From Myxococcota bacterium (GTDB lineage Bacteria > Myxococcota_A > UBA9160 > SMWR01): 64,000 nucleotides of DNA. The notes under the pieces are model-generated. The model made no database searches. It saw nothing but the letters and a program-made list of their open reading frames with translations, and had not been told where the DNA came from. A program made the translations under genes and the position numbers. Where the stretch lies: the NCBI GenBank assembly GCA_039030075.1, contig JBCCEW010000013.1, positions 62,001 to 126,000 of the forward strand, read 5' to 3'. Each line of letters begins with the position of its first letter. The stretch's first letter is position 1. This document shows positions 1 through 64,000 of the stretch, piece after piece.

Positions 1-613
1 ATTCGCCGTCGTTCACGTCGAAGCCGAGGTAGTCGGTGATCGCCGAGTAGAAGAGACCGAGCGAGTCCGGGCGCTCGATCTGGTGGAAGAGATCGATCTC
101 GCCGCCCGTCGCCGATCCGAAGGAACAGGTGGTCAGCTCGCCACCGCCATCGATGGTGAGGACGGCGCACTCGTCGAAGCCCGAGAAGAGGACGGTCGAG
201 GCCGCGTGGGCCAGCTGGTGGGGCACGTGTTCGATGCGCGTGCGGTCCGGGTCGAAGCCGGCGTCCCGGAGGCTCGCTTCGAGCCGCGCCAGCGGACGCG
301 CCCCGCGATCTCGCCAGCGGAACGGCAGGGCCAGCGCCTTGCTCGGCCGACGCAGGAGGGAGCGGCGCACGAAGCCCCAGCGATGCGCCTCGACGGCCTC
401 GAGCGACCAGGGAAAGGCCACCGCATCGACGTCTTGGGGCCCGAGTCCGGCCTGGGCCAGGACCGCCCGTGCCGCGTCGCCGCACCCCTCTCCCGAAGCG
501 TGCTTCTGCCGGGAGAGCCGCTCTTGCTCGACGGCCGCGACGACCTCTCCATCGACGAGCAGGGCTGCCGAGGGGTCGTGCCCGAAGCTGGCGTTGAGGC
601 CCAGGACGACCAC
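1..613 (-). CDS. Carbamoyltransferase (NodU/CmcH family), N-terminal part, cut by the window edge
   Basis: Reading leftward from a GTG at 613, the frame stays open to the window edge and encodes the first ~204 residues of a NodU/CmcH O-carbamoyltransferase. The start VVLGLNASFGHDPSAALLVD is the typical opening of the Kae1-like N-terminal domain, followed by EQERLSRQKH, VPHQLAHAAS (metal/nucleotide-binding histidines) and LTIDGGG. Family members transfer a carbamoyl group from carbamoyl phosphate to hydroxyls of sugars, antibiotics or nodulation factors. No Shine-Dalgarno precedes the GTG. Instead TAGGGT sits exactly six bases upstream, so a leaderless transcript is likely. The YrdC-like C-terminal half lies outside the window and the acceptor cannot be told. 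Confidence 0.85.
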   Translation of the reverse strand, partial: MVVLGLNASFGHDPSAALLVDGEVVAAVEQERLSRQKHASGEGCGDAARAVLAQAGLGPQDVDAVAFPWSLEAVEAHRWGFVRRSLLRRPSKALALPFRWRDRGARPLARLEASLRDAGFDPDRTRIEHVPHQLAHAASTVLFSGFDECAVLTIDGGGELTTCSFGSATGGEIDLFHQIERPDSLGLFYSAITDYLGFDVNDGE

Positions 614-619
614 GCCGGG

Positions 620-625
620 ACCCTA
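620..625 (-). promoter_or_regulatory. -10-like hexamer of a predicted leaderless promoter (carbamoyltransferase)
   Basis: TAGGGT on the minus strand, six bases (CCCGGC) before the GTG start at 613. A -10 element in this position would start transcription at or next to the start codon. No convincing -35 is seen. Confidence 0.45.
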
Positions 626-747
626 GCGAAAGAGCCACCGCGGACACCGCGTCGATCTTCGCCGAGCTGTGAAGCAGTTCATATCTGCGGGCCTCGAGTC
701 TGGGCGAAGTTGAGGTCGTTCCAGAGAAACCCGGAGGGAGGAACGAC

Positions 748-1359
748 ATGCAGGTCCAGATCACCACCCAGATCCCGCACCCCGGCCCGAAGCCGGGCAG
801 CCAGCGGGCCCAAGATCTCGAGCTCGCCGGGCGCCTTTGCGCGGGCGACGAGAGCGCCTACGACGAGCTCGTGGGGCTCTACCACCGGCGCGTCTTCGCC
901 TTTGCGCTGAAGCGGCTGGGCGACGCCACCGAGGCCGAGGACGTGGCCCAGGACACCTTCTTGCAGCTGTATCGCTCGATCCAGAAGTACGAGGGGCGCT
1001 CCAGTCTGCTCACCTGGATCTTCGGCATCGCCCACCACGAAGTCTGCAACCGCTTCCGGCGCCAGCGCCTCGAAACGGTCCCGCTCGAGGATCAGGAGCG
1101 CGAGCTGGTCGCGCCGATGCCGGGCCTCGAGAGCACCATCGACGCCCTGCGCCGCCTCGACCGCTGCCACGAGGTCCTGCAGGGCAAGGTCTCGCCGGCC
1201 CAACGCCGCGTGTTCGAGTTGCGCTACTGGGGTGCGCGTTCGATCGAATACATCGCCGAGGAAACCGGGAAGAGCCCGGGCGCCGTGCGGATCGGCCTGT
1301 TGCGGACGCGCCGCACCCTCGCCGAACAGGCACTGGAGGCACAGCGCCTCGCGAGCTGA
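748..1359 (+). CDS. ECF-type RNA polymerase sigma factor
   Basis: A 203-residue sigma-70 family protein of ECF type. Region 2 spans about residues 30-100 (YDELVGLYHRR, the DATEAEDVAQDTF -10 recognition/core-binding part, LLTWIFGIAHHEVCNRFRR). Region 4 spans about 140-195 (SPAQRRVFELRYW and an HTH with IAEETGKSPGAVRIGLLRTRRTL). A strong ribosome site (GGAGGGAGG) lies just ahead of the ATG. It directs core polymerase to a dedicated promoter set. No anti-sigma gene (zinc-finger or membrane type) flanks it: the left neighbour is a divergent carbamoyltransferase and the right neighbour a carboxylesterase. Its control signal is therefore not visible here. Confidence 0.9.
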   Translation: MQVQITTQIPHPGPKPGSQRAQDLELAGRLCAGDESAYDELVGLYHRRVFAFALKRLGDATEAEDVAQDTFLQLYRSIQKYEGRSSLLTWIFGIAHHEVCNRFRRQRLETVPLEDQERELVAPMPGLESTIDALRRLDRCHEVLQGKVSPAQRRVFELRYWGARSIEYIAEETGKSPGAVRIGLLRTRRTLAEQALEAQRLAS

Positions 1360-1427
1360 ACCACGGCCTCCCCCTTGACGCCGGCGCCCGCGAACCGAAC
1401 AGTGCCGGTCGAGGAGGCCGGACCGTC

Positions 1428-2918
1428 ATGGGACCGATCGCAAAGCTGCAGGTGGGTGAACTCGAGGGCCGCGATCGTGGTGGTCACCTGCTGTTCGCGG
1501 GCATCCCCTACGCCGCTCCGCCCACAGGTGATCGCCGCTTCGCACCGCCCGAGCCGCACCCGGGCTGGAGCGGCGTGCGCTCCGCCCGCGCGTTCGGCAA
1601 GGCCGCCCCCCAACTCCCCGGCACCGGACTGACCCGGTTCCCCGTCGAGTGGGACGAGGACTGTCTCACCCTCAACGTCTCGACCCCGGCGCTGGACGAC
1701 GCGGCGCGGCCGGTCCTGGTGTGGATCCACGGCGGCGCCTTCGTCCACGGCAAGGGCGGCATTCCTTGGTACGACGGCGGCTCCTTCGCGGAGCGCGGCA
1801 ACGTCGTGACGGTGAGCATCAACTACCGACTCGGGGCCCTCGGCTTCGCACAGCTCCCCCTCGACGTGCCCGAGTTCGCGGAAACCGGACGCCTCGGCCT
1901 GCTCGACCAGCTCTGCGCGCTGCGTTGGGTGCAGGAGCACATCGCGACCTTCGGCGGCGACCCGAGCCGCGTCACGGTGGCCGGCGAATCCGCCGGGGCG
2001 ATGAGCATTGGCAACCTGTTGGGCATGCCGGAGGCCCGCGGCCTGTTCCGGGCGGCGATCCTGCAGAGCGGCGCCGCGCGCCACCACCTGACCGAGCCCC
2101 TCGGCGCCGAGGTGGGACGCATCTTCCTCGATCAGCTGCAGGCCGACTCGGCGGCGGCGCTGCGCAATGCGCCGGTCGAGGCGATCCTCGAGGCCCAGGG
2201 ACGCACGCAGGAGCAGGTGGTCAAACACCCGGAAGCCGCACGCGCCGGCATCGGGAGTCTGGCCTACCAGCCGAGTCTCGGCGGTGCTCTGCCCCGCCCG
2301 CCCCTGGAGACGATCGCCGACGGAGCGCTCCGCGAGATTCCGCTCCTGGTCGGAACGAACGCCGACGAGACCACGCTCTGGGGCTATCAGGACTTCGACG
2401 ATGCCCGGCTAGCGCGCCTCGCCGCGAACCTCTTCCCCGACGCCGAGGCCGCCCTCGCCACCTACCGCGCTTCGCGTCCCGGGGCTTCCGCGGGCGAGAT
2501 CGCAACGGCCATGACGACCGATCAGCTGTTTCGCATCCCGGCATTGCAGCTCTGCGAGACCCACACCGCGGCCGGAGGCAACGCCTTCCTCTATCTCTTC
2601 TCGTGGAAGTCGCGGGCGTTCGGCGGAAAGCTCGGCGCGACCCACGCGCTCGAGATTCCCTTCACCTTCCACAACCTCGAGCGACCCGGTGTCAGTGGCT
2701 TCCTCGGCAAGGGTCCCACGCCCACGGCCCTCGCCGACCGCATGCACGCCTGCTGGACCGCCTTCGTGCACGGCCAGGACCCGAACTGCGACGCCCTCGA
2801 TGGGGAGTGGCCCTCCTTCGACCCGAGCCGCGTCCCGACGCAGGAGTTCGGCGACGAGGTCGCCCTTCGCCTCGACCCGAACGGCGACGAGCGTCGGCTC
2901 TGGGACGGGCTGCGCTGA
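1428..2918 (+). CDS. Type B carboxylesterase/lipase family protein
   Basis: A 496-residue alpha/beta hydrolase of the carboxylesterase type B family, which hydrolyses carboxylic esters. It carries the oxyanion-hole HGGAF (~101-105), the nucleophile elbow GESAG (Ser ~188), the acid residue near NADETTLWG and the catalytic His in THALEIPF. No signal peptide is seen, so it is probably cytoplasmic. The frame stays open far upstream, but homology begins at this ATG, which has AGGAGG ten bases before it. It lies 68 bases after the sigma factor gene and ends one base before the convergent ATPase gene. The substrate is unknown. Confidence 0.88.
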   Translation: MGPIAKLQVGELEGRDRGGHLLFAGIPYAAPPTGDRRFAPPEPHPGWSGVRSARAFGKAAPQLPGTGLTRFPVEWDEDCLTLNVSTPALDDAARPVLVWIHGGAFVHGKGGIPWYDGGSFAERGNVVTVSINYRLGALGFAQLPLDVPEFAETGRLGLLDQLCALRWVQEHIATFGGDPSRVTVAGESAGAMSIGNLLGMPEARGLFRAAILQSGAARHHLTEPLGAEVGRIFLDQLQADSAAALRNAPVEAILEAQGRTQEQVVKHPEAARAGIGSLAYQPSLGGALPRPPLETIADGALREIPLLVGTNADETTLWGYQDFDDARLARLAANLFPDAEAALATYRASRPGASAGEIATAMTTDQLFRIPALQLCETHTAAGGNAFLYLFSWKSRAFGGKLGATHALEIPFTFHNLERPGVSGFLGKGPTPTALADRMHACWTAFVHGQDPNCDALDGEWPSFDPSRVPTQEFGDEVALRLDPNGDERRLWDGLR

Positions 2919-2919
2919 G

Positions 2920-4452
2920 CTAGTGCGGGGCCAGCTCGACCTCGAAGTCGAGCTCGGGCCCGCCCGCACACGCCAACTCGACGGCCGCCGCGGCGTTGCG
3001 ATGAATGGGGTCGCCCTCGCCTGCGGCTTCGGAGTTCGCCTTCGCCTCGGGCTCGCGGCGCGCTTTCTTTCCACCCAGACCCAGGGCCTTCATCATGGCC
3101 TGCCGCCAGTTCTGGCGCTTGCCGGCCCGGTTCTCGTGAAAGCGCTCCAGGTAGGCCGCCGCGACCTCGTCGGCTTCGTGAATTCCGAGCATCTGGGCGT
3201 ACTGCTGCACGTAGCCGCGCAAGTAGGGCTCGGGCGGCAGCGCCGCGAAGGCCTCGTCCTCGAGCTCGGCGAGCTTTCGGATCTTCGTACGCGACGCCAT
3301 CGTCTCGAGGCTGTGCCCCTGGAGCTCGCGGCACACGCGCAGGTGACCGGCCGGATCGTCCCCCGTGAAGGCGGGGAGCACCACGTCGCTCGGGCGCTCG
3401 GGCGGGCGGACCCGCACGTGCTCCCTGCGCGTCGCGGCGCGACGCTCGGCAAGTCGCGCCGAGGCTTTCGCCGAGAGCGAGACCGGCGCGGGCGCCTTGC
3501 GGCGACGCTTGCGCAGGTCGGGATCGAGCAGCGCCTCCACCATCTGGTGAATGCCCTTCGAAAAGGCCGATCCCGGGAAGAGCTGGAGCACCGGCACCTC
3601 GCGCTCGACCGCGGCGGGCACCGCCGCATCGGTCAGCAGGGACGCCACGGGACGCAGCACGGCGCCGAGGTGTCCCTCGCAGGCAGCCGCCATTTCCGGT
3701 CCCGGATCGTGGCCGTCCTGCTCGACGCGATTCACGACCAGTTCCACCTCGAAGGCGCGCATCGCGGCGCGCAGGCGGTTCCCCGCGTGGACGTCGGTCT
3801 CGAGCGCCGCCTCGACCAGCTCGCGCGGCGTCGCGCCGCGGCGACGGGCGTCGTCGAGCACCCGCAGCAGGACGCCCTGCACTTCCGGCTCCTTGGCGAC
3901 CGCGCGCAGCGACCGGAAGAAGGCCGCCTTCAGGAAGTGATAGGCGTTCTCGATGGCCGGCTTCTCGGGCGTGATCACCAGGACACGCCGGTCCGCGACC
4001 AGGAACGCATCGAGGGTGTTGAAGGCGCTGCCCGCGCCGATGTCGAGCACCACGTGGGCGGCGTCGACCTTGCGCAGGTCGCGCAGCAGCTTCTGCTTCT
4101 GGGCAAATTTCAGGTTCGCCGCGTCGAGCGGAGAACGCGCGCCCGACAAGAGACGCACACCGGGGACCGACGTGTCGGCGAAGGCGTCCTCGAGCGACGG
4201 CACCTTGCCGCGCAGCACGTCCGCCAGGGTGTGGCGGGCCGTCTCGCAGCCGAAGTGCGTGTGCAGGTTCGCCCCACCCAGATCGAGGTCGACCGCGACG
4301 ACGCGCGGCCCCGACTGGGCCAGGCCGATCGCGAGACTCGAGCTGACGACGGATTTCCCGACCCCGCCCTTGCCGCTCGCCACCGCCCACAGGGTGGGCG
4401 CGACGCGCTGGGAGGAAGAAGCCGACTTCGGAGACGATTGCGGTGCAGGCAT
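2920..4452 (-). CDS. MinD/FlhG-type P-loop ATPase fused to a RodZ-like helix-turn-helix domain
   Basis: A 510-residue protein. Residues ~20-290 form a ParA/MinD ATPase with the deviant Walker A GKGGVGKS (~27-34), switch I VDLDLGGANLHTHFG and VLDIGAGSAFNTLDAF, most like FlhG/FleN proteins. A basic linker follows. From about residue 365, LRVCRELQGHSLETMASRTKI and YLRGYVQQYAQMLGI match the HTH_25 domain found at the N-terminus of RodZ. The C-terminus is charged. The start was chosen by AGGAGT seven bases before the ATG. FlhG/MinD proteins place flagella, pili or division machinery, and HTH_25 in RodZ contacts MreB. A cell-positioning scaffold is a reasonable inference; its targets are not visible. 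Confidence 0.82.
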   Translation of the reverse strand: MPAPQSSPKSASSSQRVAPTLWAVASGKGGVGKSVVSSSLAIGLAQSGPRVVAVDLDLGGANLHTHFGCETARHTLADVLRGKVPSLEDAFADTSVPGVRLLSGARSPLDAANLKFAQKQKLLRDLRKVDAAHVVLDIGAGSAFNTLDAFLVADRRVLVITPEKPAIENAYHFLKAAFFRSLRAVAKEPEVQGVLLRVLDDARRRGATPRELVEAALETDVHAGNRLRAAMRAFEVELVVNRVEQDGHDPGPEMAAACEGHLGAVLRPVASLLTDAAVPAAVEREVPVLQLFPGSAFSKGIHQMVEALLDPDLRKRRRKAPAPVSLSAKASARLAERRAATRREHVRVRPPERPSDVVLPAFTGDDPAGHLRVCRELQGHSLETMASRTKIRKLAELEDEAFAALPPEPYLRGYVQQYAQMLGIHEADEVAAAYLERFHENRAGKRQNWRQAMMKALGLGGKKARREPEAKANSEAAGEGDPIHRNAAAAVELACAGGPELDFEVELAPH

Positions 4453-4576
4453 GGTGGGACTCCTGTGGGAGGAGTGGCCGCACGATCGCCATTCGTGTCG
4501 GGCGCACGTGGCGAAACCGCCGCAACGAAGCGGCAAGGCGAACGCAGCTTGCGTCCCGGCTGCGTCCCCACGAACG

Positions 4577-4601
4577 CGCAAGAGAAGCATTGACGCTTGC
4601 G
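4577..4601. promoter_or_regulatory. Inverted CGCAAG/CTTGCG half-sites in a divergent promoter region
   Basis: CGCAAG-N13-CTTGCG in the 209-base region between the ATPase gene and the divergent DUF3604 gene. A second symmetrical element, ACGCA-N3-TGCGT, lies at 4542-4554. The half-sites resemble the tighter GCAAG-N4-CTTGC palindromes near 40.2 and 45.1 kb. The wide spacing makes a shared regulator uncertain. Confidence 0.25.
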
Positions 4602-4661
4602 TGATTTCGAGGTCAGCTGGCGCCTCACCTGGGTGCACCGGGTCCCGACGGGAGAATTCAC

Positions 4662-6908
4662 GTGGTATCGAGAATCCTTGGGGTAGGCCTCGCGATCCTG
4701 GCCATCGGCCTGCTCTTCGTCTGGGGAGCCGGCAAGGGCTGGTTCGGCAGCCACGAGGGCCCCGGGGAGATCGCCGGCAAGCGCCTCTCCGATGCGCGGG
4801 TGACCGCCCGCAGCGAGGCCGACCGGGCCGCGGGCACCGCGCTCGGCGCGCGCCCCAAGCAGGTGTTGTTCGGCGACCTGCACGTACACACGACCTTCTC
4901 CTTCGACGCCTTCATGTTCAGCCTGCCGATGGGCGGCGGCGAAGGTGCCCATCCCCCCGCCGACGCCTGCGATTTCGCGCGCCACTGCTCCGGGCTCGAC
5001 TTCTGGTCGATCAACGACCACGCCTTCTCCATCACCCAGCGCCACTGGCGCGAAACGATCGATTCGATCCGCCAGTGCAACGAGGTCGCGGGCGACCCTT
5101 CGAATCCGGATGTCGTGGCCTACCTCGGCTGGGAGTGGACGCAGGTAGGGACGCGACCCGAGAATCACTACGGGCACAAGAACGTCGTGCTGCAGCACCT
5201 CGACGACGCGCGCATCCCGACGCGACCGATCGCCGCCCTGCGCAGCGTCAATCTGCCCGCACCCAGCCTGGGACTGGGCGTCGCGGCGCTCGCCGTGGGC
5301 GGTCGCATGCACGACCTCGCCTACTACTTCGCGGAACGTACGGGGCGCGCCCTGTGCGACCCCGACACGCCCGTGCGCGACCTGCCCCTCGAGTGCCTCG
5401 AAGCCGCGGCCACCCCGGCGGAGCTCTTCCGCAAGCTCGACGACTGGGGCCATTCCTCCCTGGTGATCCCCCACGGCACGACCTGGGGCTTCTACACGCC
5501 ACCCGGCTCCTCCTGGGACAAACAGCTCGCCGGCTCGATGCACGACCCGGACCGCCAGCGCTTGATCGAGGTCTACTCGGGTCACGGCGACTCCGAGGTC
5601 TATCGCGACTTTCGCGCCGTGCGCTTCGACGAAGCCGGCCAACCCGAGTGTCCGCCTCCGACCGACGACTACCTGCCCACCTGTTGGCGAGCGGGGGAGA
5701 TCATTCGCGAGCGCTGCCTCGCGGCAGGCGAATCGGACGGCGAGTGTGACGAACGAGCCACCACCGCCCGCGCCCACGCCGCCGCGGCTGGCGTGGCCCC
5801 ACACTTGACGGTTCCCGGCAGCCGACCCGAGGAATGGCTCGACGCGGGCCAGTGTCTCGATTGCAACCAACCCTCGTTCAACTACCGGCCGGCCTCTTCG
5901 GCCCAGTACATCGCAGGGCTCGGGAACTTCGACCCCGAGGCGGCCGACGCCAAACCGCGTCGCTTCCGACTCGGGTTCATGGCGTCGAGCGACACCCACT
6001 TCGCGCGCGCCGGCACGGGCTACAAGGAGATCCACCGCAGGGGGATGACCGACGCCCAGGACATCGCTGGCGACAACGAGGGCCTCGCCCTCCTCACCGG
6101 CGGCGGCAGCGAGGAACCGGTTCCGGTCTCGCGCCCCTTCGACGTCGACGCGCCCGGCTTCAACGTGTTCGAGATGGAGCGCCAGACCTCCTTCCTGGGA
6201 ACCGGGGGGCTGATCGCCGTACACGCCGCGGGACGCGATCGCGACGCCATCTGGGACGCCATGCAGCGCCGCGAGGTCTACGGCACCAGCGGTCCCCGGA
6301 TGCTGCTCTGGTTCGATCTGCTGAACCCGCCGGGATCGCGGGGCCAGACGATCCCGATGGGCGGAGAAGCCGAGATGTCCGATGCCCCGGTCTTCCAGGT
6401 GCGCGCCGTCGGCTCCTTCCAGCAGAAGCCGGGCTGCCCGGAAGACACCCTCGCCGCCCTGGGAGAGGAGCGGATGGAGCACCTCTGCAAGGGCGAGTGC
6501 TACTTCCCCGATGACGAGCGGCGCCCGATCACCCGCATCGAGATCGTGCGGATCCGCCCCCAAACGGCCCCCGGGCAGGAAATGGGGACACGGATCGACG
6601 ATCCGTGGCGCGTCATCACCTGCGAGGCCGACCCGGTGGGATGCGTCGCCACCGTGCTCGACCCCGAGTTCGCGACGCTCGGCCAGGACGTCCTCTACTA
6701 CGCCCGGGCCTACGAAGCCGAGAAACCCGCAATCAACGCCGGGAACCTGCGCTGCACCCGGGACGACGCGGGGCGCTGCACCGGGGTCGACCTGTGCGAC
6801 GGCAGCGAGGGCGACGGCGATTGCCTCGCGCCCCACGCGCCGCGCGCCTGGTCGTCGCCGATCTACCTGGACTTCGCCGCGCTCCCGGAGACGACCGAAG
6901 CCCCCTGA
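4662..6908 (+). CDS. DUF3604 (PHP-like predicted metallo-hydrolase) protein, paralogue 1
   Basis: A 748-residue protein with a GTG start behind GGGAGAA. An N-terminal hydrophobic segment (~5-24) probably anchors the protein with the rest outside the cytoplasm. The metal-site signature [15 protein letters not shown] (~70-85) opens a DUF3604 domain, with further conserved stations at [21 protein letters not shown] and ASSDTHFA. Many cysteines, including a CLDC before QPSFNYRP, suggest disulphides. DUF3604 is predicted from its PHP-like histidines to be a metal-dependent hydrolase; no substrate is established that I know of. It closely matches the protein at 24766-26979 over its whole length. 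metX follows on the same strand after 65 bases. Confidence 0.88.
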
Positions 6909-6940
6909 CCCCGGGTGCGCGGCCGGGGCCCCGCTCGGGC

Positions 6941-6946
6941 TATGCT
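6941..6946 (+). promoter_or_regulatory. -10-like TATGCT ahead of metX
   Basis: TATGCT within GGGCTATGCTGCGG, 27 bases before the metX ATG. The same GGCTATGCT core precedes several other genes in this window at the right place for a promoter -10 element. Here it would give a short leader rather than a leaderless mRNA. Confidence 0.4.
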
Positions 6947-6973
6947 GCGGAGGCGCGCCCGGCGCGGACCCCC

Positions 6974-8113
6974 ATGAGCGAAGAATCCGTCCTCGAAGGC
7001 CCTGAGCCCCACTACGACCGCGTCGTCTCGGGCTACGCCACCTTCCACCACCCGGAAGCGTTCCGCTGCGAGTGGGGCGGTGAGCTCCCCGAGTTCACCC
7101 TCGCCTACGAGACCTGGGGCACGCTGTCACCCGAACGCGACAACGCGATCCTGCTCCACACCGGTCTCTCGGCCTCGTCCCACGCAAAGAGTCATCCGCT
7201 GAACACGAGCCCGGGTTGGTGGGAGGAGTTCATCGGCCCCGGCGAACCGATCGACACGGATCGCTTCTTCGTGATCTGCAGCAACCTGCTGGGCGGCTGC
7301 TACGGGAGCACCGGGCCCGCGTCGACCGACCCCCGCACCGGTCGCCCCTACGCGACGAACTTCCCGATCCTCACCGTGAACGACATGATCCGCGCCCAGC
7401 TCGCGATGCTCGATCATCTGGGCATCGAGAAGCTCTACGCGTCGGTCGGCGCCTCGCTGGGCGGCATGCAGTCGCTCGGCATCGCGGCCCTCGCCCCAGA
7501 GCGGGTCGGACGCGTGGTGAGCATCTCCGCCGCCCTGCGCTCCCACCCCCAGTCGATCGCGCTGCGCTTCGTCCAGCGTCAGGCCGTGATGGCCGACGCC
7601 GACTGGCGCGACGGCCACTACTACGGGCAGAGCTTCCCGCACCGCGGGCAGAAGATTGCGCGCGAGATCGGCACCATCACCTACCGCTCGGGGCCCGAGT
7701 GGCAGGGTCGCTTCGGCCGCGCGCGCACCGATGGCGACGCGGTCCCGCGCCTCGACGAGGACTTCGAGGTGGAGCGCTACCTGGCCTACCAGGGCGAGAA
7801 GTTCTGCCTCCAGTACGACGCGAACTCCTACCTCTATATCTCGAAGGCAATGGACCTTTTCGACCTGGGCGAACCCGGCGAGGGCCAGCCCGGGATCGAC
7901 GCGGTGAGCTGTCCCACCCTCGTCATCGGCGTGACCTCGGACGTGCTCTTCCCGGTCTGGCAACAGCGCGAGCTGGCCGAGGCCCTGCGCAAGAACGGAG
8001 CCGCGGTCACCTACGTCGAACTCGACGCACCCTACGGACACGACACCTTCCTGATCGACCGCGAACGGGTGGGCGAAGCCCTACAGGTGCACCTCGACGC
8101 CGAGGGCGCCTAG
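6974..8113 (+). CDS. metX: Homoserine O-acetyltransferase (MetX family)
   Basis: A 379-residue alpha/beta hydrolase-fold acyltransferase of the MetX family, which activates homoserine in methionine biosynthesis. Visible marks are [12 protein letters not shown], the nucleophile elbow GASLGGMQ (Ser ~161), the acid in GVTSDVLFP and the catalytic His in YGHDTFLID. Length is normal for the family. Whether it uses acetyl-CoA or succinyl-CoA cannot be told from these motifs. In many Proteobacteria metX is followed by metW. Here it is followed by a longer, different methyltransferase. The first ATG of the conserved region was chosen. Confidence 0.9.
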
Positions 8114-8163
8114 CCCCGACGCCACCTCAAGACCCCCGTGCGACCGGTCGCTAACGAGGGAGC

Positions 8164-9147
8164 ATGCCCAGCCACGCGACGCCCGCGCGCCCCGCCGCGC
8201 CCGCCGAGAAGACCGCGCTTCCGCTGCATCTGCTGCGCTGCCCGGCCACCGGGGAGCCGTTGGTCTGGGAGGACGGCGCACTGGTCGCCGAGCGCTCGGG
8301 TCACCGCTACCCGGTGCACGCGGGGACCATTCCCCTCTTCGCCGAAGTGCCCGAGACCCGCGATGCGAGCCGGCAACAGGCGCACTACGAGAAGGTGGCG
8401 TCCCAATACATCGAGAGCCTCGGCTACGCCCACACCATCGCGTACAACGACTATCTGGATGACGTGTTCCTCGAAGCCCTCGGGCCCGGTCGGCTCGGCA
8501 CCACTGCCGAACTCTGCTGCGGTCACGGCGAAGCCTTTGCGCTGGTGGGAGACCGCGTCGACGAAGGCCTGGGCGTCGACATCTCGGTCTCCATGCTCGA
8601 AGCCGCCGCGGTCCGCGCGCCCGGTCGACTCCATTGGCTCCAGGGGGATGCCACCCGCCTGCCCCTACCCGATGCGAGTCTGGACCACGTGCTGATGTTC
8701 GGCGGGATCCATCACGTGAGCGACCGCGCGGGTCTGTTCGCCGAGATCGCCCGGGTGCTCAAGCCCGGCGGGCGCTTCCTCTGGCGCGAACCCGTGAGCG
8801 ACTTCTGGCTGTGGCGTGCACTCCGCGCCGTGGTCTACCGACTCTCACCGGCCCTCGACCACGAGACCGAACGCCCCCTGCTGAAGCAGGAGACCCTGCC
8901 TCCGCTCCGGGACGCCGGCCTCGAACCCGAGACCTGGCGCACCTGTGGGTTCTTCGCGTTCACGGTGTTGATGAACAGCGACGTCCTGGTCGTGAATCGC
9001 TGGCTGCGCTTCCTCCCCGGGATCCGCGCGATCACCCGCGCGCTCGCGCGCTTCGACGACGCCTGCTTGCGCCTCCCGGGCCTGGCCGACGCCGGCCTGC
9101 AGGTGGTCGGAGCCGCGCGCAAGCCGGGTGAAGCCACTCAGGGGTAG
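8164..9147 (+). CDS. Class I SAM-dependent methyltransferase with degenerate Trm112-like N-terminus
   Basis: A 327-residue protein behind GAGGGAGC. Residues ~20-65 (LLRCPATGEPL to YPVHAGTIPLF) look like a Trm112-type domain, but only one cysteine remains, so zinc binding is unlikely. The Methyltransf_11 core follows, with motif I AELCCGHGEAF (~117-127), GVDISVSMLEAA, motif II LQGDATRLPLPDASLD and LKPGGRFLW. The C-terminal ~80 residues are hydrophobic and may sit on membrane or bind a lipid-like substrate. It starts 50 bases after metX on the same strand, where metW is often found, but it is not MetW by length. The substrate is unknown. The 3' end overlaps the convergent CoA-transferase gene by ten bases. 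Confidence 0.8.
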   Translation: MPSHATPARPAAPAEKTALPLHLLRCPATGEPLVWEDGALVAERSGHRYPVHAGTIPLFAEVPETRDASRQQAHYEKVASQYIESLGYAHTIAYNDYLDDVFLEALGPGRLGTTAELCCGHGEAFALVGDRVDEGLGVDISVSMLEAAAVRAPGRLHWLQGDATRLPLPDASLDHVLMFGGIHHVSDRAGLFAEIARVLKPGGRFLWREPVSDFWLWRALRAVVYRLSPALDHETERPLLKQETLPPLRDAGLEPETWRTCGFFAFTVLMNSDVLVVNRWLRFLPGIRAITRALARFDDACLRLPGLADAGLQVVGAARKPGEATQG

Positions 9148-10475
9148 TAGAGCCGCTTCGCCTCGTCGCGCAGAAAATCGCGGTGATCGGGGTGTGCTAT
9201 CCGGATCAGCTCCTCGCAGCGCTCGCGCACGCTCTTGTCGAGCAGGTTCGCGACGCCGTGCTCGGTCACGATCGTGTCGGCGATCTCGCGCGGGATGGAG
9301 ACGATCTGGCCCGCATCGAACTGCGGGACGATGGTCGAGACCTCCCCATCCTTCGCCGAGGAGGGCAGCAGCGTCACGGCTCGGCCGCGTTTCGAGAGCG
9401 CGGCGCCCAGGTGGAAGGCCAGTTGGCCCCCGAGCCCGCTGTAGATGTTCGCACCGAGGGCGTACACCCCGATCTGCCCGGTGAGGTCGATCGTGAGCGC
9501 TCCATTGACCGTCAGCATGTCGTCGTGGCGGGCGATCACGGTGGGATCGTTCGTGTGCTCGAAGGAGCGGAGCTGGTAGAAGGGGTTGTGCTCGATCGTC
9601 TCGAAGTCCTCGAGGCTGTTCCCCATGTTGCACGCCACGAAGCGTTCCGGGTGCACTTCCGCGTAGCGGCTGGTGATGATCCCGCGCCGCGCGCGTTCGA
9701 TCGTCCCCGGGACGGTGAGCTCGCCGAAGTAGCCGAGGTCGTTCGCGTCATCGAAGGCACCGAGCATCATGGCGGCCATCGTGTGCTTCCCGGTGCCGAC
9801 CTGGATCGTCGCGCCGTCGTGCACCAGGGTCTTCAGGTGCTTCGTGATCGCGCGGTCGAGCTCGGGAAAGCTCGCCGGGTCCGGGTCGGGTGCGCCCAGG
9901 CGGGGGCGATCTCCGAGCACGATCGCATCGAGCTGGGAGACGTGGATCCAGCTGTCGCCCCGGGTGAGCGGCATCGCGTCGCTCTGTTCCACGATCACGC
10001 GCTTGGCGCGCTTTGCGCTGCTGACCGCGTCCCAGACGGCCGTCCCGACGCACACGTAGCCCCGCTCGTTCGGGGGGGACACGCAGAGCAGCAGGTTGTC
10101 GATCGGCCTTCCCTGCCCCTCCCGGTGATCCCGCACCTTGTGCTGACGGATCATGTGGAACGGGTGGAAGTCGATCAGGCGGTTCTCGAGCGCGCGTCGA
10201 TTGTCCGGCGCCAGGGCGTATTGGACCTGGAGGTTCCAGGCCTCGGCCGCGTCTTCGCGAAACCAGCCCATGTCCGGGATCACGATGCTGCGGATCACGA
10301 CGTCGCGGAGTTCGGCCTCGCGGGTCGCGAGCACGGCCAGGATCGCGGGCGGCAGATGAGCACTCGGGATCCACACCATCTCGCCGGACTCGACGAGGCC
10401 TGCTGCCTGTTCGGGCGACATGATCTTGCGCTCGTACTCTTTGCGCGGATCGACGGAAAGATCGAGCTGTGCCAC
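9138..10475 (-). CDS. Acetyl-CoA hydrolase/4-hydroxybutyrate-type CoA-transferase family protein
   Basis: A 445-residue protein starting at a GTG behind GGGAGGCG. It shows the layout of 4-hydroxybutyrate CoA-transferase-type family I enzymes: SPEQAAGLVESGEMVWI near the N-terminus, WIHVSQLDAIVLGD (~176-189), IQVGTGKHTMAAMML (~224-238), and YFGELTVPG, whose Glu (~252) falls where the family's catalytic glutamate does. Family enzymes pass CoA between acyl-CoA and a free acid through a glutamyl-CoA intermediate. It is the last gene of a minus-strand run (small protein, creD, this gene) with 67 bases between it and creD. The acids used cannot be read from sequence. Confidence 0.82.
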   Translation of the reverse strand: MAQLDLSVDPRKEYERKIMSPEQAAGLVESGEMVWIPSAHLPPAILAVLATREAELRDVVIRSIVIPDMGWFREDAAEAWNLQVQYALAPDNRRALENRLIDFHPFHMIRQHKVRDHREGQGRPIDNLLLCVSPPNERGYVCVGTAVWDAVSSAKRAKRVIVEQSDAMPLTRGDSWIHVSQLDAIVLGDRPRLGAPDPDPASFPELDRAITKHLKTLVHDGATIQVGTGKHTMAAMMLGAFDDANDLGYFGELTVPGTIERARRGIITSRYAEVHPERFVACNMGNSLEDFETIEHNPFYQLRSFEHTNDPTVIARHDDMLTVNGALTIDLTGQIGVYALGANIYSGLGGQLAFHLGAALSKRGRAVTLLPSSAKDGEVSTIVPQFDAGQIVSIPREIADTIVTEHGVANLLDKSVRERCEELIRIAHPDHRDFLRDEAKRLYYP

Positions 10476-10542
10476 GGAGCGCCTCCCGCGCCGAGCCTAT
10501 CACGAGGACTCGACACCGGGACGCTCCGTGGCCCGGTTCGGA

Positions 10543-11904
10543 TCAGGTCTGCACCGGTCCCGGCTCCGACGGAGTGGTCCAGCGCACCTGCTCGAACCAG
10601 TCGACCCGTCGCGTCAGCCACATCACTGCGGCGAGCACGACGAAGAGCCCGAGCGAGCCGACGAGTAGGGCGTGGTCCTCGTTGCGCAGGAGCACGTAGA
10701 GGTACCCGTAGAGCGAGGCGACGATGCCCCCCATCGCGAGCCCTCGGAGCCGGCGTCCCAGCACGGCTACCGCGTAGCCGGCGATCAGTGTGACGATGCC
10801 GGCGGTCGCCACCCCATACGCGAAGGACACCCCGGTGTGTTCGGAGAGCGCCAGTAGCAGGAGGTAGAAGAGGCTCATGGCGGCGCCGAGCAGCAGGTAC
10901 TGGACCGCGTGGACGCGCACGCCCGCGAGCACTTCGAAGAGCCAGAGGGCCAGGAAGGTCAGCCCGAGGAAGAGCAGATCGTACTTCGCGGCGCGCTCGG
11001 AGAGCCGGTAGGGGTCGACCGGCGTGATGAAGTCGACGCCGAAGTGGGACGACGCGACCGCGGCGTGGGGCTCGTTCTCCGAGGTCCATGCCTGGGGATA
11101 GCTCCGGCCCAGGGACGACACCCGCCATTCCGCTTCGAACCCGCCGGTCGTCACGCTTCGCTCGGTCGGCAGCCACGCGCCCTGGAAGCTCGGATGGGGC
11201 CAGTCCGAGCGGAGCGAGACCTCGGTGTGCGCGCCGAGCGGCGCCACGTAGAGCCCCCCGCTGCCGTGAAGACGCAGCTTCGATTCGAAGGCGACGGCTT
11301 CCGGGCTGCGCGGATCGCCGATCTTCGCATGGATGCCGCTCCCCAGGGCCCCGGCGTAGCCGAGCCCCGGTTCGAACTCGAGCTCCCGCCCGCCCCAGCG
11401 CAGCTGAACGGGCGCCTGGATCGCACGCGCGTCGGTGATCTTGACCGCGAGCACGGCGCGATCCCATTGGATCTGCTCCTCGGGCACGCGCCAGGTCGAG
11501 AAGTCGGGCGGGTCGAACTGACCGCCGAGGGCCAGCGCTCCGCTGTAGACGGGCACTTCGAAGATGCCGCGCTCCCGCACCTCGCCTTCGACGGCCCCGT
11601 CGATGCGCAGATCCTTCGCGAGGAAGGTTGCGTGGCGCGGGTAGGTCCGTACCCGCCGGGTCCCATCGGGCGCCGTCTCGACGCTGCGCAGCTCGTAGGG
11701 CACCACCAGATAAGGCCCTTCGACGACCTGGTTGCCACCCCATTTCTGACTGACCTCGTGGACCGCTTCGGATCGCCGCAGCTGCCGCTCCTCGATGAGC
11801 CCGCGGACCAGACTCACCGGGATATGAAGCACGAGAATCAAGAAACCCAGCGCCAGCACCCGGAGCAGATGGGACTGCGCGATCGAATCGAACCCTGTGG
11901 ACAT
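10543..11904 (-). CDS. creD: CreD family inner-membrane protein
   Basis: A 453-residue membrane protein of the CreD (colicin E2 tolerance) family. One N-terminal transmembrane segment (LALGFLILVLHIPVSLVRGLI) is followed by a ~250-residue exported domain with VVEGPYLVVPY and VDFITPVDPYRLSERAAKYDLLF, then about six membrane segments, ending in a short basic/Pro-rich tail. The ATG at 11904 was preferred to a GTG six bases earlier because GGAGG lies seven bases before it. CreD expression is linked to CreBC-type signalling in E. coli, but no creBC pair is adjacent here. Its biochemical role is unknown. Confidence 0.9.
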   Translation of the reverse strand: MSTGFDSIAQSHLLRVLALGFLILVLHIPVSLVRGLIEERQLRRSEAVHEVSQKWGGNQVVEGPYLVVPYELRSVETAPDGTRRVRTYPRHATFLAKDLRIDGAVEGEVRERGIFEVPVYSGALALGGQFDPPDFSTWRVPEEQIQWDRAVLAVKITDARAIQAPVQLRWGGRELEFEPGLGYAGALGSGIHAKIGDPRSPEAVAFESKLRLHGSGGLYVAPLGAHTEVSLRSDWPHPSFQGAWLPTERSVTTGGFEAEWRVSSLGRSYPQAWTSENEPHAAVASSHFGVDFITPVDPYRLSERAAKYDLLFLGLTFLALWLFEVLAGVRVHAVQYLLLGAAMSLFYLLLLALSEHTGVSFAYGVATAGIVTLIAGYAVAVLGRRLRGLAMGGIVASLYGYLYVLLRNEDHALLVGSLGLFVVLAAVMWLTRRVDWFEQVRWTTPSEPGPVQT

Positions 11905-11998
11905 CGCCACACCTCCGTGTCACCCGAGCACGAAGAGACACCGAGTCCGCGCAGAGAGTTCCCCGTGGCGTGGCGCGCCCGGGCAAACGGTGTGCGGC

Positions 11999-12640
11999 TC
12001 AGTCGGGTCGATGGCGACCGAAGGCGATGCTCGCCGCCATTCCCAGCGGCGCGAGCAACAACACCCCGGTGACGGGCAGCAGCGGCCGCTCGCCGAAGAA
12101 GCCCAGCGGAGCGGGCGGCGCAGGCACCAGCAGCTGACGCGGTGCGGGCGTCACCCGCACGAGCCCCTCGGCCTCGAGCACGAAGTGGGCGTCGCCAACG
12201 AGCACCGAGCGTTCGCCCTCGGCGCCGAAGCGTTCGTACGCCCCCGAATCGCTGCCCTGGCCCTGATCGGAACCATCGGCCCCGAACCGCAGCACGCGCT
12301 CGCTGTCCGGGTAGGCCACCTCGAGCACGTCGTCCGAGAACTGGAGACGCACCTGTCCAGGCGGAGCGAAGCGCCAGGCCCGAATCGGCGTTCCGTCGCT
12401 CGCGTAGGCCTGGATCTCGAAGCGCTGCACCGCGACGAACAGGGTGGCGTCGGGTGCCGCCGCGATCGCGTGGGGCGCCACGAACCAGGGACGCGCCAGG
12501 GTGGCGCTCCGAAACTGTGACGCGGACCACGCGCCTACGATGAGCGCGACCACCGCAACGCCGGCGGACAGAGCGGAGAGCACCTTTGCAACGGGCCGGG
12601 ACACGGGGGGCACCCTAGCCAGCACGCGCTTCCGCCGCAC
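11999..12640 (-). CDS. Hypothetical membrane-anchored protein
   Basis: A 213-residue protein that I do not recognise. A hydrophobic segment at ~20-38 looks like a signal anchor. The middle has repeated short beta-strand motifs (PHAIAAAPDATLFVAVQ, EIQAYASDGTPIRAW) like blades of an NHL/propeller fold, and a second hydrophobic segment near the C-terminus (LPVTGVLLLAPLGMAASIA) ends in basic residues. Several GTG codons near 12640 could start it. It lies 94 bases upstream of creD on the same strand and may be co-transcribed. The small number of blades would make only a partial propeller. Confidence 0.55.
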   Translation of the reverse strand: MRRKRVLARVPPVSRPVAKVLSALSAGVAVVALIVGAWSASQFRSATLARPWFVAPHAIAAAPDATLFVAVQRFEIQAYASDGTPIRAWRFAPPGQVRLQFSDDVLEVAYPDSERVLRFGADGSDQGQGSDSGAYERFGAEGERSVLVGDAHFVLEAEGLVRVTPAPRQLLVPAPPAPLGFFGERPLLPVTGVLLLAPLGMAASIAFGRHRPD

Positions 12641-12655
12641 GGCCCGGCACGCGGC

Positions 12656-12661
12656 TATGCT
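12656..12661 (+). promoter_or_regulatory. -10-like TATGCT ahead of aldo/keto reductase
   Basis: TATGCT in GCGGCTATGCTTCGCGG, 28 bases before the start codon. It shares the GGCTATGCT core seen ahead of metX and the VOC gene at 22570. The gene also has GGAGAG as a ribosome site, so a short-leader mRNA is expected. Confidence 0.4.
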
Positions 12662-12689
12662 TCGCGGGCCCGCACCCGGAGAGTCTTCG

Positions 12690-13583
12690 ATGCCCCTTCC
12701 CCTCGCCCCGTTCGGATCGACCGGTCACAGCAGCTCCCGCGTGATCTTTGGCGCCGCTGCGCTCGGCGCCATGAAGCGCGAACGCGCCGATGCGCTGCTG
12801 GCGATGCTCCTCGAACACGGGGTCAACCACATCGACACCGCCGCCTCCTACGGCGACTCGGAGCTCTGCCTCGCCCCCTGGCTCCGCGAGCACCGCGACG
12901 CCGTCTTTCTCGCCACGAAGACCGGAGCCCGCGATGCCGCAGGTGCCCGCGAGAGCCTGCACCGCTCGCTCGAGCGCCTGGGGGTCGAATCCGTCGACCT
13001 GATCCAGCTCCACAACCTCGTCGACCCGACCGAGTGGGAGCAGGCGCTGGGCACCGGCGGCGCACTCGAGGCGTTGATCGAAGCCCGGGACCAGGGCCTC
13101 GTGCGCTTTCTCGGTGTCACGGGCCACGGCACCCGCACCGCCGAGATGCACCTGCGCAGCCTCGAGCGCTTCCCCTTCGACTCGGTGCTCACGCCCTACA
13201 ACTACACGATGCTCCAGAACGCCGAGTACGCGGCCGACCTCGAGCGGCTCCTCGACGTCTGCGCCGAGCGCGGTATCGCGGTCCAGACGATCAAGTCCGT
13301 GGCACGACGCCGCTGGGCGCCCGAAGAGAAGCGGCGCTTCAGCTGGTACGAGCCCCTGCTCGACCCGGCGGCCATCGAGCGGGCGGTCCGCTTCGTGCTC
13401 GCGCGCCCCGGGCTCTTCCTCAACACCTCGAGCGATGCGCGCATCCTCGAGACCACGCTCGCAGCCGGCGCATCGGCGGGCGAGGCCCCGTCCGCCGACG
13501 CGATGGCCGCCGACGTCGCCGCGCATGCCATCGAGCCGCTCTTCGTGCGCGACGTCGCCGAGACGACCGACGCGTTCTTCTAG
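12690..13583 (+). CDS. Aldo/keto reductase family protein
   Basis: A 297-residue TIM-barrel oxidoreductase with FGSTGHSSSRVIFGAAALG at the N-terminus, the catalytic Asp/Tyr region HIDTAASYGDSE (~46-57), the Lys in LATKTGA, and QLHNL where many family members have the active-site His. GVTGHG and the NADPH-binding end of the barrel are present. GGAGAG lies seven bases before the ATG. Family members reduce carbonyls with NADPH, but the substrate is not visible. It stands alone between a divergent small gene and a convergent phosphotransferase. Confidence 0.85.
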   Translation: MPLPLAPFGSTGHSSSRVIFGAAALGAMKRERADALLAMLLEHGVNHIDTAASYGDSELCLAPWLREHRDAVFLATKTGARDAAGARESLHRSLERLGVESVDLIQLHNLVDPTEWEQALGTGGALEALIEARDQGLVRFLGVTGHGTRTAEMHLRSLERFPFDSVLTPYNYTMLQNAEYAADLERLLDVCAERGIAVQTIKSVARRRWAPEEKRRFSWYEPLLDPAAIERAVRFVLARPGLFLNTSSDARILETTLAAGASAGEAPSADAMAADVAAHAIEPLFVRDVAETTDAFF

Positions 13584-13584
13584 G

Positions 13585-13606
13585 CCGCCCTTCCCTGCTC
13601 GGGCGG
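13585..13606. terminator. Possible hairpin between convergent genes
   Basis: CCGCCC and GGGCGG can pair around a ten-base loop in the 35-base space between two convergent genes. There is no T-run on either side, so it is only a weak terminator candidate. Confidence 0.25.
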
Positions 13607-13618
13607 GACGAGCTGCAC

Positions 13619-14671
13619 TCAGCCGCGCGCGATCATGCGGTGGGCCCGCTCGAAGAGCCCGAGCGTCGAGGCGTGGAGCAGATCGCCCGTCGCCTTCGGC
13701 GCCTTCCCCGCGCAGGCGCGAGCGTGGGTGCCCTCGAGAATGATGCCGAGCTTGTAGCAGGCAAGGACGCCGTACCAGGCGATCTCGTCGACGCTGCGAC
13801 TGGCGCGCTCGCCGTAGTGAGCGACCAGGGCATCGGCGTTCGGCATGCCGTCCCACTGCTCGAAGCGCACCGCGGCCATCGAGGGGTACTCGGGGTCGTG
13901 CCAGGTGGCGAGCAACCAGCCCAGATCGAGGAGCGGATCGCCCACCGTCGAGAGTTCCCAATCGACGATCGCCGCGAGCTCGGGACCGGTGGGGGAGTAC
14001 ATGACGTTCGCCATGTGATAGTCGCCGTGGAGGATGCCGGGCTGGAACGTTCGCGGCCGGTTCTCGTCCAGCCACCGCGCGACGGCGTCGACGCCCGGAA
14101 TCTCGGGCCCGGGGTAGCCCTCGAACTCGCTGTAGCTGTCGAGCTGGGCCTGCCAGCGCGGCACCTGTCGCTCGAGGTAGCCCTCGGGCTTGCCGAAGCC
14201 GGTCAATCCCTTCTCGAGATAGTCGACGTTTCCGAGGGCGACGATTCCATCCACCAGGGCGAACGCCATCGCACGTCGCACCGCCGGGTCCCCGGCGTGG
14301 AGTGACGGCAGACCCTGGGTCGGATTGAAGCCGTCGATCGGCTCCATCAGGTAGAAGGACGCCCCGAGGATGTCCTCCTCCGGCGCCGCCGCGATCAAGC
14401 GCGGGTGCGGCACGTCGGTGTCGGCGAGGGCCGCGAGCACGCGCGCCTCGCGGCGCATGGTCTCGTTGCTGTTCTTCCGCAAGTGCGGCGGCGGCCGACG
14501 CAGCACGTAGGCGCGTCCGTCTCGCACGAACCGGAGCAGCACGTTCTGGGTGCCACCGGCGAGGGAGGTCACGTCCTCCAGCGGCCCGCTTCCCAGGCCC
14601 TGGGTGTCCATCCATTCCGTCAGACGCGCGAGGTCGACCACGGCCGGGTCGACGAGGGGGATCTCCGCCAC
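13619..14671 (-). CDS. Phosphotransferase family protein (APH/ACAD10-like kinase fold)
   Basis: A 350-residue aminoglycoside-phosphotransferase-fold protein. LAGGTQNVLLRF forms the glycine-rich loop, YVLRRPP the nucleotide-binding lysine/arginine region, ILHGDYHMANVM (~213-224) the catalytic loop with Asp and Asn, and IVDWELSTVGDPLLDLGW the DFG-like metal site. It belongs to the subgroup near ACAD10/11 that is common in lipid-degrading soil and marine bacteria, where it is thought to phosphorylate hydroxyacyl or alcohol substrates. That role is family inference. The start is GTG with no ribosome site; TACCCA lies seven bases upstream. It sits 33 bases beyond asnB on the same strand. Confidence 0.85.
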   Translation of the reverse strand: MAEIPLVDPAVVDLARLTEWMDTQGLGSGPLEDVTSLAGGTQNVLLRFVRDGRAYVLRRPPPHLRKNSNETMRREARVLAALADTDVPHPRLIAAAPEEDILGASFYLMEPIDGFNPTQGLPSLHAGDPAVRRAMAFALVDGIVALGNVDYLEKGLTGFGKPEGYLERQVPRWQAQLDSYSEFEGYPGPEIPGVDAVARWLDENRPRTFQPGILHGDYHMANVMYSPTGPELAAIVDWELSTVGDPLLDLGWLLATWHDPEYPSMAAVRFEQWDGMPNADALVAHYGERASRSVDEIAWYGVLACYKLGIILEGTHARACAGKAPKATGDLLHASTLGLFERAHRMIARG

Positions 14672-14704
14672 GTTCGGGTGGGTACCCGAGCCGCAGGGGT
14701 GCCG

Positions 14705-16579
14705 TCAATCCTGGGCAGGCGCCTCGGGGGCCGGCAGCGCCGGCGCCGGTTCGCGGAGGCGCTCGAGCAGCCACTCGGCGTAGAGGTGCAGGCGATGGTC
14801 GCGGCGCCCGCGCCGATGCAGGTCGGCGTGGAGTCGTGCCAGCGGGTGGCGCAGCGGGACGTCGAAGGGCTCCTGCCCTTCCGCGAACCAGCGGCCGATG
14901 GGAACCCCGAAGCCCTTCTTCGCGCGGGTGGTGATCGGACGCGGCAGCCACGGCTTGACCGCCTGCTTCAGCACCCATTTCGTGTGCTTGCCATGGAGCT
15001 TGTAGCGAGCCGGGATGCGGCGCACGAGATCGACGAGGGCGATGTCGAGGAACGGTGAACGCACCTCCAGTCCGTGCTGCATGCTCGCCCGGTCGACCTT
15101 CGGAAGGATGTCGTCCTGAAGGTAGAGGCGCGTGAAGAACTGGAGCGTGCGATCGACGTCCGACAGGCCGGGCGCGCTCTCCCAGGCCGCGATCGCCTCA
15201 GCGTAGAGATCCTCGGGCTCGATCGGCGCGGCGAGCCGTTCGGCGACCTGCTTCGCCTCGAGCGGACCCATCCAGACGGCGTTCCAGAGTGCTGGCGGAT
15301 ACGAGAGCCCGCGAAGCGTGCGATCGACCTTGAAGCCGAGGGCCAGGTTGCGGTGCGACGTGGGCAGGCGGGTCGCGAGCATGCGAATCGCCGCGTGGAT
15401 CGGCCGCGGAACCCAGCGCGCGTAGCGACGCGCCCAGCCCAGGGCCCGGAACGGGTCGTAGCCCGCGAAGAGTTCGTCCGCGCCGTCTCCGGACAAGGCC
15501 ACCGTCACCTCGCGACGCGCCCAGGCGCACAGGACCGAGGTGGGCAGCAGCGACGGATCGACGAAGGGCTCGTCGAGACGCGCGGCGAGGTCGGGCCAGA
15601 TCTCGGCCGCGTGCTCGGCGGTGAAGAGCGAGGTCGCGTGCTGGGTGCCGACGAAGGCGGCGGCGGCTTCCGCGTGCCCCGACTCGTCGAAGCTCGGGTC
15701 CTGGAAACCGATCGAAAAGCTGCGCAGCGACCCGAACTTCGAGAGCGTCTGCGCGGCGAAGGCGATCGAAGTCGAGTCGATCCCGCCCGAGAGGAACACG
15801 CCGATCGGGACGTCGGCGACCAGCCGCCGCTCGACCGCCGCGAGCAGGCGCTCGCGCAGGGGCTCGAGGGTCGACTCGTCGAAGTCGTCGCCGACGGGCT
15901 CCTCCGGCTCGAGCAGGAACTCCCAGTAGCGACGGATGCTGGGCGTCTTCCCCTCGGCATAGCGGAGCATGCAACCCGCCGGGAGCTTGTGGACGTCGCG
16001 GTAGATCGTGTGGGGCGCGGGCGCGTATCCGTAGGCGAAGTACTTCTGCAGCCCTTTCGTCGAGGGCTCCTGGCCAACGCTCGGGTGCATCAGCAGGGCG
16101 CTCGCCTCCGATGCGAACGCGAAGACGCCCGAACGGAACGACCAGTAGAGCGGCTTCTGCCCGAAGCGATCGCGGGACAGCCAGAGCTCTTCGCGGTCGC
16201 GGTCGTAGAGCGCGAACGCCCACATGCCGTTCAGCTGTTCGAGCAGGGTCTCGCCCCACTCGCGGTAGCCGTGCAGCAGCACTTCCGTGTCCGAGTGGTC
16301 CGACTGGAAGCGGTGGCCGCGCTCCTCGAGCCGCCTGCGCAGCTCGGCGTGGTTGTAGATCTCGCCGTTGAACACGATCCCCAACCGACGATCGGCGGTC
16401 CACATCGGCTGGAAGCCGGTCTCGGGATCGATCACGGCGAGGCGCCGGTGGCCGAGGTGGACCGGGCGCTCGGGATCGGACCAGAGGCCCTCGTCGTCGG
16501 GACCGCGGTGCGCGAGCGCGCGCGTCATCCGCGCCACGGGCTCGGGCGGCCCGCCCCAGGCTCCCGTGATGCCGCACAT
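14705..16579 (-). CDS. asnB: Asparagine synthase (glutamine-hydrolysing) AsnB family
   Basis: A 624-residue two-domain enzyme. MCGITGAWG supplies the N-terminal Cys2 nucleophile of the class II glutaminase, with RRLAVID and FNGEIYNH nearby. The synthetase domain has the PP-loop FLSGGIDSTSIAFA (~251-264), ALSGDGADELFAGYDPF and the conserved KVDRASMQHGLEVRSPFLD. It makes asparagine or amidates another carboxylate with ATP and glutamine. The ATG overlaps the upstream glycosyltransferase stop codon (TGATG), showing translational coupling. Coupled to a lipid-linked glycosyltransferase, it may amidate a surface-glycan building block rather than supply free Asn. That is inference. Confidence 0.9.
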   Translation of the reverse strand: MCGITGAWGGPPEPVARMTRALAHRGPDDEGLWSDPERPVHLGHRRLAVIDPETGFQPMWTADRRLGIVFNGEIYNHAELRRRLEERGHRFQSDHSDTEVLLHGYREWGETLLEQLNGMWAFALYDRDREELWLSRDRFGQKPLYWSFRSGVFAFASEASALLMHPSVGQEPSTKGLQKYFAYGYAPAPHTIYRDVHKLPAGCMLRYAEGKTPSIRRYWEFLLEPEEPVGDDFDESTLEPLRERLLAAVERRLVADVPIGVFLSGGIDSTSIAFAAQTLSKFGSLRSFSIGFQDPSFDESGHAEAAAAFVGTQHATSLFTAEHAAEIWPDLAARLDEPFVDPSLLPTSVLCAWARREVTVALSGDGADELFAGYDPFRALGWARRYARWVPRPIHAAIRMLATRLPTSHRNLALGFKVDRTLRGLSYPPALWNAVWMGPLEAKQVAERLAAPIEPEDLYAEAIAAWESAPGLSDVDRTLQFFTRLYLQDDILPKVDRASMQHGLEVRSPFLDIALVDLVRRIPARYKLHGKHTKWVLKQAVKPWLPRPITTRAKKGFGVPIGRWFAEGQEPFDVPLRHPLARLHADLHRRGRRDHRLHLYAEWLLERLREPAPALPAPEAPAQD

Positions 16580-17532
16580 CAGGCGGGCTCGTCGGAGTCG
16601 AGATTCAGCGACTGCTTGATCGAGTAGGGACGCTTCGCCTGCGACTCGTAGTAGGTCCGCACCAGCAGCTCGGCGAGCAGCCCCATCAGGATGCTCAGCA
16701 CGCCGGTGATGAAGGCCATCACCGACAGCAGGGGCAGCGGCGTCTGGATGAACGAGGTCGCGTCGAAGAACTTCCGGTAGAAGGCGAACCCAGCCGAGGC
16801 GAAGGAGATCCCCCAGCTGATCAGACCGAAGCCGCCGAAGACGTACATGGGCCGCGTCGCGTAGCGCCCGAGGAACTGGACCACGAGCAGATCTAGAAAC
16901 ACCTTGGCGATCCGCTCGAAGCCGTACTTCGAGGTGCCGTGCGCACGCGCCCGATGGTTCACCTCGATCTCGGTGACGCGGGCGCCCATCCAGGTGGCGT
17001 AGATCGGGATGAAGCGATGCATCTCGCCGTAGAGACGCACCGACTCGATCACCTCGCGGCGGTAGGCCTTCAGCGAGCAGCCGTAGTCGCGCAGGGCGAC
17101 CCCGGTGACCCAGGAGATCCACCGGTTCGCCACGCGCGAGACCCAGACGCGACCGCGGTCGTCGTGACGATCGCGACGCCAGCCCGACACGACGTCGTAG
17201 CCCTCCGCCAGCTTGTCGAGCAGGCGCGGAATGTCGTGGGGGTCGTTCTGGCCGTCCCCATCCAGGCCGACGATCACGTCGCCACGCGCGTGTTCGATGC
17301 CCGCCATCATCGCGGCGGTCTGACCGAAGTTGCGCCGGAAGCGGATGACCTTGATCGAGTCTTCCTTCGACGCCAGCTCGGCCAGGATCTCCGGGCTGCG
17401 ATCGGTGCTGCCGTCGTCCACGAAGAGGATCTCGAACGGCGCGGTCAGACCCAGCAACGCATCGGTGAGCTCCTCCGCCAGCGGCAGGAGGTTCTCTTCC
17501 TCGTTGTAGACCGGGACCACGACGGACAGCAT
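16579..17532 (-). CDS. Family 2 glycosyltransferase, dolichyl/undecaprenyl-phosphate sugar synthase type
   Basis: A 317-residue GT2 enzyme beginning MLSVVVPVYNEEENLLPLAE. It has FVDDGSTDRSPEI, the metal-binding GLDGDGQNDPHDIPRL (~88-104), and RDYGCSLKAYRREV with the acceptor-binding region. Two C-terminal transmembrane segments lie at about residues 230-300. This is the layout of DPM1/ArnC/GtrB-like enzymes, which load a sugar onto a polyprenyl phosphate at the inner face of the membrane. An upstream in-frame ATG at 17553 has no ribosome site, while GAGG lies six bases ahead of 17532. It is translationally coupled to asnB. The divergent GT-C-like gene could use its product. Confidence 0.88.
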   Translation of the reverse strand: MLSVVVPVYNEEENLLPLAEELTDALLGLTAPFEILFVDDGSTDRSPEILAELASKEDSIKVIRFRRNFGQTAAMMAGIEHARGDVIVGLDGDGQNDPHDIPRLLDKLAEGYDVVSGWRRDRHDDRGRVWVSRVANRWISWVTGVALRDYGCSLKAYRREVIESVRLYGEMHRFIPIYATWMGARVTEIEVNHRARAHGTSKYGFERIAKVFLDLLVVQFLGRYATRPMYVFGGFGLISWGISFASAGFAFYRKFFDATSFIQTPLPLLSVMAFITGVLSILMGLLAELLVRTYYESQAKRPYSIKQSLNLDSDEPA

Positions 17533-17596
17533 CTGCGACCTCGCCCTTTCCATCGGTCCGAAGGGCGCATCGGTTGAGTGAAACCACTACAGCTAG

Positions 17597-19555
17597 GTGC
17601 CCGAGATCCCGATGGTTTCTCGCATGGGAGCCGAGGCCGCCGAAGCCCCGCGCAGGCGCTGGATCGAGCTCGCGGCCTGGGCGGTGGGCGTGCTCGTCTG
17701 GGTCGGGATCGCTGCAGCCGCCCTCGGCCCCGAGTACCTCCCCACCCACGACGGCCCCCAGCACCTCTGGTCGGTCCATGTGGCCCAACACCTCGAGTCC
17801 CCGCAGCGCGGCTGGAGCGACTGGCTGGTCGCCGGAGCCCCGATCACCAGCCAGGGCTACGCGGCCGTCTTCGCCCCGCTGAACCGCTGGCTCGACTGGC
17901 CCGACGCCCACCGCGCCACCCTGGCCGTGCTCGCGGTCCTGTTCGCCGCCGGCGCCTTCGGCTGGGCGCGGAGCCTGCACCGCGATCGCGTGTGGCTGGG
18001 AATTGCCTTGTCGGGCGTGGCGTTTGGCTGGACCTTCTACATGGGATTCCTCGCGTTCTACGCGGCCACCGGCGCCGCCTTCGCGTTGCTCGGCTGGGCC
18101 TTCGCGCGTCCGCGAGACAGCCGCCTCGAAACCGCCGGCCTGGCGCTCGGGCTCACCGCGGTCGCCTGGCTTCACCTGGTCGCGGCGTTCCTCGCCGGGG
18201 TCCTGCTCGCGGCGCTGCTCTGGTTCCGTGCCGCGCCCGACGCCAAGGGAGCGGCCGTGCTCCGCATCGCCGGCCTGGCCCTGCCGGGAGCGCTACTGAC
18301 CGGTCTGCTGCTGTCCTCGGGTTGGGATCAGCTGACCGATTGGAACGCGGGCCCGGCAGACGCCGCCAGTCGGTTCGCCCCCTGGTGGTGCGCGGGACGC
18401 TGCTTCGCCGCGGGACCGGCCTGGCGCGCCTGGCCGCTGACCGGGCTGGCGCTGGTCGGTCTCGCCCTCGCCGCGACGCGCGTGCGGCGCGCGGGTGCGA
18501 CGCCCGAGGACCGTGCGCTCTGGTGCGGAGGCGCTCTGCTCTTCGGGTGTGGCGTGCTGCTGCCCCTGGACCTCGCCGCCTGGGACTTCTTCTCGCCGCG
18601 CTTCCTGCCCTTCGGCGTCGCCGCCCTGCTGCTGACACTGCCCCTCGAACGCTGGCCGACTCGCCAGCCGAGCATCGCCGTCGCCTGCAGCGTTTTCGCA
18701 TTGAGTGCGACCGCTTGGAGCGCTTCATTTCACGAACGACTCGAAGCCGAGGGCGCTGCGGTCTGGGCGGGCGTGCAGCAACCCCTGGAGCGACGCGGGC
18801 CGCGGCTGCCGATCGTGTTCGCGTCGGGCGCTCGCTCGCAGCAGGCGACCGACGGGCCGGTTCCCTTCGCGTTGCCCTGGGTCAATCTGGGTCAGCTCTA
18901 CGCGACCAGCCAAGGCGGCATCACGCCCTACGGCTTTGCGTTGAACCCGAGCCTGCACCACGTGTTGGTGCGGGACGACGCCGCCGCGCGCCTGCCCGCG
19001 GCCGTGGACCGCGGCTACGTGGGCGATCTCACGCGCACGCCCCGGGGAGACGACCCGGCCTACCGGCGCGCGCTGTTGACCCACCTGGCTTCCCAGGCGG
19101 TCGGTTTCGAGGACGTCGTGTTCGCCGGTCGACCCGAGGAAGCCGATTGGCTCGCTCGACTCGGCTTCGTGGAAGACTGGCGCATGGGAGGCGTCGCGGT
19201 CGCCCGCTTCCGCGGCTGCGCTCTCGAAGTGGAGCTCAGCCCCGGCGCCTCGGCCCATGGCGTCGTGGGCGTGGGGTGGTTCCCCTCGCTGCATCCCGTG
19301 CGCGAGATCCGCCCGGGGCCGATGCATCGCACCCCCGACGGCGGCCACCGGGTCGTCGTGCGCGAGGGCTGCGGACCGGTCTGGGTGCGGCTGCACGCCC
19401 CCGACGCCGCCTGCGCGGGCGCCGACCCCGAAGGGCGGCTCCTCGCACCTCCGGGCCGCGAACCGCGACGGGTGCGCTGCCGACTGGCCGACGAACCCAG
19501 CGAACCCCGGGACCCCAGCGAGGCGGCGACCGGGCCGACCACCGCCGCCCGCTGA
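17597..19555 (+). CDS. Large multispanning membrane protein, GT-C glycosyltransferase-like
   Basis: A 652-residue protein with about eleven hydrophobic segments in residues 20-400 and a soluble C-terminal part of ~250 residues. The first extracytoplasmic loop contains YLPTHDGPQHLWSVH, whose acidic/His pattern is like the catalytic loop of polyprenyl-phosphate-sugar-dependent GT-C enzymes. I see no clear Pfam signature. It is divergent from the GT2-asnB pair, separated by a short gap, which fits a flippase/transferase role using a lipid-linked sugar. Starts at GTG 17597, ATG 17612 and ATG 17624 are all possible and none has a good ribosome site. The C-terminal tail is Pro/Glu/Ala-rich. Confidence 0.6.
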   Translation: MPEIPMVSRMGAEAAEAPRRRWIELAAWAVGVLVWVGIAAAALGPEYLPTHDGPQHLWSVHVAQHLESPQRGWSDWLVAGAPITSQGYAAVFAPLNRWLDWPDAHRATLAVLAVLFAAGAFGWARSLHRDRVWLGIALSGVAFGWTFYMGFLAFYAATGAAFALLGWAFARPRDSRLETAGLALGLTAVAWLHLVAAFLAGVLLAALLWFRAAPDAKGAAVLRIAGLALPGALLTGLLLSSGWDQLTDWNAGPADAASRFAPWWCAGRCFAAGPAWRAWPLTGLALVGLALAATRVRRAGATPEDRALWCGGALLFGCGVLLPLDLAAWDFFSPRFLPFGVAALLLTLPLERWPTRQPSIAVACSVFALSATAWSASFHERLEAEGAAVWAGVQQPLERRGPRLPIVFASGARSQQATDGPVPFALPWVNLGQLYATSQGGITPYGFALNPSLHHVLVRDDAAARLPAAVDRGYVGDLTRTPRGDDPAYRRALLTHLASQAVGFEDVVFAGRPEEADWLARLGFVEDWRMGGVAVARFRGCALEVELSPGASAHGVVGVGWFPSLHPVREIRPGPMHRTPDGGHRVVVREGCGPVWVRLHAPDAACAGADPEGRLLAPPGREPRRVRCRLADEPSEPRDPSEAATGPTTAAR

Positions 19556-19659
19556 ACTTCGAGCGGGCGCGAGCGTGGACAGCGCGGTCCCGGATCGCCC
19601 ATCCTGACGCCTCACATCGGGCCGCTCGCTCGGGTCGCGGTCTTCGGGAGGACGGAATC

Positions 19660-21315
19660 ATGGGTCGACGACTCTTCGGCTTCGGTGTCTCGCTCGCAAT
19701 GTGCTTCGGCCTCTCGTGCGCTCCGGCGACGCAAGCTCCCGAAACGCCCGACGCGCCGACGGCGCCGCAGCTGTTCAGCGGGCTCGGCGATCAACACCAC
19801 CCGATCACGACGACCAGCGAGACCGCGCAGGCCTACTTCGATCAGGGGCTGATCCTGGTGTTCGGCTTCAACCACGAGGCGGCGATCCGTTCCTTCGAAG
19901 CGGCGCTGGTCGAGGACCCGGGTTGCGCCATGTGCGCCTGGGGCATCGCACTCGCCCTGGGCCCGAACATCAACGCCCCCATGGGTCCCGACGCCGAGCG
20001 CCAGGCGTTCCTCGCGGCGCAACGCGCGCAACAACTCGCGGCGGGCGTCAGCGATCGCGAGCGCGCCTACATCGAAGCGATCCAGCCGCGCTACGGCGCC
20101 GAGCCCCTCGAGGACCGCAGCCCGCGCGACCGCGCCTTCGCCGACGCGATGGGCAAGCTCCACGAGGCCGACCCGGCCGACACCGACGCGGCGACGCTCT
20201 ATGCCGAGGCGTTGATGGATCTCACCCCGTGGAACTACTGGACCGACGAAGCGGAGCCGCGGGAACACACCGAAGAAGTCCTCGACCTGCTCGAGGGCGT
20301 ACTCGCGGTGCAGCCCGACCATGTCGGCGCGAACCACTACTACATCCACGCCGTCGAGGAGCACTTCCCCGAGCGCGGCGTCCCCGCCGCCGAGCGCCTG
20401 GGCGGCCTGGCGCCCGAGGCGGGACACCTCGTCCACATGCCGTCCCACATCTTCTGGCGGGTGGGTCGCTACGACGAAGCCACCGAGCTGAACCGCAAGG
20501 CCGCCGCGGCCGACGAGGCGTTCTTCGCGACCTGTCGCGCCGGCGTCTTCTACCGCGCGCTCTACTACCCCCACAACATCCACTTCCTGTGGGCCGCCGC
20601 GGCGGCCCAGGGCCAGAGCCAGGTCGCGCTCACGAACGCCCGCAAACTCGAAACCCGTACTGCCGATCAAATGGCCCAGTTCGACTTCCTCGAGGAGTTC
20701 TCGACGGTGCCGATGCTCACCCTTGCGCGCTTCGGGCGCTGGGACGAGGTGCTCGGCGTGCCCCGGCCCGACGCGAGCCTCGTCTACCTGACCGGCGTCT
20801 GGCACTACACGCGCGGCCTGGCCCAGGTGCGCCTGGGTCGCCCGGACATGGCGCGCAGCGAGCTCGAGCAGCTGGTGGCGGCCGCGCAGTCCGAACGCGC
20901 CGCGGGTCTGATCGTTTCCGGCGGCGTGGCGTCGGTGGCAGCGCTGCTCGAGGTGGGGCGCGCCCACCTCGCGGGCGAACTCGCGGCCGCGGGCAAGGAC
21001 TACGACTCGGCGATCGCCCAGCTCACGGCGGCCGTCGATGCGCAGGACGCGCTCGCCTACATGGAGCCGCCGCCGTGGTACTTCCCGACGCGTCAGGCCC
21101 TCGGCGCGGTGCTGCTCGATGCCGATCGCGCCGCCGAGGCCGAAGCCGTCTACCGCGTCGACCTCGAACAGTACCCGCGCAACGGGTGGTCCCTCTTCGG
21201 TCTCGCCCAGAGCCTGCGCGCCCAGGGCAAGACCGCCGAGGCCGAATGGGCCGAGAAGGGACATCGCGAAGCCTTTGCGAAGGCCGACGTGACCCTGCGG
21301 GCGTCGCGCTTCTAG
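19660..21315 (+). CDS. TPR-repeat lipoprotein
   Basis: A 551-residue protein with a signal peptide ending in the lipobox-like FGLSC (Cys ~20), so probably lipidated. After a Pro-rich linker come helical repeats: AYFDQGLILVFGFNHEAAIRSFEAALVED (TPR-like), a Cys pair (CAMCAW), and conserved patches NHYYIHAVEE, HLVHMPSHIFWRVGRYDEA and ALYYPHNIHFLW. C-terminal TPRs (SAIAQLTAAVDAQD and following) complete it. The layout matches a family of conserved bacterial TPR proteins of unknown function, and the His-rich patches hint at metal binding. GGGAGG precedes the ATG. It is preceded by a 104-base gap after the membrane protein gene. Confidence 0.8.
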   Translation: MGRRLFGFGVSLAMCFGLSCAPATQAPETPDAPTAPQLFSGLGDQHHPITTTSETAQAYFDQGLILVFGFNHEAAIRSFEAALVEDPGCAMCAWGIALALGPNINAPMGPDAERQAFLAAQRAQQLAAGVSDRERAYIEAIQPRYGAEPLEDRSPRDRAFADAMGKLHEADPADTDAATLYAEALMDLTPWNYWTDEAEPREHTEEVLDLLEGVLAVQPDHVGANHYYIHAVEEHFPERGVPAAERLGGLAPEAGHLVHMPSHIFWRVGRYDEATELNRKAAAADEAFFATCRAGVFYRALYYPHNIHFLWAAAAAQGQSQVALTNARKLETRTADQMAQFDFLEEFSTVPMLTLARFGRWDEVLGVPRPDASLVYLTGVWHYTRGLAQVRLGRPDMARSELEQLVAAAQSERAAGLIVSGGVASVAALLEVGRAHLAGELAAAGKDYDSAIAQLTAAVDAQDALAYMEPPPWYFPTRQALGAVLLDADRAAEAEAVYRVDLEQYPRNGWSLFGLAQSLRAQGKTAEAEWAEKGHREAFAKADVTLRASRF

Positions 21316-21320
21316 TTCGT

Positions 21321-21341
21321 CCCCGGGGCACGCGCCCGGGG
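21321..21341. terminator. GC-rich hairpin between convergent genes
   Basis: CCCCGGG and CCCGGGG pair perfectly around a seven-base loop, five bases after the TPR lipoprotein stop and before the convergent membrane-protein gene. No U-run follows, so this may be a hairpin-only or bidirectional terminator. Confidence 0.4.
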
Positions 21342-21357
21342 TCCCAGCGAGCGAGCG

Positions 21358-21690
21358 CTAGACGAGTCCCCACCGCGCAGCGACCACCGCTCCCGCGATC
21401 GAGAGCGCCCAGGTCGCGCCGGTGACGGCCGCCCACGCCCCGAAGCCGCCGGTGAGGCGCTGCTCTCGCCGCAGGGCGAGGACGCTGAGCGTCGCCGTTA
21501 CCAGCACACCCAGCGCCGCGAGCCACGCGCGGTCGCGCACCGCGAGCACGAGCAGCGGCGCCAGGAACGCGATCGCGTGTCCCAGCAGGACCAGGCCGAT
21601 CGGCCACAGGGTCGGCTCGCGCACGAACGGCAGCACGAGTCGATCGATCCAACCCTCGCCGCGGAAGGGATCGCGGCGCAGCTCGGTCAC
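21358..21690 (-). CDS. Small hydrophobic membrane protein
   Basis: A 110-residue protein of unknown function with three or four hydrophobic segments (LWPIGLVLLGHAIAFLAPLLVLAV, WLAALGVLVTATLSVLAL, WALSIAGAVVAARW). The start is GTG with a GGAG-like sequence close by. It starts 13 bases after the VOC gene on the same strand and is probably co-transcribed with it. No family is recognised. Confidence 0.6.
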   Translation of the reverse strand: MTELRRDPFRGEGWIDRLVLPFVREPTLWPIGLVLLGHAIAFLAPLLVLAVRDRAWLAALGVLVTATLSVLALRREQRLTGGFGAWAAVTGATWALSIAGAVVAARWGLV

Positions 21691-21703
21691 TCCGGCGCTC
21701 CGT

Positions 21704-22570
21704 TCAAGCGGTGTCCGGTTCGATCAGGAGTGTCGGCACGCCGCAGGTTCCGCTCTTCACGGTCAACACGCGCGTCCCGGGCTTCCGGCCCTTCCGCACC
21801 TCGGAGACCTCGATCCCCGCCGCGCTGAGTCGGGCGTGGGCGGCATCCGCGTCGGGGACCCGCCAGGTCATGCCCCAGAGTCGATCCGTGTCTCCCAGCG
21901 CCGATGCGTTCTCGAGCGGATGCGCGATCTCGACGGTCACGCCGCCGACGCGGAAGAACATGAGGCGCATGCCCCACTGGGGAAAACTCTTGTCGAGTGC
22001 GAGGCGCAGGCCGAGCCCGTCGCCGTAGAGCTGAATCGCCGCTTCCGGGTCCGCCGTCTGGACCACAGCGTGATCGATCCCCGAGATGCAGCTCGCCTCG
22101 GCATCGACCGCCGTCGACTCGGGAAGCATGTCGGCGGGCGAGAGATGCTCGATCCCGAAGAGCAACACGCCCCGCGTGTGTTCGAGGGGCAGCGGTACGC
22201 GCCGCCAGCGCCGGTACACACCCGAGTCCGAGTCGCGGCCCATGCCGGGTTCGACTTCGGCCGGCGAGAGGCCGCGCTCGGTGAGCGTCGCGTGGCAGGC
22301 GTCGGCGTCGGCCGTCCCCAGCGCGAGCCCGATCGGGCCCTCCCCCACCGCATCGAGACGCTGGCGCAGCAGACTCGCCGTGTGCCCGGGGCCCTCGGGT
22401 GCCAGCAGCTCGAGATAGGTATTCCCGAGCCGGAAGAGCGTGTTCGCGGACCCCTGACCGGGGTGCTCTCCGCGCCAGGCCGGCCGACGTCCGAAGAGCG
22501 TCGCGTAGTCGCGGGTCGCCGCGTGGAGGTCGCGAACCGCCAGGATCACATGGTCGAGGGTGTCGAACAT
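21704..22570 (-). CDS. VOC-superfamily protein (glyoxalase-like, two modules)
   Basis: A 288-residue protein beginning MFDTLDHVILAVRDLHAATR, with YLELLAPEGPGH closing the first beta-alpha module. A second module, starting around GIDHAVVQTADPEAAIQLY and ending GVPTLLIEPDTA, follows. VOC proteins bind a metal between paired modules and act as glyoxalases, dioxygenases or isomerases. Here the His and Glu ligand positions are kept in part (DHV and LELL; DHA and VEIAHP). The first module resembles Glyoxalase_3-like domains. No Shine-Dalgarno lies before the ATG. TATGCT is exactly six bases upstream, predicting a leaderless mRNA. Confidence 0.8.
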   Translation of the reverse strand: MFDTLDHVILAVRDLHAATRDYATLFGRRPAWRGEHPGQGSANTLFRLGNTYLELLAPEGPGHTASLLRQRLDAVGEGPIGLALGTADADACHATLTERGLSPAEVEPGMGRDSDSGVYRRWRRVPLPLEHTRGVLLFGIEHLSPADMLPESTAVDAEASCISGIDHAVVQTADPEAAIQLYGDGLGLRLALDKSFPQWGMRLMFFRVGGVTVEIAHPLENASALGDTDRLWGMTWRVPDADAAHARLSAAGIEVSEVRKGRKPGTRVLTVKSGTCGVPTLLIEPDTA

Positions 22571-22576
22571 GGGTCC

Positions 22577-22582
22577 AGCATA
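22577..22582 (-). promoter_or_regulatory. -10-like hexamer of a predicted leaderless promoter (VOC gene)
   Basis: TATGCT on the minus strand inside GGCTATGCTGGACCC, six bases before the ATG at 22570. The gene has no ribosome site. The same GGCTATGCT core occurs ahead of other genes in this window. Confidence 0.5.
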
Positions 22583-22590
22583 GCCGGACC

Positions 22591-23361
22591 TCAGCCGGCG
22601 GAGCGGTCCACCTCGAGCGCCTCGCGTGAGGCGACGAGTGCGCGCGCCACCCGCTCGGCCACCGCCTCGACGCCCTCGCTCGAACGCAGGAGATCGTTGC
22701 GCACCTCGATCTCGAGATACGGCACCCCATGGGCGCGACCGTGGCGCGACGCGGCGTAGATCAACCCGGCGTAGCCCGAATAGGGTTCGTTGCGCGCAAC
22801 GCGAAACCCCTGGGCACCCAGCGCTTCCGCAAGCCCCTCGGCCCAGTCTTCGTGCGCATCGAACAGGACGCCGAGCTCCATCTCGCGGGCGTGACCGTCG
22901 AACTCGGGCGTGAACGAATGCACCGAACAGAGCCACGGCGTGGGCGGCGTGCGGACCTGCTCCGCGAGCATCGCGTCGAAGGCGGCGTGGTAGGGCTCGA
23001 AGGTGCGCCGGGCGCGCTCGGCCCGCGCTTCGGGCGGGAGGCCGCGGTTGAACGCGAGCGCCTGTCCCGCCACCGTGTCGACCACGAAGCTCTCCTCGTC
23101 CGGGCCGCGATTGGGATCGCAGACCAGGCGCGAGAAGGTCGAGAGCACGGCGGGGCTGCCGGTGAGCTGGGCGAGCGCTCGGGTGAGGTCTCCCGCCCCG
23201 ATGTCCCATCCCCAGTGGTCGGCGGCGAGCGCGGCTTCGGTCGCTGACAACCGCAACCCATCCAGCGCGCGGCCCGCATGCTCACAGCTGAATGCGAAGA
23301 GTGCGTCCCTGGCACCGGTGATGCGCTCGAAGGCGGCGCCCGAGGAGTACGGGAGGTTCAC
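22591..23361 (-). CDS. N-formylglutamate amidohydrolase family protein
   Basis: A ~256-residue protein. FSCEHAGRAL near residue 25, DHWGWDIGAGDLTRAL, SRLVCDPNRG and the later VHSFTPEF and NEPYSG are the recognisable stations of the N-formylglutamate amidohydrolase (FGase) fold, a zinc carboxypeptidase relative that cleaves formyl-glutamate in histidine degradation. Many members have other, unknown substrates, and no hut genes are near. The GTG start at 23361 was picked because similarity begins there. It has no ribosome site but has TACACC six bases upstream, a weaker version of the leaderless pattern. It is divergent from the PNPOx-like gene. Confidence 0.75.
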   Translation of the reverse strand: MNLPYSSGAAFERITGARDALFAFSCEHAGRALDGLRLSATEAALAADHWGWDIGAGDLTRALAQLTGSPAVLSTFSRLVCDPNRGPDEESFVVDTVAGQALAFNRGLPPEARAERARRTFEPYHAAFDAMLAEQVRTPPTPWLCSVHSFTPEFDGHAREMELGVLFDAHEDWAEGLAEALGAQGFRVARNEPYSGYAGLIYAASRHGRAHGVPYLEIEVRNDLLRSSEGVEAVAERVARALVASREALEVDRSAG

Positions 23362-23458
23362 GACAGGGGTGTAGCGAGGTCGACGGCGAGAAGCCGGCGG
23401 GCGCGTGGGCGGCGGTGCACCGGCCCGGGCACGACGGGCCCTCGCCGCGACGGAACGG

Positions 23459-23464
23459 TACGCT
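23459..23464 (+). promoter_or_regulatory. -10-like TACGCT ahead of the PNPOx-like gene
   Basis: TACGCT in GGTACGCTGCC, 24 bases before the ATG at 23489. It fits the TANNNT promoter pattern of this window. AGGAGG lies between it and the start. Confidence 0.35.
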
Positions 23465-23488
23465 GCCGCGACGCGCAGGAGGGTTCCG

Positions 23489-23926
23489 ATGTCCCTGGCC
23501 ATGACGAAAGCCGATCGTGACGCGTTCCTCGCCGACGTCCATGTGGGCGTGATCGGCATCGAGCAGGCGGGTGCTCCGCCGTTGATGGCGCCGATCTGGT
23601 ACGACTACGCGCCGGATGCCGGGCTCTGGGTGCTGACCGGCCCCGACTCGCTCAAAGGCCGCGCGATCGCCGCGGCGGGCCGCTTCAGCCTCGTGGCGCA
23701 GGTCGAGGAGCCGCCGGCCTATCAGTACGTGAGCGTCGAGGGACCGGTGGTCTCGACCGAACCCGCCGATCTCGAGCGGGACACCCGGCCGATGGCGCGC
23801 CGCTACTTCGGCACCGAGCTCGGGGACCTCTACGTGAAGTCCCAAGCGAGCGACACGTCGGTGCGGATCACCATGCGCCCCGAGACGTGGCGCACGGTCG
23901 ACTACCGCAAGCTGACCCTCGCCTGA
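23489..23926 (+). CDS. Pyridoxamine 5'-phosphate oxidase-like / F420-binding split-barrel protein
   Basis: A 145-residue split beta-barrel protein: FLADVHVGVIGIEQAG, PLMAPIWYDYAPDAGLWVLTG, KGRAIAAAGRFSLVAQVE and YQYVSVEGPVV are the standard strand order of PNPOx-like flavin or F420-dependent reductases. Length is typical. AGGAGG seven bases ahead sets the start. Two LLM-class oxidoreductases elsewhere in the window would fit a cell that uses FMN or F420 in this way, but the cofactor cannot be told from sequence. The DUF2238 gene overlaps its 3' end or abuts it. Confidence 0.8.
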   Translation: MSLAMTKADRDAFLADVHVGVIGIEQAGAPPLMAPIWYDYAPDAGLWVLTGPDSLKGRAIAAAGRFSLVAQVEEPPAYQYVSVEGPVVSTEPADLERDTRPMARRYFGTELGDLYVKSQASDTSVRITMRPETWRTVDYRKLTLA

Positions 23927-24648
23927 GGCGCGCCCTGCCCTCGTACCGCTCGCTCTTCTGGGTCCTCGGCGGTCTCTTGACCGTCGAATTCGTCGTGCTG
24001 GCCATCGATCCGGTGTCACGCTCCACCTGGTTGATGGAGAACGTGCTGGTGTTCGCCCTCGTCGGAGTTCTGGTGGCGAGCTACCGACGCTTGCCGCTGT
24101 CGCGCGTCTCCTACACGCTGATCTTCCTGTTCCTGGCGCTGCACGAGGTCGGATCCCACTACACCTATTCCCTGGTGCCCTACGACGAGGCCTGCCAGCG
24201 CTGGTTCGGGTTCTCGCTGAACGAGGCACTCGGCTTCGAACGCAACCACTTCGATCGCCTGGTCCACTTCAGCTACGGATTGCTGCTCGCCTACCCGATC
24301 CGCGAGTTCTTCCTGCGCGTCGCCGACGTGCGCGGTTTCTGGGGCTACTTCCTGCCCCTCGATCTCACGATGTCGTCGTCGATGATCTACGAGCTGATCG
24401 AATGGGCCGCGGCCGAGATCTTCGGCGGCGAACTCGGAGCGGCGTACCTCGGGACCCAGGGAGACATCTGGGACGCCCACAAGGACATGGCGCTGGCGAG
24501 CCTGGGGGCGTTGATCGCGATGGCCGTGACCGTGGGGGTCAACCGACACCTGGGACGCGACGTCGCCGCCGAGTGGGCGGAGAGCTTTGCGGTCAAGCAC
24601 CCGGAACCGCTGGGTGAAGAGGCGATCGACCGAGGCGGCGCCCCCTGA
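23887..24648 (+). CDS. DUF2238 (YjdF-like) integral membrane protein
   Basis: A protein of up to 253 residues. From about residue 17 it matches the DUF2238/YjdF family: LFWVLGGLLTVEFVVLAI, a second segment ENVLVFALVGVLV, LHEVGSHYTYSLVPYD, HFDRLVHFSYGLLLAYPIREF and SMIYELIEWAAAEIFGG, with YLGTQGDIWDAHKDMALA near the end. Six or so membrane segments carry conserved His, Asp and Glu residues that could form a site in the membrane. The function is unknown. The start is unclear: the GTG at 23887 overlaps the previous gene by 40 bases, and a CTG at 23923 would fit the family N-terminus better. Confidence 0.8.
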   Translation: MAHGRLPQADPRLRRALPSYRSLFWVLGGLLTVEFVVLAIDPVSRSTWLMENVLVFALVGVLVASYRRLPLSRVSYTLIFLFLALHEVGSHYTYSLVPYDEACQRWFGFSLNEALGFERNHFDRLVHFSYGLLLAYPIREFFLRVADVRGFWGYFLPLDLTMSSSMIYELIEWAAAEIFGGELGAAYLGTQGDIWDAHKDMALASLGALIAMAVTVGVNRHLGRDVAAEWAESFAVKHPEPLGEEAIDRGGAP

Positions 24649-24765
24649 TCCCACGTTCCAGCCGTCAGGGACGAGTCGCCCAGGGGAGTTTTCGGCGACG
24701 CAGACCCTCGCACACCTTTCGGGGTCCGCGGGCGAGTGGTAGGAAACCGTTCGGAGGATCTCGCC

Positions 24766-26979
24766 ATGCAACGCCTCGTGCTCGGTCTCGTCGTGCTTCT
24801 GGTGCTCGCCCTGGCCCTCGTCTACGTCGCCGGCACCGGCGTCTTCGGCGACGCGACCTACGCGGGGTCGCCCGAAGCCCCGGCGGTCGCACCCGAGACG
24901 GTCGCGGCCCGCGCGGCCGCGATCCAACAGGCCGGCCAGGACCTCGGAATCGCCCGGCCGAAGCAGATCCTGTTCGGCGACCTCCACGTCCACAGCACCT
25001 TCTCCTTCGACGCCTTTCAGCTGAGCCTGCCGATGGCCGGCGGCGACGGCGCCCACCCGGTCGCCGACGCCTGCGACTACGCGCGCCACTGCTCGGGCCT
25101 CGACTTCTGGTCGATCAGCGACCACGGCATCACCCTGACGCCGCGCGCCTGGAGCGAGACGATCGACTCGATCCGCCAGTGCAACGCGGTGGCCGGCGAC
25201 GCCGCCAACCCGGATCACGTCGCCTATCTCGGCTGGGAGTGGACCCAGGTCGGCACCACGCCGGAGAACCACTGGGGCCACAAGAACGTCGTCCTCCGCG
25301 ACCTCGCCGACGATGCGATCCCCACCCTCCCGATCACCGCCGGCACCCCGCCCGGGCGCGGCGACCTCGAGGACTTCCAGGTCTCGCCCTTCCTGCTGGG
25401 CTTCCTATCCCTGGGCGCCCACGCGAACGGGGGCTCCGACTTCGTGCGCTTCATGACCGAGACCACCGGGATCCCCAACTGTCCGGCGGACGTCCCGGTG
25501 CGCGAACTCCCCGACGACTGCCGCGAGGCGGCCCCGACGCCCGGCATCCTGTTCGCGAAGCTCCGCGAATGGGGCCTCGCATCGATGGTGATCCCCCACG
25601 GCACCACCTGGGGCTTCTACACCCCCTCCGGTTCGTCGTGGGAGAAGCAGCTCACGCCCGAACATCACGATCCCGACCAGCAGCGGATCATCGAGGTGTT
25701 CTCGGGGCACGGAAACTCGGAGGAGTACCGCGACTTCCGCGAGGTCGTCTTCGAAGCCGACGGCACGCCGGTGTGCCCGGCTCCTACTCGCGACTTCCTG
25801 CCCTCGTGCTGGCGCGCCGGCGAGATCATCGCAACGCGCTGTCTCGACGAGGGCGAGTCCGTCGAGGAGTGCGAGAGCCGCGCGGCCGAAGCACGCCGGC
25901 TCTTCCTCGAGACCGAGTTCAATGGCGGCAAGGTCGTGGTGGGCAAGACCTCCGTCGCCGACTGGCAGGACGCGGGCCAGTGCCGCGACTGCTTCCAGCC
26001 CTCGTTCAACTACCGCCCGAAGAGTTCGGTCCAATACATCCTCTCGCTCGAAGACGCGGACAGCGATCCCGAGCGATTCCGTTTCGGCTTCATTGCATCG
26101 AGCGACAACCACTCGTCGCGGCCCGGCACCGGCTACAAGGAAGTGTCGCGCGCCGAGTTCACCGAGGCTCGGTTCGGTTCGTTCGTGGACACGCCGATCG
26201 GAACGCCGATCGAGCGACCGCCCGAGTCGCGCGCCCGCCCCTACACGCCAGGACCGGGAGACACGCCCTTCGCCGGCTTCGAGACCGAGCGCGGCGCCTC
26301 CTTCTTCCTGAACGGCGGCCTCGCCGCGGTGCACGCCGACGGACGCGATCGCGACGCGATCTGGCAGGCCCTCGATCGCAAGGAGGTCTACGGCACCAGC
26401 GGCCCGCGCATCCTCTTGTGGTTCGACCTCTTGAATGGGCCCGACGGCCCCGCCCCGATGGGCTCGGAAGCGCGCCTCGGCGAGCCGCCGATCTTCCAGG
26501 TGCGCGCCCAGGGCTCCTTCGAGCAGAAGCCCGGCTGCCCGGCGGATGCGCTGGATGCCCTCGGTGATCGGGTCGACCGGCTCTGCCAGGGCGAGTGCTA
26601 CCACCCGAGCGACCAGCGCCGATCGATCACGCGCATCGAAGTCGTCCGCATCCGGCCCGGATCCGACGGCGACGTCGGAGACCGCATCGAGGACCCGTGG
26701 CGCGTGCTGCCCTGCCGTGGCGACGGAAACGGCTGCGTGAAGGCGTTCTCCGATCCCGAGTACGCGACGAGCGGCCGCGACGCCGTCTACTACGTCCGTG
26801 CAATCGAAGCCGAGAGCGAAGCGGTCGGAGCCGACCCGCTCGGCTGCAAGCGTGACACCAACGGGCGCTGCATCGAGGTGAATCCCTGCTTCGGTCGACC
26901 GAACGAGGACGACTGTCTCGCGAAGACCGAGGAGCGTGCCTGGTCTTCGCCGATCTACGTGGATCAGCCCGGCGCGTAG
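24766..26979 (+). CDS. DUF3604 (PHP-like predicted metallo-hydrolase) protein, paralogue 2
   Basis: A 737-residue protein with a hydrophobic N-terminal anchor (LVLGLVVLLVLALALVYV) and GGAGG before the ATG. The domain opens with FGDLHVHSTFSFDAF (~68-82) and continues with [43 protein letters not shown] and IASSDNHSSRPGTGYKE, finishing with a Cys-rich tail. It parallels the protein at 4662-6908 station by station, including paired cysteines, so the two are recent paralogues. Where the first has DTHFA this one has DNHSS, a visible difference at a probable metal-ligand loop. An exported hydrolase is inferred; the substrate is unknown. Confidence 0.88.
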   Translation: MQRLVLGLVVLLVLALALVYVAGTGVFGDATYAGSPEAPAVAPETVAARAAAIQQAGQDLGIARPKQILFGDLHVHSTFSFDAFQLSLPMAGGDGAHPVADACDYARHCSGLDFWSISDHGITLTPRAWSETIDSIRQCNAVAGDAANPDHVAYLGWEWTQVGTTPENHWGHKNVVLRDLADDAIPTLPITAGTPPGRGDLEDFQVSPFLLGFLSLGAHANGGSDFVRFMTETTGIPNCPADVPVRELPDDCREAAPTPGILFAKLREWGLASMVIPHGTTWGFYTPSGSSWEKQLTPEHHDPDQQRIIEVFSGHGNSEEYRDFREVVFEADGTPVCPAPTRDFLPSCWRAGEIIATRCLDEGESVEECESRAAEARRLFLETEFNGGKVVVGKTSVADWQDAGQCRDCFQPSFNYRPKSSVQYILSLEDADSDPERFRFGFIASSDNHSSRPGTGYKEVSRAEFTEARFGSFVDTPIGTPIERPPESRARPYTPGPGDTPFAGFETERGASFFLNGGLAAVHADGRDRDAIWQALDRKEVYGTSGPRILLWFDLLNGPDGPAPMGSEARLGEPPIFQVRAQGSFEQKPGCPADALDALGDRVDRLCQGECYHPSDQRRSITRIEVVRIRPGSDGDVGDRIEDPWRVLPCRGDGNGCVKAFSDPEYATSGRDAVYYVRAIEAESEAVGADPLGCKRDTNGRCIEVNPCFGRPNEDDCLAKTEERAWSSPIYVDQPGA

Positions 26980-26999
26980 CGGCCTGAAGCGGGGGAGCG

Positions 27000-28469
27000 C
27001 TAGCGCGCCCCGACCGCGACGCGCTCGAGAAGCCGCCCGGCCTGGATGACCTCGCGGATCCGGGAGACGGCGCCGATGTCGGTGGTCGGGTCCCCGGCCA
27101 CCAGCACCAGGTCGGCGCGCTGCCCCACGGCCACATTGCCGAAGCTCGGCGCGTCCGTGTCCTCCAGGAACTGCGCCGGCCCGAGCGTCGCCGCGCGGAT
27201 CGCCTCGGTCGGCGTCAGCCCCGCCTCGACGAGGTGCGCGAGCTCCCGGTGCAGACCCGCTCCGGGGAACACCCCGCTCTGCGTATCGCTCCCCGCCAGG
27301 ATCGTCACACCGGCGCGGTGCAGACGCCGCACGTTGTCGACCCGCACCCGCTGCTGGTACGCCTCGAGATTGAGCTCCTGCCACGAGTCGAGCGCTCCCG
27401 CCTGGAACTCGGCCGGAATCGGATAGAAGGAGGCGAGCCGCTCCGCCGTGGCGATCTCGCGTTCGATCGCGATCGCCTCCCGCGGCCCGAGACGAAGCCG
27501 TGCATAGTTGTCGAAGACCTCGGTGGTCGCGACCATGGGAATGCCGTAGCCGGCGAGGCGTGCGATCTCGGTATCGGGAATCCGTTCCTTGTAGACACCG
27601 TGTACCCACGCGGCGACGCCCGCCTCGGCGGCGTCGATGGCGTCCTCGGTCGTGCCGATGTGGGCGACGGTGCGAATGCCCTTCGACTCCGCCTCGGTCA
27701 CGAAGGCCGCCGCCACGTCGCGGGCCAAGCGAGGCGCATCGAGCGGGATCGCGTCGATCACGATCTTCCCGAAGTCGACCTCGGCGTCGGCGATGTCGAG
27801 GGCTGCGTCGCGCGCCTCCTCCACCGTCGCGAGCTGCACCGCGACCCGCGGTTCCACGTACCAGGCGAGCCAGCCCGGCACGAAGGCCCGCACCAGCGCC
27901 ACGGGATGACCGTCCGGTGCTGTGTGGACCGGACCGGCCGTGAAGATCTGAGGCCCGACTTGCGTTCCCCGCGCGACGGCCTCGCGGCGGGACACCGCCG
28001 ACCCACTGCCGTCGCCCGGGTCGAAGACCGTGGTGACCCCCGTGTACAGGTAGCCGGCCATCATCGCCTCGGGATCCGGGAAGCCTCCCTCCCAGGGCGG
28101 CGCCGGATTCGAGTTGATGTGCCCGTGCATGTCGACGAGGCCCGGGATCAGCGTGGCGCCGGCCCCGGCAATCCGGGTCGCGCCGCCCGGCGCGCGGCCG
28201 CGACCGGCGGCATCGATCGCGGCGATCTTGCCGTCGCGCACGGTCACGTCGCGGAACCCGGTGCGGCGTCCCGTCGCCACGTCGAGAACCGCGACATCGG
28301 TGATCCACAGGACCTCCGCACTCGCGGGCGTGACGTGCGGGCCGGGAACCGCAGTGGCGCAGCCCACGGCCGCCAGGAGCGTGACCGCGCAGAGCGCCTG
28401 CAGCAGGCGCAGCGCGCGGGTGCTTCGTCCGCGGGAGCACTGCATCGGGTCGTGGGTCGCGTGATTCAC
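27000..28469 (-). CDS. Exported amidohydrolase family protein (lipoprotein)
   Basis: A 489-residue protein starting at a GTG behind AAGGAGGAGGAACC. A signal peptide ends at the lipobox AAVGC (Cys ~37), predicting a lipoprotein. The amidohydrolase_1 barrel shows LIPGLVDMHGHIN (metal-binding HxH), FGKIVIDAI (Lys that may be carboxylated), TVAHIGTTEDAIDAA and AWVHG, and ILAGSDTQSGV with the catalytic Asp. The C-terminal small domain (NVAVGQRADLVLVAGDP) is typical of imidazolonepropionase/prolidase-like members. It hydrolyses a C-N or similar bond outside the cytoplasm; the substrate is unknown. It faces a divergent second exported amidohydrolase across 134 bases. Confidence 0.87.
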   Translation of the reverse strand: MNHATHDPMQCSRGRSTRALRLLQALCAVTLLAAVGCATAVPGPHVTPASAEVLWITDVAVLDVATGRRTGFRDVTVRDGKIAAIDAAGRGRAPGGATRIAGAGATLIPGLVDMHGHINSNPAPPWEGGFPDPEAMMAGYLYTGVTTVFDPGDGSGSAVSRREAVARGTQVGPQIFTAGPVHTAPDGHPVALVRAFVPGWLAWYVEPRVAVQLATVEEARDAALDIADAEVDFGKIVIDAIPLDAPRLARDVAAAFVTEAESKGIRTVAHIGTTEDAIDAAEAGVAAWVHGVYKERIPDTEIARLAGYGIPMVATTEVFDNYARLRLGPREAIAIEREIATAERLASFYPIPAEFQAGALDSWQELNLEAYQQRVRVDNVRRLHRAGVTILAGSDTQSGVFPGAGLHRELAHLVEAGLTPTEAIRAATLGPAQFLEDTDAPSFGNVAVGQRADLVLVAGDPTTDIGAVSRIREVIQAGRLLERVAVGAR

Positions 28470-28591
28470 CGGTTCCTCCTCCTTGCGCCTCGAAGCGCGC
28501 ACCGAGCCCGGATCGTCGGTTGCGACCGCAGCCGCGTCAAGCACCCGTAACACCGGGAGACGCCACGGCAGAGAATCGCGCGCGCCCGGTC

Positions 28592-28597
28592 TATGCT
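28592..28597 (+). promoter_or_regulatory. -10-like hexamer of a predicted leaderless promoter (amidohydrolase)
   Basis: TATGCT in GGTCTATGCTGCGCCC, exactly six bases before the ATG at 28604, with no ribosome site. The sequence and spacing match the VOC gene at 22570. Confidence 0.5.
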
Positions 28598-28603
28598 GCG
28601 CCC

Positions 28604-29818
28604 ATGCACCACCGCTTCGGACGACGCGCGTTCATGAAGGGACTCGGGGCCGCTTCGGTCTCCCTCGCCTGGCCCGGCTGCGGCGGACACGCGCCCGAGC
28701 GATACACGGCGGAAGACGCGGCCGAGCTGGTTCGCCAACGGGAGCAGGAGAGCGCGGCGAGCGGGCGCGGGCCCTACGGCCAGCAGCGCTACGCCGGCTA
28801 CCGCGGACTGGCCGAGCTTCCCTGGTACGAACTCGATGAACAGGGACAGCTGGTGTGTCGCGACGCGTCGATCCCGCAGGCGATCGACTTCCACTGCCAC
28901 CTCGGGATCTCGACCTTGTTCGCCCCCGACATCGACCTCCAACGCAGACACGATCGGGTGATCCACCTGCTCGATTGCGACGGACAGAACCCGGGCTGCG
29001 AACTCGACCTCGACATCTACATCAACGGCAACTTCGGCGAGGAAGGCGAAAGCGACCTGCGCTCCGAGTCGTTGGCCCAGGGACTCTGGGGCAGCGACAA
29101 GGCCGAGACCCAGACGATCCCCAACCTGCTCGCCGAGATGGACGCCATCCGCGTCGAGCGCGCGGTCCTCTTGCCGATCCGCTTCGGCTGGCCCTTCGGC
29201 GACGACCTGAACGAGCGGTGGCGCGAAGCCCTCGACGTGGCTGACGTCCCGGACCGGCTTTCGCTCGGGGCCTCCGTGCACCCGGACGACGGAGACCGAC
29301 TCGAACGTCTCGAGCGCTACGCGGCGGCCGGCGCGCGGGTGGTGAAGCTCCATCCCCCGATGCAGCGCTTCTACCCGGATGATCCCAGCCTCTTCGATAT
29401 CTACGACCTTTGTCGCTCCCTCGGACTGATCGTCTTCTTCCACGCGGGACGCGCCGGCGTCGAGCCCGAGTCGCTGCACGGCTACGCGCTGCCGCGTCAC
29501 TACGAGGCCGCGCTCGCCGAGTTCCCCGAGCTCCCTTTCGTGCTCGGCCACTCAGGCGCGCGCGACGCGGACGGCTTCCTCGAGCTCGCCCTGCGCCACG
29601 AGAACGCCTGGCTCGGCATCCACGGACAAGGCGTGTCGCATCTGCACGAGATGATCGAGCGTACGGGTGGTCGGCGCATGCTCTTCGGGACGGACTGGCC
29701 CTGGTACCACCTGGCCGCGACCCATGCGAAGGTGCTGATCACCACCGAAGGACGCGCCGACGTGCGCGCCGCCATCCTGCGCGAGAACGCCCTGGCGTTG
29801 CTCGAGAGCCGCGCCTGA
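28604..29818 (+). CDS. Tat-exported amidohydrolase_2 family protein
   Basis: A 404-residue protein with a twin-arginine signal (FGRRAFMKGLGAASVSLAW) ending in GCGG, so Tat-exported and perhaps lipidated. After a ~60-residue linker, AIDFHCHLGIS supplies the HxH metal site. Later stations are RVVKLHPPMQRF, IVFFHAGRAG, FVLGHSGARD and LFGTDWPWYH, the usual order of the amidohydrolase_2 TIM barrel. The insertion CDGQNPGCELDLDIY carries cysteines. The family includes decarboxylases and hydrolases, so the reaction is open. There is no Shine-Dalgarno; a leaderless mRNA is predicted from TATGCT six bases upstream. Confidence 0.85.
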   Translation: MHHRFGRRAFMKGLGAASVSLAWPGCGGHAPERYTAEDAAELVRQREQESAASGRGPYGQQRYAGYRGLAELPWYELDEQGQLVCRDASIPQAIDFHCHLGISTLFAPDIDLQRRHDRVIHLLDCDGQNPGCELDLDIYINGNFGEEGESDLRSESLAQGLWGSDKAETQTIPNLLAEMDAIRVERAVLLPIRFGWPFGDDLNERWREALDVADVPDRLSLGASVHPDDGDRLERLERYAAAGARVVKLHPPMQRFYPDDPSLFDIYDLCRSLGLIVFFHAGRAGVEPESLHGYALPRHYEAALAEFPELPFVLGHSGARDADGFLELALRHENAWLGIHGQGVSHLHEMIERTGGRRMLFGTDWPWYHLAATHAKVLITTEGRADVRAAILRENALALLESRA

Positions 29819-29854
29819 GCGCGCTCCCCGAGCCCACCCAAGAGACACGCACCG

Positions 29855-30793
29855 ATGTCCCTCGACCTTCTTTCCACCGTCCACACCAACGTCAACTGCT
29901 CGAACCTCGAGCGATCGGTAGGTTTCTATCGCGACGTCGTCGGGCTCACGCCCGTCTCACACACAGCGCCCCTGCCCCAGGAAGGGCGCGGCTTCGGTCT
30001 GCCCGGGCAAGTGCAGTGGGATGCGCATCTCCTGCACGACGCGCGCGGCGCCATCGGCCCGGCCATCGATCTCCTGGAGTGGAAGACGCCGACGCCCGTC
30101 GGCGCACCCGCGCGCGATCCGCATACCCTGGGCATCTACCGTCTCTGCCTCGCGCACCCGGACCTCGCGGCCCTGGACGCCACGCTGCGCCAGCGAGGGC
30201 ACCCGCCCCTGGCGCCGCCGGCCTCGATGCATCTCGGCGTCGGGGATCTGGAGGCGCGCTTTCTTTGCGTGCGCGACCCGGACGGCGCCTGCGTCGAGTT
30301 CATCGAGCAGCCCGGCGACCTGCGCCTGCTCCACGTCAACGTGAACTGCCGCGACCTCGACGCGTCGTCCCGCTGGTACCAGGAGGTGCTCGGCCTCGCG
30401 CCGCTGATGCCGCGCTGCGCGCCGGGCCCGGTCGGGGGCGAGGGCCTCGGCTTCGGCGAACGCGGACCCGTCCGGTTTCGCGCGGACTTCCTGGGGCTTC
30501 CGGGCCAGCCGGACCTCGTCATCGACCTGCTCGAGTGGCTCGACCCGACGCCGGTCGGCGCGCCGGCCACGGATGCGAATCGACTCGGCTGGTTCCGGAT
30601 CGCCTACCTCGTGGCCGACGCCGAAGCCGGATGTCGCGAACTCGATCGCCTCGGCGTCGAGCACTCGGGCCCGTGCTGGCTCGAGATGGGTCCCGAGATT
30701 CCGATCGATGGATTGCGTGCGGTCTTCTTTCGAGACCCGGACGGCACCTGCCTCGAGCTGATCGAGACTCCCCGGCTCACCTCGGCCGACTAG
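29855..30793 (+). CDS. Double-VOC protein built from an internal duplication
   Basis: A 312-residue protein made of two similar ~150-residue VOC domains. The first opens THVNVNC-like (VHTNVNCSNLERSVGFY) and the second at about residue 150 with LLHVNVNCRDLDASSRWY. Both carry IDLLEW followed by a PTPVGAPA motif and end in RDPDGACVEFIE or RDPDGTCLELIE, giving the His and Glu metal ligands. VOC enzymes include extradiol dioxygenases, glyoxalases and epimerases, so the reaction is not fixed. It lies 36 bases after the exported amidohydrolase on the same strand, with only a weak AAGAGA ribosome site. Confidence 0.85.
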   Translation: MSLDLLSTVHTNVNCSNLERSVGFYRDVVGLTPVSHTAPLPQEGRGFGLPGQVQWDAHLLHDARGAIGPAIDLLEWKTPTPVGAPARDPHTLGIYRLCLAHPDLAALDATLRQRGHPPLAPPASMHLGVGDLEARFLCVRDPDGACVEFIEQPGDLRLLHVNVNCRDLDASSRWYQEVLGLAPLMPRCAPGPVGGEGLGFGERGPVRFRADFLGLPGQPDLVIDLLEWLDPTPVGAPATDANRLGWFRIAYLVADAEAGCRELDRLGVEHSGPCWLEMGPEIPIDGLRAVFFRDPDGTCLELIETPRLTSAD

Positions 30794-31137
30794 TTCGCCT
30801 CGGGCTCGTCGGGATCGCCGCCGCCCGGCGCGGGCGCCTCGGGCGGGTGCAGCCGAGCGAGGGTCGCGCCCCAGCCGCCGCGGTCGGCGGGCGCTTCTTC
30901 GAAGGCGACGACGTGTGGGCTGCGCGCGAGATGACGGTGCACCCGATGGCGCTGCACGCCCTTGCCGCGCCCGTGGATGATTCGGACTTCGCGAAAGCCG
31001 CGCTCGCGCGCGGCTTCGAGATAGGCGTCGACGATGTCTCCCACGTCACGCGGCGGGAAGTAGTGGAGGTCGATGGACTCCTCGATGGGAATCACCACCG
31101 GCTCGTCGAAACCCTGGAAGTCTTCGTCTTCGCTCAT
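30790..31137 (-). CDS. Smr-domain protein
   Basis: A 115-residue protein. After an acidic N-terminus (MSEDEDFQGFDE), IDLHYFPPRDVGDIVDAYLE (~25-44) and RIIHGRGKGVQRHRVHRHL form a small MutS-related (Smr) domain, a fold with nicking or RNA endonuclease activity in MutS2 and other relatives. Both the DLH and HGRGKG motifs are present. The C-terminus is Pro/Gly/Glu-rich. The ATG at 31137 was chosen at the start of the acidic region. The gene overlaps the convergent double-VOC gene by four bases and is divergent from the 3D-domain gene. Confidence 0.8.
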   Translation of the reverse strand: MSEDEDFQGFDEPVVIPIEESIDLHYFPPRDVGDIVDAYLEAARERGFREVRIIHGRGKGVQRHRVHRHLARSPHVVAFEEAPADRGGWGATLARLHPPEAPAPGGGDPDEPEAN

Positions 31138-31210
31138 GTTCTTCGGGCTCCGGCCATGCGCCCGAAAAGAGACTCTACAGTGGGAGCCGAGTTCTGCCGT
31201 CAAGGTGGAC

Positions 31211-31609
31211 ATGACGGCTCGAAACTCACCGATCCTGATCCCGCTCCTGCTCGCCCTCGGATGTGCCTTCGCCGGGCCGGCAGGGGGCGAGGTCCAGGAG
31301 CTGCGGGTCACCGCGACCGCCTACAACTCCCTGCCGGGCCAGACCGAGGGCGACCCCTCGATCGCGGCCTGGGGTGACCGGCTGGAGCCGGGCATGCGCG
31401 CCATCGCGGTGTCCCGCGATCTTCTCGACCTCGGCCTCACGCGGGGTGTCGAGGTCGAGATCGACGGGCTTCCGGGCCGCTACAAGGTCCTCGACAAGCT
31501 CCACTGGCGCTGGGAGAAGCGCATCGACGTCTACATGGGAACCGACCTCCACGCCGCGAAGCAGTTCGGGAAGCGCCAGGTCACGATCCGCTGGAAGCCG
31601 AAGCGCTAG
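31211..31609 (+). CDS. 3D-domain exported protein (peptidoglycan-type)
   Basis: A 132-residue protein with a signal peptide and lipobox-like LLALGC. The mature part (LRVTATAYNSLPGQTEGDPS, WGDRLEPGMRAIAVSRDL, YKVLDKLHWRWEKRIDVYMG) matches the 3D domain, named for three aspartates, of MltA-like double-psi beta-barrel proteins that act on or bind peptidoglycan. The Asp residues in WGD, VLDK and RIDVY are visible. Length is near the minimum for a stand-alone 3D domain. It is divergent from the Smr gene and followed 39 bases later by a 2OG-Fe(II) oxygenase gene. Confidence 0.8.
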   Translation: MTARNSPILIPLLLALGCAFAGPAGGEVQELRVTATAYNSLPGQTEGDPSIAAWGDRLEPGMRAIAVSRDLLDLGLTRGVEVEIDGLPGRYKVLDKLHWRWEKRIDVYMGTDLHAAKQFGKRQVTIRWKPKR

Positions 31610-31632
31610 CCGACGCCGCGCCACTCGGCTGA

Positions 31633-31638
31633 TATCCT
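31633..31638 (+). promoter_or_regulatory. -10-like TATCCT close to the 2OG oxygenase start
   Basis: TATCCT ten bases before the ATG at 31649, with no ribosome site between. Transcription from it would give a leader of only a few bases. Confidence 0.35.
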
Positions 31639-31648
31639 CCGCCTTGCG

Positions 31649-32641
31649 ATGGAAGCCGAGGCCGCGATCGTCGATCTCGAAGGCCTGCTCCGCGGCGACG
31701 CTGCAGCCCTCGAGCAGGTAGCCGCCGAGATCGCGCGACCCTGCGCGGAGTGGGGTCTGTTCCACGTCGTGGGACATGGCATCCCGGACGCGACGCGCGC
31801 GATCTTCGAGGAGGCGCTCCGCGCCTTCTTCGCACTGCCCGCCGCCGAACTCGCATCGATGCGGCGCTCGGCCGAGAACGCCTGGGGCTACCACGACGCC
31901 GAGCTGACGAAGAACCGACGCGATTGGAAGGAGATCTTCGACTTCGGCTTCGAGCGCCGGGGACAGCACAGCGACGGCCGCAACCAGTTCCGGGCCGGTG
32001 CCCTCGCCTGGAAGCCGGCGCTGCTCGCCTATCGCGACGCGTGCGAGCCCATCGCTCGCGGCCTCACCCGGGCCCTCTGCCGGGCGCTCGATCTGCCCGC
32101 TGACACTCTCGATGCCGAGTTCAGCGCCCACACCAGCTTCCTGCGTCTGAACCGGTACCGCCCCTGCTCACGGGCGGCGCGCCCGGACTCTGCGCTGGTT
32201 CCCCAGGAAGGCGAGCTCGGCGTACACCATCACACGGACGCAGGAGCGCTCACGCTGCTGCTCCAGAGCGGTGTCGCCGGGCTCCAGGTCGCGCGCGACG
32301 GCGCGATCTACGACGTGCCGCCGGTGCCCGACGCGTTGACGGTGAACCTCGGCGACATGCTTCAGGTCTGGAGCAACGATCGTTTCGTCTCCCCCATCCA
32401 TCGGGTGCTCGCGAACCCGGACCAGGATCGGTACAGCGCGCCGTTCTTCTGGAACCCGAACTACGCGACGGTGTGCCGACCCCTCGTCGATTCGGAGTCA
32501 CCGCGGTTCCGCGACGTCTCCTGGGCCGAGTTCCGAAGTGCGCGATCCGACGGAGACTACGCCGATCTGGGCACCGAGATCCAGATCGACCAGTTCCGGA
32601 TCGGCGCGGGCGAAGCGACGCGTCCGAGCGTCAGCCCTTAG
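31649..32641 (+). CDS. Isopenicillin-N-synthase-like 2-oxoglutarate/Fe(II) oxygenase
   Basis: A 330-residue oxygenase of the IPNS/2OG family. The DIOX_N part has CAEWGLFHVVGHGIP (~32-46). The catalytic barrel carries the iron triad HTD (His ~195, Asp ~197) and His ~251 in SPIHRV, and the 2-oxoglutarate-binding RYS (~261-263). AENAWGYHDAELTKNRRDWK corresponds to the substrate entry region. Such enzymes hydroxylate or desaturate small molecules. The substrate is unknown and no biosynthetic cluster surrounds it. Its 3' end overlaps the convergent DUF3604 gene by eleven bases. Confidence 0.88.
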   Translation: MEAEAAIVDLEGLLRGDAAALEQVAAEIARPCAEWGLFHVVGHGIPDATRAIFEEALRAFFALPAAELASMRRSAENAWGYHDAELTKNRRDWKEIFDFGFERRGQHSDGRNQFRAGALAWKPALLAYRDACEPIARGLTRALCRALDLPADTLDAEFSAHTSFLRLNRYRPCSRAARPDSALVPQEGELGVHHHTDAGALTLLLQSGVAGLQVARDGAIYDVPPVPDALTVNLGDMLQVWSNDRFVSPIHRVLANPDQDRYSAPFFWNPNYATVCRPLVDSESPRFRDVSWAEFRSARSDGDYADLGTEIQIDQFRIGAGEATRPSVSP

Positions 32642-34622
32642 CGCCCGGGTCCGGGTACCAGATCGGGGACGTCCAGGCGCGCTCCTGCTGGGGAGCGGCG
32701 AGGACTGCGTCATCACACGCGGACGGCCGCTCGTCTTCCGGGAGGTCGAGGCACTGCCAGGTCGTGTAGCGGCAGCTCGGGTTCTCGAGGACGCGCGCGT
32801 AGTACACCGCCCCCCGGTCCGGGTCGAAGTCGGCGTCGCGCCAGACTCCACAGAGCGTGCGCGCGCCCTTCCCGCGCGGCTGACACGTCTCCGGGTCCAC
32901 GTCGGCGCGGTTCGGACCGCCAGCAACGTCGATCACCCGCTGATGGAGCTCGCCGTCGTCGTCGACCCAGCCCTTGATGATCTGGATCCGCTGCAAGAGA
33001 CCGCCGGGCGCGCGCGCCGTACCCAGGTCGCGGGTCGCCCACACGGCGAAGGTCGGCGGCTCGCCCGTGCGCGAAGGCGACAACACGCCGCCCATCGGAA
33101 TGCCCCCGGCCTCGGCCTGATCGAGCCGGTCGGCCGCGTCGCAGAGGTCGTCCGTGTAGTCCCAGCCGGCGTAGAAGCGGGGCCGGATCCGCGGCCCGCT
33201 GGTGCCGAAGACCTCACGCCGCTGCATCGCAGCGAACAGCGCCGGCCGCGAGTTCTCCTCGGCCCAGACGCCGATCAGACCGCCGGGACCGTTCGACGCA
33301 TTCCCCATCCGCCCGGGCTCGGCGGCCAGCCGCCCGTCGAGGACGCCGTCGGCCGTTCCGAGGTGGCCCGGGTAGCTGCGCTCCTCGACGCCGCCCGCCA
33401 TGCCGTTGTGGGTGTCGGTACTGGCGGTGAGCCCGAAGCGGAAGGGGTTCACTCCGATCCGGGCCTCTTCGGCCACGCCCTGGGTGAGCGCGTAGCGCAC
33501 GTAGCTGCGGGGCGAGAGACAGCTCGGCCCGAGACGCGGAATCGAATCCCCGATCGTGCCGTCCCAGCACGTACCCGGCAGCTCGTCGCCGAGTCGTTGG
33601 AAGGCCAGGTCCTCGAACTTCTCGAAGGCGCACAGCTCGTCTTCGGCGCCCAGGACGCCGTCGATCGAGACGCGACATTCGGAATCGCCCTTGTGCTGCA
33701 TCACCTCGACGATCGGCTCGATTCGCGCGCGCAGGCGCGCACGCTCGGCCTGGGCGGCGACGCTGCCGGCCCCCGGATAGTCGACCGAGAACATGCGTCC
33801 GTTCGAGATGTTCGAGTTGTGGGGAATCGCCAGGACGTCGCAGCCGTTTTCGGGCTCCACGCACACGTCGCGCAGCAGCTCCCAGAGCTCCCATTCACGG
33901 GTGGCCTCGAGGTAGCTGATCGGTCGGGACGGGACCTGGCGAGTCGCGAAGATCACGTTGCGATGGAGGTTCGATCCCAGGCGAAACGAGCTGTACTCGT
34001 AGCCGATGAAGGTGGTGCGACGGCACGCGGCCGTGGTGTCGTTCCATTCTTCGGCCGCGGCGATCGTCTCTCGCCAGGCTTCGGACACCGCCGTCTTGCA
34101 GCGCACGCCTTCCGGTCCGCACACCTCCTCGTCGCGCGAGGGGAACGGGTGCATGATCTGGATCGCCAGCGGGTTGTCGATGGGCGTCGTGCTGGTGCGA
34201 ATCGCCACGCAGAACTCGCGATCGTAGACCTCGGACTCGGGATCCTGACACAGGCGCTGCTCGCCCAGAAACTCGGCGTGGTCGGTGAGCGCGGCGAAGT
34301 CGAGGGGACGATCGATCCGCACCTCGCGGGTTCCCTTGCCGTCGTCGTCGTTCGGCGGGAGCAGGATCGGATCCCCGAAGGCGTAGCCATAGGCCTCGGT
34401 CGGCCGCACCCGCACCCCGTAGCCCGTGGCATCGCTCGACAGGGCCGTGTGTACGTGGAGGTCGCCGAAGAAGGCCCGCCGCCCGGGGTCGCGGTGATCG
34501 CACGCCACGGGTTCGATCTCGGGACTCTCCTGCACCTGGTACTCGGCGGGATCGATGGATTCGCCGCACCCGAGGGCGAGGAGAAGCAGGCCAACGGTCC
34601 AGTCGCGCGCCGGTCTGTGCAT
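32631..34622 (-). CDS. DUF3604 lipoprotein, divergent paralogue 3
   Basis: A 663-residue protein with a signal peptide and lipobox LLALGC (Cys ~19). [19 protein letters not shown] (~51-69) opens the DUF3604 domain; ALTDHAEFLGE, GYEYSSF, IPHNSNISNG and TASTDTHNG follow. It differs from the two other paralogues in the window: it is a true lipoprotein, lacks the [10 protein letters not shown] station and has an IPHNSN motif instead. Cysteines are abundant, as expected for an extracytoplasmic protein. It is divergent from a MATE transporter gene across 108 bases. A metal-dependent hydrolase is inferred from the PHP-like histidines. Confidence 0.88.
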   Translation of the reverse strand: MHRPARDWTVGLLLLALGCGESIDPAEYQVQESPEIEPVACDHRDPGRRAFFGDLHVHTALSSDATGYGVRVRPTEAYGYAFGDPILLPPNDDDGKGTREVRIDRPLDFAALTDHAEFLGEQRLCQDPESEVYDREFCVAIRTSTTPIDNPLAIQIMHPFPSRDEEVCGPEGVRCKTAVSEAWRETIAAAEEWNDTTAACRRTTFIGYEYSSFRLGSNLHRNVIFATRQVPSRPISYLEATREWELWELLRDVCVEPENGCDVLAIPHNSNISNGRMFSVDYPGAGSVAAQAERARLRARIEPIVEVMQHKGDSECRVSIDGVLGAEDELCAFEKFEDLAFQRLGDELPGTCWDGTIGDSIPRLGPSCLSPRSYVRYALTQGVAEEARIGVNPFRFGLTASTDTHNGMAGGVEERSYPGHLGTADGVLDGRLAAEPGRMGNASNGPGGLIGVWAEENSRPALFAAMQRREVFGTSGPRIRPRFYAGWDYTDDLCDAADRLDQAEAGGIPMGGVLSPSRTGEPPTFAVWATRDLGTARAPGGLLQRIQIIKGWVDDDGELHQRVIDVAGGPNRADVDPETCQPRGKGARTLCGVWRDADFDPDRGAVYYARVLENPSCRYTTWQCLDLPEDERPSACDDAVLAAPQQERAWTSPIWYPDPGAKG

Positions 34623-34730
34623 CGCCTCTCAGTAGCCTTTCCCTCGGTAGAGGACCAGGGCCGACGGGGAGAGTTGGCCTACGTTTCCGGGCTCGCGACG
34701 GCCCGCCCGCGTCGCCCAGGGAGACGGCCG

Positions 34731-36095
34731 ATGCCCGCGCCACAGCAGGGAACCCTGCGCCAGGAAATCCGCAAGATGGCGGTTCTCGGGGTTCCCGTCG
34801 CGGCCACCCAGCTGTCCACGATGATGCTCGGGTTCGTCGACACCGTCATGGTGGGACGCGTCTCGGTCGAGGCTCTCAGCGCGGCCGCCCTCGCGAACGT
34901 GTGGATCTTCGGGACGCTGATGCTCGCGAACGGGATCCTGATGGGGCTCGACCCGGTCGTCGCGCAGGCCCACGGGGCAGGCGATGGAGACCGCGCCGGA
35001 CGCGCGCTGCAGACCGGCCTGATCCTCGCGCTGCTCTTGTCGGTACCGATCGCGATCGCCTGGCTCTACACCGATCGTTTCCTGCTGGCGACGGGCCAGG
35101 ACCCGCGCCTGGTCGCGCTCGCCCACGAGTACACGGGCGTACAGATTCTGGGGATCCCGTTCTTCCTGACCTACGCCGCGCTGCGCCAGTACCTTCAGGG
35201 CCGCGAGCACATGCGCGCCGCGTTGTGGGTGATCCTGATCGCGAACGGCTTCAACGTGCTGTTCAACTGGATGTTCATCTTCGGCAACGGCGGATTCCCG
35301 GCCCTCGGCCTCTACGGCGCCGGCATCGCCACCACGGCCACGCGCATCCTGAGCTTCGTCGGTCTCCTGGTCTGGACGCTGGGGTTCGGGCTGCATCGCG
35401 GAGCCTGGGTCCCCTGGTCGCGCGAGACCTGGAACCCGCGTCGCATCGCCCAACTCCTGCGGATCGGCTTCCCGGTCGGGCTCCAGGTGTCCTTCGAGAT
35501 GTGGGCGTTTCAGGCCGCCGCCCTGCTCGCGGGGCGCCTGGGCGAGGTCCCCCTCGCGGCACACACGATCGCGATCAACATGGCCGCGCTCTCGTTCATG
35601 GTGCCCCTCGGTCTCGCCCAGGGAGCCGCCACCCGGGTCGGCAACCGGATCGGCGCGGGAGATCCACGCACGGCGCAGCGGGCCGCCTGGGTCTCGCTGG
35701 CCATGGGCGCGGCGTTCATGTGCCTCGCGGCCTTGACCTTCGTCTTGCTCCGCGACGTTCTGCCGCGCATCTACACGACGGAGCGGGTCGTGCTCGAGGC
35801 CGCGTCGGCGATCCTGCCGATCGCCGCGGCCTTCCAGATCTTCGACGGCACCCAGGCCGTCGGTTGCGGAATCCTGCGTGGGATGGGACGCGTACGACCG
35901 GCGATGATCTTCAACCTGGTCAGCTACTGGTGCCTCGCCCTTCCCCTCGGCGCCTGGTTGGCGTTCTCCCAGGGCTGGGGTCTCGCGGGGATCTGGTGGG
36001 GCCTGGTGCTGGGCCTGGGCGTCGTGGCGACCTCGCTGGTCGCGTGGATCCGCGTGCGCGGGCCCGCGCACGCCACCGCATTGGTCACGGCCTGA
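34731..36095 (+). CDS. MATE family multidrug/organic-compound efflux transporter
   Basis: A 454-residue protein with twelve membrane segments of the MATE family. The first helix region PVAATQLSTMMLGFVDTVMVGR, the GLDPVVAQAHGAGD loop and, in the second half, PVGLQVSFEMWAFQAAALLAGRLG and PLGLAQGAATRVGNRIGAGD are typical repeat landmarks of NorM-type members. MATE proteins export cationic drugs or metabolites using Na+ or H+ gradients. CAGGGAG lies ahead of the ATG. It is divergent from the DUF3604 lipoprotein gene and may export a product linked to that gene, although co-location is the only support. Confidence 0.9.
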   Translation: MPAPQQGTLRQEIRKMAVLGVPVAATQLSTMMLGFVDTVMVGRVSVEALSAAALANVWIFGTLMLANGILMGLDPVVAQAHGAGDGDRAGRALQTGLILALLLSVPIAIAWLYTDRFLLATGQDPRLVALAHEYTGVQILGIPFFLTYAALRQYLQGREHMRAALWVILIANGFNVLFNWMFIFGNGGFPALGLYGAGIATTATRILSFVGLLVWTLGFGLHRGAWVPWSRETWNPRRIAQLLRIGFPVGLQVSFEMWAFQAAALLAGRLGEVPLAAHTIAINMAALSFMVPLGLAQGAATRVGNRIGAGDPRTAQRAAWVSLAMGAAFMCLAALTFVLLRDVLPRIYTTERVVLEAASAILPIAAAFQIFDGTQAVGCGILRGMGRVRPAMIFNLVSYWCLALPLGAWLAFSQGWGLAGIWWGLVLGLGVVATSLVAWIRVRGPAHATALVTA

Positions 36096-36099
36096 GGTC

Positions 36100-36726
36100 T
36101 CACGCGTCCGACTGGCGCCGAAACACCAGCGCGCGGTTGTTCGCCGGCATCGGCACCACCCGCTCCAAGGCAAACCCGCGGGCGTCGGCTTCCGCTGCCA
36201 CGTGCTCCTGATCGCGAACGCCCCATGCCGGATCCCGCTCGCGCAGACTCGCATCGAAGGCCGCGTTGCTGTCCGACGTGTGGGCGCCGTGTTCCCGGTA
36301 GGGTCCGTAGAGCACGAGCGGCGCAGCAGATCCCAAACAGTCTCGTGCACCCGTGAGCAGCGCCAGCGCCGCTTCCCAGGGTGCGATGTGGATCATGTTG
36401 ATGCAGAGGACGGCATCGGCGCGTTCGACCGGCCAGGGGCGCTCGGCGACGTCGAGCCGAAGTGGCGCGGACAGGTTGGAGACGCCGGCATCGGCGCGCC
36501 AGGCCGCGATGCTGGCCAACGCCGTCGGGTCGCGATCCGTGGGCTGGAAGGTGAGCCCGGGAAAACGGCGCGCGAAGGCGACGGCGTGTTGCCCGGTCCC
36601 ACTCGCCACTTCCAGCACCAGCCCCTGCGCGGGGAGCGCGTCCGCCAGCACGGAGAGGATCGGCGCCGTATTGCGTCCGGTCGCGGGCGCGTGCCGTCGG
36701 GCGTCTCCCGCGTCGCTGTCTCCCAC
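36100..36726 (-). CDS. DUF938-family SAM-dependent methyltransferase-like protein
   Basis: A 208-residue protein matching DUF938: GRNTAPILSVLADALP, LEVASGTGQHAVAFARRFP (SAM motif I, ~38-56), FQPTDRDPTALASIAAW, CINMIHIAPWEAALALL and LVLYGPYREHGAHTSDSNAAFDASL. The fold is a class I methyltransferase; no substrate is known for the family. It starts at GTG only five bases after the TIGR04073-like gene on the same strand, so the two are probably one transcript. It is convergent with the MATE gene (four bases between stops). Confidence 0.85.
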   Translation of the reverse strand: MGDSDAGDARRHAPATGRNTAPILSVLADALPAQGLVLEVASGTGQHAVAFARRFPGLTFQPTDRDPTALASIAAWRADAGVSNLSAPLRLDVAERPWPVERADAVLCINMIHIAPWEAALALLTGARDCLGSAAPLVLYGPYREHGAHTSDSNAAFDASLRERDPAWGVRDQEHVAAEADARGFALERVVPMPANNRALVFRRQSDA

Positions 36727-36731
36727 GCCGA

Positions 36732-37172
36732 CTAGCGGTGCCCTTCCGGGAGATCGACTCCCATGGCACGAGGCGGCACGTCTTCGAGCGCGGCTGCGGG
36801 CGTGGCCGGACGAATCCAGGGACGCGTCGGCCAGAAGAACGTCGCCAGGTCGAAGGTCCCCAGCCCGAACCGGATGAACATCGCGCCCACACCGACGAAA
36901 CCACCGGTGGTGGTGCCCACCGGAATGTCCAGCAGGGTCTCACCGTGGATGCTCGCCCGCAGACCCTCTTTGTAGGCCTGGCTGTAGATCTCGGTGGGGG
37001 CGGTGGCGATGTTGATGAAGCCGCGGTTGAGCTTGTTCAGCGCCTCGACGTAGTAAGGCCGGTTGTCGGTCCAGTAGCGACCGGTGCCCGCCACGGCCGG
37101 ACCGGCCCAGGCCAGTGTCAGGAGGCCCACCACCGCGCCGGCCAGCGCTCGCGAGCGAACAGCATGCAACAT
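36732..37172 (-). CDS. Exported protein resembling the TIGR04073 exosortase-associated family
   Basis: A 146-residue protein with a clean signal peptide ending at AVAG. The mature part has LNKLNRGFINIATAPTEIY, close to the K-x-x-RG-x-x-N-x-x-T-x-x-x-E-I-x pattern of the TIGR04073 family, and a glycine-rich hydrophobic stretch (TTTGGFVGVGAMFIRFGLGTFDL) consistent with membrane association. TIGR04073 proteins occur in genomes with exosortase/PEP-CTERM systems, and a PEP-CTERM protein lies at 55906-56520. TAGACT further upstream may be its -10. The family match is by eye, and the function is unknown. Confidence 0.6.
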   Translation of the reverse strand: MLHAVRSRALAGAVVGLLTLAWAGPAVAGTGRYWTDNRPYYVEALNKLNRGFINIATAPTEIYSQAYKEGLRASIHGETLLDIPVGTTTGGFVGVGAMFIRFGLGTFDLATFFWPTRPWIRPATPAAALEDVPPRAMGVDLPEGHR

Positions 37173-37305
37173 CCGGATCTCCTCACCGCGTCATGCGGGC
37201 CCGACCAGTCTACTCCAAGCCGGCCCGTGGCCCCGACACGTCCGGGCTGGCCCGGGGGCCCCGGAATGGTGCAGACTCGAACCTACCGGCAGCCAGGAGA
37301 CCCCC

Positions 37306-37857
37306 ATGAAGGCCGAAGAGTGCATCCTGTTCAGTGGCGCAGCCAACGGTTCCGAAGCCGCCTTCGGCGCCGCCGCCGAGCGCCACGGCGTCGCCGAGGT
37401 GAACTTCAGCTTCGAGGGCCACAACGACGCCCGCACCCGGGGCATCCGCGTGCTGACCGAGCCCGAACTCAAGCAGGGAGACGTCAGCCTGACCTACGTC
37501 AGCCGGCTGATGCACCGCGAGTTCCGCGACACGCGTCTATTCCGGCGCGTGCTCCAGAGCATCTGGCACCAGGTCAACAGCGGCCACGAGATCTTCGTGG
37601 TGGGTCGGATCCTCGAGGACGACACGGTCAAGGGCGGAACCGGCTGGGGCGCCGAGTTCGCGAAGCTTTGCAACAAGCCGCTCTACGTGTACGACCAGCT
37701 GAAAGAAGGCTGGTTCCGCTGGAACGGCGACGCCTGGGAGTCCACCGAGCGGCCCCCCGTGATCACCCAGCCCCGCTTCACCGGAACCGGAACCCGCTTT
37801 CTCGAGGCGCACGGCAAGGACGCCATCGACGAGCTCTTCGCCCGCTCGTTCCGCTAG
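37306..37857 (+). CDS. Uncharacterised protein, possible SLOG/DprA-like Rossmann fold
   Basis: A 183-residue cytoplasmic protein behind AGGAG. The N-terminus ILFSGAANGSEAAFGAAAER looks like the phosphate-binding GGAxGxD-type loop of SLOG/DprA-like Rossmann proteins, followed by VNFSFEGHNDARTRG, a helix with SRLMHREF, the strand GHEIFVVGRI, and TVKGGTGWGAEFAKLCNKPLYVYDQ, which resembles the second nucleotide-side loop. A C-terminal strand set (GWFRWNGDAWEST) is added. SLOG proteins bind or process nucleotide-derived ligands. The assignment is by pattern only, and there is no obvious partner gene. Confidence 0.55.
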   Translation: MKAEECILFSGAANGSEAAFGAAAERHGVAEVNFSFEGHNDARTRGIRVLTEPELKQGDVSLTYVSRLMHREFRDTRLFRRVLQSIWHQVNSGHEIFVVGRILEDDTVKGGTGWGAEFAKLCNKPLYVYDQLKEGWFRWNGDAWESTERPPVITQPRFTGTGTRFLEAHGKDAIDELFARSFR

Positions 37858-37933
37858 CGCCGCGGACCTCGCCCCGACCTACCGCTCTGGATTCGACGTC
37901 AGCGCACGCGCCGCTGTCTCACGCGCCGCAACC

Positions 37934-38305
37934 TCACGCGCCAATATGGAAGGCGCAGAGCTTGTTGCCGTCGTGGTCCCGGAAGTAGCCGAAGTGCCCC
38001 ATCCCGCCGCGGAGGCCCGGGGCGCCTTCGTCGCTGGCGCCGAGTTCGAGCGCGCGGGCGTGGACCGCGGCTACGGCTTCCGCGCTCCCGGCATTGAGAG
38101 CGACCATCACGCCGTTGCCCACCGTGGCCGTCTGTTCGTCGTAGGGCTTGCAGACCGCCAGCATGCCCTTCCCCATGTCGCTGGCCCAGACCACCATTCG
38201 CCCGTCGTTCATGATCTGCTTCATCGACAACGTCTCGAGCAGTGCGTCGTAGAACGCGATGGCTCGGTCGAGGTCGTTGCTTCCCAGAGTGACGTATCCA
38301 ACCAA
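37934..38305 (-). CDS. Single-domain VOC protein
   Basis: A 123-residue VOC protein (VTLGSNDLDRAIAFYDALLE at the start, GHFGYFRDHDGNKLCAFHIG at the end), the typical glyoxalase/bleomycin-resistance-like fold that works as a dimer. The start is TTG, supported by AAGGAA eight bases ahead. It lies 24 bases after the aldo/keto reductase gene on the same strand and is probably co-transcribed with it. The Glu ligand position near the C-terminus is replaced (CAFH), so the metal site may be altered. Confidence 0.82.
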   Translation of the reverse strand: MVGYVTLGSNDLDRAIAFYDALLETLSMKQIMNDGRMVVWASDMGKGMLAVCKPYDEQTATVGNGVMVALNAGSAEAVAAVHARALELGASDEGAPGLRGGMGHFGYFRDHDGNKLCAFHIGA

Positions 38306-38329
38306 GGGGAGTTCCTTTCGAAGAGCGCG

Positions 38330-39376
38330 CTAGGCGAAGAAACGGGTGGATTCGGCGGCCGCTCGGAAGTTCTCCTCGAAGTGACCGAACGAGTGCATAT
38401 CGGCGTTCACCACGTCTAGCCCGTGGGCGAGCACATAGGCGTAGCTGCGCTGGAACGGAGACAACCCCGACTCGAGGAAGGCCTGCTCGTAGTGATCGTC
38501 GAAGGCGTCGGGCTTCCCCCAACCGAGGAACTTGCGCCCCGCCAGGTAGCGTCCGGCCTTCATGCCGACCAGCCCGATCCCGGCCGCCCGAGCCCGATCG
38601 AGCAGCGGCCCCAAACCGACGAGCGTCTTCGTGCCGGGCAGGATCCCGCGGTCCTCCCAGTCGTACCAACCGGCGGGCGTGATCGCGATCATCGCCAGGC
38701 TGTACGCGCCCGAAGCGATCGCCGCCTCGAGGACCTGCTCGGCGTTCTGATGGGTGCTGAGACCGAGGTGCCGGACCTTCCCGGCGGCCTTCGCGCGCTC
38801 GAACGCGGTCTGGATCTCGTCACTCTGGATGAAGCTCGGGTTGTTCGCGCCCATCACGTAGTAGGCGTCGACCGAGTCGACGCCGAGTTCGCGCAGGCTC
38901 TCGTCCATGTATCCCAGCCAGGCGTCTGCGGCCGCCTTCGCCTTCGCCGGGGTCACCGTCTCATCGGGCGCGATCTCGCGCGTCGGAATCGCCTTCGAGA
39001 TCAAGAAGACGCGATCGCGCGCCTTCTTCAGGAACGGCGCCAGATTCTCCTCGGCGTCGCGGTAGTAGCCGCGGAAGCCCACGTCGAACACGTTGACCCC
39101 GGCATCCAGCGCCGCAGCGAGCAACTCGTCCTTCCGTCCGCGCGAGAGAGCCGCACCACAACCGAACACCAGGCGGCTCGCCTGGAAGCCGGTGCGCCCG
39201 AGGTTTCGGTAGGCCATCGGCGGGAGCGTGCCGACCCCGCCGGCGCTCTTCGCCGCGTACACGGCCGCGCCGGCATCGCGCGATCGGAGCAGGGTCTTCG
39301 CGCCCACTCCCAGCATGGCGAGCCCTTGAAGGAACCGACGACGGCTCGTGCCGTCTCCCGTGTTCGGAATCCGCAT
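38330..39376 (-). CDS. Tat-exported aldo/keto reductase
   Basis: A 348-residue protein with a twin-arginine signal (TSRRRFLQGLAMLGVGAKTLL) and GGAGG ahead of the ATG. The mature part is an aldo/keto reductase: MAYRNLGRTGFQASRLVFGCG, VNVFDVGFRGYY (catalytic Asp/Tyr), LISKAIPTRE (Lys) and YYVMGAN at the His position. Export of an NAD(P)H-type enzyme through Tat with its cofactor is seen in some families. The altered His site (MGAN) means catalysis may differ from classical members. It is followed by a VOC gene in the same direction. Confidence 0.85.
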   Translation of the reverse strand: MRIPNTGDGTSRRRFLQGLAMLGVGAKTLLRSRDAGAAVYAAKSAGGVGTLPPMAYRNLGRTGFQASRLVFGCGAALSRGRKDELLAAALDAGVNVFDVGFRGYYRDAEENLAPFLKKARDRVFLISKAIPTREIAPDETVTPAKAKAAADAWLGYMDESLRELGVDSVDAYYVMGANNPSFIQSDEIQTAFERAKAAGKVRHLGLSTHQNAEQVLEAAIASGAYSLAMIAITPAGWYDWEDRGILPGTKTLVGLGPLLDRARAAGIGLVGMKAGRYLAGRKFLGWGKPDAFDDHYEQAFLESGLSPFQRSYAYVLAHGLDVVNADMHSFGHFEENFRAAAESTRFFA

Positions 39377-39515
39377 CGAGAACACCTCCAGCGACGCGCA
39401 CTGCGTCTTGCACCCACGCACCCGACTTCGATGCGGCCGGCGCGTCGGAAGGTAGCTGGCGGGGCGGTCCGCTCCCAATCCACCCGTGCAACACGCCCCG
39501 TCCGGGACGACGCGG

Positions 39516-40157
39516 CTACCAGGGCAAGACGCTCTCGTGCTCGGTCACCCGCACGATGGCCGCCTGGGCTCCGCGCGCGGTCAGTTCCTGGTGCCAGGCG
39601 GCCAACCCGCCCGCGTCGACCTCGGTGGCGTGCACTTCCGTCACGAGGTCGTAGGCCGGGTCACTCCCGAGCGCGCGGTTCTGCAGGCACGCGCGCGGTC
39701 CGGCGGCGGTGTCGAGCAGCCCGGACAGGAACTTCGACTCGTACTCGGCCACGAAATCGGCGGCCGCCTCACCCCCCGCCCGCTTCACCAACGCCAGCAC
39801 CCGGGTGCCATCGCTTCCCACCGACGCCTCCTCCACCCAGCGCTCCTCGACCGCAAAGAAGGTGTTCGCCGGCCGGTCCATGAACGACACCTCGTCTTGC
39901 AGGATCCTCTCGCCGACCGGGGTCTGTAGTCGCGCCTGCACGTCGAGCGCACCCTGCGGACCGTGGTACCAGAAGGACGTCACGACGTCGGCGGCGAACG
40001 CACCAGCGCACACCTCGGCCACGTGATGCCGCAGGTAGCGCTTCGTGCCCTCCAACACCGTCTCGATGGCCAGGGGCGCGTGGACCTGCTCGTAGTGGTC
40101 CCGAAACGCCTCACGTTCGAGGCCAGGCTTGCGGACGATCAACGCGAGAGTCTTCAC
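39516..40157 (-). CDS. EthD-domain protein
   Basis: A 213-residue protein starting at GTG behind AGGGGA. The first half, TLALIVRKPGLEREAFRDHY to VSFMDRPANTFFAVEE, is an EthD-type dimeric alpha-beta barrel with the HAPL motif (YEQVHAPLAIE). The second half (TRVLALVKRAGGEAAADFV and on) looks like a second, weaker copy. EthD accompanies cytochrome P450 EthB in fuel-ether degradation, and relatives act as small-molecule isomerases or carriers. It shares a 213-base divergent region with the amidohydrolase gene, which contains the GCAAG palindrome. Confidence 0.75.
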   Translation of the reverse strand: MKTLALIVRKPGLEREAFRDHYEQVHAPLAIETVLEGTKRYLRHHVAEVCAGAFAADVVTSFWYHGPQGALDVQARLQTPVGERILQDEVSFMDRPANTFFAVEERWVEEASVGSDGTRVLALVKRAGGEAAADFVAEYESKFLSGLLDTAAGPRACLQNRALGSDPAYDLVTEVHATEVDAGGLAAWHQELTARGAQAAIVRVTEHESVLPW

Positions 40158-40242
40158 AGCAGTCCCCTTTTCTTGCTCCAGCGAACCGCGCAGCCCGCCC
40201 GCCCGGGAGTCTCGCGGGCATTCTCGACTCGCGCCGGCACAT

Positions 40243-40260
40243 ACGCAAGCTTCCTTGCGT
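40243..40260. promoter_or_regulatory. Perfect palindrome ACGCAAG-CTTC-CTTGCGT, probable operator
   Basis: A seven-base perfect inverted repeat with a four-base spacer in the divergent region between the EthD gene and the amidohydrolase gene. A related ACGCAA lies just downstream at 40270. The core GCAAG-N4-CTTGC recurs upstream of the response regulator gene at 45153-45166, and both spacers begin with CT. It is a good candidate binding site for that regulator. Confidence 0.6.
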
Positions 40261-40370
40261 GGTGGAGACAACGCAAAGACCGGGGTTTCCGTCGATGAAT
40301 TCATGACGAGGGTCGCATCTCTCTCAAGTCGAGTTGCGTGCTGGCGATAACTCGGTTGGGAGGGCCGCAC

Positions 40371-41822
40371 GTGTTCCAGGGTTTCACCGTCATCGACGCC
40401 GACAGCCACAAATGCGAGAACCCCCCTGTCTTCTTCGACTTCATCGAAAGACCGTACCGGGCTCGCATCTCGATCCTTCGTGATCGCTACGGAGAGCAGC
40501 GCTTTCAGATCCGCGATGCCGACCCGGTCACTGGAAAGCCCGAGTTCGATCGCACCTTCCTGCAGATCGAGGGCTACGGGAAAGGCACCTATCGCCCCTA
40601 CCACGCCGAGACCACGTTGGGCGGCCTGTTCAACCGCATTCGTCTCGAGCACATGGAGCGCGAAGGGATCGATCATCAGGTGATCTACGGCTCGGTTCCG
40701 CTCGCGTTCAACGCGTTGATCGACCGAGAACTCGCGGTGGCCCTGTGTCGCGCCTACAACGACTACATCGACGCCGACACCCGGGCGCACAGCGATCGCT
40801 TGCACCCGATCGCCGTGCTCCCGATCCAGGATCCGACCGCCGCCGTCGAGGAGATGCGCCGCTGCGTCGAAGAGCTCGGTATGGTCGGCGTGACCATGGC
40901 GCCCCACGTACCGGCGCCCCACCCCGACGCGCCCGAGGCGTTCCCCAAGCTCCGCGTCCCGAAGGCGCTCTCGCACCCCGACTTCGCGCCGATCCTCGCC
41001 GAGGCCGAGCGCCTCGACGTCGCGATCGGGCTGCACGGCGCGCCCGGGATGCAGCTGGCCGGCGGCAGTTCGGACCAGCTCGACAGCTTCACGCTGGTGC
41101 ATGTGTTCGCAAATCGTTCCATGCAGCAGATGGCGCTCGCGAAGCTGATCTTCGACGGAACTCTCGAAGCCTTCCCGAAGCTGCGCTTCGGATTCCTCGA
41201 AGCCGGCGTGGGTTGGCTCCCGGACCTGATGCACAGCCTCCACGAGCACTGGGAGAAGCGCATCTTGCACTTCGACCCTTCCGTCGAGCCTTCGATCAAG
41301 GATTTCGTCCGCGAGTTCGCACGCGAGCGTGACTGCGCGGGAGAACTCGGTCTCTGGCGGAAGGTGCGCCAGGTCCGCAACGTGCTGTCCCGGGAGCGCG
41401 ACGATCGGGCGTCACGGGACGAGATCGAAGCGTTCCGCAACGAGCACCCGCGGCTCCCGCGCGACCCGACGGAGTACCTCGCGCGCGGCCAGATCTTTGC
41501 CTCCCTCGAGCCCGACGACCCGGCGCCGCTCTACCTGGAGCGCGCCCTCGGCCCAGCGGCTCGGCAGATCCCCTGCTTCGCCGTCGACTACGGACACTGG
41601 GACGCGACGCTCGAGAACTGTGTCGCCCTGGTGGCCGAGCGCCCCGGGATCGATGCCGACCTCGCGCGTCGACTGCTCTCCCAGAACGCCCTCGATCTCT
41701 ACGGGCCGCGACTCGCAGCCCGGATCGGTGAACACCCCATCCCCCGACCGGAACGGAGAAGCCGCTATGTCCGAACGAACCCAGAAGACATTCAACCCCT
41801 TCCGCGTCCTCAGCAACTCTGA
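40371..41822 (+). CDS. Amidohydrolase_2 family metal-dependent hydrolase
   Basis: A 483-residue cytoplasmic TIM-barrel protein. VIDADSHKCENPPVFFDFIE at the N-terminus is the metal-site start in the D-x-x-H form common to this subgroup, followed by RIRLEHMEREGIDHQVIYGS, AVLPIQDPTAAVEEMRRCV, IGLHGAPG, LRFGFLEAGVGWLPDLM and CFAVDYGHWDATLENC (catalytic Asp region). Relatives include ACMSD-type decarboxylases and hydrolases of aromatic breakdown. The GTG start is set by GGGAGGG six bases ahead. Its 3' end overlaps the ferritin-like gene by 56 bases, so they are co-translated. Confidence 0.87.
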   Translation: MFQGFTVIDADSHKCENPPVFFDFIERPYRARISILRDRYGEQRFQIRDADPVTGKPEFDRTFLQIEGYGKGTYRPYHAETTLGGLFNRIRLEHMEREGIDHQVIYGSVPLAFNALIDRELAVALCRAYNDYIDADTRAHSDRLHPIAVLPIQDPTAAVEEMRRCVEELGMVGVTMAPHVPAPHPDAPEAFPKLRVPKALSHPDFAPILAEAERLDVAIGLHGAPGMQLAGGSSDQLDSFTLVHVFANRSMQQMALAKLIFDGTLEAFPKLRFGFLEAGVGWLPDLMHSLHEHWEKRILHFDPSVEPSIKDFVREFARERDCAGELGLWRKVRQVRNVLSRERDDRASRDEIEAFRNEHPRLPRDPTEYLARGQIFASLEPDDPAPLYLERALGPAARQIPCFAVDYGHWDATLENCVALVAERPGIDADLARRLLSQNALDLYGPRLAARIGEHPIPRPERRSRYVRTNPEDIQPLPRPQQL

Positions 41823-42633
41823 GCGGGAGCAGCACCTCGCCGATTACCAGGCGTTCCTCGAGGAGCGCGACGGGCCGATCGACGTCGATGCGTTCACACT
41901 GGCCCATCGCGAGTCGTACCTTCAAGAGCTCGAAGACAAGCCTGTGCGGTGGACAGGAGACGTCGACGACGCGGCCTTCTATCAGCACGTCCGCAAGACC
42001 GGGAGTCCACCGCTCGACGAGCGAACCTCTCTGCTGGTCTCAGCGGCTCTCGCCAACGTGGGCGAGTCCTACGGGGTCGAGGTGGAGCTCGACGCTTTCT
42101 CTAAGCGGCCCCATCGCGCGAGCGAGAACCCGCTTTACATGCACCTCATGTTCGAGGAGCGCTACCACACGCGCATTCTCGACGAGATGTGCCGGGTGTG
42201 TGGTCTCGAACCGGAGCGGCGATCCCCGTCGTGGCACCAGCGAGTAATCATCAACTGGATGATGTACCTCCCGGATCGACTGCGCTGGATTCCGATCTTC
42301 GCGGGTGAAGTCCTCGGCAGCGTGGTGTTCCAGCTTCTGCTCGAGAGCGTCGAACACTTTTCTGAGGAGCCGGAGGTCGAAGAGCGCGTCCGCTCTCTGC
42401 TTACCGAGATCTGGATCGACGAGGTTGGACACGTCGCATACCTTCGGGCGAAGATGGGCCCGATGGGAGTGCAGATCGCACGCGCACTCCTGCCGATGAT
42501 CGCCGCCTCGCTCTTCAAAGACGTGCCCGCCAACAACGCGATCGGACTGCACCGAGAGCGGGTCATGGAGCGCTTGCGAGACGGCGTGCCGGTTCCGCCG
42601 GGCTTCGGCTGGATGGCGCCCGACCCCGCCTAG
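41767..42633 (+). CDS. Ferritin-like (probable diiron) protein
   Basis: A 288-residue all-helical protein behind GGAGAAGCC. Two carboxylate/His motifs, MFEERYHTRIL (~120-130) and EIWIDEVGHVAYLR (~210-223), match the E-x-x-H pattern of ferritin-like diiron proteins. An earlier helix with VGESYGVEVEL could give another ligand. Relatives include diiron oxygenases and oxidases. Overlapping the amidohydrolase gene, it is a plausible monooxygenase or partner for the same substrate. I cannot place it in a named family, and iron binding is inferred from motif spacing. Confidence 0.72.
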   Translation: MSERTQKTFNPFRVLSNSEREQHLADYQAFLEERDGPIDVDAFTLAHRESYLQELEDKPVRWTGDVDDAAFYQHVRKTGSPPLDERTSLLVSAALANVGESYGVEVELDAFSKRPHRASENPLYMHLMFEERYHTRILDEMCRVCGLEPERRSPSWHQRVIINWMMYLPDRLRWIPIFAGEVLGSVVFQLLLESVEHFSEEPEVEERVRSLLTEIWIDEVGHVAYLRAKMGPMGVQIARALLPMIAASLFKDVPANNAIGLHRERVMERLRDGVPVPPGFGWMAPDPA

Positions 42634-42707
42634 GGAGAGCAGAGCCGGATTCCGCGCCCTATTCCCGTCGGGAGCGACTACCATGTCGCGGTCTACGGGG
42701 AAGGGTC

Positions 42708-44465
42708 GTGGAAACGGCGAAACCAGACTCCCAGCACCACTTCGGCCCGCGGCACGCGGCGCTCGATGCGAGGATCTACTTCCTCGCGGGCCTGTCCTAC
42801 CCCTGCTGGCGCTTTCTGTCCCCCGGCGGCGCCGCCCCGCTCTGGCCCTGGCTCGCGATCAGCGGAGTATTCCTCGCGATCGCCTGGCTCGTGCGGACGG
42901 GACGACTCCGCGACATGGCGCAGCACGACGCCACGATTCTCGTTTCTGGCCTGGTGACGCTGCACTTCATGCTGCTCGCCCACCAGAGCGAGATGCAGCC
43001 GTTCTATGCGGTCGGATCTTCGATGGCACTGATGATGACCGTACTGTTCGTGCGACGTGAGCGTGTGCTGTTCTTGTACGCCTCCTGCGCCACCGCGGCC
43101 GCGCTCGCACTCTACGTCGCCGAGGCCGACCCGCGAAAGGTCGCGTACTGGGCGGGTCCACTCCCGGTGTTCGCCTTCGCATACGTACGGATTCGATCCC
43201 AGAGCGCGTTCGAACGCAGCCTCGAGCTTCTCGTGGAAGAACGCACAGCGGCCCTGACCTCTGCGAACCGCAGGCTCCGCGAGGAGAGCGAGACCCGCGG
43301 TCGCCTCGAGAAGGAGCTCCGCGTCCAGCACAAGGTCGAGGCCGTGGGACGACTGGCCGGAGGCGTCGCGCACGACTTTAACAACCTGCTCACGACGATC
43401 GGCATCTACGCAGACCTGATTCACGACGGCCTTCCCGAGGAGAGCGAGCTCCGCGAGGAGATCCGCTACATCCAGCAAGCACAGCGCCAGGCCACGACGC
43501 TGACCCAGGAGCTGCTCACCCTCGGGCGCCGAAGCCACGCGCGCCTCGACGTGATCGACCTCAACCAGGTGATCCGCGAGAACGTCGCGCTGTTGCGACG
43601 CATCCTGCGTCCCCAACACGAGCTCGAGGTCGCGCTCGGGGACGCAGAGCTCCCGATCCTGGGAAACATCGACCAGCTGCAGCGCATCCTTCTGAACCTG
43701 GCCATGAACGCCGCCGACGCGATGCCCGGACCCGGCCGGCTGCGCATGGAGACGGCGATCGTCACTCGGGACCAGCTGGTGCAGCTGAACCTGGCCTCGC
43801 CCTTCGAAGAGTCCTCCGAGTTCGTGTGCTTCTCGGTCACCGACACCGGCGTCGGCATGACCCCGGAAGCCCGCGACCGCGCCTTCGACCCCTTCTATAC
43901 GACCAAAGCCGATAGCGGTTCCGGCCTCGGGCTCTCGATCGTCCACGGCATCGTGAGTCAGGCGGGGGGATACGTCCGACTCGCCAGCGAGCCAGGGCAC
44001 GGCGCCCGCTTCGACCTCTACTGGCCCAGTGCAGCCAAACCGAGCGATGCCCCGGTTGTGTCGGCTACCAGCCATCGGATGCCTCGAGGCTCCCGCATCT
44101 TGCTGGTCGACGACGAGGCGCCTCTGCGCGCCGCGGTTCAACGGGTGCTGACGTCCGCGGGTTGCTTCGTACAAGAAGCGGGAGATGGCGTGGAAGCGCT
44201 GGAGATCGCGCGTCGAGAGCCCTTCGACCTCGTCATCACCGACGCGGTGATGCCGCGGATGAGCGGCGTCGATCTCGCAGATCACCTGCGAGCGGAGCTA
44301 CCGAACACGCGAATCCTGGTGATGTCGGCCCATCTCAACGACGATGCGCTGAAACAGGTCGCGCCGGACCTGCCGTTCCTCGCCAAGCCCTTCGCGCCGA
44401 GGGAGTTTCTCGAGCGCGTCGAGGCACTGCTGTCGGCGCCAGCGCCCGAAGCGCGAGACTTCTAG
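42708..44465 (+). CDS. Membrane hybrid histidine kinase with C-terminal receiver
   Basis: A 585-residue sensor kinase. Five or six membrane segments (~20-160) form the sensor, followed by a coiled coil (FERSLELLVEERTAALTSANRRL), the H-box GRLAGGVAHDFNNLLTTI (His ~222), an N-box LLNLAMNAADAMPG, a G1 box SVTDTGVGM and G2 SGSGLGLSIVHGIV, then a receiver domain with VDDEAPLR, phospho-acceptor Asp in VITDAVMPRMSG and Lys in LAKPF. It starts at GTG behind GGGGAAGGG. The stop codon overlaps the convergent response-regulator gene by four bases, so the two are likely partners. The signal is unknown; the position suggests the amidohydrolase/diiron substrate. Confidence 0.9.
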   Translation: METAKPDSQHHFGPRHAALDARIYFLAGLSYPCWRFLSPGGAAPLWPWLAISGVFLAIAWLVRTGRLRDMAQHDATILVSGLVTLHFMLLAHQSEMQPFYAVGSSMALMMTVLFVRRERVLFLYASCATAAALALYVAEADPRKVAYWAGPLPVFAFAYVRIRSQSAFERSLELLVEERTAALTSANRRLREESETRGRLEKELRVQHKVEAVGRLAGGVAHDFNNLLTTIGIYADLIHDGLPEESELREEIRYIQQAQRQATTLTQELLTLGRRSHARLDVIDLNQVIRENVALLRRILRPQHELEVALGDAELPILGNIDQLQRILLNLAMNAADAMPGPGRLRMETAIVTRDQLVQLNLASPFEESSEFVCFSVTDTGVGMTPEARDRAFDPFYTTKADSGSGLGLSIVHGIVSQAGGYVRLASEPGHGARFDLYWPSAAKPSDAPVVSATSHRMPRGSRILLVDDEAPLRAAVQRVLTSAGCFVQEAGDGVEALEIARREPFDLVITDAVMPRMSGVDLADHLRAELPNTRILVMSAHLNDDALKQVAPDLPFLAKPFAPREFLERVEALLSAPAPEARDF

Positions 44466-45091
44466 GAGTTCTCGCGTCGCCGCGGACCGGGGTCGGAGCC
44501 GGGCTTCGGCGGCCAATCGCGCGCGATCTGCTGCACCGCCTGGCGCGAGATATCCAGCAGACGAGCGGCACCGCTCTTGCTGCCCTGGGTCATCGCCAGC
44601 GCCTGGTCGATCATGTTGTTGCGCACGCGATTCTGAAATTCCTTCATCGGAACCTTGCCCACGGCTGCCCGCGCGTGGTGCGAGATCTCCGGGGCGCTCG
44701 TAGCAGCGCGCATGACGACCTGCTCGAGTTCTTCGAGCTTGAAGGGCTTCGACAGGAACTCCTGAACGCCAAGACCCGGCAGCGCGAACGCCTCGTCCAT
44801 GCTCGCCGCACCGGAGATGCCGATCTTCAGCGGCTCGGGCGACATATCGAGCGTCGCCTTGAGCACGTCGATCGAGGATCCATCCGGAAGACAGATGTCG
44901 GCCACGATCAGGTCCGGGTGGTGATGCAAGAGCGCGAGCGCCTCGGCGGAGGTACCCGCTTCGAGCGCCTCGGCGCCCCACCGCTCGACGAGTTTCACCA
45001 TCGCGCGACGCAGCGGCACGTTGTCTTCGAGGAGCAGGACCCGTTCGAACTTCAGGGGCTCCGCCGGCAACGTCGCTGTATTTCCCGCCAT
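44462..45091 (-). CDS. Response regulator with Fis-type HTH output
   Basis: A 209-residue regulator: receiver LLLEDNVPLRRAMVKL, phospho-acceptor Asp ~65 in VADICLPDGSS, Ser in ISGAAS and Lys in LSKPFKLEEL. A linker leads to a Fis-type HTH (~155-188, MIDQALAMTQGSKSGAARLL and DISRQAVQQI). The build is like RegA/ActR-class regulators (no AAA+ module), although the HTH differs. It probably pairs with the adjacent hybrid kinase. There is no ribosome site; TATATT lies six bases before the ATG, predicting a leaderless mRNA. A GCAAG-N4-CTTGC palindrome about 68 bases upstream suggests autoregulation. Confidence 0.88.
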   Translation of the reverse strand: MAGNTATLPAEPLKFERVLLLEDNVPLRRAMVKLVERWGAEALEAGTSAEALALLHHHPDLIVADICLPDGSSIDVLKATLDMSPEPLKIGISGAASMDEAFALPGLGVQEFLSKPFKLEELEQVVMRAATSAPEISHHARAAVGKVPMKEFQNRVRNNMIDQALAMTQGSKSGAARLLDISRQAVQQIARDWPPKPGSDPGPRRRENS

Positions 45092-45097
45092 GACGGC

Positions 45098-45103
45098 AAT
45101 ATA
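45098..45103 (-). promoter_or_regulatory. -10-like hexamer of a predicted leaderless promoter (response regulator)
   Basis: TATATT on the minus strand within GGGCTATATTGCCGTC, six bases before the ATG at 45091, with no ribosome site. Confidence 0.5.
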
Positions 45104-45152
45104 GCCCTAGGGGAACCGCTTGCGAAGCCAAGTTGCGGATCGGAACGAGACC

Positions 45153-45166
45153 GCAAGCTCACTTGC
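45153..45166. promoter_or_regulatory. GCAAG-CTCA-CTTGC palindrome, probable operator upstream of the response regulator
   Basis: An inverted repeat centred about 68 bases upstream of the response-regulator start, a usual place for an activator site. It shares the core and spacer length with the perfect palindrome at 40243-40260. Further CTTGCG and TTGCGG half-sites lie at 45119-45137, nearer the promoter. Confidence 0.5.
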
Positions 45167-45200
45167 ACCCCATTTTCGAGGGGGGCCCGCGCCCGATCGC

Positions 45201-46124
45201 CTACCGACAGGGCATGCCCGGTACGGACGGACGGGGCGTCACGCGTGAGCCCGGCGAGTCACCGGCGGGAGACAGCTCGATCGTGATCGCTCCGACGAAG
45301 GTCTGGCTGCTGGCGTAGAGCAGCCGGCGCGGCCGCTCTTCCGTCACCCATGCCTGGGTCTCTCGATGACGCTGATCGTCCTCGTCGTCGTCGGTGAGCT
45401 CGCGGGTCGAGAGCTCCAGACGCCAGACGGCGTGCGACGTGCCCGACCAGGATCGCTCCTCGCGTCCCGCTACGCGTGCGCGAAGGAGGTAGCGACTCTT
45501 CCCCGTAAAGGTGTCGAGCTCGTAGGTCGCGCCCTCGGTGTAGTCCAGGTTCATCAGCAGGAACGTCGCGGTCGGGATGTCGAACGCGTTGTCCGACTGG
45601 TACCTGTACTCCTTGACGCGCCCCTTGCGGTGCCGAGTGCCGTGCATCGAGCCGACGTCGGGTCCGCCGGACGCGTAGCGCACCTCGGTGCGATCGTGTC
45701 GACGGTTCTTGCACTCGTCGATCGTGAATCGATCCGGGCCGAATGGCGCGGTCGCCACGCGCGCGTCTCCCCAGAAACGGTAGGGGTAGATCCAGTCGAG
45801 CACCGGATGGGTGGCCCCGAAGCCCTCCATCCGCACACTGCCGTCGCGCTCGAGCGCGTGCATTTCGATCGACGCGGTCGCCACCGGGAGGCCGGCCCAG
45901 CGGAGCACGTAGTGGAGGGGCGCGTCGGGGACGGTGGCCTCCACGGGGAGCGCGTATACCGGCGTGTCGACGGCCACGTCGAGGTTCTTCACGTAACGGG
46001 CGGTTGCGGGCAACGCGATGGCCACCGCGCACAGCGCCCACCCCGCCATCCTTCGGAGGCGGACGGCACTTCGTTCTGCAGCGTGGGATGCTTGGCTCAC
46101 GACCGCGATGGACGTGAACGGCAT
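45201..46124 (-). CDS. Exported DUF3108-like protein
   Basis: A 307-residue protein with a signal peptide (WALCAVAIALPATARYV after basic residues). The mature part is all-beta in character: APLHYVLRWAGLPVATASIEM resembles the start of DUF3108 (a periplasmic/outer-membrane domain with a lipocalin- or LolA-like barrel), followed by YPYRFWGDARVATAPFG, paired Tyr/Arg-rich strands and VWRLELSTRELTDDDEDD. The C-terminus is Pro/Arg-rich. It lies 71 bases downstream of the YdhR-like gene on the same strand. The family match is by eye and the role is unknown. Confidence 0.6.
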   Translation of the reverse strand: MPFTSIAVVSQASHAAERSAVRLRRMAGWALCAVAIALPATARYVKNLDVAVDTPVYALPVEATVPDAPLHYVLRWAGLPVATASIEMHALERDGSVRMEGFGATHPVLDWIYPYRFWGDARVATAPFGPDRFTIDECKNRRHDRTEVRYASGGPDVGSMHGTRHRKGRVKEYRYQSDNAFDIPTATFLLMNLDYTEGATYELDTFTGKSRYLLRARVAGREERSWSGTSHAVWRLELSTRELTDDDEDDQRHRETQAWVTEERPRRLLYASSQTFVGAITIELSPAGDSPGSRVTPRPSVPGMPCR

Positions 46125-46195
46125 GCGGCGGATTCAAGCGCTTTCGCGCCCTGCGGGAACGCCCCTCGGGACGTTCGGCGCGGCCCCGGCCCTGC

Positions 46196-46843
46196 CTAAT
46201 GGGCGGGCGCCACCTCGAGGATCACCGGAGCCTCGAAGAACTCCGCGCTGGACGGAACGCCCCCCTGTGGCGCGAAGAAGCGTTCGGCCGACGCCCGATC
46301 CTCCCAGAGCGCGATCGAACCGCCGGCTCCCGGTCGGCCCCACCCGTAGAGATGAACGAGCCCGGGGGTATCGACGGCGGGTGTCACGGCGGCACTGCGC
46401 ATCACGACGGCGACGAAAGTCGTGTCCGTCCGCACGGCGGCCGGCACGTCGGTTCGTGATTGCCCCGACACCTGGTCACCCGATTCCTCGATCTCGAGAG
46501 AAGCCGGTTCTCCGTAGCGCGCGGCGATGTCGGCGTGCCAGGCGGCGTCGTAGAACGCGTCTGCGGCGGCCCGGTCGCGCCACAGATAGATTCCCCCCAG
46601 CTCGCCCGAGTCGGCAATCGTGAAGAACTTCCGCTCGAGACCGGGGATCTCCGCGTAGCGCGGGGCCGCGGCCTCGAAGCGCCAGCGAACGAAGAAGCGC
46701 GGCGCATACCAAGGGGTCTTCACCTTGACGATCGACACGACGCGTGGCGACGCCGCGGGCTCGGCGCCCGACGGCGCGGCCAGGCCCCCCGTCAATCCGA
46801 ACACGAGCGCCGTAGCAGCCACGAACCTCGCGTAGCCGCTCAT
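46196..46843 (-). CDS. Exported YdhR/ABM-like protein with two repeats
   Basis: A 215-residue protein with a signal peptide ending near PSGAEP. Two ABM/YdhR-like ferredoxin-fold modules follow. The first has IPGLERKFFTIADSGELGGIY, LWRDRAAADAFYDAAWHADI; the second has TPGLVHLYGWGRPGAGGSIALW and EDRASAERFF. YdhR-type proteins are proposed monooxygenases acting without metal. An exported version is unusual. The ATG overlaps the stop of the upstream dehydrogenase gene (ATGA), so the two are translationally coupled and probably under the divergent TetR regulator. Confidence 0.72.
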   Translation of the reverse strand: MSGYARFVAATALVFGLTGGLAAPSGAEPAASPRVVSIVKVKTPWYAPRFFVRWRFEAAAPRYAEIPGLERKFFTIADSGELGGIYLWRDRAAADAFYDAAWHADIAARYGEPASLEIEESGDQVSGQSRTDVPAAVRTDTTFVAVVMRSAAVTPAVDTPGLVHLYGWGRPGAGGSIALWEDRASAERFFAPQGGVPSSAEFFEAPVILEVAPAH

Positions 46844-47910
46844 CGCGCGAGCTCCTGCGCCGGCGTCTCGGGAAGGACGGACGCGCGAGAGAAGAGCAGC
46901 TTGGGCGCGGGATCCGTGAGGAGCTCCGCCGCGTCTTCGAAGCACGCCCGCTTCGTGACGAGCGCTCCGGGGTCCCAGCGGCCCGCGCAGACGTGGCCCA
47001 GCATCTCCTCGAGCATCGGTCGCGACTGCACCCGGCTGATCTCGTAGCGAACGCCGCGCTTGTACATCTCGAGCAGTGGCAGCTCGGCCATCGCCTCGGT
47101 GCCGTTCGAGACACTCGTGCAGATCCCGCCCGGCGCAGTCGAGTCGATCGCGAAGCGGCGGCCGGGCTCGAGGGTGCAGGCGTCGACCACGATCGGAAAC
47201 ACGGCTTCCGCGTTCGGCATGGCGGCGAGGGACACCTCGCGCGGCTCTACACCGAGGCGCTCCGCCAATGCCAGACGCCCCGGGTCTGCATCGGCATAGA
47301 CGACCCGTTCGGCGCCCAGCCCGAGTGCCGCCTGGGCTGCGAAGAGTCCGACGCTCTGGGCCAGACCGCCGACGACCAACACGGCGGCGCCCGGTTCGTC
47401 GCGCAAGTGAGGCGCGACGGTGCGATACCCATCGGCGGCGTTGTCGGCCAGGTGCGCGGCTGCGGCCACGTCCACGTCCGCCGGGAGGCGCACGATCATG
47501 GCGTTCGCGAAGGGCACACGCAGCACGTCCGAGAAAGCGCCTCCGAAGTCGATGCCCCCGCAGCGACCGAGGCCGTAGTTGGCGCCGAAGGGGACGGCGT
47601 CGCATGCGTTCGGCCGCCCGGCCTGGCACGGCCCGCAGCGCCCGCAGTGGATCTGGAAGGAAACGCAGACGCGGTCGCCCGGCCGACACGTGGTCACCGC
47701 GTCCCCGACGTCGAGCACCTCGGCCACCATCTCGTGCCCCACGGCGAACGGAGCGCGCCGCGGGATCTGGCCGAGCCCGATATAGAGGTCGAGATCGCAG
47801 CGGGCCACGGCGAGGGGGCGCAGCAGGGCGGCCTCGTTCGAGTCGAGCTTCGGCTCGGGGACATCGCGCCAGGCGTACTGGCGCGGCCCGAGGAACTGGA
47901 GCTGTTGCAT
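46840..47910 (-). CDS. Zinc-dependent medium-chain alcohol dehydrogenase family protein
   Basis: A 356-residue MDR enzyme. Catalytic-zinc ligands appear as ARCDLD (Cys ~37) and GHEMV (His/Glu ~58-59). The structural zinc loop HCGRCGPCQAGRPNACD carries four cysteines. The Rossmann part VLVVGGLAQSVGLFAAQAAL (~176-195) and VVYADADPGRL bind NAD(P). GGAG precedes the ATG. It is the first gene of a coupled pair with the YdhR-like gene and is divergent from a TetR-family gene across 172 bases containing a palindrome. The alcohol or aldehyde substrate is unknown. Confidence 0.88.
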   Translation of the reverse strand: MQQLQFLGPRQYAWRDVPEPKLDSNEAALLRPLAVARCDLDLYIGLGQIPRRAPFAVGHEMVAEVLDVGDAVTTCRPGDRVCVSFQIHCGRCGPCQAGRPNACDAVPFGANYGLGRCGGIDFGGAFSDVLRVPFANAMIVRLPADVDVAAAAHLADNAADGYRTVAPHLRDEPGAAVLVVGGLAQSVGLFAAQAALGLGAERVVYADADPGRLALAERLGVEPREVSLAAMPNAEAVFPIVVDACTLEPGRRFAIDSTAPGGICTSVSNGTEAMAELPLLEMYKRGVRYEISRVQSRPMLEEMLGHVCAGRWDPGALVTKRACFEDAAELLTDPAPKLLFSRASVLPETPAQELAR

Positions 47911-47956
47911 GGGGAGGCTCCGAGCGGGCGCAGGGCGCGAGGGATGTCGCGCGTTC

Positions 47957-47977
47957 GTATGTATGTCATACTACATA
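47957..47977. promoter_or_regulatory. Candidate TetR operator in the divergent region
   Basis: An AT-rich island in GC-rich DNA, with TATGTA and TACATA arms at 47958-47963 and 47972-47977 and an inner perfect GTATG-T-CATAC repeat. CGTTC and GAACG extend the symmetry outside (47952-47982). It lies 48 bases from the dehydrogenase start and about 105 bases from the TetR start, where a repressor could block both promoters. Confidence 0.55.
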
Positions 47978-48082
47978 GAACGAATCAAGGCCGTTCTTCC
48001 CAGGCTCCCGCCGCGGGATCGGCCGGGGCGGTGTCCTCGAGGGCCGTGCGGCCTCGAATCGCCCCTTCGAACCGGAGAAGCG

Positions 48083-48658
48083 GTGCCCCGCGTCGACACC
48101 CATCAGAAGCGCGCCATGCTCGAAGCGGCCGTGCGACTGTTCCGCCGCCACGGCTACGAACGGACGTCGATGCTCGATGTCGTGCGCGAGAGCGGCGGTC
48201 CCCGCGGCTCTCTCTACCACTACTTCCCCGGCGGCAAGGTCGACCTGGCGCGCCAGGCCATCGAATTGGCGAACGCCGCGGTCCGCGACTGGATCCAGGC
48301 CGCGGGCGTCGCCTCGACCTCTCCGGCCGACTTCGTTCGGCGGCTCGGGAAAGCGTACGCCGGTGCGTTGCGTGGCTCCGACTTCAGCGAGGGCTGCCCG
48401 ATTGCCACGGTCGCACTGGAGACGGCGCCCGGCATCCCGGAGCTGGGCGACACCTGCGCAGCCGGCTTCGACAGCTGGATCCAGATCACCCGTGAGATCC
48501 TTCAGCGCCACGGCCTGCCCGAGTCCAATGCCGCCAGCACCGCCCTCCACGCCGTCAGCGCGATCGAAGGGGCGTTGATCCTCTCTCGCGCGCGAGGCAA
48601 CACCGAGCCCCTCGACCGCGTCGTGTCCCTGCTCGCCGATGGTCTCGTGACCGACTGA
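48083..48658 (+). CDS. TetR family transcriptional regulator
   Basis: A 191-residue TetR protein: the N-terminal HTH has RAMLEAAVRLFRRHGYERTS, MLDVVRESGGPRGSLYHYFPGGKVDLARQAI, and the C-terminal ligand domain has a conserved GCPIATVALE stretch typical of the LmrA/YxaF subgroup. The GTG start follows GGAGAAGC; an open frame further upstream lacks family similarity. It probably represses the divergent dehydrogenase-YdhR pair and itself through the palindrome between them. The ligand is unknown. Confidence 0.88.
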   Translation: MPRVDTHQKRAMLEAAVRLFRRHGYERTSMLDVVRESGGPRGSLYHYFPGGKVDLARQAIELANAAVRDWIQAAGVASTSPADFVRRLGKAYAGALRGSDFSEGCPIATVALETAPGIPELGDTCAAGFDSWIQITREILQRHGLPESNAASTALHAVSAIEGALILSRARGNTEPLDRVVSLLADGLVTD

Positions 48659-48690
48659 AGTCGGGATCGGGCCTGTGCCACCATGGCGGC

Positions 48691-49584
48691 ATGCCCAACG
48701 ACGTCGTCCTCTACGAAGAACGCGACTCCATCGCGATCATCACGCTGAACCGCCCGGAGAAGAAGAACACGCTCACCGACGCCGTGATCCAGGGCGTTGC
48801 GAATGGGATCGACGCGGCGTCGAAATCGCCGGCGGTGGCCGCCGTCGTGCTGCGCGGCGCGGGCGACACGTTCACGGCCGGCTACGACCTCACCGCCGGC
48901 AGCGATGCCGGTTCGGGGGGTGGTGAGCCGTCGGGTTGGAGCACGCCCTACGGCGCCGTCGGCCCGAAACCGCGCGAAGGTGCGTGGGACCCGGTGCGCG
49001 ACTGGCAGTTCATGGGGAACAACGTGCGCCGGTTCATGAAGATCTGGGAGTGTCCGAAACCGGTGCTCGGCGAGGTCAAGGGCTGGGCAGTTGGCGGCGC
49101 GACCGATCTCGTGTTGTGCTGCGACCTGCTCTTCATGGCCGAGGACGCGCACATCGGATACGCGCCGAGCCGGATCTTCGGCACGCCGACGACCATGCTC
49201 TGGGTGTACCGACTCGGCCTCGAGCACGCGAAGCAGTTCCTGCTCACCGGGCGCGCGATCGACGCCGAGACGGCCTACCGCATCGGCCTCGTGTCCCAGG
49301 TCCTGCCGAAGGATGACCTCTCGCGGGTCATCGAGGAAGAGGCCCAGCGTTTCCGGCACATCCCGGCGAACCAGCTCGCGCTCAACAAGCTGCTCATCAA
49401 CCAGGCCTTCGAGAACATGGGGCTGCGCACGAGCCAGCTGCTCGGGACCTTCTTCGATGGCGTCACGCGACACACCGAAGAGGCCTATCGCTGGGTCGAG
49501 GCCTTCGGCGAACGCGGCTTCCGCGAGGTGATCCGAGAACGCGACGCGCCCTGGGGTGACTACGGCGAGAAGAAGCGCACCTAG
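48691..49584 (+). CDS. Enoyl-CoA hydratase/isomerase (crotonase) family protein
   Basis: A 297-residue crotonase. IAIITLNRPEKKNTLTDAVI, FTAGYDL (oxyanion/CoA loop ~62-68), GWAVGGATDLVLCCDLLFMAED (second oxyanion loop) and IGYAPSRIFGTPTTMLWVYR are seen. The usual hydratase glutamates are not in their usual place, so hydration is uncertain; isomerase, hydrolase or other crotonase chemistry is possible. An insertion of ~25 Gly/Pro-rich residues follows the first oxyanion loop. There is no good ribosome site; CACCAT sits six bases before the ATG, a weak version of the leaderless pattern. Confidence 0.82.
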   Translation: MPNDVVLYEERDSIAIITLNRPEKKNTLTDAVIQGVANGIDAASKSPAVAAVVLRGAGDTFTAGYDLTAGSDAGSGGGEPSGWSTPYGAVGPKPREGAWDPVRDWQFMGNNVRRFMKIWECPKPVLGEVKGWAVGGATDLVLCCDLLFMAEDAHIGYAPSRIFGTPTTMLWVYRLGLEHAKQFLLTGRAIDAETAYRIGLVSQVLPKDDLSRVIEEEAQRFRHIPANQLALNKLLINQAFENMGLRTSQLLGTFFDGVTRHTEEAYRWVEAFGERGFREVIRERDAPWGDYGEKKRT

Positions 49585-49691
49585 CCGGACGAGCCGCACG
49601 AAACGGATCCGACGCGTTCCTTGACCCCCTCCCCGGCCGGAGACGATACTCGCGGACTTTGCGGAACCTTCCGCGCCTTCGGAGTGCGTCC

Positions 49692-50648
49692 ATGCCGCTC
49701 GGCTTTCACTTCCCGTTCTCGACGATCGACGCGAAGGCTCAGGCGGAACTCGCGCAACTGCTTCGGGACCGCGGCTATGGGCACGTGTGGACAGGGGAGA
49801 ACCCGGGCACCAACGGCTTCCTGCCCCTCGCCCTCGCCTCTCAGTGGGCGCCCGGACTCGGGCTCGCCAGCGCGTGCTTCCCGGTCCAGACGCGCGGCCC
49901 GGGCTTGTTCGCCGACACCGTGGCCCAGCTCTGCGCTTCCGCTCCAGCGAGCCCGGTGATCGTGGGAATCGGCAGCTCCTCGGAGTGGGTGGTCCAGCGC
50001 ATGAACGGTCGCCCCTATGGCCGGCCCGTGGAGAGCGTGCGCGACATGGCGCGGTTCTTGAGTGCCGCCCTCGCCGGAGAAGACGTCCGCGCCGACAACG
50101 CCAGCTTCCGGGTTCGCTACAAGCTGGCACGTCCGCTCGCGCGCCCCCCGAAGCTGATGGTGGCGGCCCTGCGGCCGAAGATGATCGAGATGGGCGCCGC
50201 CGAGTCCGACGGCGTGATCCTGAACAACGTGGTGCCCGAGGATCTCGCGAAGATCGTGCCCCTGGTCAAGCGTCACGGTGCCGACAAGCAGATCGCGGCG
50301 CGGGTCTACGTCACGCCCGTGGAAGACCCGACGATCGTTCGTCAGGTCGGCGCCGCGTCCCTGGCCGCCTATCTCGGTGTGCCCACGTATCGGAAGCACC
50401 AGGAGTGGCTCGGCCACTCGGATCTCTTCGCCCCTCTTTGGGAGGCGTGGGATCAGGGCGGCTTCGCGGCAGCGCGCGCGGCGGTCACCGACACGATGGT
50501 CGACCACCTCTACCACCACGGCAGTCCGGAAGCCTGTCGCACCTTGATCCGCGACTACGAAGCTGCCGGCGTCGATCACGTCATCGTGAGTCCCGTCGAG
50601 GAAGCCCTCGACCCCCGTGAGATCGCGCGCCGGCTCGCGCCCCAGTGA
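49692..50648 (+). CDS. LLM-class (probably F420-dependent) oxidoreductase
   Basis: A 318-residue luciferase-like TIM-barrel protein: FPFSTIDAKAQAELAQLLRD, YGHVWTGENPGTNGFLPLAL, LASACFPVQTRGPGLFADTV, VIVGIGSSSEWVVQRMNGR and PPKLMVAALRPKMIEMGAAESDG follow the LLM order. The C-terminal part (HHGSPEACRTLIRDYEAAG) is typical of F420-dependent members such as the TIGR03857 type, though FMN use cannot be excluded. GGAG lies eight bases ahead of the ATG. The stop overlaps the GHMP kinase start (GTGA), so the genes are translationally coupled. The substrate is unknown. Confidence 0.85.
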   Translation: MPLGFHFPFSTIDAKAQAELAQLLRDRGYGHVWTGENPGTNGFLPLALASQWAPGLGLASACFPVQTRGPGLFADTVAQLCASAPASPVIVGIGSSSEWVVQRMNGRPYGRPVESVRDMARFLSAALAGEDVRADNASFRVRYKLARPLARPPKLMVAALRPKMIEMGAAESDGVILNNVVPEDLAKIVPLVKRHGADKQIAARVYVTPVEDPTIVRQVGAASLAAYLGVPTYRKHQEWLGHSDLFAPLWEAWDQGGFAAARAAVTDTMVDHLYHHGSPEACRTLIRDYEAAGVDHVIVSPVEEALDPREIARRLAPQ

Positions 50649-51739
50649 CCACCGACGCGAGTGACGAACACTTCGTACCGGGTCGGCTCTGCCTGTTCGG
50701 CGAGCATTCCGACTGGGCCGCTGGTTATCGCAGCGCGCACCCCGAAATCGCCCGTGGCGTCTGCGTGGTCGCGGGGACCGAACGCGGCGTGCGGGTACGC
50801 GCCACCCCGGCCGAGGGGTCGTTGATCGTGAGCAGCCGGGTCGCCGGTCAGGCCCAGTGCGAACCGTGGCAGATCCCGTGGCGGGAGGCCGAGCTGGTCG
50901 CGGCCGCCGGCTCGGACCACTTCCTGCGCTACGTGGCGGGCGCAGCCGCCGAATTCGAAGCACGCTGCAGCGGCCGCGGTGCCACGCTCTCGTTCACGTC
51001 GAATCTTCCTGCCCAGAAAGGGCTGTCCTCCTCTGCCGCGGTCTGCGTCGCGACATTGCGCGGGCTCGCCGAAATCGCAGGCCGCTCACTCTCGCGAGAA
51101 GAAGAAATGGAGTGGGCCTACCTCGGAGAGCGCCGGACCGGCTCCGCCTGTGGACGCCTCGACCCGATCGTGGCCTACGGTCGGGTGGTCTCGCGGGTGG
51201 ACTTCGACGGAGACGACGTCGCGATCGGATTTCCCGAGGTCGCGACGCCGGTCCCGTTGGTCGTCGTCGATCTCGGGCGCAGCAAGGACACGCCGCGGAT
51301 CCTCGCGGACCTGCATCGCTGTTATCCCGATGCGCCCGACCCCCAGGCCCGAGCCGTTCGCGAGGCGCTCGGGGCCGCGAATCAGGCGACGGTCGCGGGG
51401 GCGCTGCGGGCACTCGCCGCGGGAGACCTCGAAACCCTCGGGAAGCTGATGACCGAAGCCCAGGCACGCTTCGACCGCGACGTCGTGCCTGCGTCGACGG
51501 CGCTCGAGGCGCCGCACCAGCAGCGGGTTCTCGCCCATCCCGCGCTCGCCGAGCTCGGGTTCGGCGCGAAGGGCGTCGGGTCGCAGGGAGACGGCTGCGT
51601 GCAGGTGGTCGCACGCGACGCGGAAACCCAGGCGACCCTCGTCGCTCGCCTCGGCGACGAGCGCGGGCTCAGCGCATTTGCGATGACGGTGCCTGCGACG
51701 GACCGACGCCCGCACCCCGCGCCTGACGAATCCGCCTGA
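50645..51739 (+). CDS. GHMP-superfamily kinase
   Basis: A 364-residue GHMP kinase. GRLCLFGEHSDWAAGY near residue 13 parallels the galactokinase signature; the ATP loop LPAQKGLSSSAAVCVATL (~121-138) and the third motif FGAKGVGSQGDGCVQVV (~312-328) are clear. It phosphorylates a sugar or small alcohol; a sugar kinase is most likely from motif 1, but the substrate cannot be named. It is coupled to the LLM oxidoreductase gene by a four-base overlap. Its 3' end overlaps the convergent membrane-TPR gene by 71 bases, an unusually long coding overlap. Confidence 0.85.
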   Translation: MTTDASDEHFVPGRLCLFGEHSDWAAGYRSAHPEIARGVCVVAGTERGVRVRATPAEGSLIVSSRVAGQAQCEPWQIPWREAELVAAAGSDHFLRYVAGAAAEFEARCSGRGATLSFTSNLPAQKGLSSSAAVCVATLRGLAEIAGRSLSREEEMEWAYLGERRTGSACGRLDPIVAYGRVVSRVDFDGDDVAIGFPEVATPVPLVVVDLGRSKDTPRILADLHRCYPDAPDPQARAVREALGAANQATVAGALRALAAGDLETLGKLMTEAQARFDRDVVPASTALEAPHQQRVLAHPALAELGFGAKGVGSQGDGCVQVVARDAETQATLVARLGDERGLSAFAMTVPATDRRPHPAPDESA

Positions 51740-53348
51740 GCAGCTGACGCATGTCGGGCTGGCGCGGCACGACCGCCAGAGCCTGCTGGATCCGCTGTTC
51801 CGCCATGCCCAGGGAGCCCAGGCGCACCCAGAGCTTCGCTGCGTTCCGGAGCCCGTCGACGTTCCGCGGCTCCAACACCAACGCTTCTTCGTAGGCGTCG
51901 AGGGCCGGACGCCACTGCTGCTGGGCCTCCAACGCCAGACCGAGATTGATCGACGTGCGTGCCGCTGGAGCGAGCTGCAAGCTGCGCCGGAACTCGGCCT
52001 CCGCCTCGGGGTAGTGTTCGTTCTGGTACGAGATCACCCCGAGGTCGTGACGCACCGAAGCGGAATCGCGTCCCAACCAGGTGAGGATCTGGGCCGACTG
52101 ACGCAGCTTGTCTTCGTCCGGTGGGTCGAGGGCGCGCACCACGCCGAACTGGAACACGAGAGCACCGAGGATCACATAGGTCGCGTAGGCGAGTCCCAGG
52201 AACGCGATGAGCGGACGGAGCCAGCGGCGCGGCGGAATCGTCTCGTCGTCGGCGCGCGCGCGCGCACCGAGCAACACCTGGGCGACGGGGCCGTCGCGCA
52301 GCTTCCAGATCGCTCCGTCGAGGACGAAGTGCTGGAGGTTCACTGCCGCGGTGACCAGCAGAGCCACGCCGCCATCGACACCCCGCTCTCCGAGCACGTC
52401 GGGCGCGAACAGGAAGAGCGGAATGCCCCACAGCGCTCCGCCCGCCAGCCAGATCTGGAGCAGGTAGTTCCCCTGCCGGTGTTCGCGGCGTGCGCCCCGC
52501 GCGTAGTAGGAGCTGACCCAGATGTATTGGATCGAGTGTCCCATCGCGATCCAGAGGAACACGTAGTGCGCCATGCCGTCCGAGAACGGTGCCAGACCGC
52601 TGAACCAGCCGGCGTAGCGACTCATCGCCGGCGCCACGAACCACAGCGCCTGCAATCCGATCAGCGCGAACGCGGGGACCAGATCCGACAGGGTCGCACG
52701 GCGCAGCAGGAGGCCGACGAACACGGCCACACTGGCGACGTACGCCGCGAAGCAGCCCCACATCAGCTGGGACTGGAGCGACGCCGGAAGCCCCAGACGC
52801 ACCACGTCGTAGAGCCCCTGCGAGACGTCGAGGGGCGCATAGTCGGCCTGGGGCGCCTCGCCCTGCACGGAGATCACCACCAACAGCCAGGAAAGCCCGA
52901 AGCTCGCGTAGAACCAGCGCTTCGCCGCCGGGGGCACCGACACACCGCGGCGACCGAGCAGCATCAGGGCGATCCCGTAGTTCTGGCCGCTGTAGTGCCA
53001 GGGGCTCCAGATCAAATAGATCGCCAGCATCCAGGCGCCGACCGTCTCGACGTAGACACCGAGGACGAAGACCGCGTAGACGAGCACGCTCGCCCAGATC
53101 GAGAAGAACGCGTAGTGGCGACGATCGCTGGGTCGCTCGTAGACACGCAGCAGCGTCGCCCCGTAGTGGGGAACGCCCGAGAAGAGCACCAGGATCGGGA
53201 GCACTTCGAGGGGCAGCACCCGCATCACGCCGCCGCCGAAGGCCGCGATCGCCAGGAAGACGACGAGGTAGGCGCCCCCACAGCCCAGGAGCAGGTCCCA
53301 CGCCGGGCCGTAGAGCCAGCGCGGCGCGGCGGCCTCGTGGGTCGTCAT
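51669..53348 (-). CDS. Multispanning membrane protein with C-terminal TPR domain
   Basis: A 559-residue protein. Residues ~15-420 hold about eleven hydrophobic segments with conserved-looking His/Trp clusters (VPHYGATLLRVYER, IWSPWHYSGQNYGIALM, HYVFLWIAMGHSIQYIW, NLQHFVLDGAIWKLRD). Residues ~440-540 are TPRs (LGVISYQNEHYPEAEAEFRR and following). The His-rich membrane part recalls membrane-bound desaturase/diiron proteins, but I do not recognise the family. A perfect TATAAT lies exactly six bases before the ATG with no ribosome site, a strong leaderless candidate. The tail overlaps the GHMP kinase gene on the other strand. Confidence 0.72.
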   Translation of the reverse strand: MTTHEAAAPRWLYGPAWDLLLGCGGAYLVVFLAIAAFGGGVMRVLPLEVLPILVLFSGVPHYGATLLRVYERPSDRRHYAFFSIWASVLVYAVFVLGVYVETVGAWMLAIYLIWSPWHYSGQNYGIALMLLGRRGVSVPPAAKRWFYASFGLSWLLVVISVQGEAPQADYAPLDVSQGLYDVVRLGLPASLQSQLMWGCFAAYVASVAVFVGLLLRRATLSDLVPAFALIGLQALWFVAPAMSRYAGWFSGLAPFSDGMAHYVFLWIAMGHSIQYIWVSSYYARGARREHRQGNYLLQIWLAGGALWGIPLFLFAPDVLGERGVDGGVALLVTAAVNLQHFVLDGAIWKLRDGPVAQVLLGARARADDETIPPRRWLRPLIAFLGLAYATYVILGALVFQFGVVRALDPPDEDKLRQSAQILTWLGRDSASVRHDLGVISYQNEHYPEAEAEFRRSLQLAPAARTSINLGLALEAQQQWRPALDAYEEALVLEPRNVDGLRNAAKLWVRLGSLGMAEQRIQQALAVVPRQPDMRQLLRRIRQARGAGVGPSQAPSSQMR

Positions 53349-53354
53349 CGGGAA

Positions 53355-53360
53355 ATTATA
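53355..53360 (-). promoter_or_regulatory. Consensus TATAAT -10 of a predicted leaderless promoter
   Basis: TATAAT on the minus strand in GGTATAATTTCCCG, six bases before the ATG at 53348. It is a perfect match to the -10 consensus in very GC-rich DNA, with no Shine-Dalgarno. Confidence 0.6.
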
Positions 53361-53414
53361 CCGGGGCGCCGAGCGCGGTGGGCTTGCGCGCCACACGGGC
53401 GCGCGAGCGTCCTA

Positions 53415-53756
53415 TCAGCCGCGTGCGCGGCGGGGCCGCGCGCGCTTCGCAGCGGAGGCTGCGCTCACCGAGATCGGGCGCGCACCCCAGCCCAGGGCGT
53501 TCAGGTGGGCGCCTGCCCCTTCCACGTCCGCCGTGATGACTCGCCCGTCGGCGAAGACGACGGTCTCTGCATCATGGCGCACCACGGTCCCGCCCTGGGC
53601 CTTCGCCAGGGCGTGAACTTTCCCGCCCGACTGCAAGATCACCAAGGTGATCGGACCGGTGGGGTCGCAGGTTTCAGCGGCGAACGTCGGCGCCGGCGCC
53701 AGGAGCGCCGCGCAGAGACCCCCGATCCCGAGCGCGATTCGCAGGCTGCGTGCCAT
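53415..53756 (-). CDS. Small exported protein of unknown function
   Basis: A 113-residue protein with a signal peptide (MARSLRIALGIGGLCAALLA, cleavage likely after TFAA). The mature part of ~85 residues has short strands (ITLVILQSGGKVHALAKA, VVFADGRVITADVEG) and ends in an Arg/Ala-rich tail. No family is recognised. It is divergent from the thioredoxin-fold lipoprotein gene (89 bases between), which may share a promoter region or a periplasmic task. Confidence 0.6.
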   Translation of the reverse strand: MARSLRIALGIGGLCAALLAPAPTFAAETCDPTGPITLVILQSGGKVHALAKAQGGTVVRHDAETVVFADGRVITADVEGAGAHLNALGWGARPISVSAASAAKRARPRRARG

Positions 53757-53845
53757 GGGGTCGGGATCGTCCTGCGGACGCGGGAGCTTGAGAGCCCCCG
53801 AAGATGCCGCCCCAGTCCCGGGGGCGTCCGGACGATACGGGGGGC

Positions 53846-54430
53846 ATGAAGACGCTTCGAGTCTGCGTGGTGCTCCTGGCATGGACGACACTCGCGTGTG
53901 ACCGCCTGGCTGAATTCGGCGATGCGGTCGCTTCGAGCGAGCCCACGGCGGAACGTCCGGAGGGATGGGAGAGCCTCGAGGGCGATGGTTCCTCGTCTCG
54001 GCTCTACTACCAGTTCATCGACGATGCAGGACGCGTGCGCTTCGTCGAGCGGCTCGACGAGGTCCCCGAAGCGTGGCGTGCGAACGTGGGCTTCGTGAAG
54101 ATGGACGTCGCGCCGCCGCTCTCTCCCGGAGCCGCCGCCGCCGCACGACGCCAACAGCTCGGGGGTGGCGGCACGACCGTCGCCGCCGCTGGAGGCGCGG
54201 GCCCCGTGCTGCTCTACTCGGCCGAGTGGTGCGGCGCGTGCCAGAAGGCGAAGCGCCACCTGTCGCGACGCAACGTCTCCTACCAGGAACTCGATGTCGA
54301 CAACCCGAACCACGCCAAGGCGCTGGTGCAGAAGACCGGATCGCGTGCGATCCCGGTGCTCGACGCCGGCGGCCGCATCTTCACGGGCTTCGATTCGGGC
54401 GCCTACGACCGCATGCTCACGGGCGTCTAG
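53846..54430 (+). CDS. Lipoprotein with DUF4124-like and glutaredoxin/thioredoxin-fold domains
   Basis: A 194-residue protein with lipobox TTLAC (Cys ~18). Residues ~50-90 (LYYQFIDDAGRVRFVERLDEV) resemble DUF4124, a short exported beta domain. After a Gly/Ala linker comes a thioredoxin-fold domain with the redox motif CGAC (YSAEWCGACQKAKRHLSRRN), NVSYQELDVDNPNHA, the cis-Pro in RAIPVLDAGG and a C-terminal FTGFDSGAY typical of glutaredoxins. An envelope disulphide reductase or isomerase is likely. The CxxC is CGAC rather than glutaredoxin's CPYC. Confidence 0.8.
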   Translation: MKTLRVCVVLLAWTTLACDRLAEFGDAVASSEPTAERPEGWESLEGDGSSSRLYYQFIDDAGRVRFVERLDEVPEAWRANVGFVKMDVAPPLSPGAAAAARRQQLGGGGTTVAAAGGAGPVLLYSAEWCGACQKAKRHLSRRNVSYQELDVDNPNHAKALVQKTGSRAIPVLDAGGRIFTGFDSGAYDRMLTGV

Positions 54431-54452
54431 CCCCCAGAGCTGGCCCAGGACA

Positions 54453-55280
54453 TCAGGTCCCCGTGAACTCGGGCGTGCGCTTCGCGACGAAGGCGCGCAT
54501 CGCCTCCTGCAGGTCGTTCGACTGCAGACTCGTAGAGAGCGTGAAGAGCGCGTTGAAGAGCAGGCTCTGATCCGTGGTCAGCTCTTCGTTCTGCTGCAGC
54601 ATGAACTTCGTGCCGCGGACCGCCATGGGCGAGTTCGCTGCGATCTCGAGGGCGAGCGCCTCCGCCGCCTCGAAGAGTGCCTCGGCATCCGGCGCGACGT
54701 CGTTCACCAGGCCGATCTCGGCGGCGCGCGCCGCGTCGATGTCCTTGCCGGTGTAGGCGAGCTCAGCGACATGGCCCGCGCCGACCACCTTCGGCAGGCG
54801 CTGCAGGGTTCCCACGTCGGCCACAATCCCGATGCGCGTCTCGCGAATGCTGAAGGTCGCATCTGCCGAAGCCAGGCGCATGTCGCAGGCGGTGGCCAGA
54901 TCGATGCCACCGCCGAGACAGTGGCCGTGGATCGCGGCGATCACCGGAAGCGGGCACGCCGCCAGCGCCGTGATCCCGTCCTGGAAGGCACGGGTCGTCT
55001 CCAGCTGACGCAGATTCGCGACGGCCTGGGACGACTTCTCCCGCTTCACATCGATGGCTTCGCCCGCCGCCATCAGGTCGAGTCCGACGCAGAAGCTCTT
55101 TCCGCGCCCCGCGAGCACGATGGCGCGCACCTCTTCGTCGGCGGCGAGCGCCTCGAGGGCGCGCGGCAGCCCGGTCCACATCTCGCGGATCAAGGCGTTG
55201 CGCTTCTCCGGCCGATCCAGCCAGAGAAAGCCGACCGGCCCCCGCTTCTCGAGGCTCAGCGTGTCCGAGGCGAAATCCAT
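54453..55280 (-). CDS. Delta(3,5)-delta(2,4)-dienoyl-CoA isomerase-like crotonase
   Basis: A 275-residue crotonase behind AAGGAG. FLWLDRPEKRNALIREMW, SFCVGLDLMA, IHGHCLGGGIDLATACDMRLA and especially ADVGTLQRLPKVVG closely follow the ECH1 dienoyl-CoA isomerase pattern, including the acidic residues (Asp in GGIDLATACD and in IVADVGTL) used to move double bonds. This step handles odd-position unsaturated fatty acids in beta-oxidation. The neighbours are unrelated by strand, so it is a single-gene unit. Confidence 0.85.
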   Translation of the reverse strand: MDFASDTLSLEKRGPVGFLWLDRPEKRNALIREMWTGLPRALEALAADEEVRAIVLAGRGKSFCVGLDLMAAGEAIDVKREKSSQAVANLRQLETTRAFQDGITALAACPLPVIAAIHGHCLGGGIDLATACDMRLASADATFSIRETRIGIVADVGTLQRLPKVVGAGHVAELAYTGKDIDAARAAEIGLVNDVAPDAEALFEAAEALALEIAANSPMAVRGTKFMLQQNEELTTDQSLLFNALFTLSTSLQSNDLQEAMRAFVAKRTPEFTGT

Positions 55281-55434
55281 GACGGGGCTCCTTCGGTGCG
55301 GTGGTGCCGCGTGGCGCGGTCGGTTCCCGGTGGTACGGAGACGAGGCTGGGCGAAACGCCGGATTCGCGCAACGCTTCCGCCCGGCACCCCACCGCACGA
55401 GCGGAAGTTCACCCGGTGCCCGAGGAGGGAATCG

Positions 55435-55818
55435 ATGCCTACTTGGTTGCGCGCGATCGTCGGCTTGGCGGGGTTGTTGTTTCTGGTTCAGGCCCTGGGT
55501 TGGGCGGCGACTCCCGAGCGCGCCGCCGAGGGACTCGGCATGCCCTTGCTCGACGGGCTGGGACGCAGCAGCCAGGCGGGAGACTTCTTCGCGTTCTTTC
55601 TCAGCCTGGCGACGCTGATCGGCCTGGGCGCCCTGCAACAACGACCCCATTGGCTCCAGGCCGGGGCGCTGATGCTCGGGAGCGCCGCGATCGGACGCCT
55701 GTGGATGTGGGCTGTCCACGATGCCGCGTTCGCCACCCAGTTCATCGTCATCGAGGCCGTGTTCGCGGGCCTGCTGCTCTTCGCAGCGAGCCGAGCGGGC
55801 GACGCGACCGACGCCTAG
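55435..55818 (+). CDS. Small four-helix membrane protein
   Basis: A 127-residue membrane protein behind GAGGAGGG, with four hydrophobic segments (AIVGLAGLLFLVQALGW, DFFAFFLSLATLIGLGAL, WLQAGALMLGSAAIGRLWMW, QFIVIEAVFAGLLLFAAS). It looks like the DUF4345/DoxX-like group of small bacterial membrane proteins, but the match is not firm. No partner gene is evident. It ends ahead of a hairpin shared with the convergent PEP-CTERM gene. Confidence 0.65.
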   Translation: MPTWLRAIVGLAGLLFLVQALGWAATPERAAEGLGMPLLDGLGRSSQAGDFFAFFLSLATLIGLGALQQRPHWLQAGALMLGSAAIGRLWMWAVHDAAFATQFIVIEAVFAGLLLFAASRAGDATDA

Positions 55819-55858
55819 CCTGGTTCGACCGCTCCGCGCCCGAACGCAGAACGGCCCC

Positions 55859-55877
55859 CCCGAACGCCGCGTTCGGG
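55859..55877. terminator. Perfect hairpin between convergent genes
   Basis: CCCGAACG and CGTTCGGG pair perfectly around a three-base loop in the 87-base gap between two convergent genes. There is no T-run, but the position and strength suit a bidirectional terminator. A partial copy (CCCGAACGC) lies 20 bases to the left. Confidence 0.5.
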
Positions 55878-55905
55878 AGGACCGACTGAGGAGAGACGTT
55901 GTGGG

Positions 55906-56520
55906 CTAGCGCGTCTGGCGTCGGCTGCGGGCCGCGAGGCCGAGGAGCCCGACGCCCACCAGGGCGGCCGTCGACGGCTCGGGCACGACGCCCCAGTGCT
56001 TCACGTGCTTCGTGGTCCACACCCACTTGGAGTAGTAGCGGGGGTAGTAGCGGCCCCGGTACTTCACCCAGCGCTTCACCCGGACCTGCTTCTTCACCTT
56101 CTCGGCCACCTTCACGCCGAAGATCTGATCGAGGAAGATCTGATTGCCGAGGTCCATGTTCTTGTTGGAGATGTAGAAGGTGGTGTCCTTCTTGTGGCTG
56201 CGCAGGGAAAGTGCAATCTCGCCGTGATCGTTGTCGCGGTCGATCTTGCGAAGATCGCGTCCCCAGAACTTCAGTCCCTTCAGAACGTCGTCATTCGCGA
56301 AGTTCAGGAAGATCTCTTTGATCGAACCGGTGGACCACACGTTTACGCGGACCTTTCCGTCGATCTTCATGTCGTCCAGGGTCACCTTGACCATGCCCTT
56401 CTCCCCGTGGTCATCGAGGATGAAGGTCTGGGATACCGCGTGTGCGCTCGTGGCAAGTCCAAGCAAGAGCACGGCGGCGAAGGCGCCACCCAACCAGCTG
56501 CGTTTTCCGCATCGAATCAT
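55906..56520 (-). CDS. PEP-CTERM sorting-domain protein
   Basis: A 204-residue secreted protein behind AGGAG. The signal peptide ends at SAHA. A beta-rich domain (SQTFILDDHGEKGMVKVTL, VNVWSTGSIKEIFLNFANDD) is followed by a very basic Lys/Arg/Tyr/Trp-rich stretch of about 40 residues, then VPEPSTAALVGVGLLGLAAR and RSRRQTR, a textbook PEP-CTERM with transmembrane helix and basic tail. Such proteins are cut and processed by an exosortase. No exosortase or EPS gene is in this window, though a TIGR04073-like protein lies at 36.7 kb. The function of the mature domain is unknown. Confidence 0.88.
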   Translation of the reverse strand: MIRCGKRSWLGGAFAAVLLLGLATSAHAVSQTFILDDHGEKGMVKVTLDDMKIDGKVRVNVWSTGSIKEIFLNFANDDVLKGLKFWGRDLRKIDRDNDHGEIALSLRSHKKDTTFYISNKNMDLGNQIFLDQIFGVKVAEKVKKQVRVKRWVKYRGRYYPRYYSKWVWTTKHVKHWGVVPEPSTAALVGVGLLGLAARSRRQTR

Positions 56521-56759
56521 CGTTTCCACTCCTGGTCCGCCGGTCTCGCGAGGCGGCCACCGAAGCGGTGGGCCGGTCTCGACGAGGAGAAGGGGTTCGC
56601 GGTGAAGTGGTGCGCGGGGGCCGGTTGTGTCAGCCAAAGGGCTGCATTTTCTTTGCAGAAACAATGGAGTAGGTGTGAAGCCGGGCTCCTGACCGGGCTC
56701 CCTGCCGGCCCGGGAACCCGAGTTGCCGGCGAGCGAACCCACCCCCTCGGGAAACAGGC
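56521..56759. other. Intergenic region, PEP-CTERM gene / sulfatase-like gene
   Basis: A 239-base non-coding divergent region. It contains CTGCA-N7-TGCAG-type symmetry around 56643-56660 and many short GC-rich repeats. I see no clear promoter, sigma-54 site or terminator. Confidence 0.3.
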
Positions 56760-58280
56760 GTGAAGCAAGCGATTCTGACCATCGCCAAAACGTGGTTCGC
56801 CACGCGGCGGGGGCCGTGCCGCGTGGGACGACGTCCCCGAAAGCCGTTTTGGCACTGGGGGTTGGCCCCGGGGCGCCCGTCGGGGACGGGGGCCCGCTGG
56901 GCAGCCGCCACCGCCGCGTGCGGGTGGCTCGCCTGCCCGGCCCCGGAAGCGCCGCCCCCGGTGGAGCCGCCGAACGTGGTCCTTTACGTGGTCGACACCC
57001 TCCGGGCCGACGCGATCGGGCCGAGCGGCCAGGCCTGGGCCCGGACGCCGGCCCTCGATGCCTTCGCCCGCGAGGCGGTCGTCTTCCAGCAGGCGCGGGC
57101 CGTCTCCTCCTGGACCCGGCCCTCGATGGCATCGATCCTCACCGGGGCCGAGCCCGGTGCCCACCGCGTCGAGACCCGCCACGACGCCCTGCCGGAAGAT
57201 CTCCCCAGCCTCGCGAGCCGGCTGGGGTCGGCCGGGTACACCACCGCCTATTTCACGGCGAACCCCAACGCGGGTTCGTTCTTCGGGTTCGGCCGCGACT
57301 TCGACCACGTGGCCGAGCTCTACGCGCGCCGCGAGGCCGGGACGATCGACCAGTCCGAGCTCATCACCCGCGATCGCGACGTCGTGGACCGGGCCCTGGC
57401 CTGGATGGAAACCGCGCCACGTCCGTTTCTGCTGGTCGTGCTCTGTGTCGATCCGCACCGGCCCTACCGGCCGAGCACGCCGCTCGCGGCGGACGCCGCA
57501 CAAGAGATCCGCCGGGCACGTGCCCCGGCGGCGGCGCGCGAACGGGGTGCGCCCTGGCCCGAGAACTGGCGACGCTGGCGCGCGCGCTACGCGGGCGAAG
57601 TCCGCGACGCCGACGCGGCCTTCGGTCGGCTCGTCGCGCGCCTGGAGTTCACGGAGGAACTCGACCAGAGCCTGGTCCTCTTCACGTCGGATCACGGCGA
57701 AGAGTTTCTGGAGCACGGCGGAATCGACCACGGCCGCACCCTCTTCGACGAGGTGCTGCGTGTCCCGCTCGTGGTGCGCTTCCCCGCGACGGCCAGTGTC
57801 GCCCCCGGCGTGCGGCGCGACGCGGTCGACAGCCTCGACCTGGTCCCCACCATCCTCGACGTGTTGGGCCTGCCAAAGGAGGACGCCCTGCCCGGACGCT
57901 CGCTGCGCGGCCCGGCGGGAGAACCCCGCGCGTTCCCAGTTGCCGCGCGGCTGGCAAAGGAGGGTCAGGACCTGCGATCGGTGGTCACTCCCCCCTGGAA
58001 GCTGATCCGCGACGGCGCAACCGGATCCGATCATCTCTACCGCGTGGACGGGGCCGCCCCCGAGCCCCACCCCATCGCGCTCGACCGAGACCCGTCGGTT
58101 CGCGCCGAGGTCACGCGACTGCGCCGGCACCTCGACGCCTGGACGGCAGCCGAGACGGCGCGCTCGGGTGCCCCCGCCGCTCCCCTTTCGGAGGAAGCGC
58201 GCGCGGCACTGGAGGCGCTGGGATATGCGGTCCCCGACGAAGAGAGCGAGGCCGAGACCGAGGCGGCGCCCGCGCGCTAG
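56760..58280 (+). CDS. Sulfatase-superfamily protein lacking the formylglycine motif
   Basis: A protein of up to 506 residues with an N-terminal basic region, a hydrophobic segment and lipobox-like WLAC, so probably a lipoprotein. The alkaline-phosphatase/sulfatase core shows VVLYVVDTLRADAIG (metal Asp), SSWTRPSMASILTG in place of the C/S-x-P-x-R formylglycine motif, VVLCVDPHRPYRP, FTSDHGEEFLEHGGIDHG (metal Asp/His) and VDSLDLVPTILDVLG. Thr or Ser in SWT probably serves as nucleophile, as in phosphodiesterase-like members. The true start is unsure (GTG at 56760 without ribosome site); a downstream GTG or TTG is possible. Confidence 0.8.
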   Translation: MKQAILTIAKTWFATRRGPCRVGRRPRKPFWHWGLAPGRPSGTGARWAAATAACGWLACPAPEAPPPVEPPNVVLYVVDTLRADAIGPSGQAWARTPALDAFAREAVVFQQARAVSSWTRPSMASILTGAEPGAHRVETRHDALPEDLPSLASRLGSAGYTTAYFTANPNAGSFFGFGRDFDHVAELYARREAGTIDQSELITRDRDVVDRALAWMETAPRPFLLVVLCVDPHRPYRPSTPLAADAAQEIRRARAPAAARERGAPWPENWRRWRARYAGEVRDADAAFGRLVARLEFTEELDQSLVLFTSDHGEEFLEHGGIDHGRTLFDEVLRVPLVVRFPATASVAPGVRRDAVDSLDLVPTILDVLGLPKEDALPGRSLRGPAGEPRAFPVAARLAKEGQDLRSVVTPPWKLIRDGATGSDHLYRVDGAAPEPHPIALDRDPSVRAEVTRLRRHLDAWTAAETARSGAPAAPLSEEARAALEALGYAVPDEESEAETEAAPAR

Positions 58281-58324
58281 CGTTGTTCACGGCGCCGCGT
58301 GTCGGCGCGCGAGGAGGCACACCG

Positions 58325-59089
58325 ATGGTCCCGATCCGACGCCTGTTCGTCACCGGCGCGAGTACCGGGTTGGGGTTCGGCCTCGCCGACCACTACGCGC
58401 GCGAGGAGACCCACCTCGGTCTGGTCGCGCGACGCGAGAACCTGCTCCAGGACCACGCCAAGCGCTGGCAGGAGCGCGGCGCCCAGGTCGAAATCTACCC
58501 CGGCGACGTGGCCGACACCGGCTTCATGCGCGCCAGCGCAGAGCACTTCCTCGACGCGGCCGGCGGCTGCGACCTGGTGTTCGCGAACGCGGGCGTCTCG
58601 ATTCCGAACCGCACCCTCCAGGGCGAGTCCGACGACGTCGCGTGGCTGATGGGGGTCAACGTCGTGGGCGTCACCAATACGGTGCTGCCCTTCGTGCCGG
58701 CGCTGTGTCGGCAGGGCTCGGGGGTCCTGTGCGCCGTGAGCTCGGTCGCCGGGCACGGTCCCCTGCCCGGCCGCGCCGCCTACTCGGCCTCGAAGGCCGC
58801 GGTCACCACCTTCATGAGCAGTCTTCGCATGGATCTCAGCGGGACCGGCGTCCACGCGATGGCGCTCTGCCCTGGATTCGTCGAGACACCCCTGACCGAG
58901 GGCAATCCGAACATGCCCTTCCTGATCTCCCTCGACGAAGCGGTCCGCGAGATGGCCGGCGCAATCGAGGCGCGCAAGCACACCTACAGTTTTCCGACGC
59001 CCATGCGCTGGCTGTCGCGGGCGATGCGCCTCGTTCCCGAGAGCTGGGTGCAGCGACTCGCCCCGGCCGCGAAGCCCGACGACGCCTGA
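58325..59089 (+). CDS. Short-chain dehydrogenase/reductase (SDR)
   Basis: A 254-residue classical SDR behind GAGGAGG. Cofactor loop TGASTGLGFGLA (~10-21), DVADTGF, NAGVSIP, the active-site Ser in AVSSVAGHGP, YSASKAA (catalytic Tyr/Lys) and CPGFVETPL are in place. A C-terminal extension (TYSFPTPMRWLSRAMRLVPE) may help dimerise or touch membrane. NADP use is possible from RRE after the second strand. It is followed after 29 bases by a second SDR, probably as one operon. Confidence 0.87.
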   Translation: MVPIRRLFVTGASTGLGFGLADHYAREETHLGLVARRENLLQDHAKRWQERGAQVEIYPGDVADTGFMRASAEHFLDAAGGCDLVFANAGVSIPNRTLQGESDDVAWLMGVNVVGVTNTVLPFVPALCRQGSGVLCAVSSVAGHGPLPGRAAYSASKAAVTTFMSSLRMDLSGTGVHAMALCPGFVETPLTEGNPNMPFLISLDEAVREMAGAIEARKHTYSFPTPMRWLSRAMRLVPESWVQRLAPAAKPDDA

Positions 59090-59118
59090 CCGAACCCGAG
59101 CGGAAGAAGGAGCACAGC

Positions 59119-59970
59119 GTGCAGGACCTGGCAGGAGCCCACGCCCTCGTGACCGGCGGGGGCACCGGAATCGGACTCGGCATCGCACGGCGGCTGCTCG
59201 AAGCCGGCGCGGTCACCACCCTCGCGGGACGCCGCGAGGACGTGCTCGAAGCCGCCGCGAAAGAACTGGGCGCGGCCATCCCGGACGCCCCCGAGATCCG
59301 CACGATCGGCTGCGACGTGTGCGACCCGGAGGCGGTCGAGGCGGCCGTCGAACACGCGAGCGACGGCGAGGGGCGCCTCCAGGTGGCGGTGGCCAATGCG
59401 GGAGTCGGCGCGGGGGGCCCGTTCCTGATGCTCGAAGCCGACGCCCTCCGCCACGTCCTCGACGTGAACGTCGTAGGCGCCTTCAACACCCTCCGTGCCG
59501 CGGCCCTGCGCATGCGCGACGCCGGCGGCTCGATCATCGCGATCTCGTCGATCGCCGGCGCACTCGGCGGTCGCTTCCGTGCGGCCTACGCCACCAGCAA
59601 AGCGGGCCTCGACATGCTGGTGCGCAGCGGCGCCGACGAACTGGGCGGCTTCGGGATCCGGATCAACTCGCTGCGCCCCGGCGTGGTGCCGTCGGAAGCG
59701 ACGTCGCCCCTCTTCAACTTCCCGGACATCGTCCAGGACTACGAACGCCAGATGCCGCTCGGCTTCGTCGGAGCGCCGGAGGACATTGGAGACGCGGTGG
59801 TCTGGCTCGCGAGCCCGGCGAGTCGCTGGGTGACAGGACAGAACATCGCGGTCGACGGCGGACACACCCTGCGGCGCGCACCCGACTTCGAGCGCGCGAT
59901 CCGCGCGCAGCTCGGCGAAGAGGCCTATGCGCAGGTGGTGAAGCCCGGATTCGGGCCGGCGGGCACTTAG
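59119..59970 (+). CDS. Short-chain dehydrogenase/reductase (SDR), enoyl/3-oxoacyl reductase-like
   Basis: A 283-residue SDR starting at GTG behind AAGGAG. TGGGTGIGLGIARRLLEAGA (~13-32), GRRED, CDVCDPEAVEAAV, NAGVGAGGPF, the Ser in ISSIAGALGG, YATSKAGLDML, RPGVVPSEATSPLF and the C-terminal GQNIAVDGGHTLRR give a classical fold. The SDR-typical ending is complete, with about 30 extra residues. It is likely in one transcript with the upstream SDR gene. It ends six bases before the convergent quinone oxidoreductase gene. The substrate is unknown. Confidence 0.87.
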   Translation: MQDLAGAHALVTGGGTGIGLGIARRLLEAGAVTTLAGRREDVLEAAAKELGAAIPDAPEIRTIGCDVCDPEAVEAAVEHASDGEGRLQVAVANAGVGAGGPFLMLEADALRHVLDVNVVGAFNTLRAAALRMRDAGGSIIAISSIAGALGGRFRAAYATSKAGLDMLVRSGADELGGFGIRINSLRPGVVPSEATSPLFNFPDIVQDYERQMPLGFVGAPEDIGDAVVWLASPASRWVTGQNIAVDGGHTLRRAPDFERAIRAQLGEEAYAQVVKPGFGPAGT

Positions 59971-59976
59971 CCGCGC

Positions 59977-60954
59977 TCAGGCGCCGGGCAGCAACACCGC
60001 CTTCCCGGCCAGCCGTCGTTCGACGAGCGCCGTCAACACGGAGCCGGCTTCCGAGAGCGGGAAGGTCGCGGGCGGTGCGGGTCGCAGCTTCCCCGAAGCC
60101 AGCAGCCCCGCGAACTCCTCGAGCAGGACGCGATTGCCGCCGGGCTCCCGCCCGGTCCAGCCGCCCCAGTCGACCCCCACCACCTGACAGCTCTTCAGCA
60201 GGATCAGGTTGAAGGGCACGCGCGGAATCTCCCCCGTCGCGAAACCGATCACGAGGTAGCGGGCGCCCGGCGCGCAGGCGCGCAGGGCCGGTTCCGCATA
60301 GTCGCCGCCCACCGGGTCGTAGACGAGATCGACGCCACCCCCCGAGAGTTCCTTCGCGCGGTTCTTCAAGTCTTCCCGGCCGTAGTCGATGGTCTCGTCG
60401 GCGCCGCGTTCGCGACACAGGGCGAGCTTCTCTTCCGACGATGCGGCCGCGATCACGCGCGCTCCGAGCGCTTTCGCCAGGTCGATCGCCGCCAGCCCGA
60501 CGCCACCCGCCGCCCCGAGGATGAGGATCGTCTCGCCCTCGCGAACCTGCGCGCGTCGCGTGAGCGCGAAGAGCCCCGTGCAGTAGCTCTGGAGCAGACA
60601 GGCCGCGGTGGGCATGTCGACACCCTCAGGGATCGGCAGCGCGCCCTTCGCCGACACCGCCACCTTCTCGGCGAAGCCGTTGACGCCCATCATCGCCAGG
60701 ACCGGGTCGCCCACGGCGATGCCCTCGACGCCCGGACCGAGTTCGGCCACCCGGCCGGCCACTTCGCTGCCCGGGACATAGGGGACCGGCACCTTCACCT
60801 GGTAGAGCCCCTGCGCCATCAGGGCATCGACGAAGTTCACGCCGCAGGCCTCGACGGACACCAGCACCTGGCCGTCGCCGGGAACGGGGTCGGGGCGCTC
60901 CTCGAGAACGAGGTGTTTCGGGTGCCCGTATTCGTGACAAACCACCGCGCGCAT
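59977..60954 (-). CDS. NADPH:quinone oxidoreductase family protein
   Basis: A 325-residue zinc-free MDR protein behind AAGGAG. MRAVVCHEYGHPKHLVLEER, CGVNFVDALMAQGLYQ, PYVPGSEVAGRV, the Rossmann motif LILGAAGGVGLAAIDLAKALGA (~142-163) and YDPVGGDYAEPALRA follow the quinone oxidoreductase/zeta-crystallin pattern. There is no structural zinc loop. It reduces quinones or alkenals with NADPH. It is divergent from the flavodoxin-fold gene across 209 bases. Confidence 0.88.
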   Translation of the reverse strand: MRAVVCHEYGHPKHLVLEERPDPVPGDGQVLVSVEACGVNFVDALMAQGLYQVKVPVPYVPGSEVAGRVAELGPGVEGIAVGDPVLAMMGVNGFAEKVAVSAKGALPIPEGVDMPTAACLLQSYCTGLFALTRRAQVREGETILILGAAGGVGLAAIDLAKALGARVIAAASSEEKLALCRERGADETIDYGREDLKNRAKELSGGGVDLVYDPVGGDYAEPALRACAPGARYLVIGFATGEIPRVPFNLILLKSCQVVGVDWGGWTGREPGGNRVLLEEFAGLLASGKLRPAPPATFPLSEAGSVLTALVERRLAGKAVLLPGA

Positions 60955-61163
60955 GGATCGACTCCTTCGCAGAAGGCTCGCCAGGGGCGAGTCGGGTCTC
61001 GCATGATGCGCTGGGATCGCGCCGTCGGCCAGCCGGCCCGCGCGGCGCGTCCCGTCGCCACCCGCGTCCGCACCCCCGCAGACCCGCGTGACCTTTCGGA
61101 GAGCAAGGCATTTCAGAGACGACTCTTCCGCACCGCGGCCACCCGCCGCCAAGGAGCATCCCG

Positions 61164-61910
<747 letters not shown>

Positions 61911-61993
61911 GACCCGGCGGTGGTCGCCATCGCCTGACCAGGCTTGCACGCCGCGTCGGGCCCCACGTACCGTGCGGGCCCGACGAGGTACCC

Positions 61994-62875
61994 ATGAAGA
62001 TCGGACTCTGCTTCCCCTACACCCAACCGACCCTCGACCGCGCCACGATGCTCGACTGGTACCGGCGCGTCGACGAGGGCCCCTTCTCGACCCTCTCCTG
62101 CGGCGAGCGCATGATCGGCCCGAGCGTCGAGATGAGCAGCACGCTCGCGGCCGCGGCGGCGGTTACCGAGCGTGTGCGGATCGCCCCCACGCTCTACGTG
62201 CTCCCGATGCATCCGGCGGTGTTCGTCGCGAAGCAAGCCGCAACCCTCGATCTGATCTCGGGCGGGCGCGTCACGGTGACCGTCGGCGTCGGCGGGCGAC
62301 CCCACGACTACCGCTGCATGGAGGCAGAAGTGGAGCGGAAGCAGGCCCACATGGCGCAGCAGGTCGCGCAGATGCGCGCGATCTGGCGCGGCGAGCTGCC
62401 CTTCGAAGGCACCGAGCCGGTGGGCCCGCAGCCCGTCCAGCCCGGCGGTCCGCCGATCCTGGCCGGCGTAATGGGACCGCGAGCGATCCAGCGCGCCGCG
62501 GACTGGGCCGACGGCGTGTACTCGTGGTCGGGGAACGGCGAGCGCGCCGAGCTCGGGGCACAGCTCGAACGCGTCGATGCCGCCTGGCAGGAGAAGCGGA
62601 GTGAAGCTCCGATGCGGGTCGCCGGCTTCTGGTATTCACTGGCGCCGAACAGCGGCCAGCGCCTGCACGACTACGCGTTCAAGTACCTGAAGATCGCCGG
62701 CGAGGACCTCGCGCGCGGCGTCGCGAAGAGCCTCACGCGCTCGACCCCGGACGCGGTCCGCGCGGCCCTCGACGACTACGAGGCCCTCGGCATCGAGGAG
62801 TGCCTGCTCAACTCGGCAACGGACGATCTGGCCGAGATCGACGGCCTCATCGAGGTGATCGAGAAGCGCGGCTAG
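61994..62875 (+). CDS. LLM-class flavin-dependent oxidoreductase
   Basis: A 293-residue luciferase-like protein: MKIGLCFPYTQPTLDR, RMIGPSVEMSSTLAAAAAVTERVRI, APTLYVLPMHPAVFVAKQAATLDLISGGRVTV (split here into its usual strands), VGVGGRPHDY and ILAGVMGPRAIQRAADWADGV are standard stations. The C-terminal STPDAVRAALDDYEALGIEE fits F420- or FMN-dependent members. It probably depends on the preceding flavodoxin-fold reductase gene or on F420. It overlaps the convergent metallo-beta-lactamase gene by four bases. The substrate is unknown. Confidence 0.86.
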   Translation: MKIGLCFPYTQPTLDRATMLDWYRRVDEGPFSTLSCGERMIGPSVEMSSTLAAAAAVTERVRIAPTLYVLPMHPAVFVAKQAATLDLISGGRVTVTVGVGGRPHDYRCMEAEVERKQAHMAQQVAQMRAIWRGELPFEGTEPVGPQPVQPGGPPILAGVMGPRAIQRAADWADGVYSWSGNGERAELGAQLERVDAAWQEKRSEAPMRVAGFWYSLAPNSGQRLHDYAFKYLKIAGEDLARGVAKSLTRSTPDAVRAALDDYEALGIEECLLNSATDDLAEIDGLIEVIEKRG

Positions 62876-64000
62876 GCGTCGTCGTCGGGGCGCGACTCTC
62901 GGACCGCCGCGCGAAAGATCCCCTTCGCCATGAGACTCTGCGCTTCCTGGGCGCGACGCGCGTAGATCTCCGCGCGCGCGTCGCGGACACCGCGTGCTTC
63001 GGCGTCGCTCTGCCAGGCGTACTCCACGAGTGCGCTCGCCAGCGCCAGTTCGCCGGCCTGGGCCCGTCGCCGCGCCTCCTCGGCCAGCGATGACGCGCCC
63101 CCAGCGAGCTGCGCGATCGCCCCGGCGAGCTCTGCAGCCCCCGGCGGCAAGAGATGCGACGGGTCCCCGTCGTACCAGCCGCCGTAGAGTCGCCACAGAC
63201 CGCGCACGACGAAGATCGGGTCGTCGTAGACGGGCCGCAGGTAGGGTCGCTCGAGCAGCTCGCGCGGCACCACCACCGATCGCAGCACCTCGTCGAGGTT
63301 CGCCCCCGCGTTCATCGCATCGAGGGTCTGGTGGACGAGACTCTCGAGGAGGGCCGCGGCATCCCCGAGTGCCTCGGCAACCCGCTGCGCCCCGAAGATC
63401 GGCGGACCATGGCCCGGGAACAGCTGCTCCGGCGCGAGGGCCGCCATCTTGCGCAGAGCCGCCGCCCACTCCACCGGGTAGCGCTGCACCTTCTGGGGGT
63501 TCCCGCAGTTGGGCGACGCCCAGATGAAGAAGTCACCGGTGTAGAGGGCGCGACGCTCGGGAAGCCACGCCCACAGCGCGTCGTCGGTCTCGCCCTTGTC
63601 GTGGAAGAGTTCGATCGACACACCGCCCACCTCGAGGGTGTCGCGGGCGTCGACGATGCGATCGGGGTAACGGAACTCGCGCGGGAAGACGGGCTTCGGG
63701 AACCCGAACTGGCGCTGGTTGATGTGGGCGTTGTAGCCGTTCGTGGTCTGGTAGCGGTCGAAGCGCGCCGGGCAGGCGCGATGCGCCCAGATCTCGATCG
63801 GAGGCGCACCGCGTTCTTCCGCCTCGGCGTGGAAGTGACGCAGACCGAAGACGTGATCGACGTGGCCGTGGGTGTAGATCCCCAGCCGGACCGGGTCCTG
63901 GGTCCAGGCGCGAACGCCGTCGTAGACCGCCTGTGCGTGGAACAGACTCGAGGTGTCGACGAAGGCAAGCCCGTCCTCCGTGCGCAGCACCAGCGCGTTC
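62872..64000 (-). CDS. Alkylsulfatase-like metallo-beta-lactamase fold protein, N-terminus outside the window
   Basis: A partial protein of at least 376 residues, open to the right window edge. The zinc site THGHVDHVFGLRHF (HxHxDH), GETDDALW, YTGDFFIW and PGHGPPIFG is that of metallo-beta-lactamases. The second half, LVHQTLDAMNAGANLDEVL to YGGWYDGDPSHLLPP, matches the alkylsulfatase dimerisation domain of SdsA1/Pdsa-type enzymes, which hydrolyse sulfate esters of primary or secondary alcohols. The C-terminal SCP2-like domain of full alkylsulfatases is absent; the protein ends at an Arg/Asp-rich tail. Confidence 0.85.
   Translation of the reverse strand, partial: NALVLRTEDGLAFVDTSSLFHAQAVYDGVRAWTQDPVRLGIYTHGHVDHVFGLRHFHAEAEERGAPPIEIWAHRACPARFDRYQTTNGYNAHINQRQFGFPKPVFPREFRYPDRIVDARDTLEVGGVSIELFHDKGETDDALWAWLPERRALYTGDFFIWASPNCGNPQKVQRYPVEWAAALRKMAALAPEQLFPGHGPPIFGAQRVAEALGDAAALLESLVHQTLDAMNAGANLDEVLRSVVVPRELLERPYLRPVYDDPIFVVRGLWRLYGGWYDGDPSHLLPPGAAELAGAIAQLAGGASSLAEEARRRAQAGELALASALVEYAWQSDAEARGVRDARAEIYARRAQEAQSLMAKGIFRAAVRESRPDDDA

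Follow-up and report, generated by a model that had tools for sequence, protein, structure and literature searches.

A conserved palindromic promoter box and its predicted link to a RegA-like response regulator in uncultured Myxococcota-related bacteria

The locus described here raises the question of whether a palindrome that stands on both sides of a two-component system, GCAAG-N4-CTTGC, is an operator and, if so, of which regulator and for which genes. Box 1 (40243–40260, extended form ACGCAAG-CTTC-CTTGCGT) is located upstream of an amidohydrolase operon, box 2 (45153–45166, GCAAG-CTCA-CTTGC) upstream of a response regulator (RR) gene. Both are predicted operators without assigned strand, and both match the palindrome exactly, as stated in the original prediction; its distance of 68 bases between box 2 and the RR gene is right if taken from the center of the box to the ATG start codon. 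No further exact copy was found in the window (the whole 64-kb stretch of DNA that was analyzed), where 0.05 copies are expected, and none of 100 dinucleotide shuffles of the window (mean 0.05) reached two. The earlier claim that the repeat is unlikely to be due to chance is upheld. Boxes with one or two mismatches showed no excess over chance within the window. In the literature, the palindrome was not found in any text in the spellings tried.

Three genes follow box 1 on the plus strand. The first (40371–41822) encodes an ACMSD-like Amidohydro_2 protein (Pfam PF04909, E = 6e-19) with PtmU3 and ACMSD as best solved relatives and with orthologues of 63–69% identity; its start was set to the GTG at 40371, because the orthologues show it. 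The second (41767–42633) encodes a ferritin-like/AurF-like putative diiron protein. The AurF match is below threshold, and the invariant residues E100, E131-x-x-H134, E181, and E219-x-x-H222 are candidate ligands. The structural model of this protein is confident (mean pLDDT 88) and gave weak Foldseek matches to diiron oxidases, while no PDB match at E ≤ 0.001 was found. The third gene (42708–44465) encodes a membrane-type, CckA-like hybrid histidine kinase with HisKA, HATPase_c and receiver domains (Pfam, NCBIfam), whose orthologues (40–43% identity) occupy the same position in related loci. Since gene 2 overlaps gene 1 and the kinase gene begins 74 bp later, box 1 heads an amidohydrolase-diiron protein-kinase operon. 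On the minus strand, the RR gene (44462–45091) encodes the proposed binder of the box, a protein of RegA/ActR-like layout with a receiver (Response_reg, residues 18–126) and a Fis-type HTH (HTH_8, residues 159–185; Pfam, NCBIfam). In an alignment of nine sequences, E22, D23, D65, S93, and K115 are invariant, which is the canonical set of a phosphorylatable receiver, and the recognition helix RQAxQQ is nearly invariant among the orthologues. As the third gene encodes the histidine kinase, kinase and regulator, the two halves of the two-component system, each stand behind a box; this role of the kinase was absent from the original prediction, as were the boxes at other histidine-kinase genes discussed below.

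To what extent is this arrangement conserved? A single-sequence query found RR orthologues in 8 of 80 genomes of the order, and a profile search found 12 copies (38–51% identity) in 11 of 91 genomes of the class; none was found in the genus mate (G001). All named records that match the RR are metagenome-assembled genomes (MAGs), labeled Deltaproteobacteria, Myxococcota or Proteobacteria. Amidohydrolase orthologues are present in seven genomes, all of which carry the RR, and in none that lack it. The arrangement box-amidohydrolase-diiron protein-kinase, facing RR-box in convergent orientation, was found again in other families; in one genome (G040), RR gene and operon point the same way, the RR gene coming first and two boxes lying between them. 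In the 300 bp upstream of each gene, 8 of the 12 RR orthologues and 6 of the 7 amidohydrolase orthologues have an exact box, and one RR promoter (G006) and one amidohydrolase promoter (G009) contain a box with one mismatch. The own promoters of the RR orthologues of G040 and G076 lack a box, as does that of the second RR copy of G008. This second copy forms an RR-kinase pair (L059, contig C213) without amidohydrolase and without box, a paralogue that has perhaps left the circuit.

A dyad census of these 19 orthologous promoters (12 RR, 7 amidohydrolase), covering every 5-bp palindromic dyad with a spacer of 0–12 bp, found GCAAG/N4 in 14 of them. Its shifted versions reached at most 5 promoters and any unrelated dyad at most 2, while the count never exceeded 3 in 200 shuffles of the promoters. 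As a rough estimate, the chance of finding the box in 8 of 12 RR promoters is about 5e-19. The promoter DNA around the boxes cannot be aligned, save for one close pair (G089/G090) and one 21-nt match. Thus selection on the box, and not recent common descent of the DNA, accounts for its presence. Comparison of the orthologous sites refined the consensus to YGCAAG-N4-CTTGCR with a free spacer: the arms are conserved, flanks and spacers are not. Since spacers vary freely among orthologous sites, the CT that begins the spacer of both boxes, to which meaning had been given before, is a coincidence. Judged from sequence comparison, the box is a real promoter control element linked across families to the RR gene and to the amidohydrolase/ferritin-like operon, and the two links drawn originally would both hold. 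In addition, autoregulation predicts that different species keep a site in front of the regulator gene, and this agrees with the eight exact boxes and the one with a mismatch.

We propose, with a probability of about 0.8, that YGCAAG-N4-CTTGCR is the operator of the RegA-like RR, which would activate its own gene and the amidohydrolase/diiron-protein/hybrid-kinase operon. The core promoters bear on the direction of this control. In front of the amidohydrolase gene, a sigma28-like core promoter is predicted (40324–40350, plus strand) that consists of TCAAGTC (40324–40330), N12, and GGCGATAA (40343–40350). Compared to the sigma28 consensus TAAAGTTT-N11-GCCGATAA, its spacing agrees, as do 5 of 7 positions of the -35 and 7 of 8 of the -10 element; it differs in the -35 element TCAAGTCn and in GGCGATA in place of GCCGATA. 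The element TCAAGTC-N12-GGCGATA fronts an operon of non-flagellar genes, and a similar form is present in six other genomes: each of the seven amidohydrolase promoters has TCAAG-N14/15-GGCGAT, or a sequence close to it, 45–50 nt upstream of the start, six with identical spacing and five in the form TCAAGT-N13-GGCGATA. The pattern TCAAGT-N13-GSCGATA has a single match in the genome that contains the window (G000). This conserved core promoter between the EthD gene (minus strand, GTG start at 40157; EthD protein by Pfam) and the amidohydrolase gene points to the latter and not to EthD.

The RR gene in turn is preceded by a putative sigma70-type core promoter (45098–45126, minus strand), TTCGCA-17-TATATT, the sole sigma70-like match within 40100–45300. 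Between the end of its TATATT and the RR start codon lie 7 bp (45091–45103), and thus the RR transcript may lack a leader or the protein may start further in (TTG at 45070). Elements resembling a -10 stand at similar distance downstream of the box in several RR orthologues.

One might argue that the RR binds the boxes and mainly represses, as in negative autoregulation. Autorepression is common among bacterial regulators, and the position of the box would by itself be compatible with it. However, the box lies upstream of every recognizable core promoter and never overlaps one. In the amidohydrolase promoters, the nearest box ends 1–97 nt above the sigma28-like -35 element (the second box of G040 lies 180 nt above). 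Box 2 stands 26 nt above the -35 element of the putative RR promoter, and in RR promoters in general the box is found roughly 23–69 nt above the best -10-like element. Thus the positions suit an activator, and we consider repression unlikely. The activator model of the original prediction would fit in this respect, whereas its proposal of EthD as a target finds no support: in none of the related loci examined does an EthD gene neighbor the amidohydrolase promoter. A precedent for such activation is known: CRP activates the sigma28 promoters of aer and trg in Escherichia coli from a site upstream of the -35 element, while few examples of regulator-dependent activation of sigma28-type promoters are known (PMC2859248). 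The octamer-N11-octamer spacing and an upstream activator site, a predicted one in our case, are alike in these promoters and in the one described here; the genes downstream are non-flagellar in our case.

A different view would accept the box as real and assign it to another dimeric regulator, for example of the TetR, MerR or MarR type, that controls both the RR gene and the operon. Short-spacer palindromes suit many dimeric regulators, binding by the RR is something we infer, and some genomes that lack the RR are rich in boxes (G003, G004, G079, G087). Yet no other conserved regulator gene was found in the cluster among the related loci examined, and the box stays with the RR gene where the operon is gone (G042, G086, G089, G090). 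Furthermore, the box tracks the RR among genomes. Its density is 2.1 per Mb in genomes with the RR vs. 0.47 in those without (P = 9e-5), and 65 of 96 boxes are intergenic in the former vs. 13 of 37 in the latter (P = 7e-4), both statistics ignoring phylogeny. The 65 comprise 11 of 14 boxes in the genome of the window and 54 of 82 in the others; with the cluster itself left out, 48 of 79 are intergenic. The boxes of G003 and G004 are not enriched between genes. Taken together, we regard control by another regulator as improbable. With respect to the box-rich genomes that lack the RR, divergent RR candidates were rejected as well: the matches inspected were NtrC-type proteins, and a weak full-length RR match in G003 has no box nearby. 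The 17 boxes of G087 (1.6 Mb) mostly share one spacer (GCAAGGCGGCTTGC) and resemble a dispersed repeat more than an operator.

The whole genome of 5.76 Mb contains 14 exact sites. A genome-wide search had been suggested originally, with the expectation that hits concentrate upstream of genes. With a simple codon-usage gene caller, applied to individual stretches of the genomes, which makes all intergenic fractions given here approximate, 11 of the 14 boxes are intergenic, while at least 3 lie in coding sequence. After reading frames by eye, two further boxes (L002, L013) and perhaps a third (L001) may be coding, which leaves about 8 as the safe intergenic count. As a control, 15 sites of the palindrome read backwards were examined, of which only 2 are intergenic (Fisher P = 6e-4; if the safe count is used, P = 0.017). 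That the two copies in the window are a chance match, a dispersed repeat, or hairpins of the terminator kind is highly improbable. Any shared palindrome could have been picked, and the stop codon of the preceding gene is only about 35 bp away from box 2, but the presence of the box in the orthologous promoters counts as refuting this. The conserved arms between variable flanks and spacers, the lack of a terminator-like match at either box, and the position of the boxes upstream of predicted transcription starts speak against it as well.

Besides the cluster, which genes might the regulator control? Among 65 intergenic boxes, 56 have a gene start no more than 400 bp away, and the median distance is 106 bp for the 61 that face a gene. 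In the genome of the window, two boxes front further histidine-kinase genes (L007, L012) and one a response-regulator gene (L003); histidine-kinase genes are preceded by boxes in G042 (L106, L147) and G030 (L159) as well. These boxes hint that several kinases which might feed into the regulator are under its control. Clustering of the box-adjacent genes yielded mainly signaling proteins and no further gene family that recurs across genomes, and therefore the regulon outside the cluster seems to turn over quickly. Other boxes were seen in individual genomes. In G030, a further box stands in front of the gene for a receiver protein whose C-terminal part looks PilZ-like by eye (L133:2502-3416), directly upstream of the amidohydrolase operon. 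In G090, boxes stand in three places (L105, L110, L140) upstream of glycine-rich repetitive, probably exported proteins.

The RR resembles known regulators in several aspects. It shares the layout of RegB/RegA, PrrB/PrrA, and ActS/ActR regulators, one receiver plus a short C-terminal Fis-type HTH in about 180–210 amino acids, and its residues 18–191 match the ActR/PrrA/RegA model NCBIfam NF033791. The score of 48.6 bits, however, is far below the cut-off of 250. As the match is nearly full-length yet that weak, we describe the RR as probably RegA-type-like and do not file it as a member. RegA of Rhodobacter binds sites such as GCGAC-N5-GTCGC (PMC5359404), and both this site and the box consist of 5-bp inverted half-sites with a short spacer. 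The half-sites differ (GCAAG with spacer 4 vs. GCGAC with spacer 5), and a GCGAC dyad is absent among the dyads shared by the 19 promoters. The genomic partners of RegA-type systems differ as well, being the amidohydrolase and the diiron-like protein in our case. While RegB is the kinase of RegA, the neighboring kinase here is a CckA-like hybrid with its own receiver, and RegB was not found among its best 25 listed NCBIfam matches. With CckA-type kinases it shares HisKA, HATPase_c, the C-terminal receiver and the phospho-acceptor region GGVAHDFNNLL. Its 260 bits against the CckA model remain far under the cut-off of 1000, its short hydrophobic N-terminal region lies outside the CckA match, and its partner is not CtrA.

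Taking up again the proposal that the RR acts through the box, the regulator rather than another protein would bind, probably as a dimer that is phosphorylated, presumably by the neighboring kinase, and that places a Fis-type HTH on each half-site. Binding upstream of its own promoter and of the operon promoter would activate both, placing regulator and cognate kinase under positive feedback, with the two enzymes, amidohydrolase and diiron protein, as outputs. As a more tentative and rather doubtful extension, one might speculate that the RR represents an undescribed lineage of RegA-like regulators, with an operator code of its own, among uncultured Myxococcota-related bacteria, that it serves as upstream activator of a sigma28-type promoter for an enzyme-plus-kinase operon, and that it also controls the further histidine-kinase genes. 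If this is true, a single regulator would determine the levels of several kinases that may act as its inputs. For a class of regulators in which the site of the best-known member, RegA, is degenerate, the box would provide a sharply defined operator and a predicted regulon, and it would do so in a bacterial group represented here by MAGs alone. The operon promoter may be a case in which a sigma28-type promoter depends on a regulator for its activation, and the box would give a first regulatory handle on a conserved, uncharacterized amidohydrolase/diiron-protein operon.
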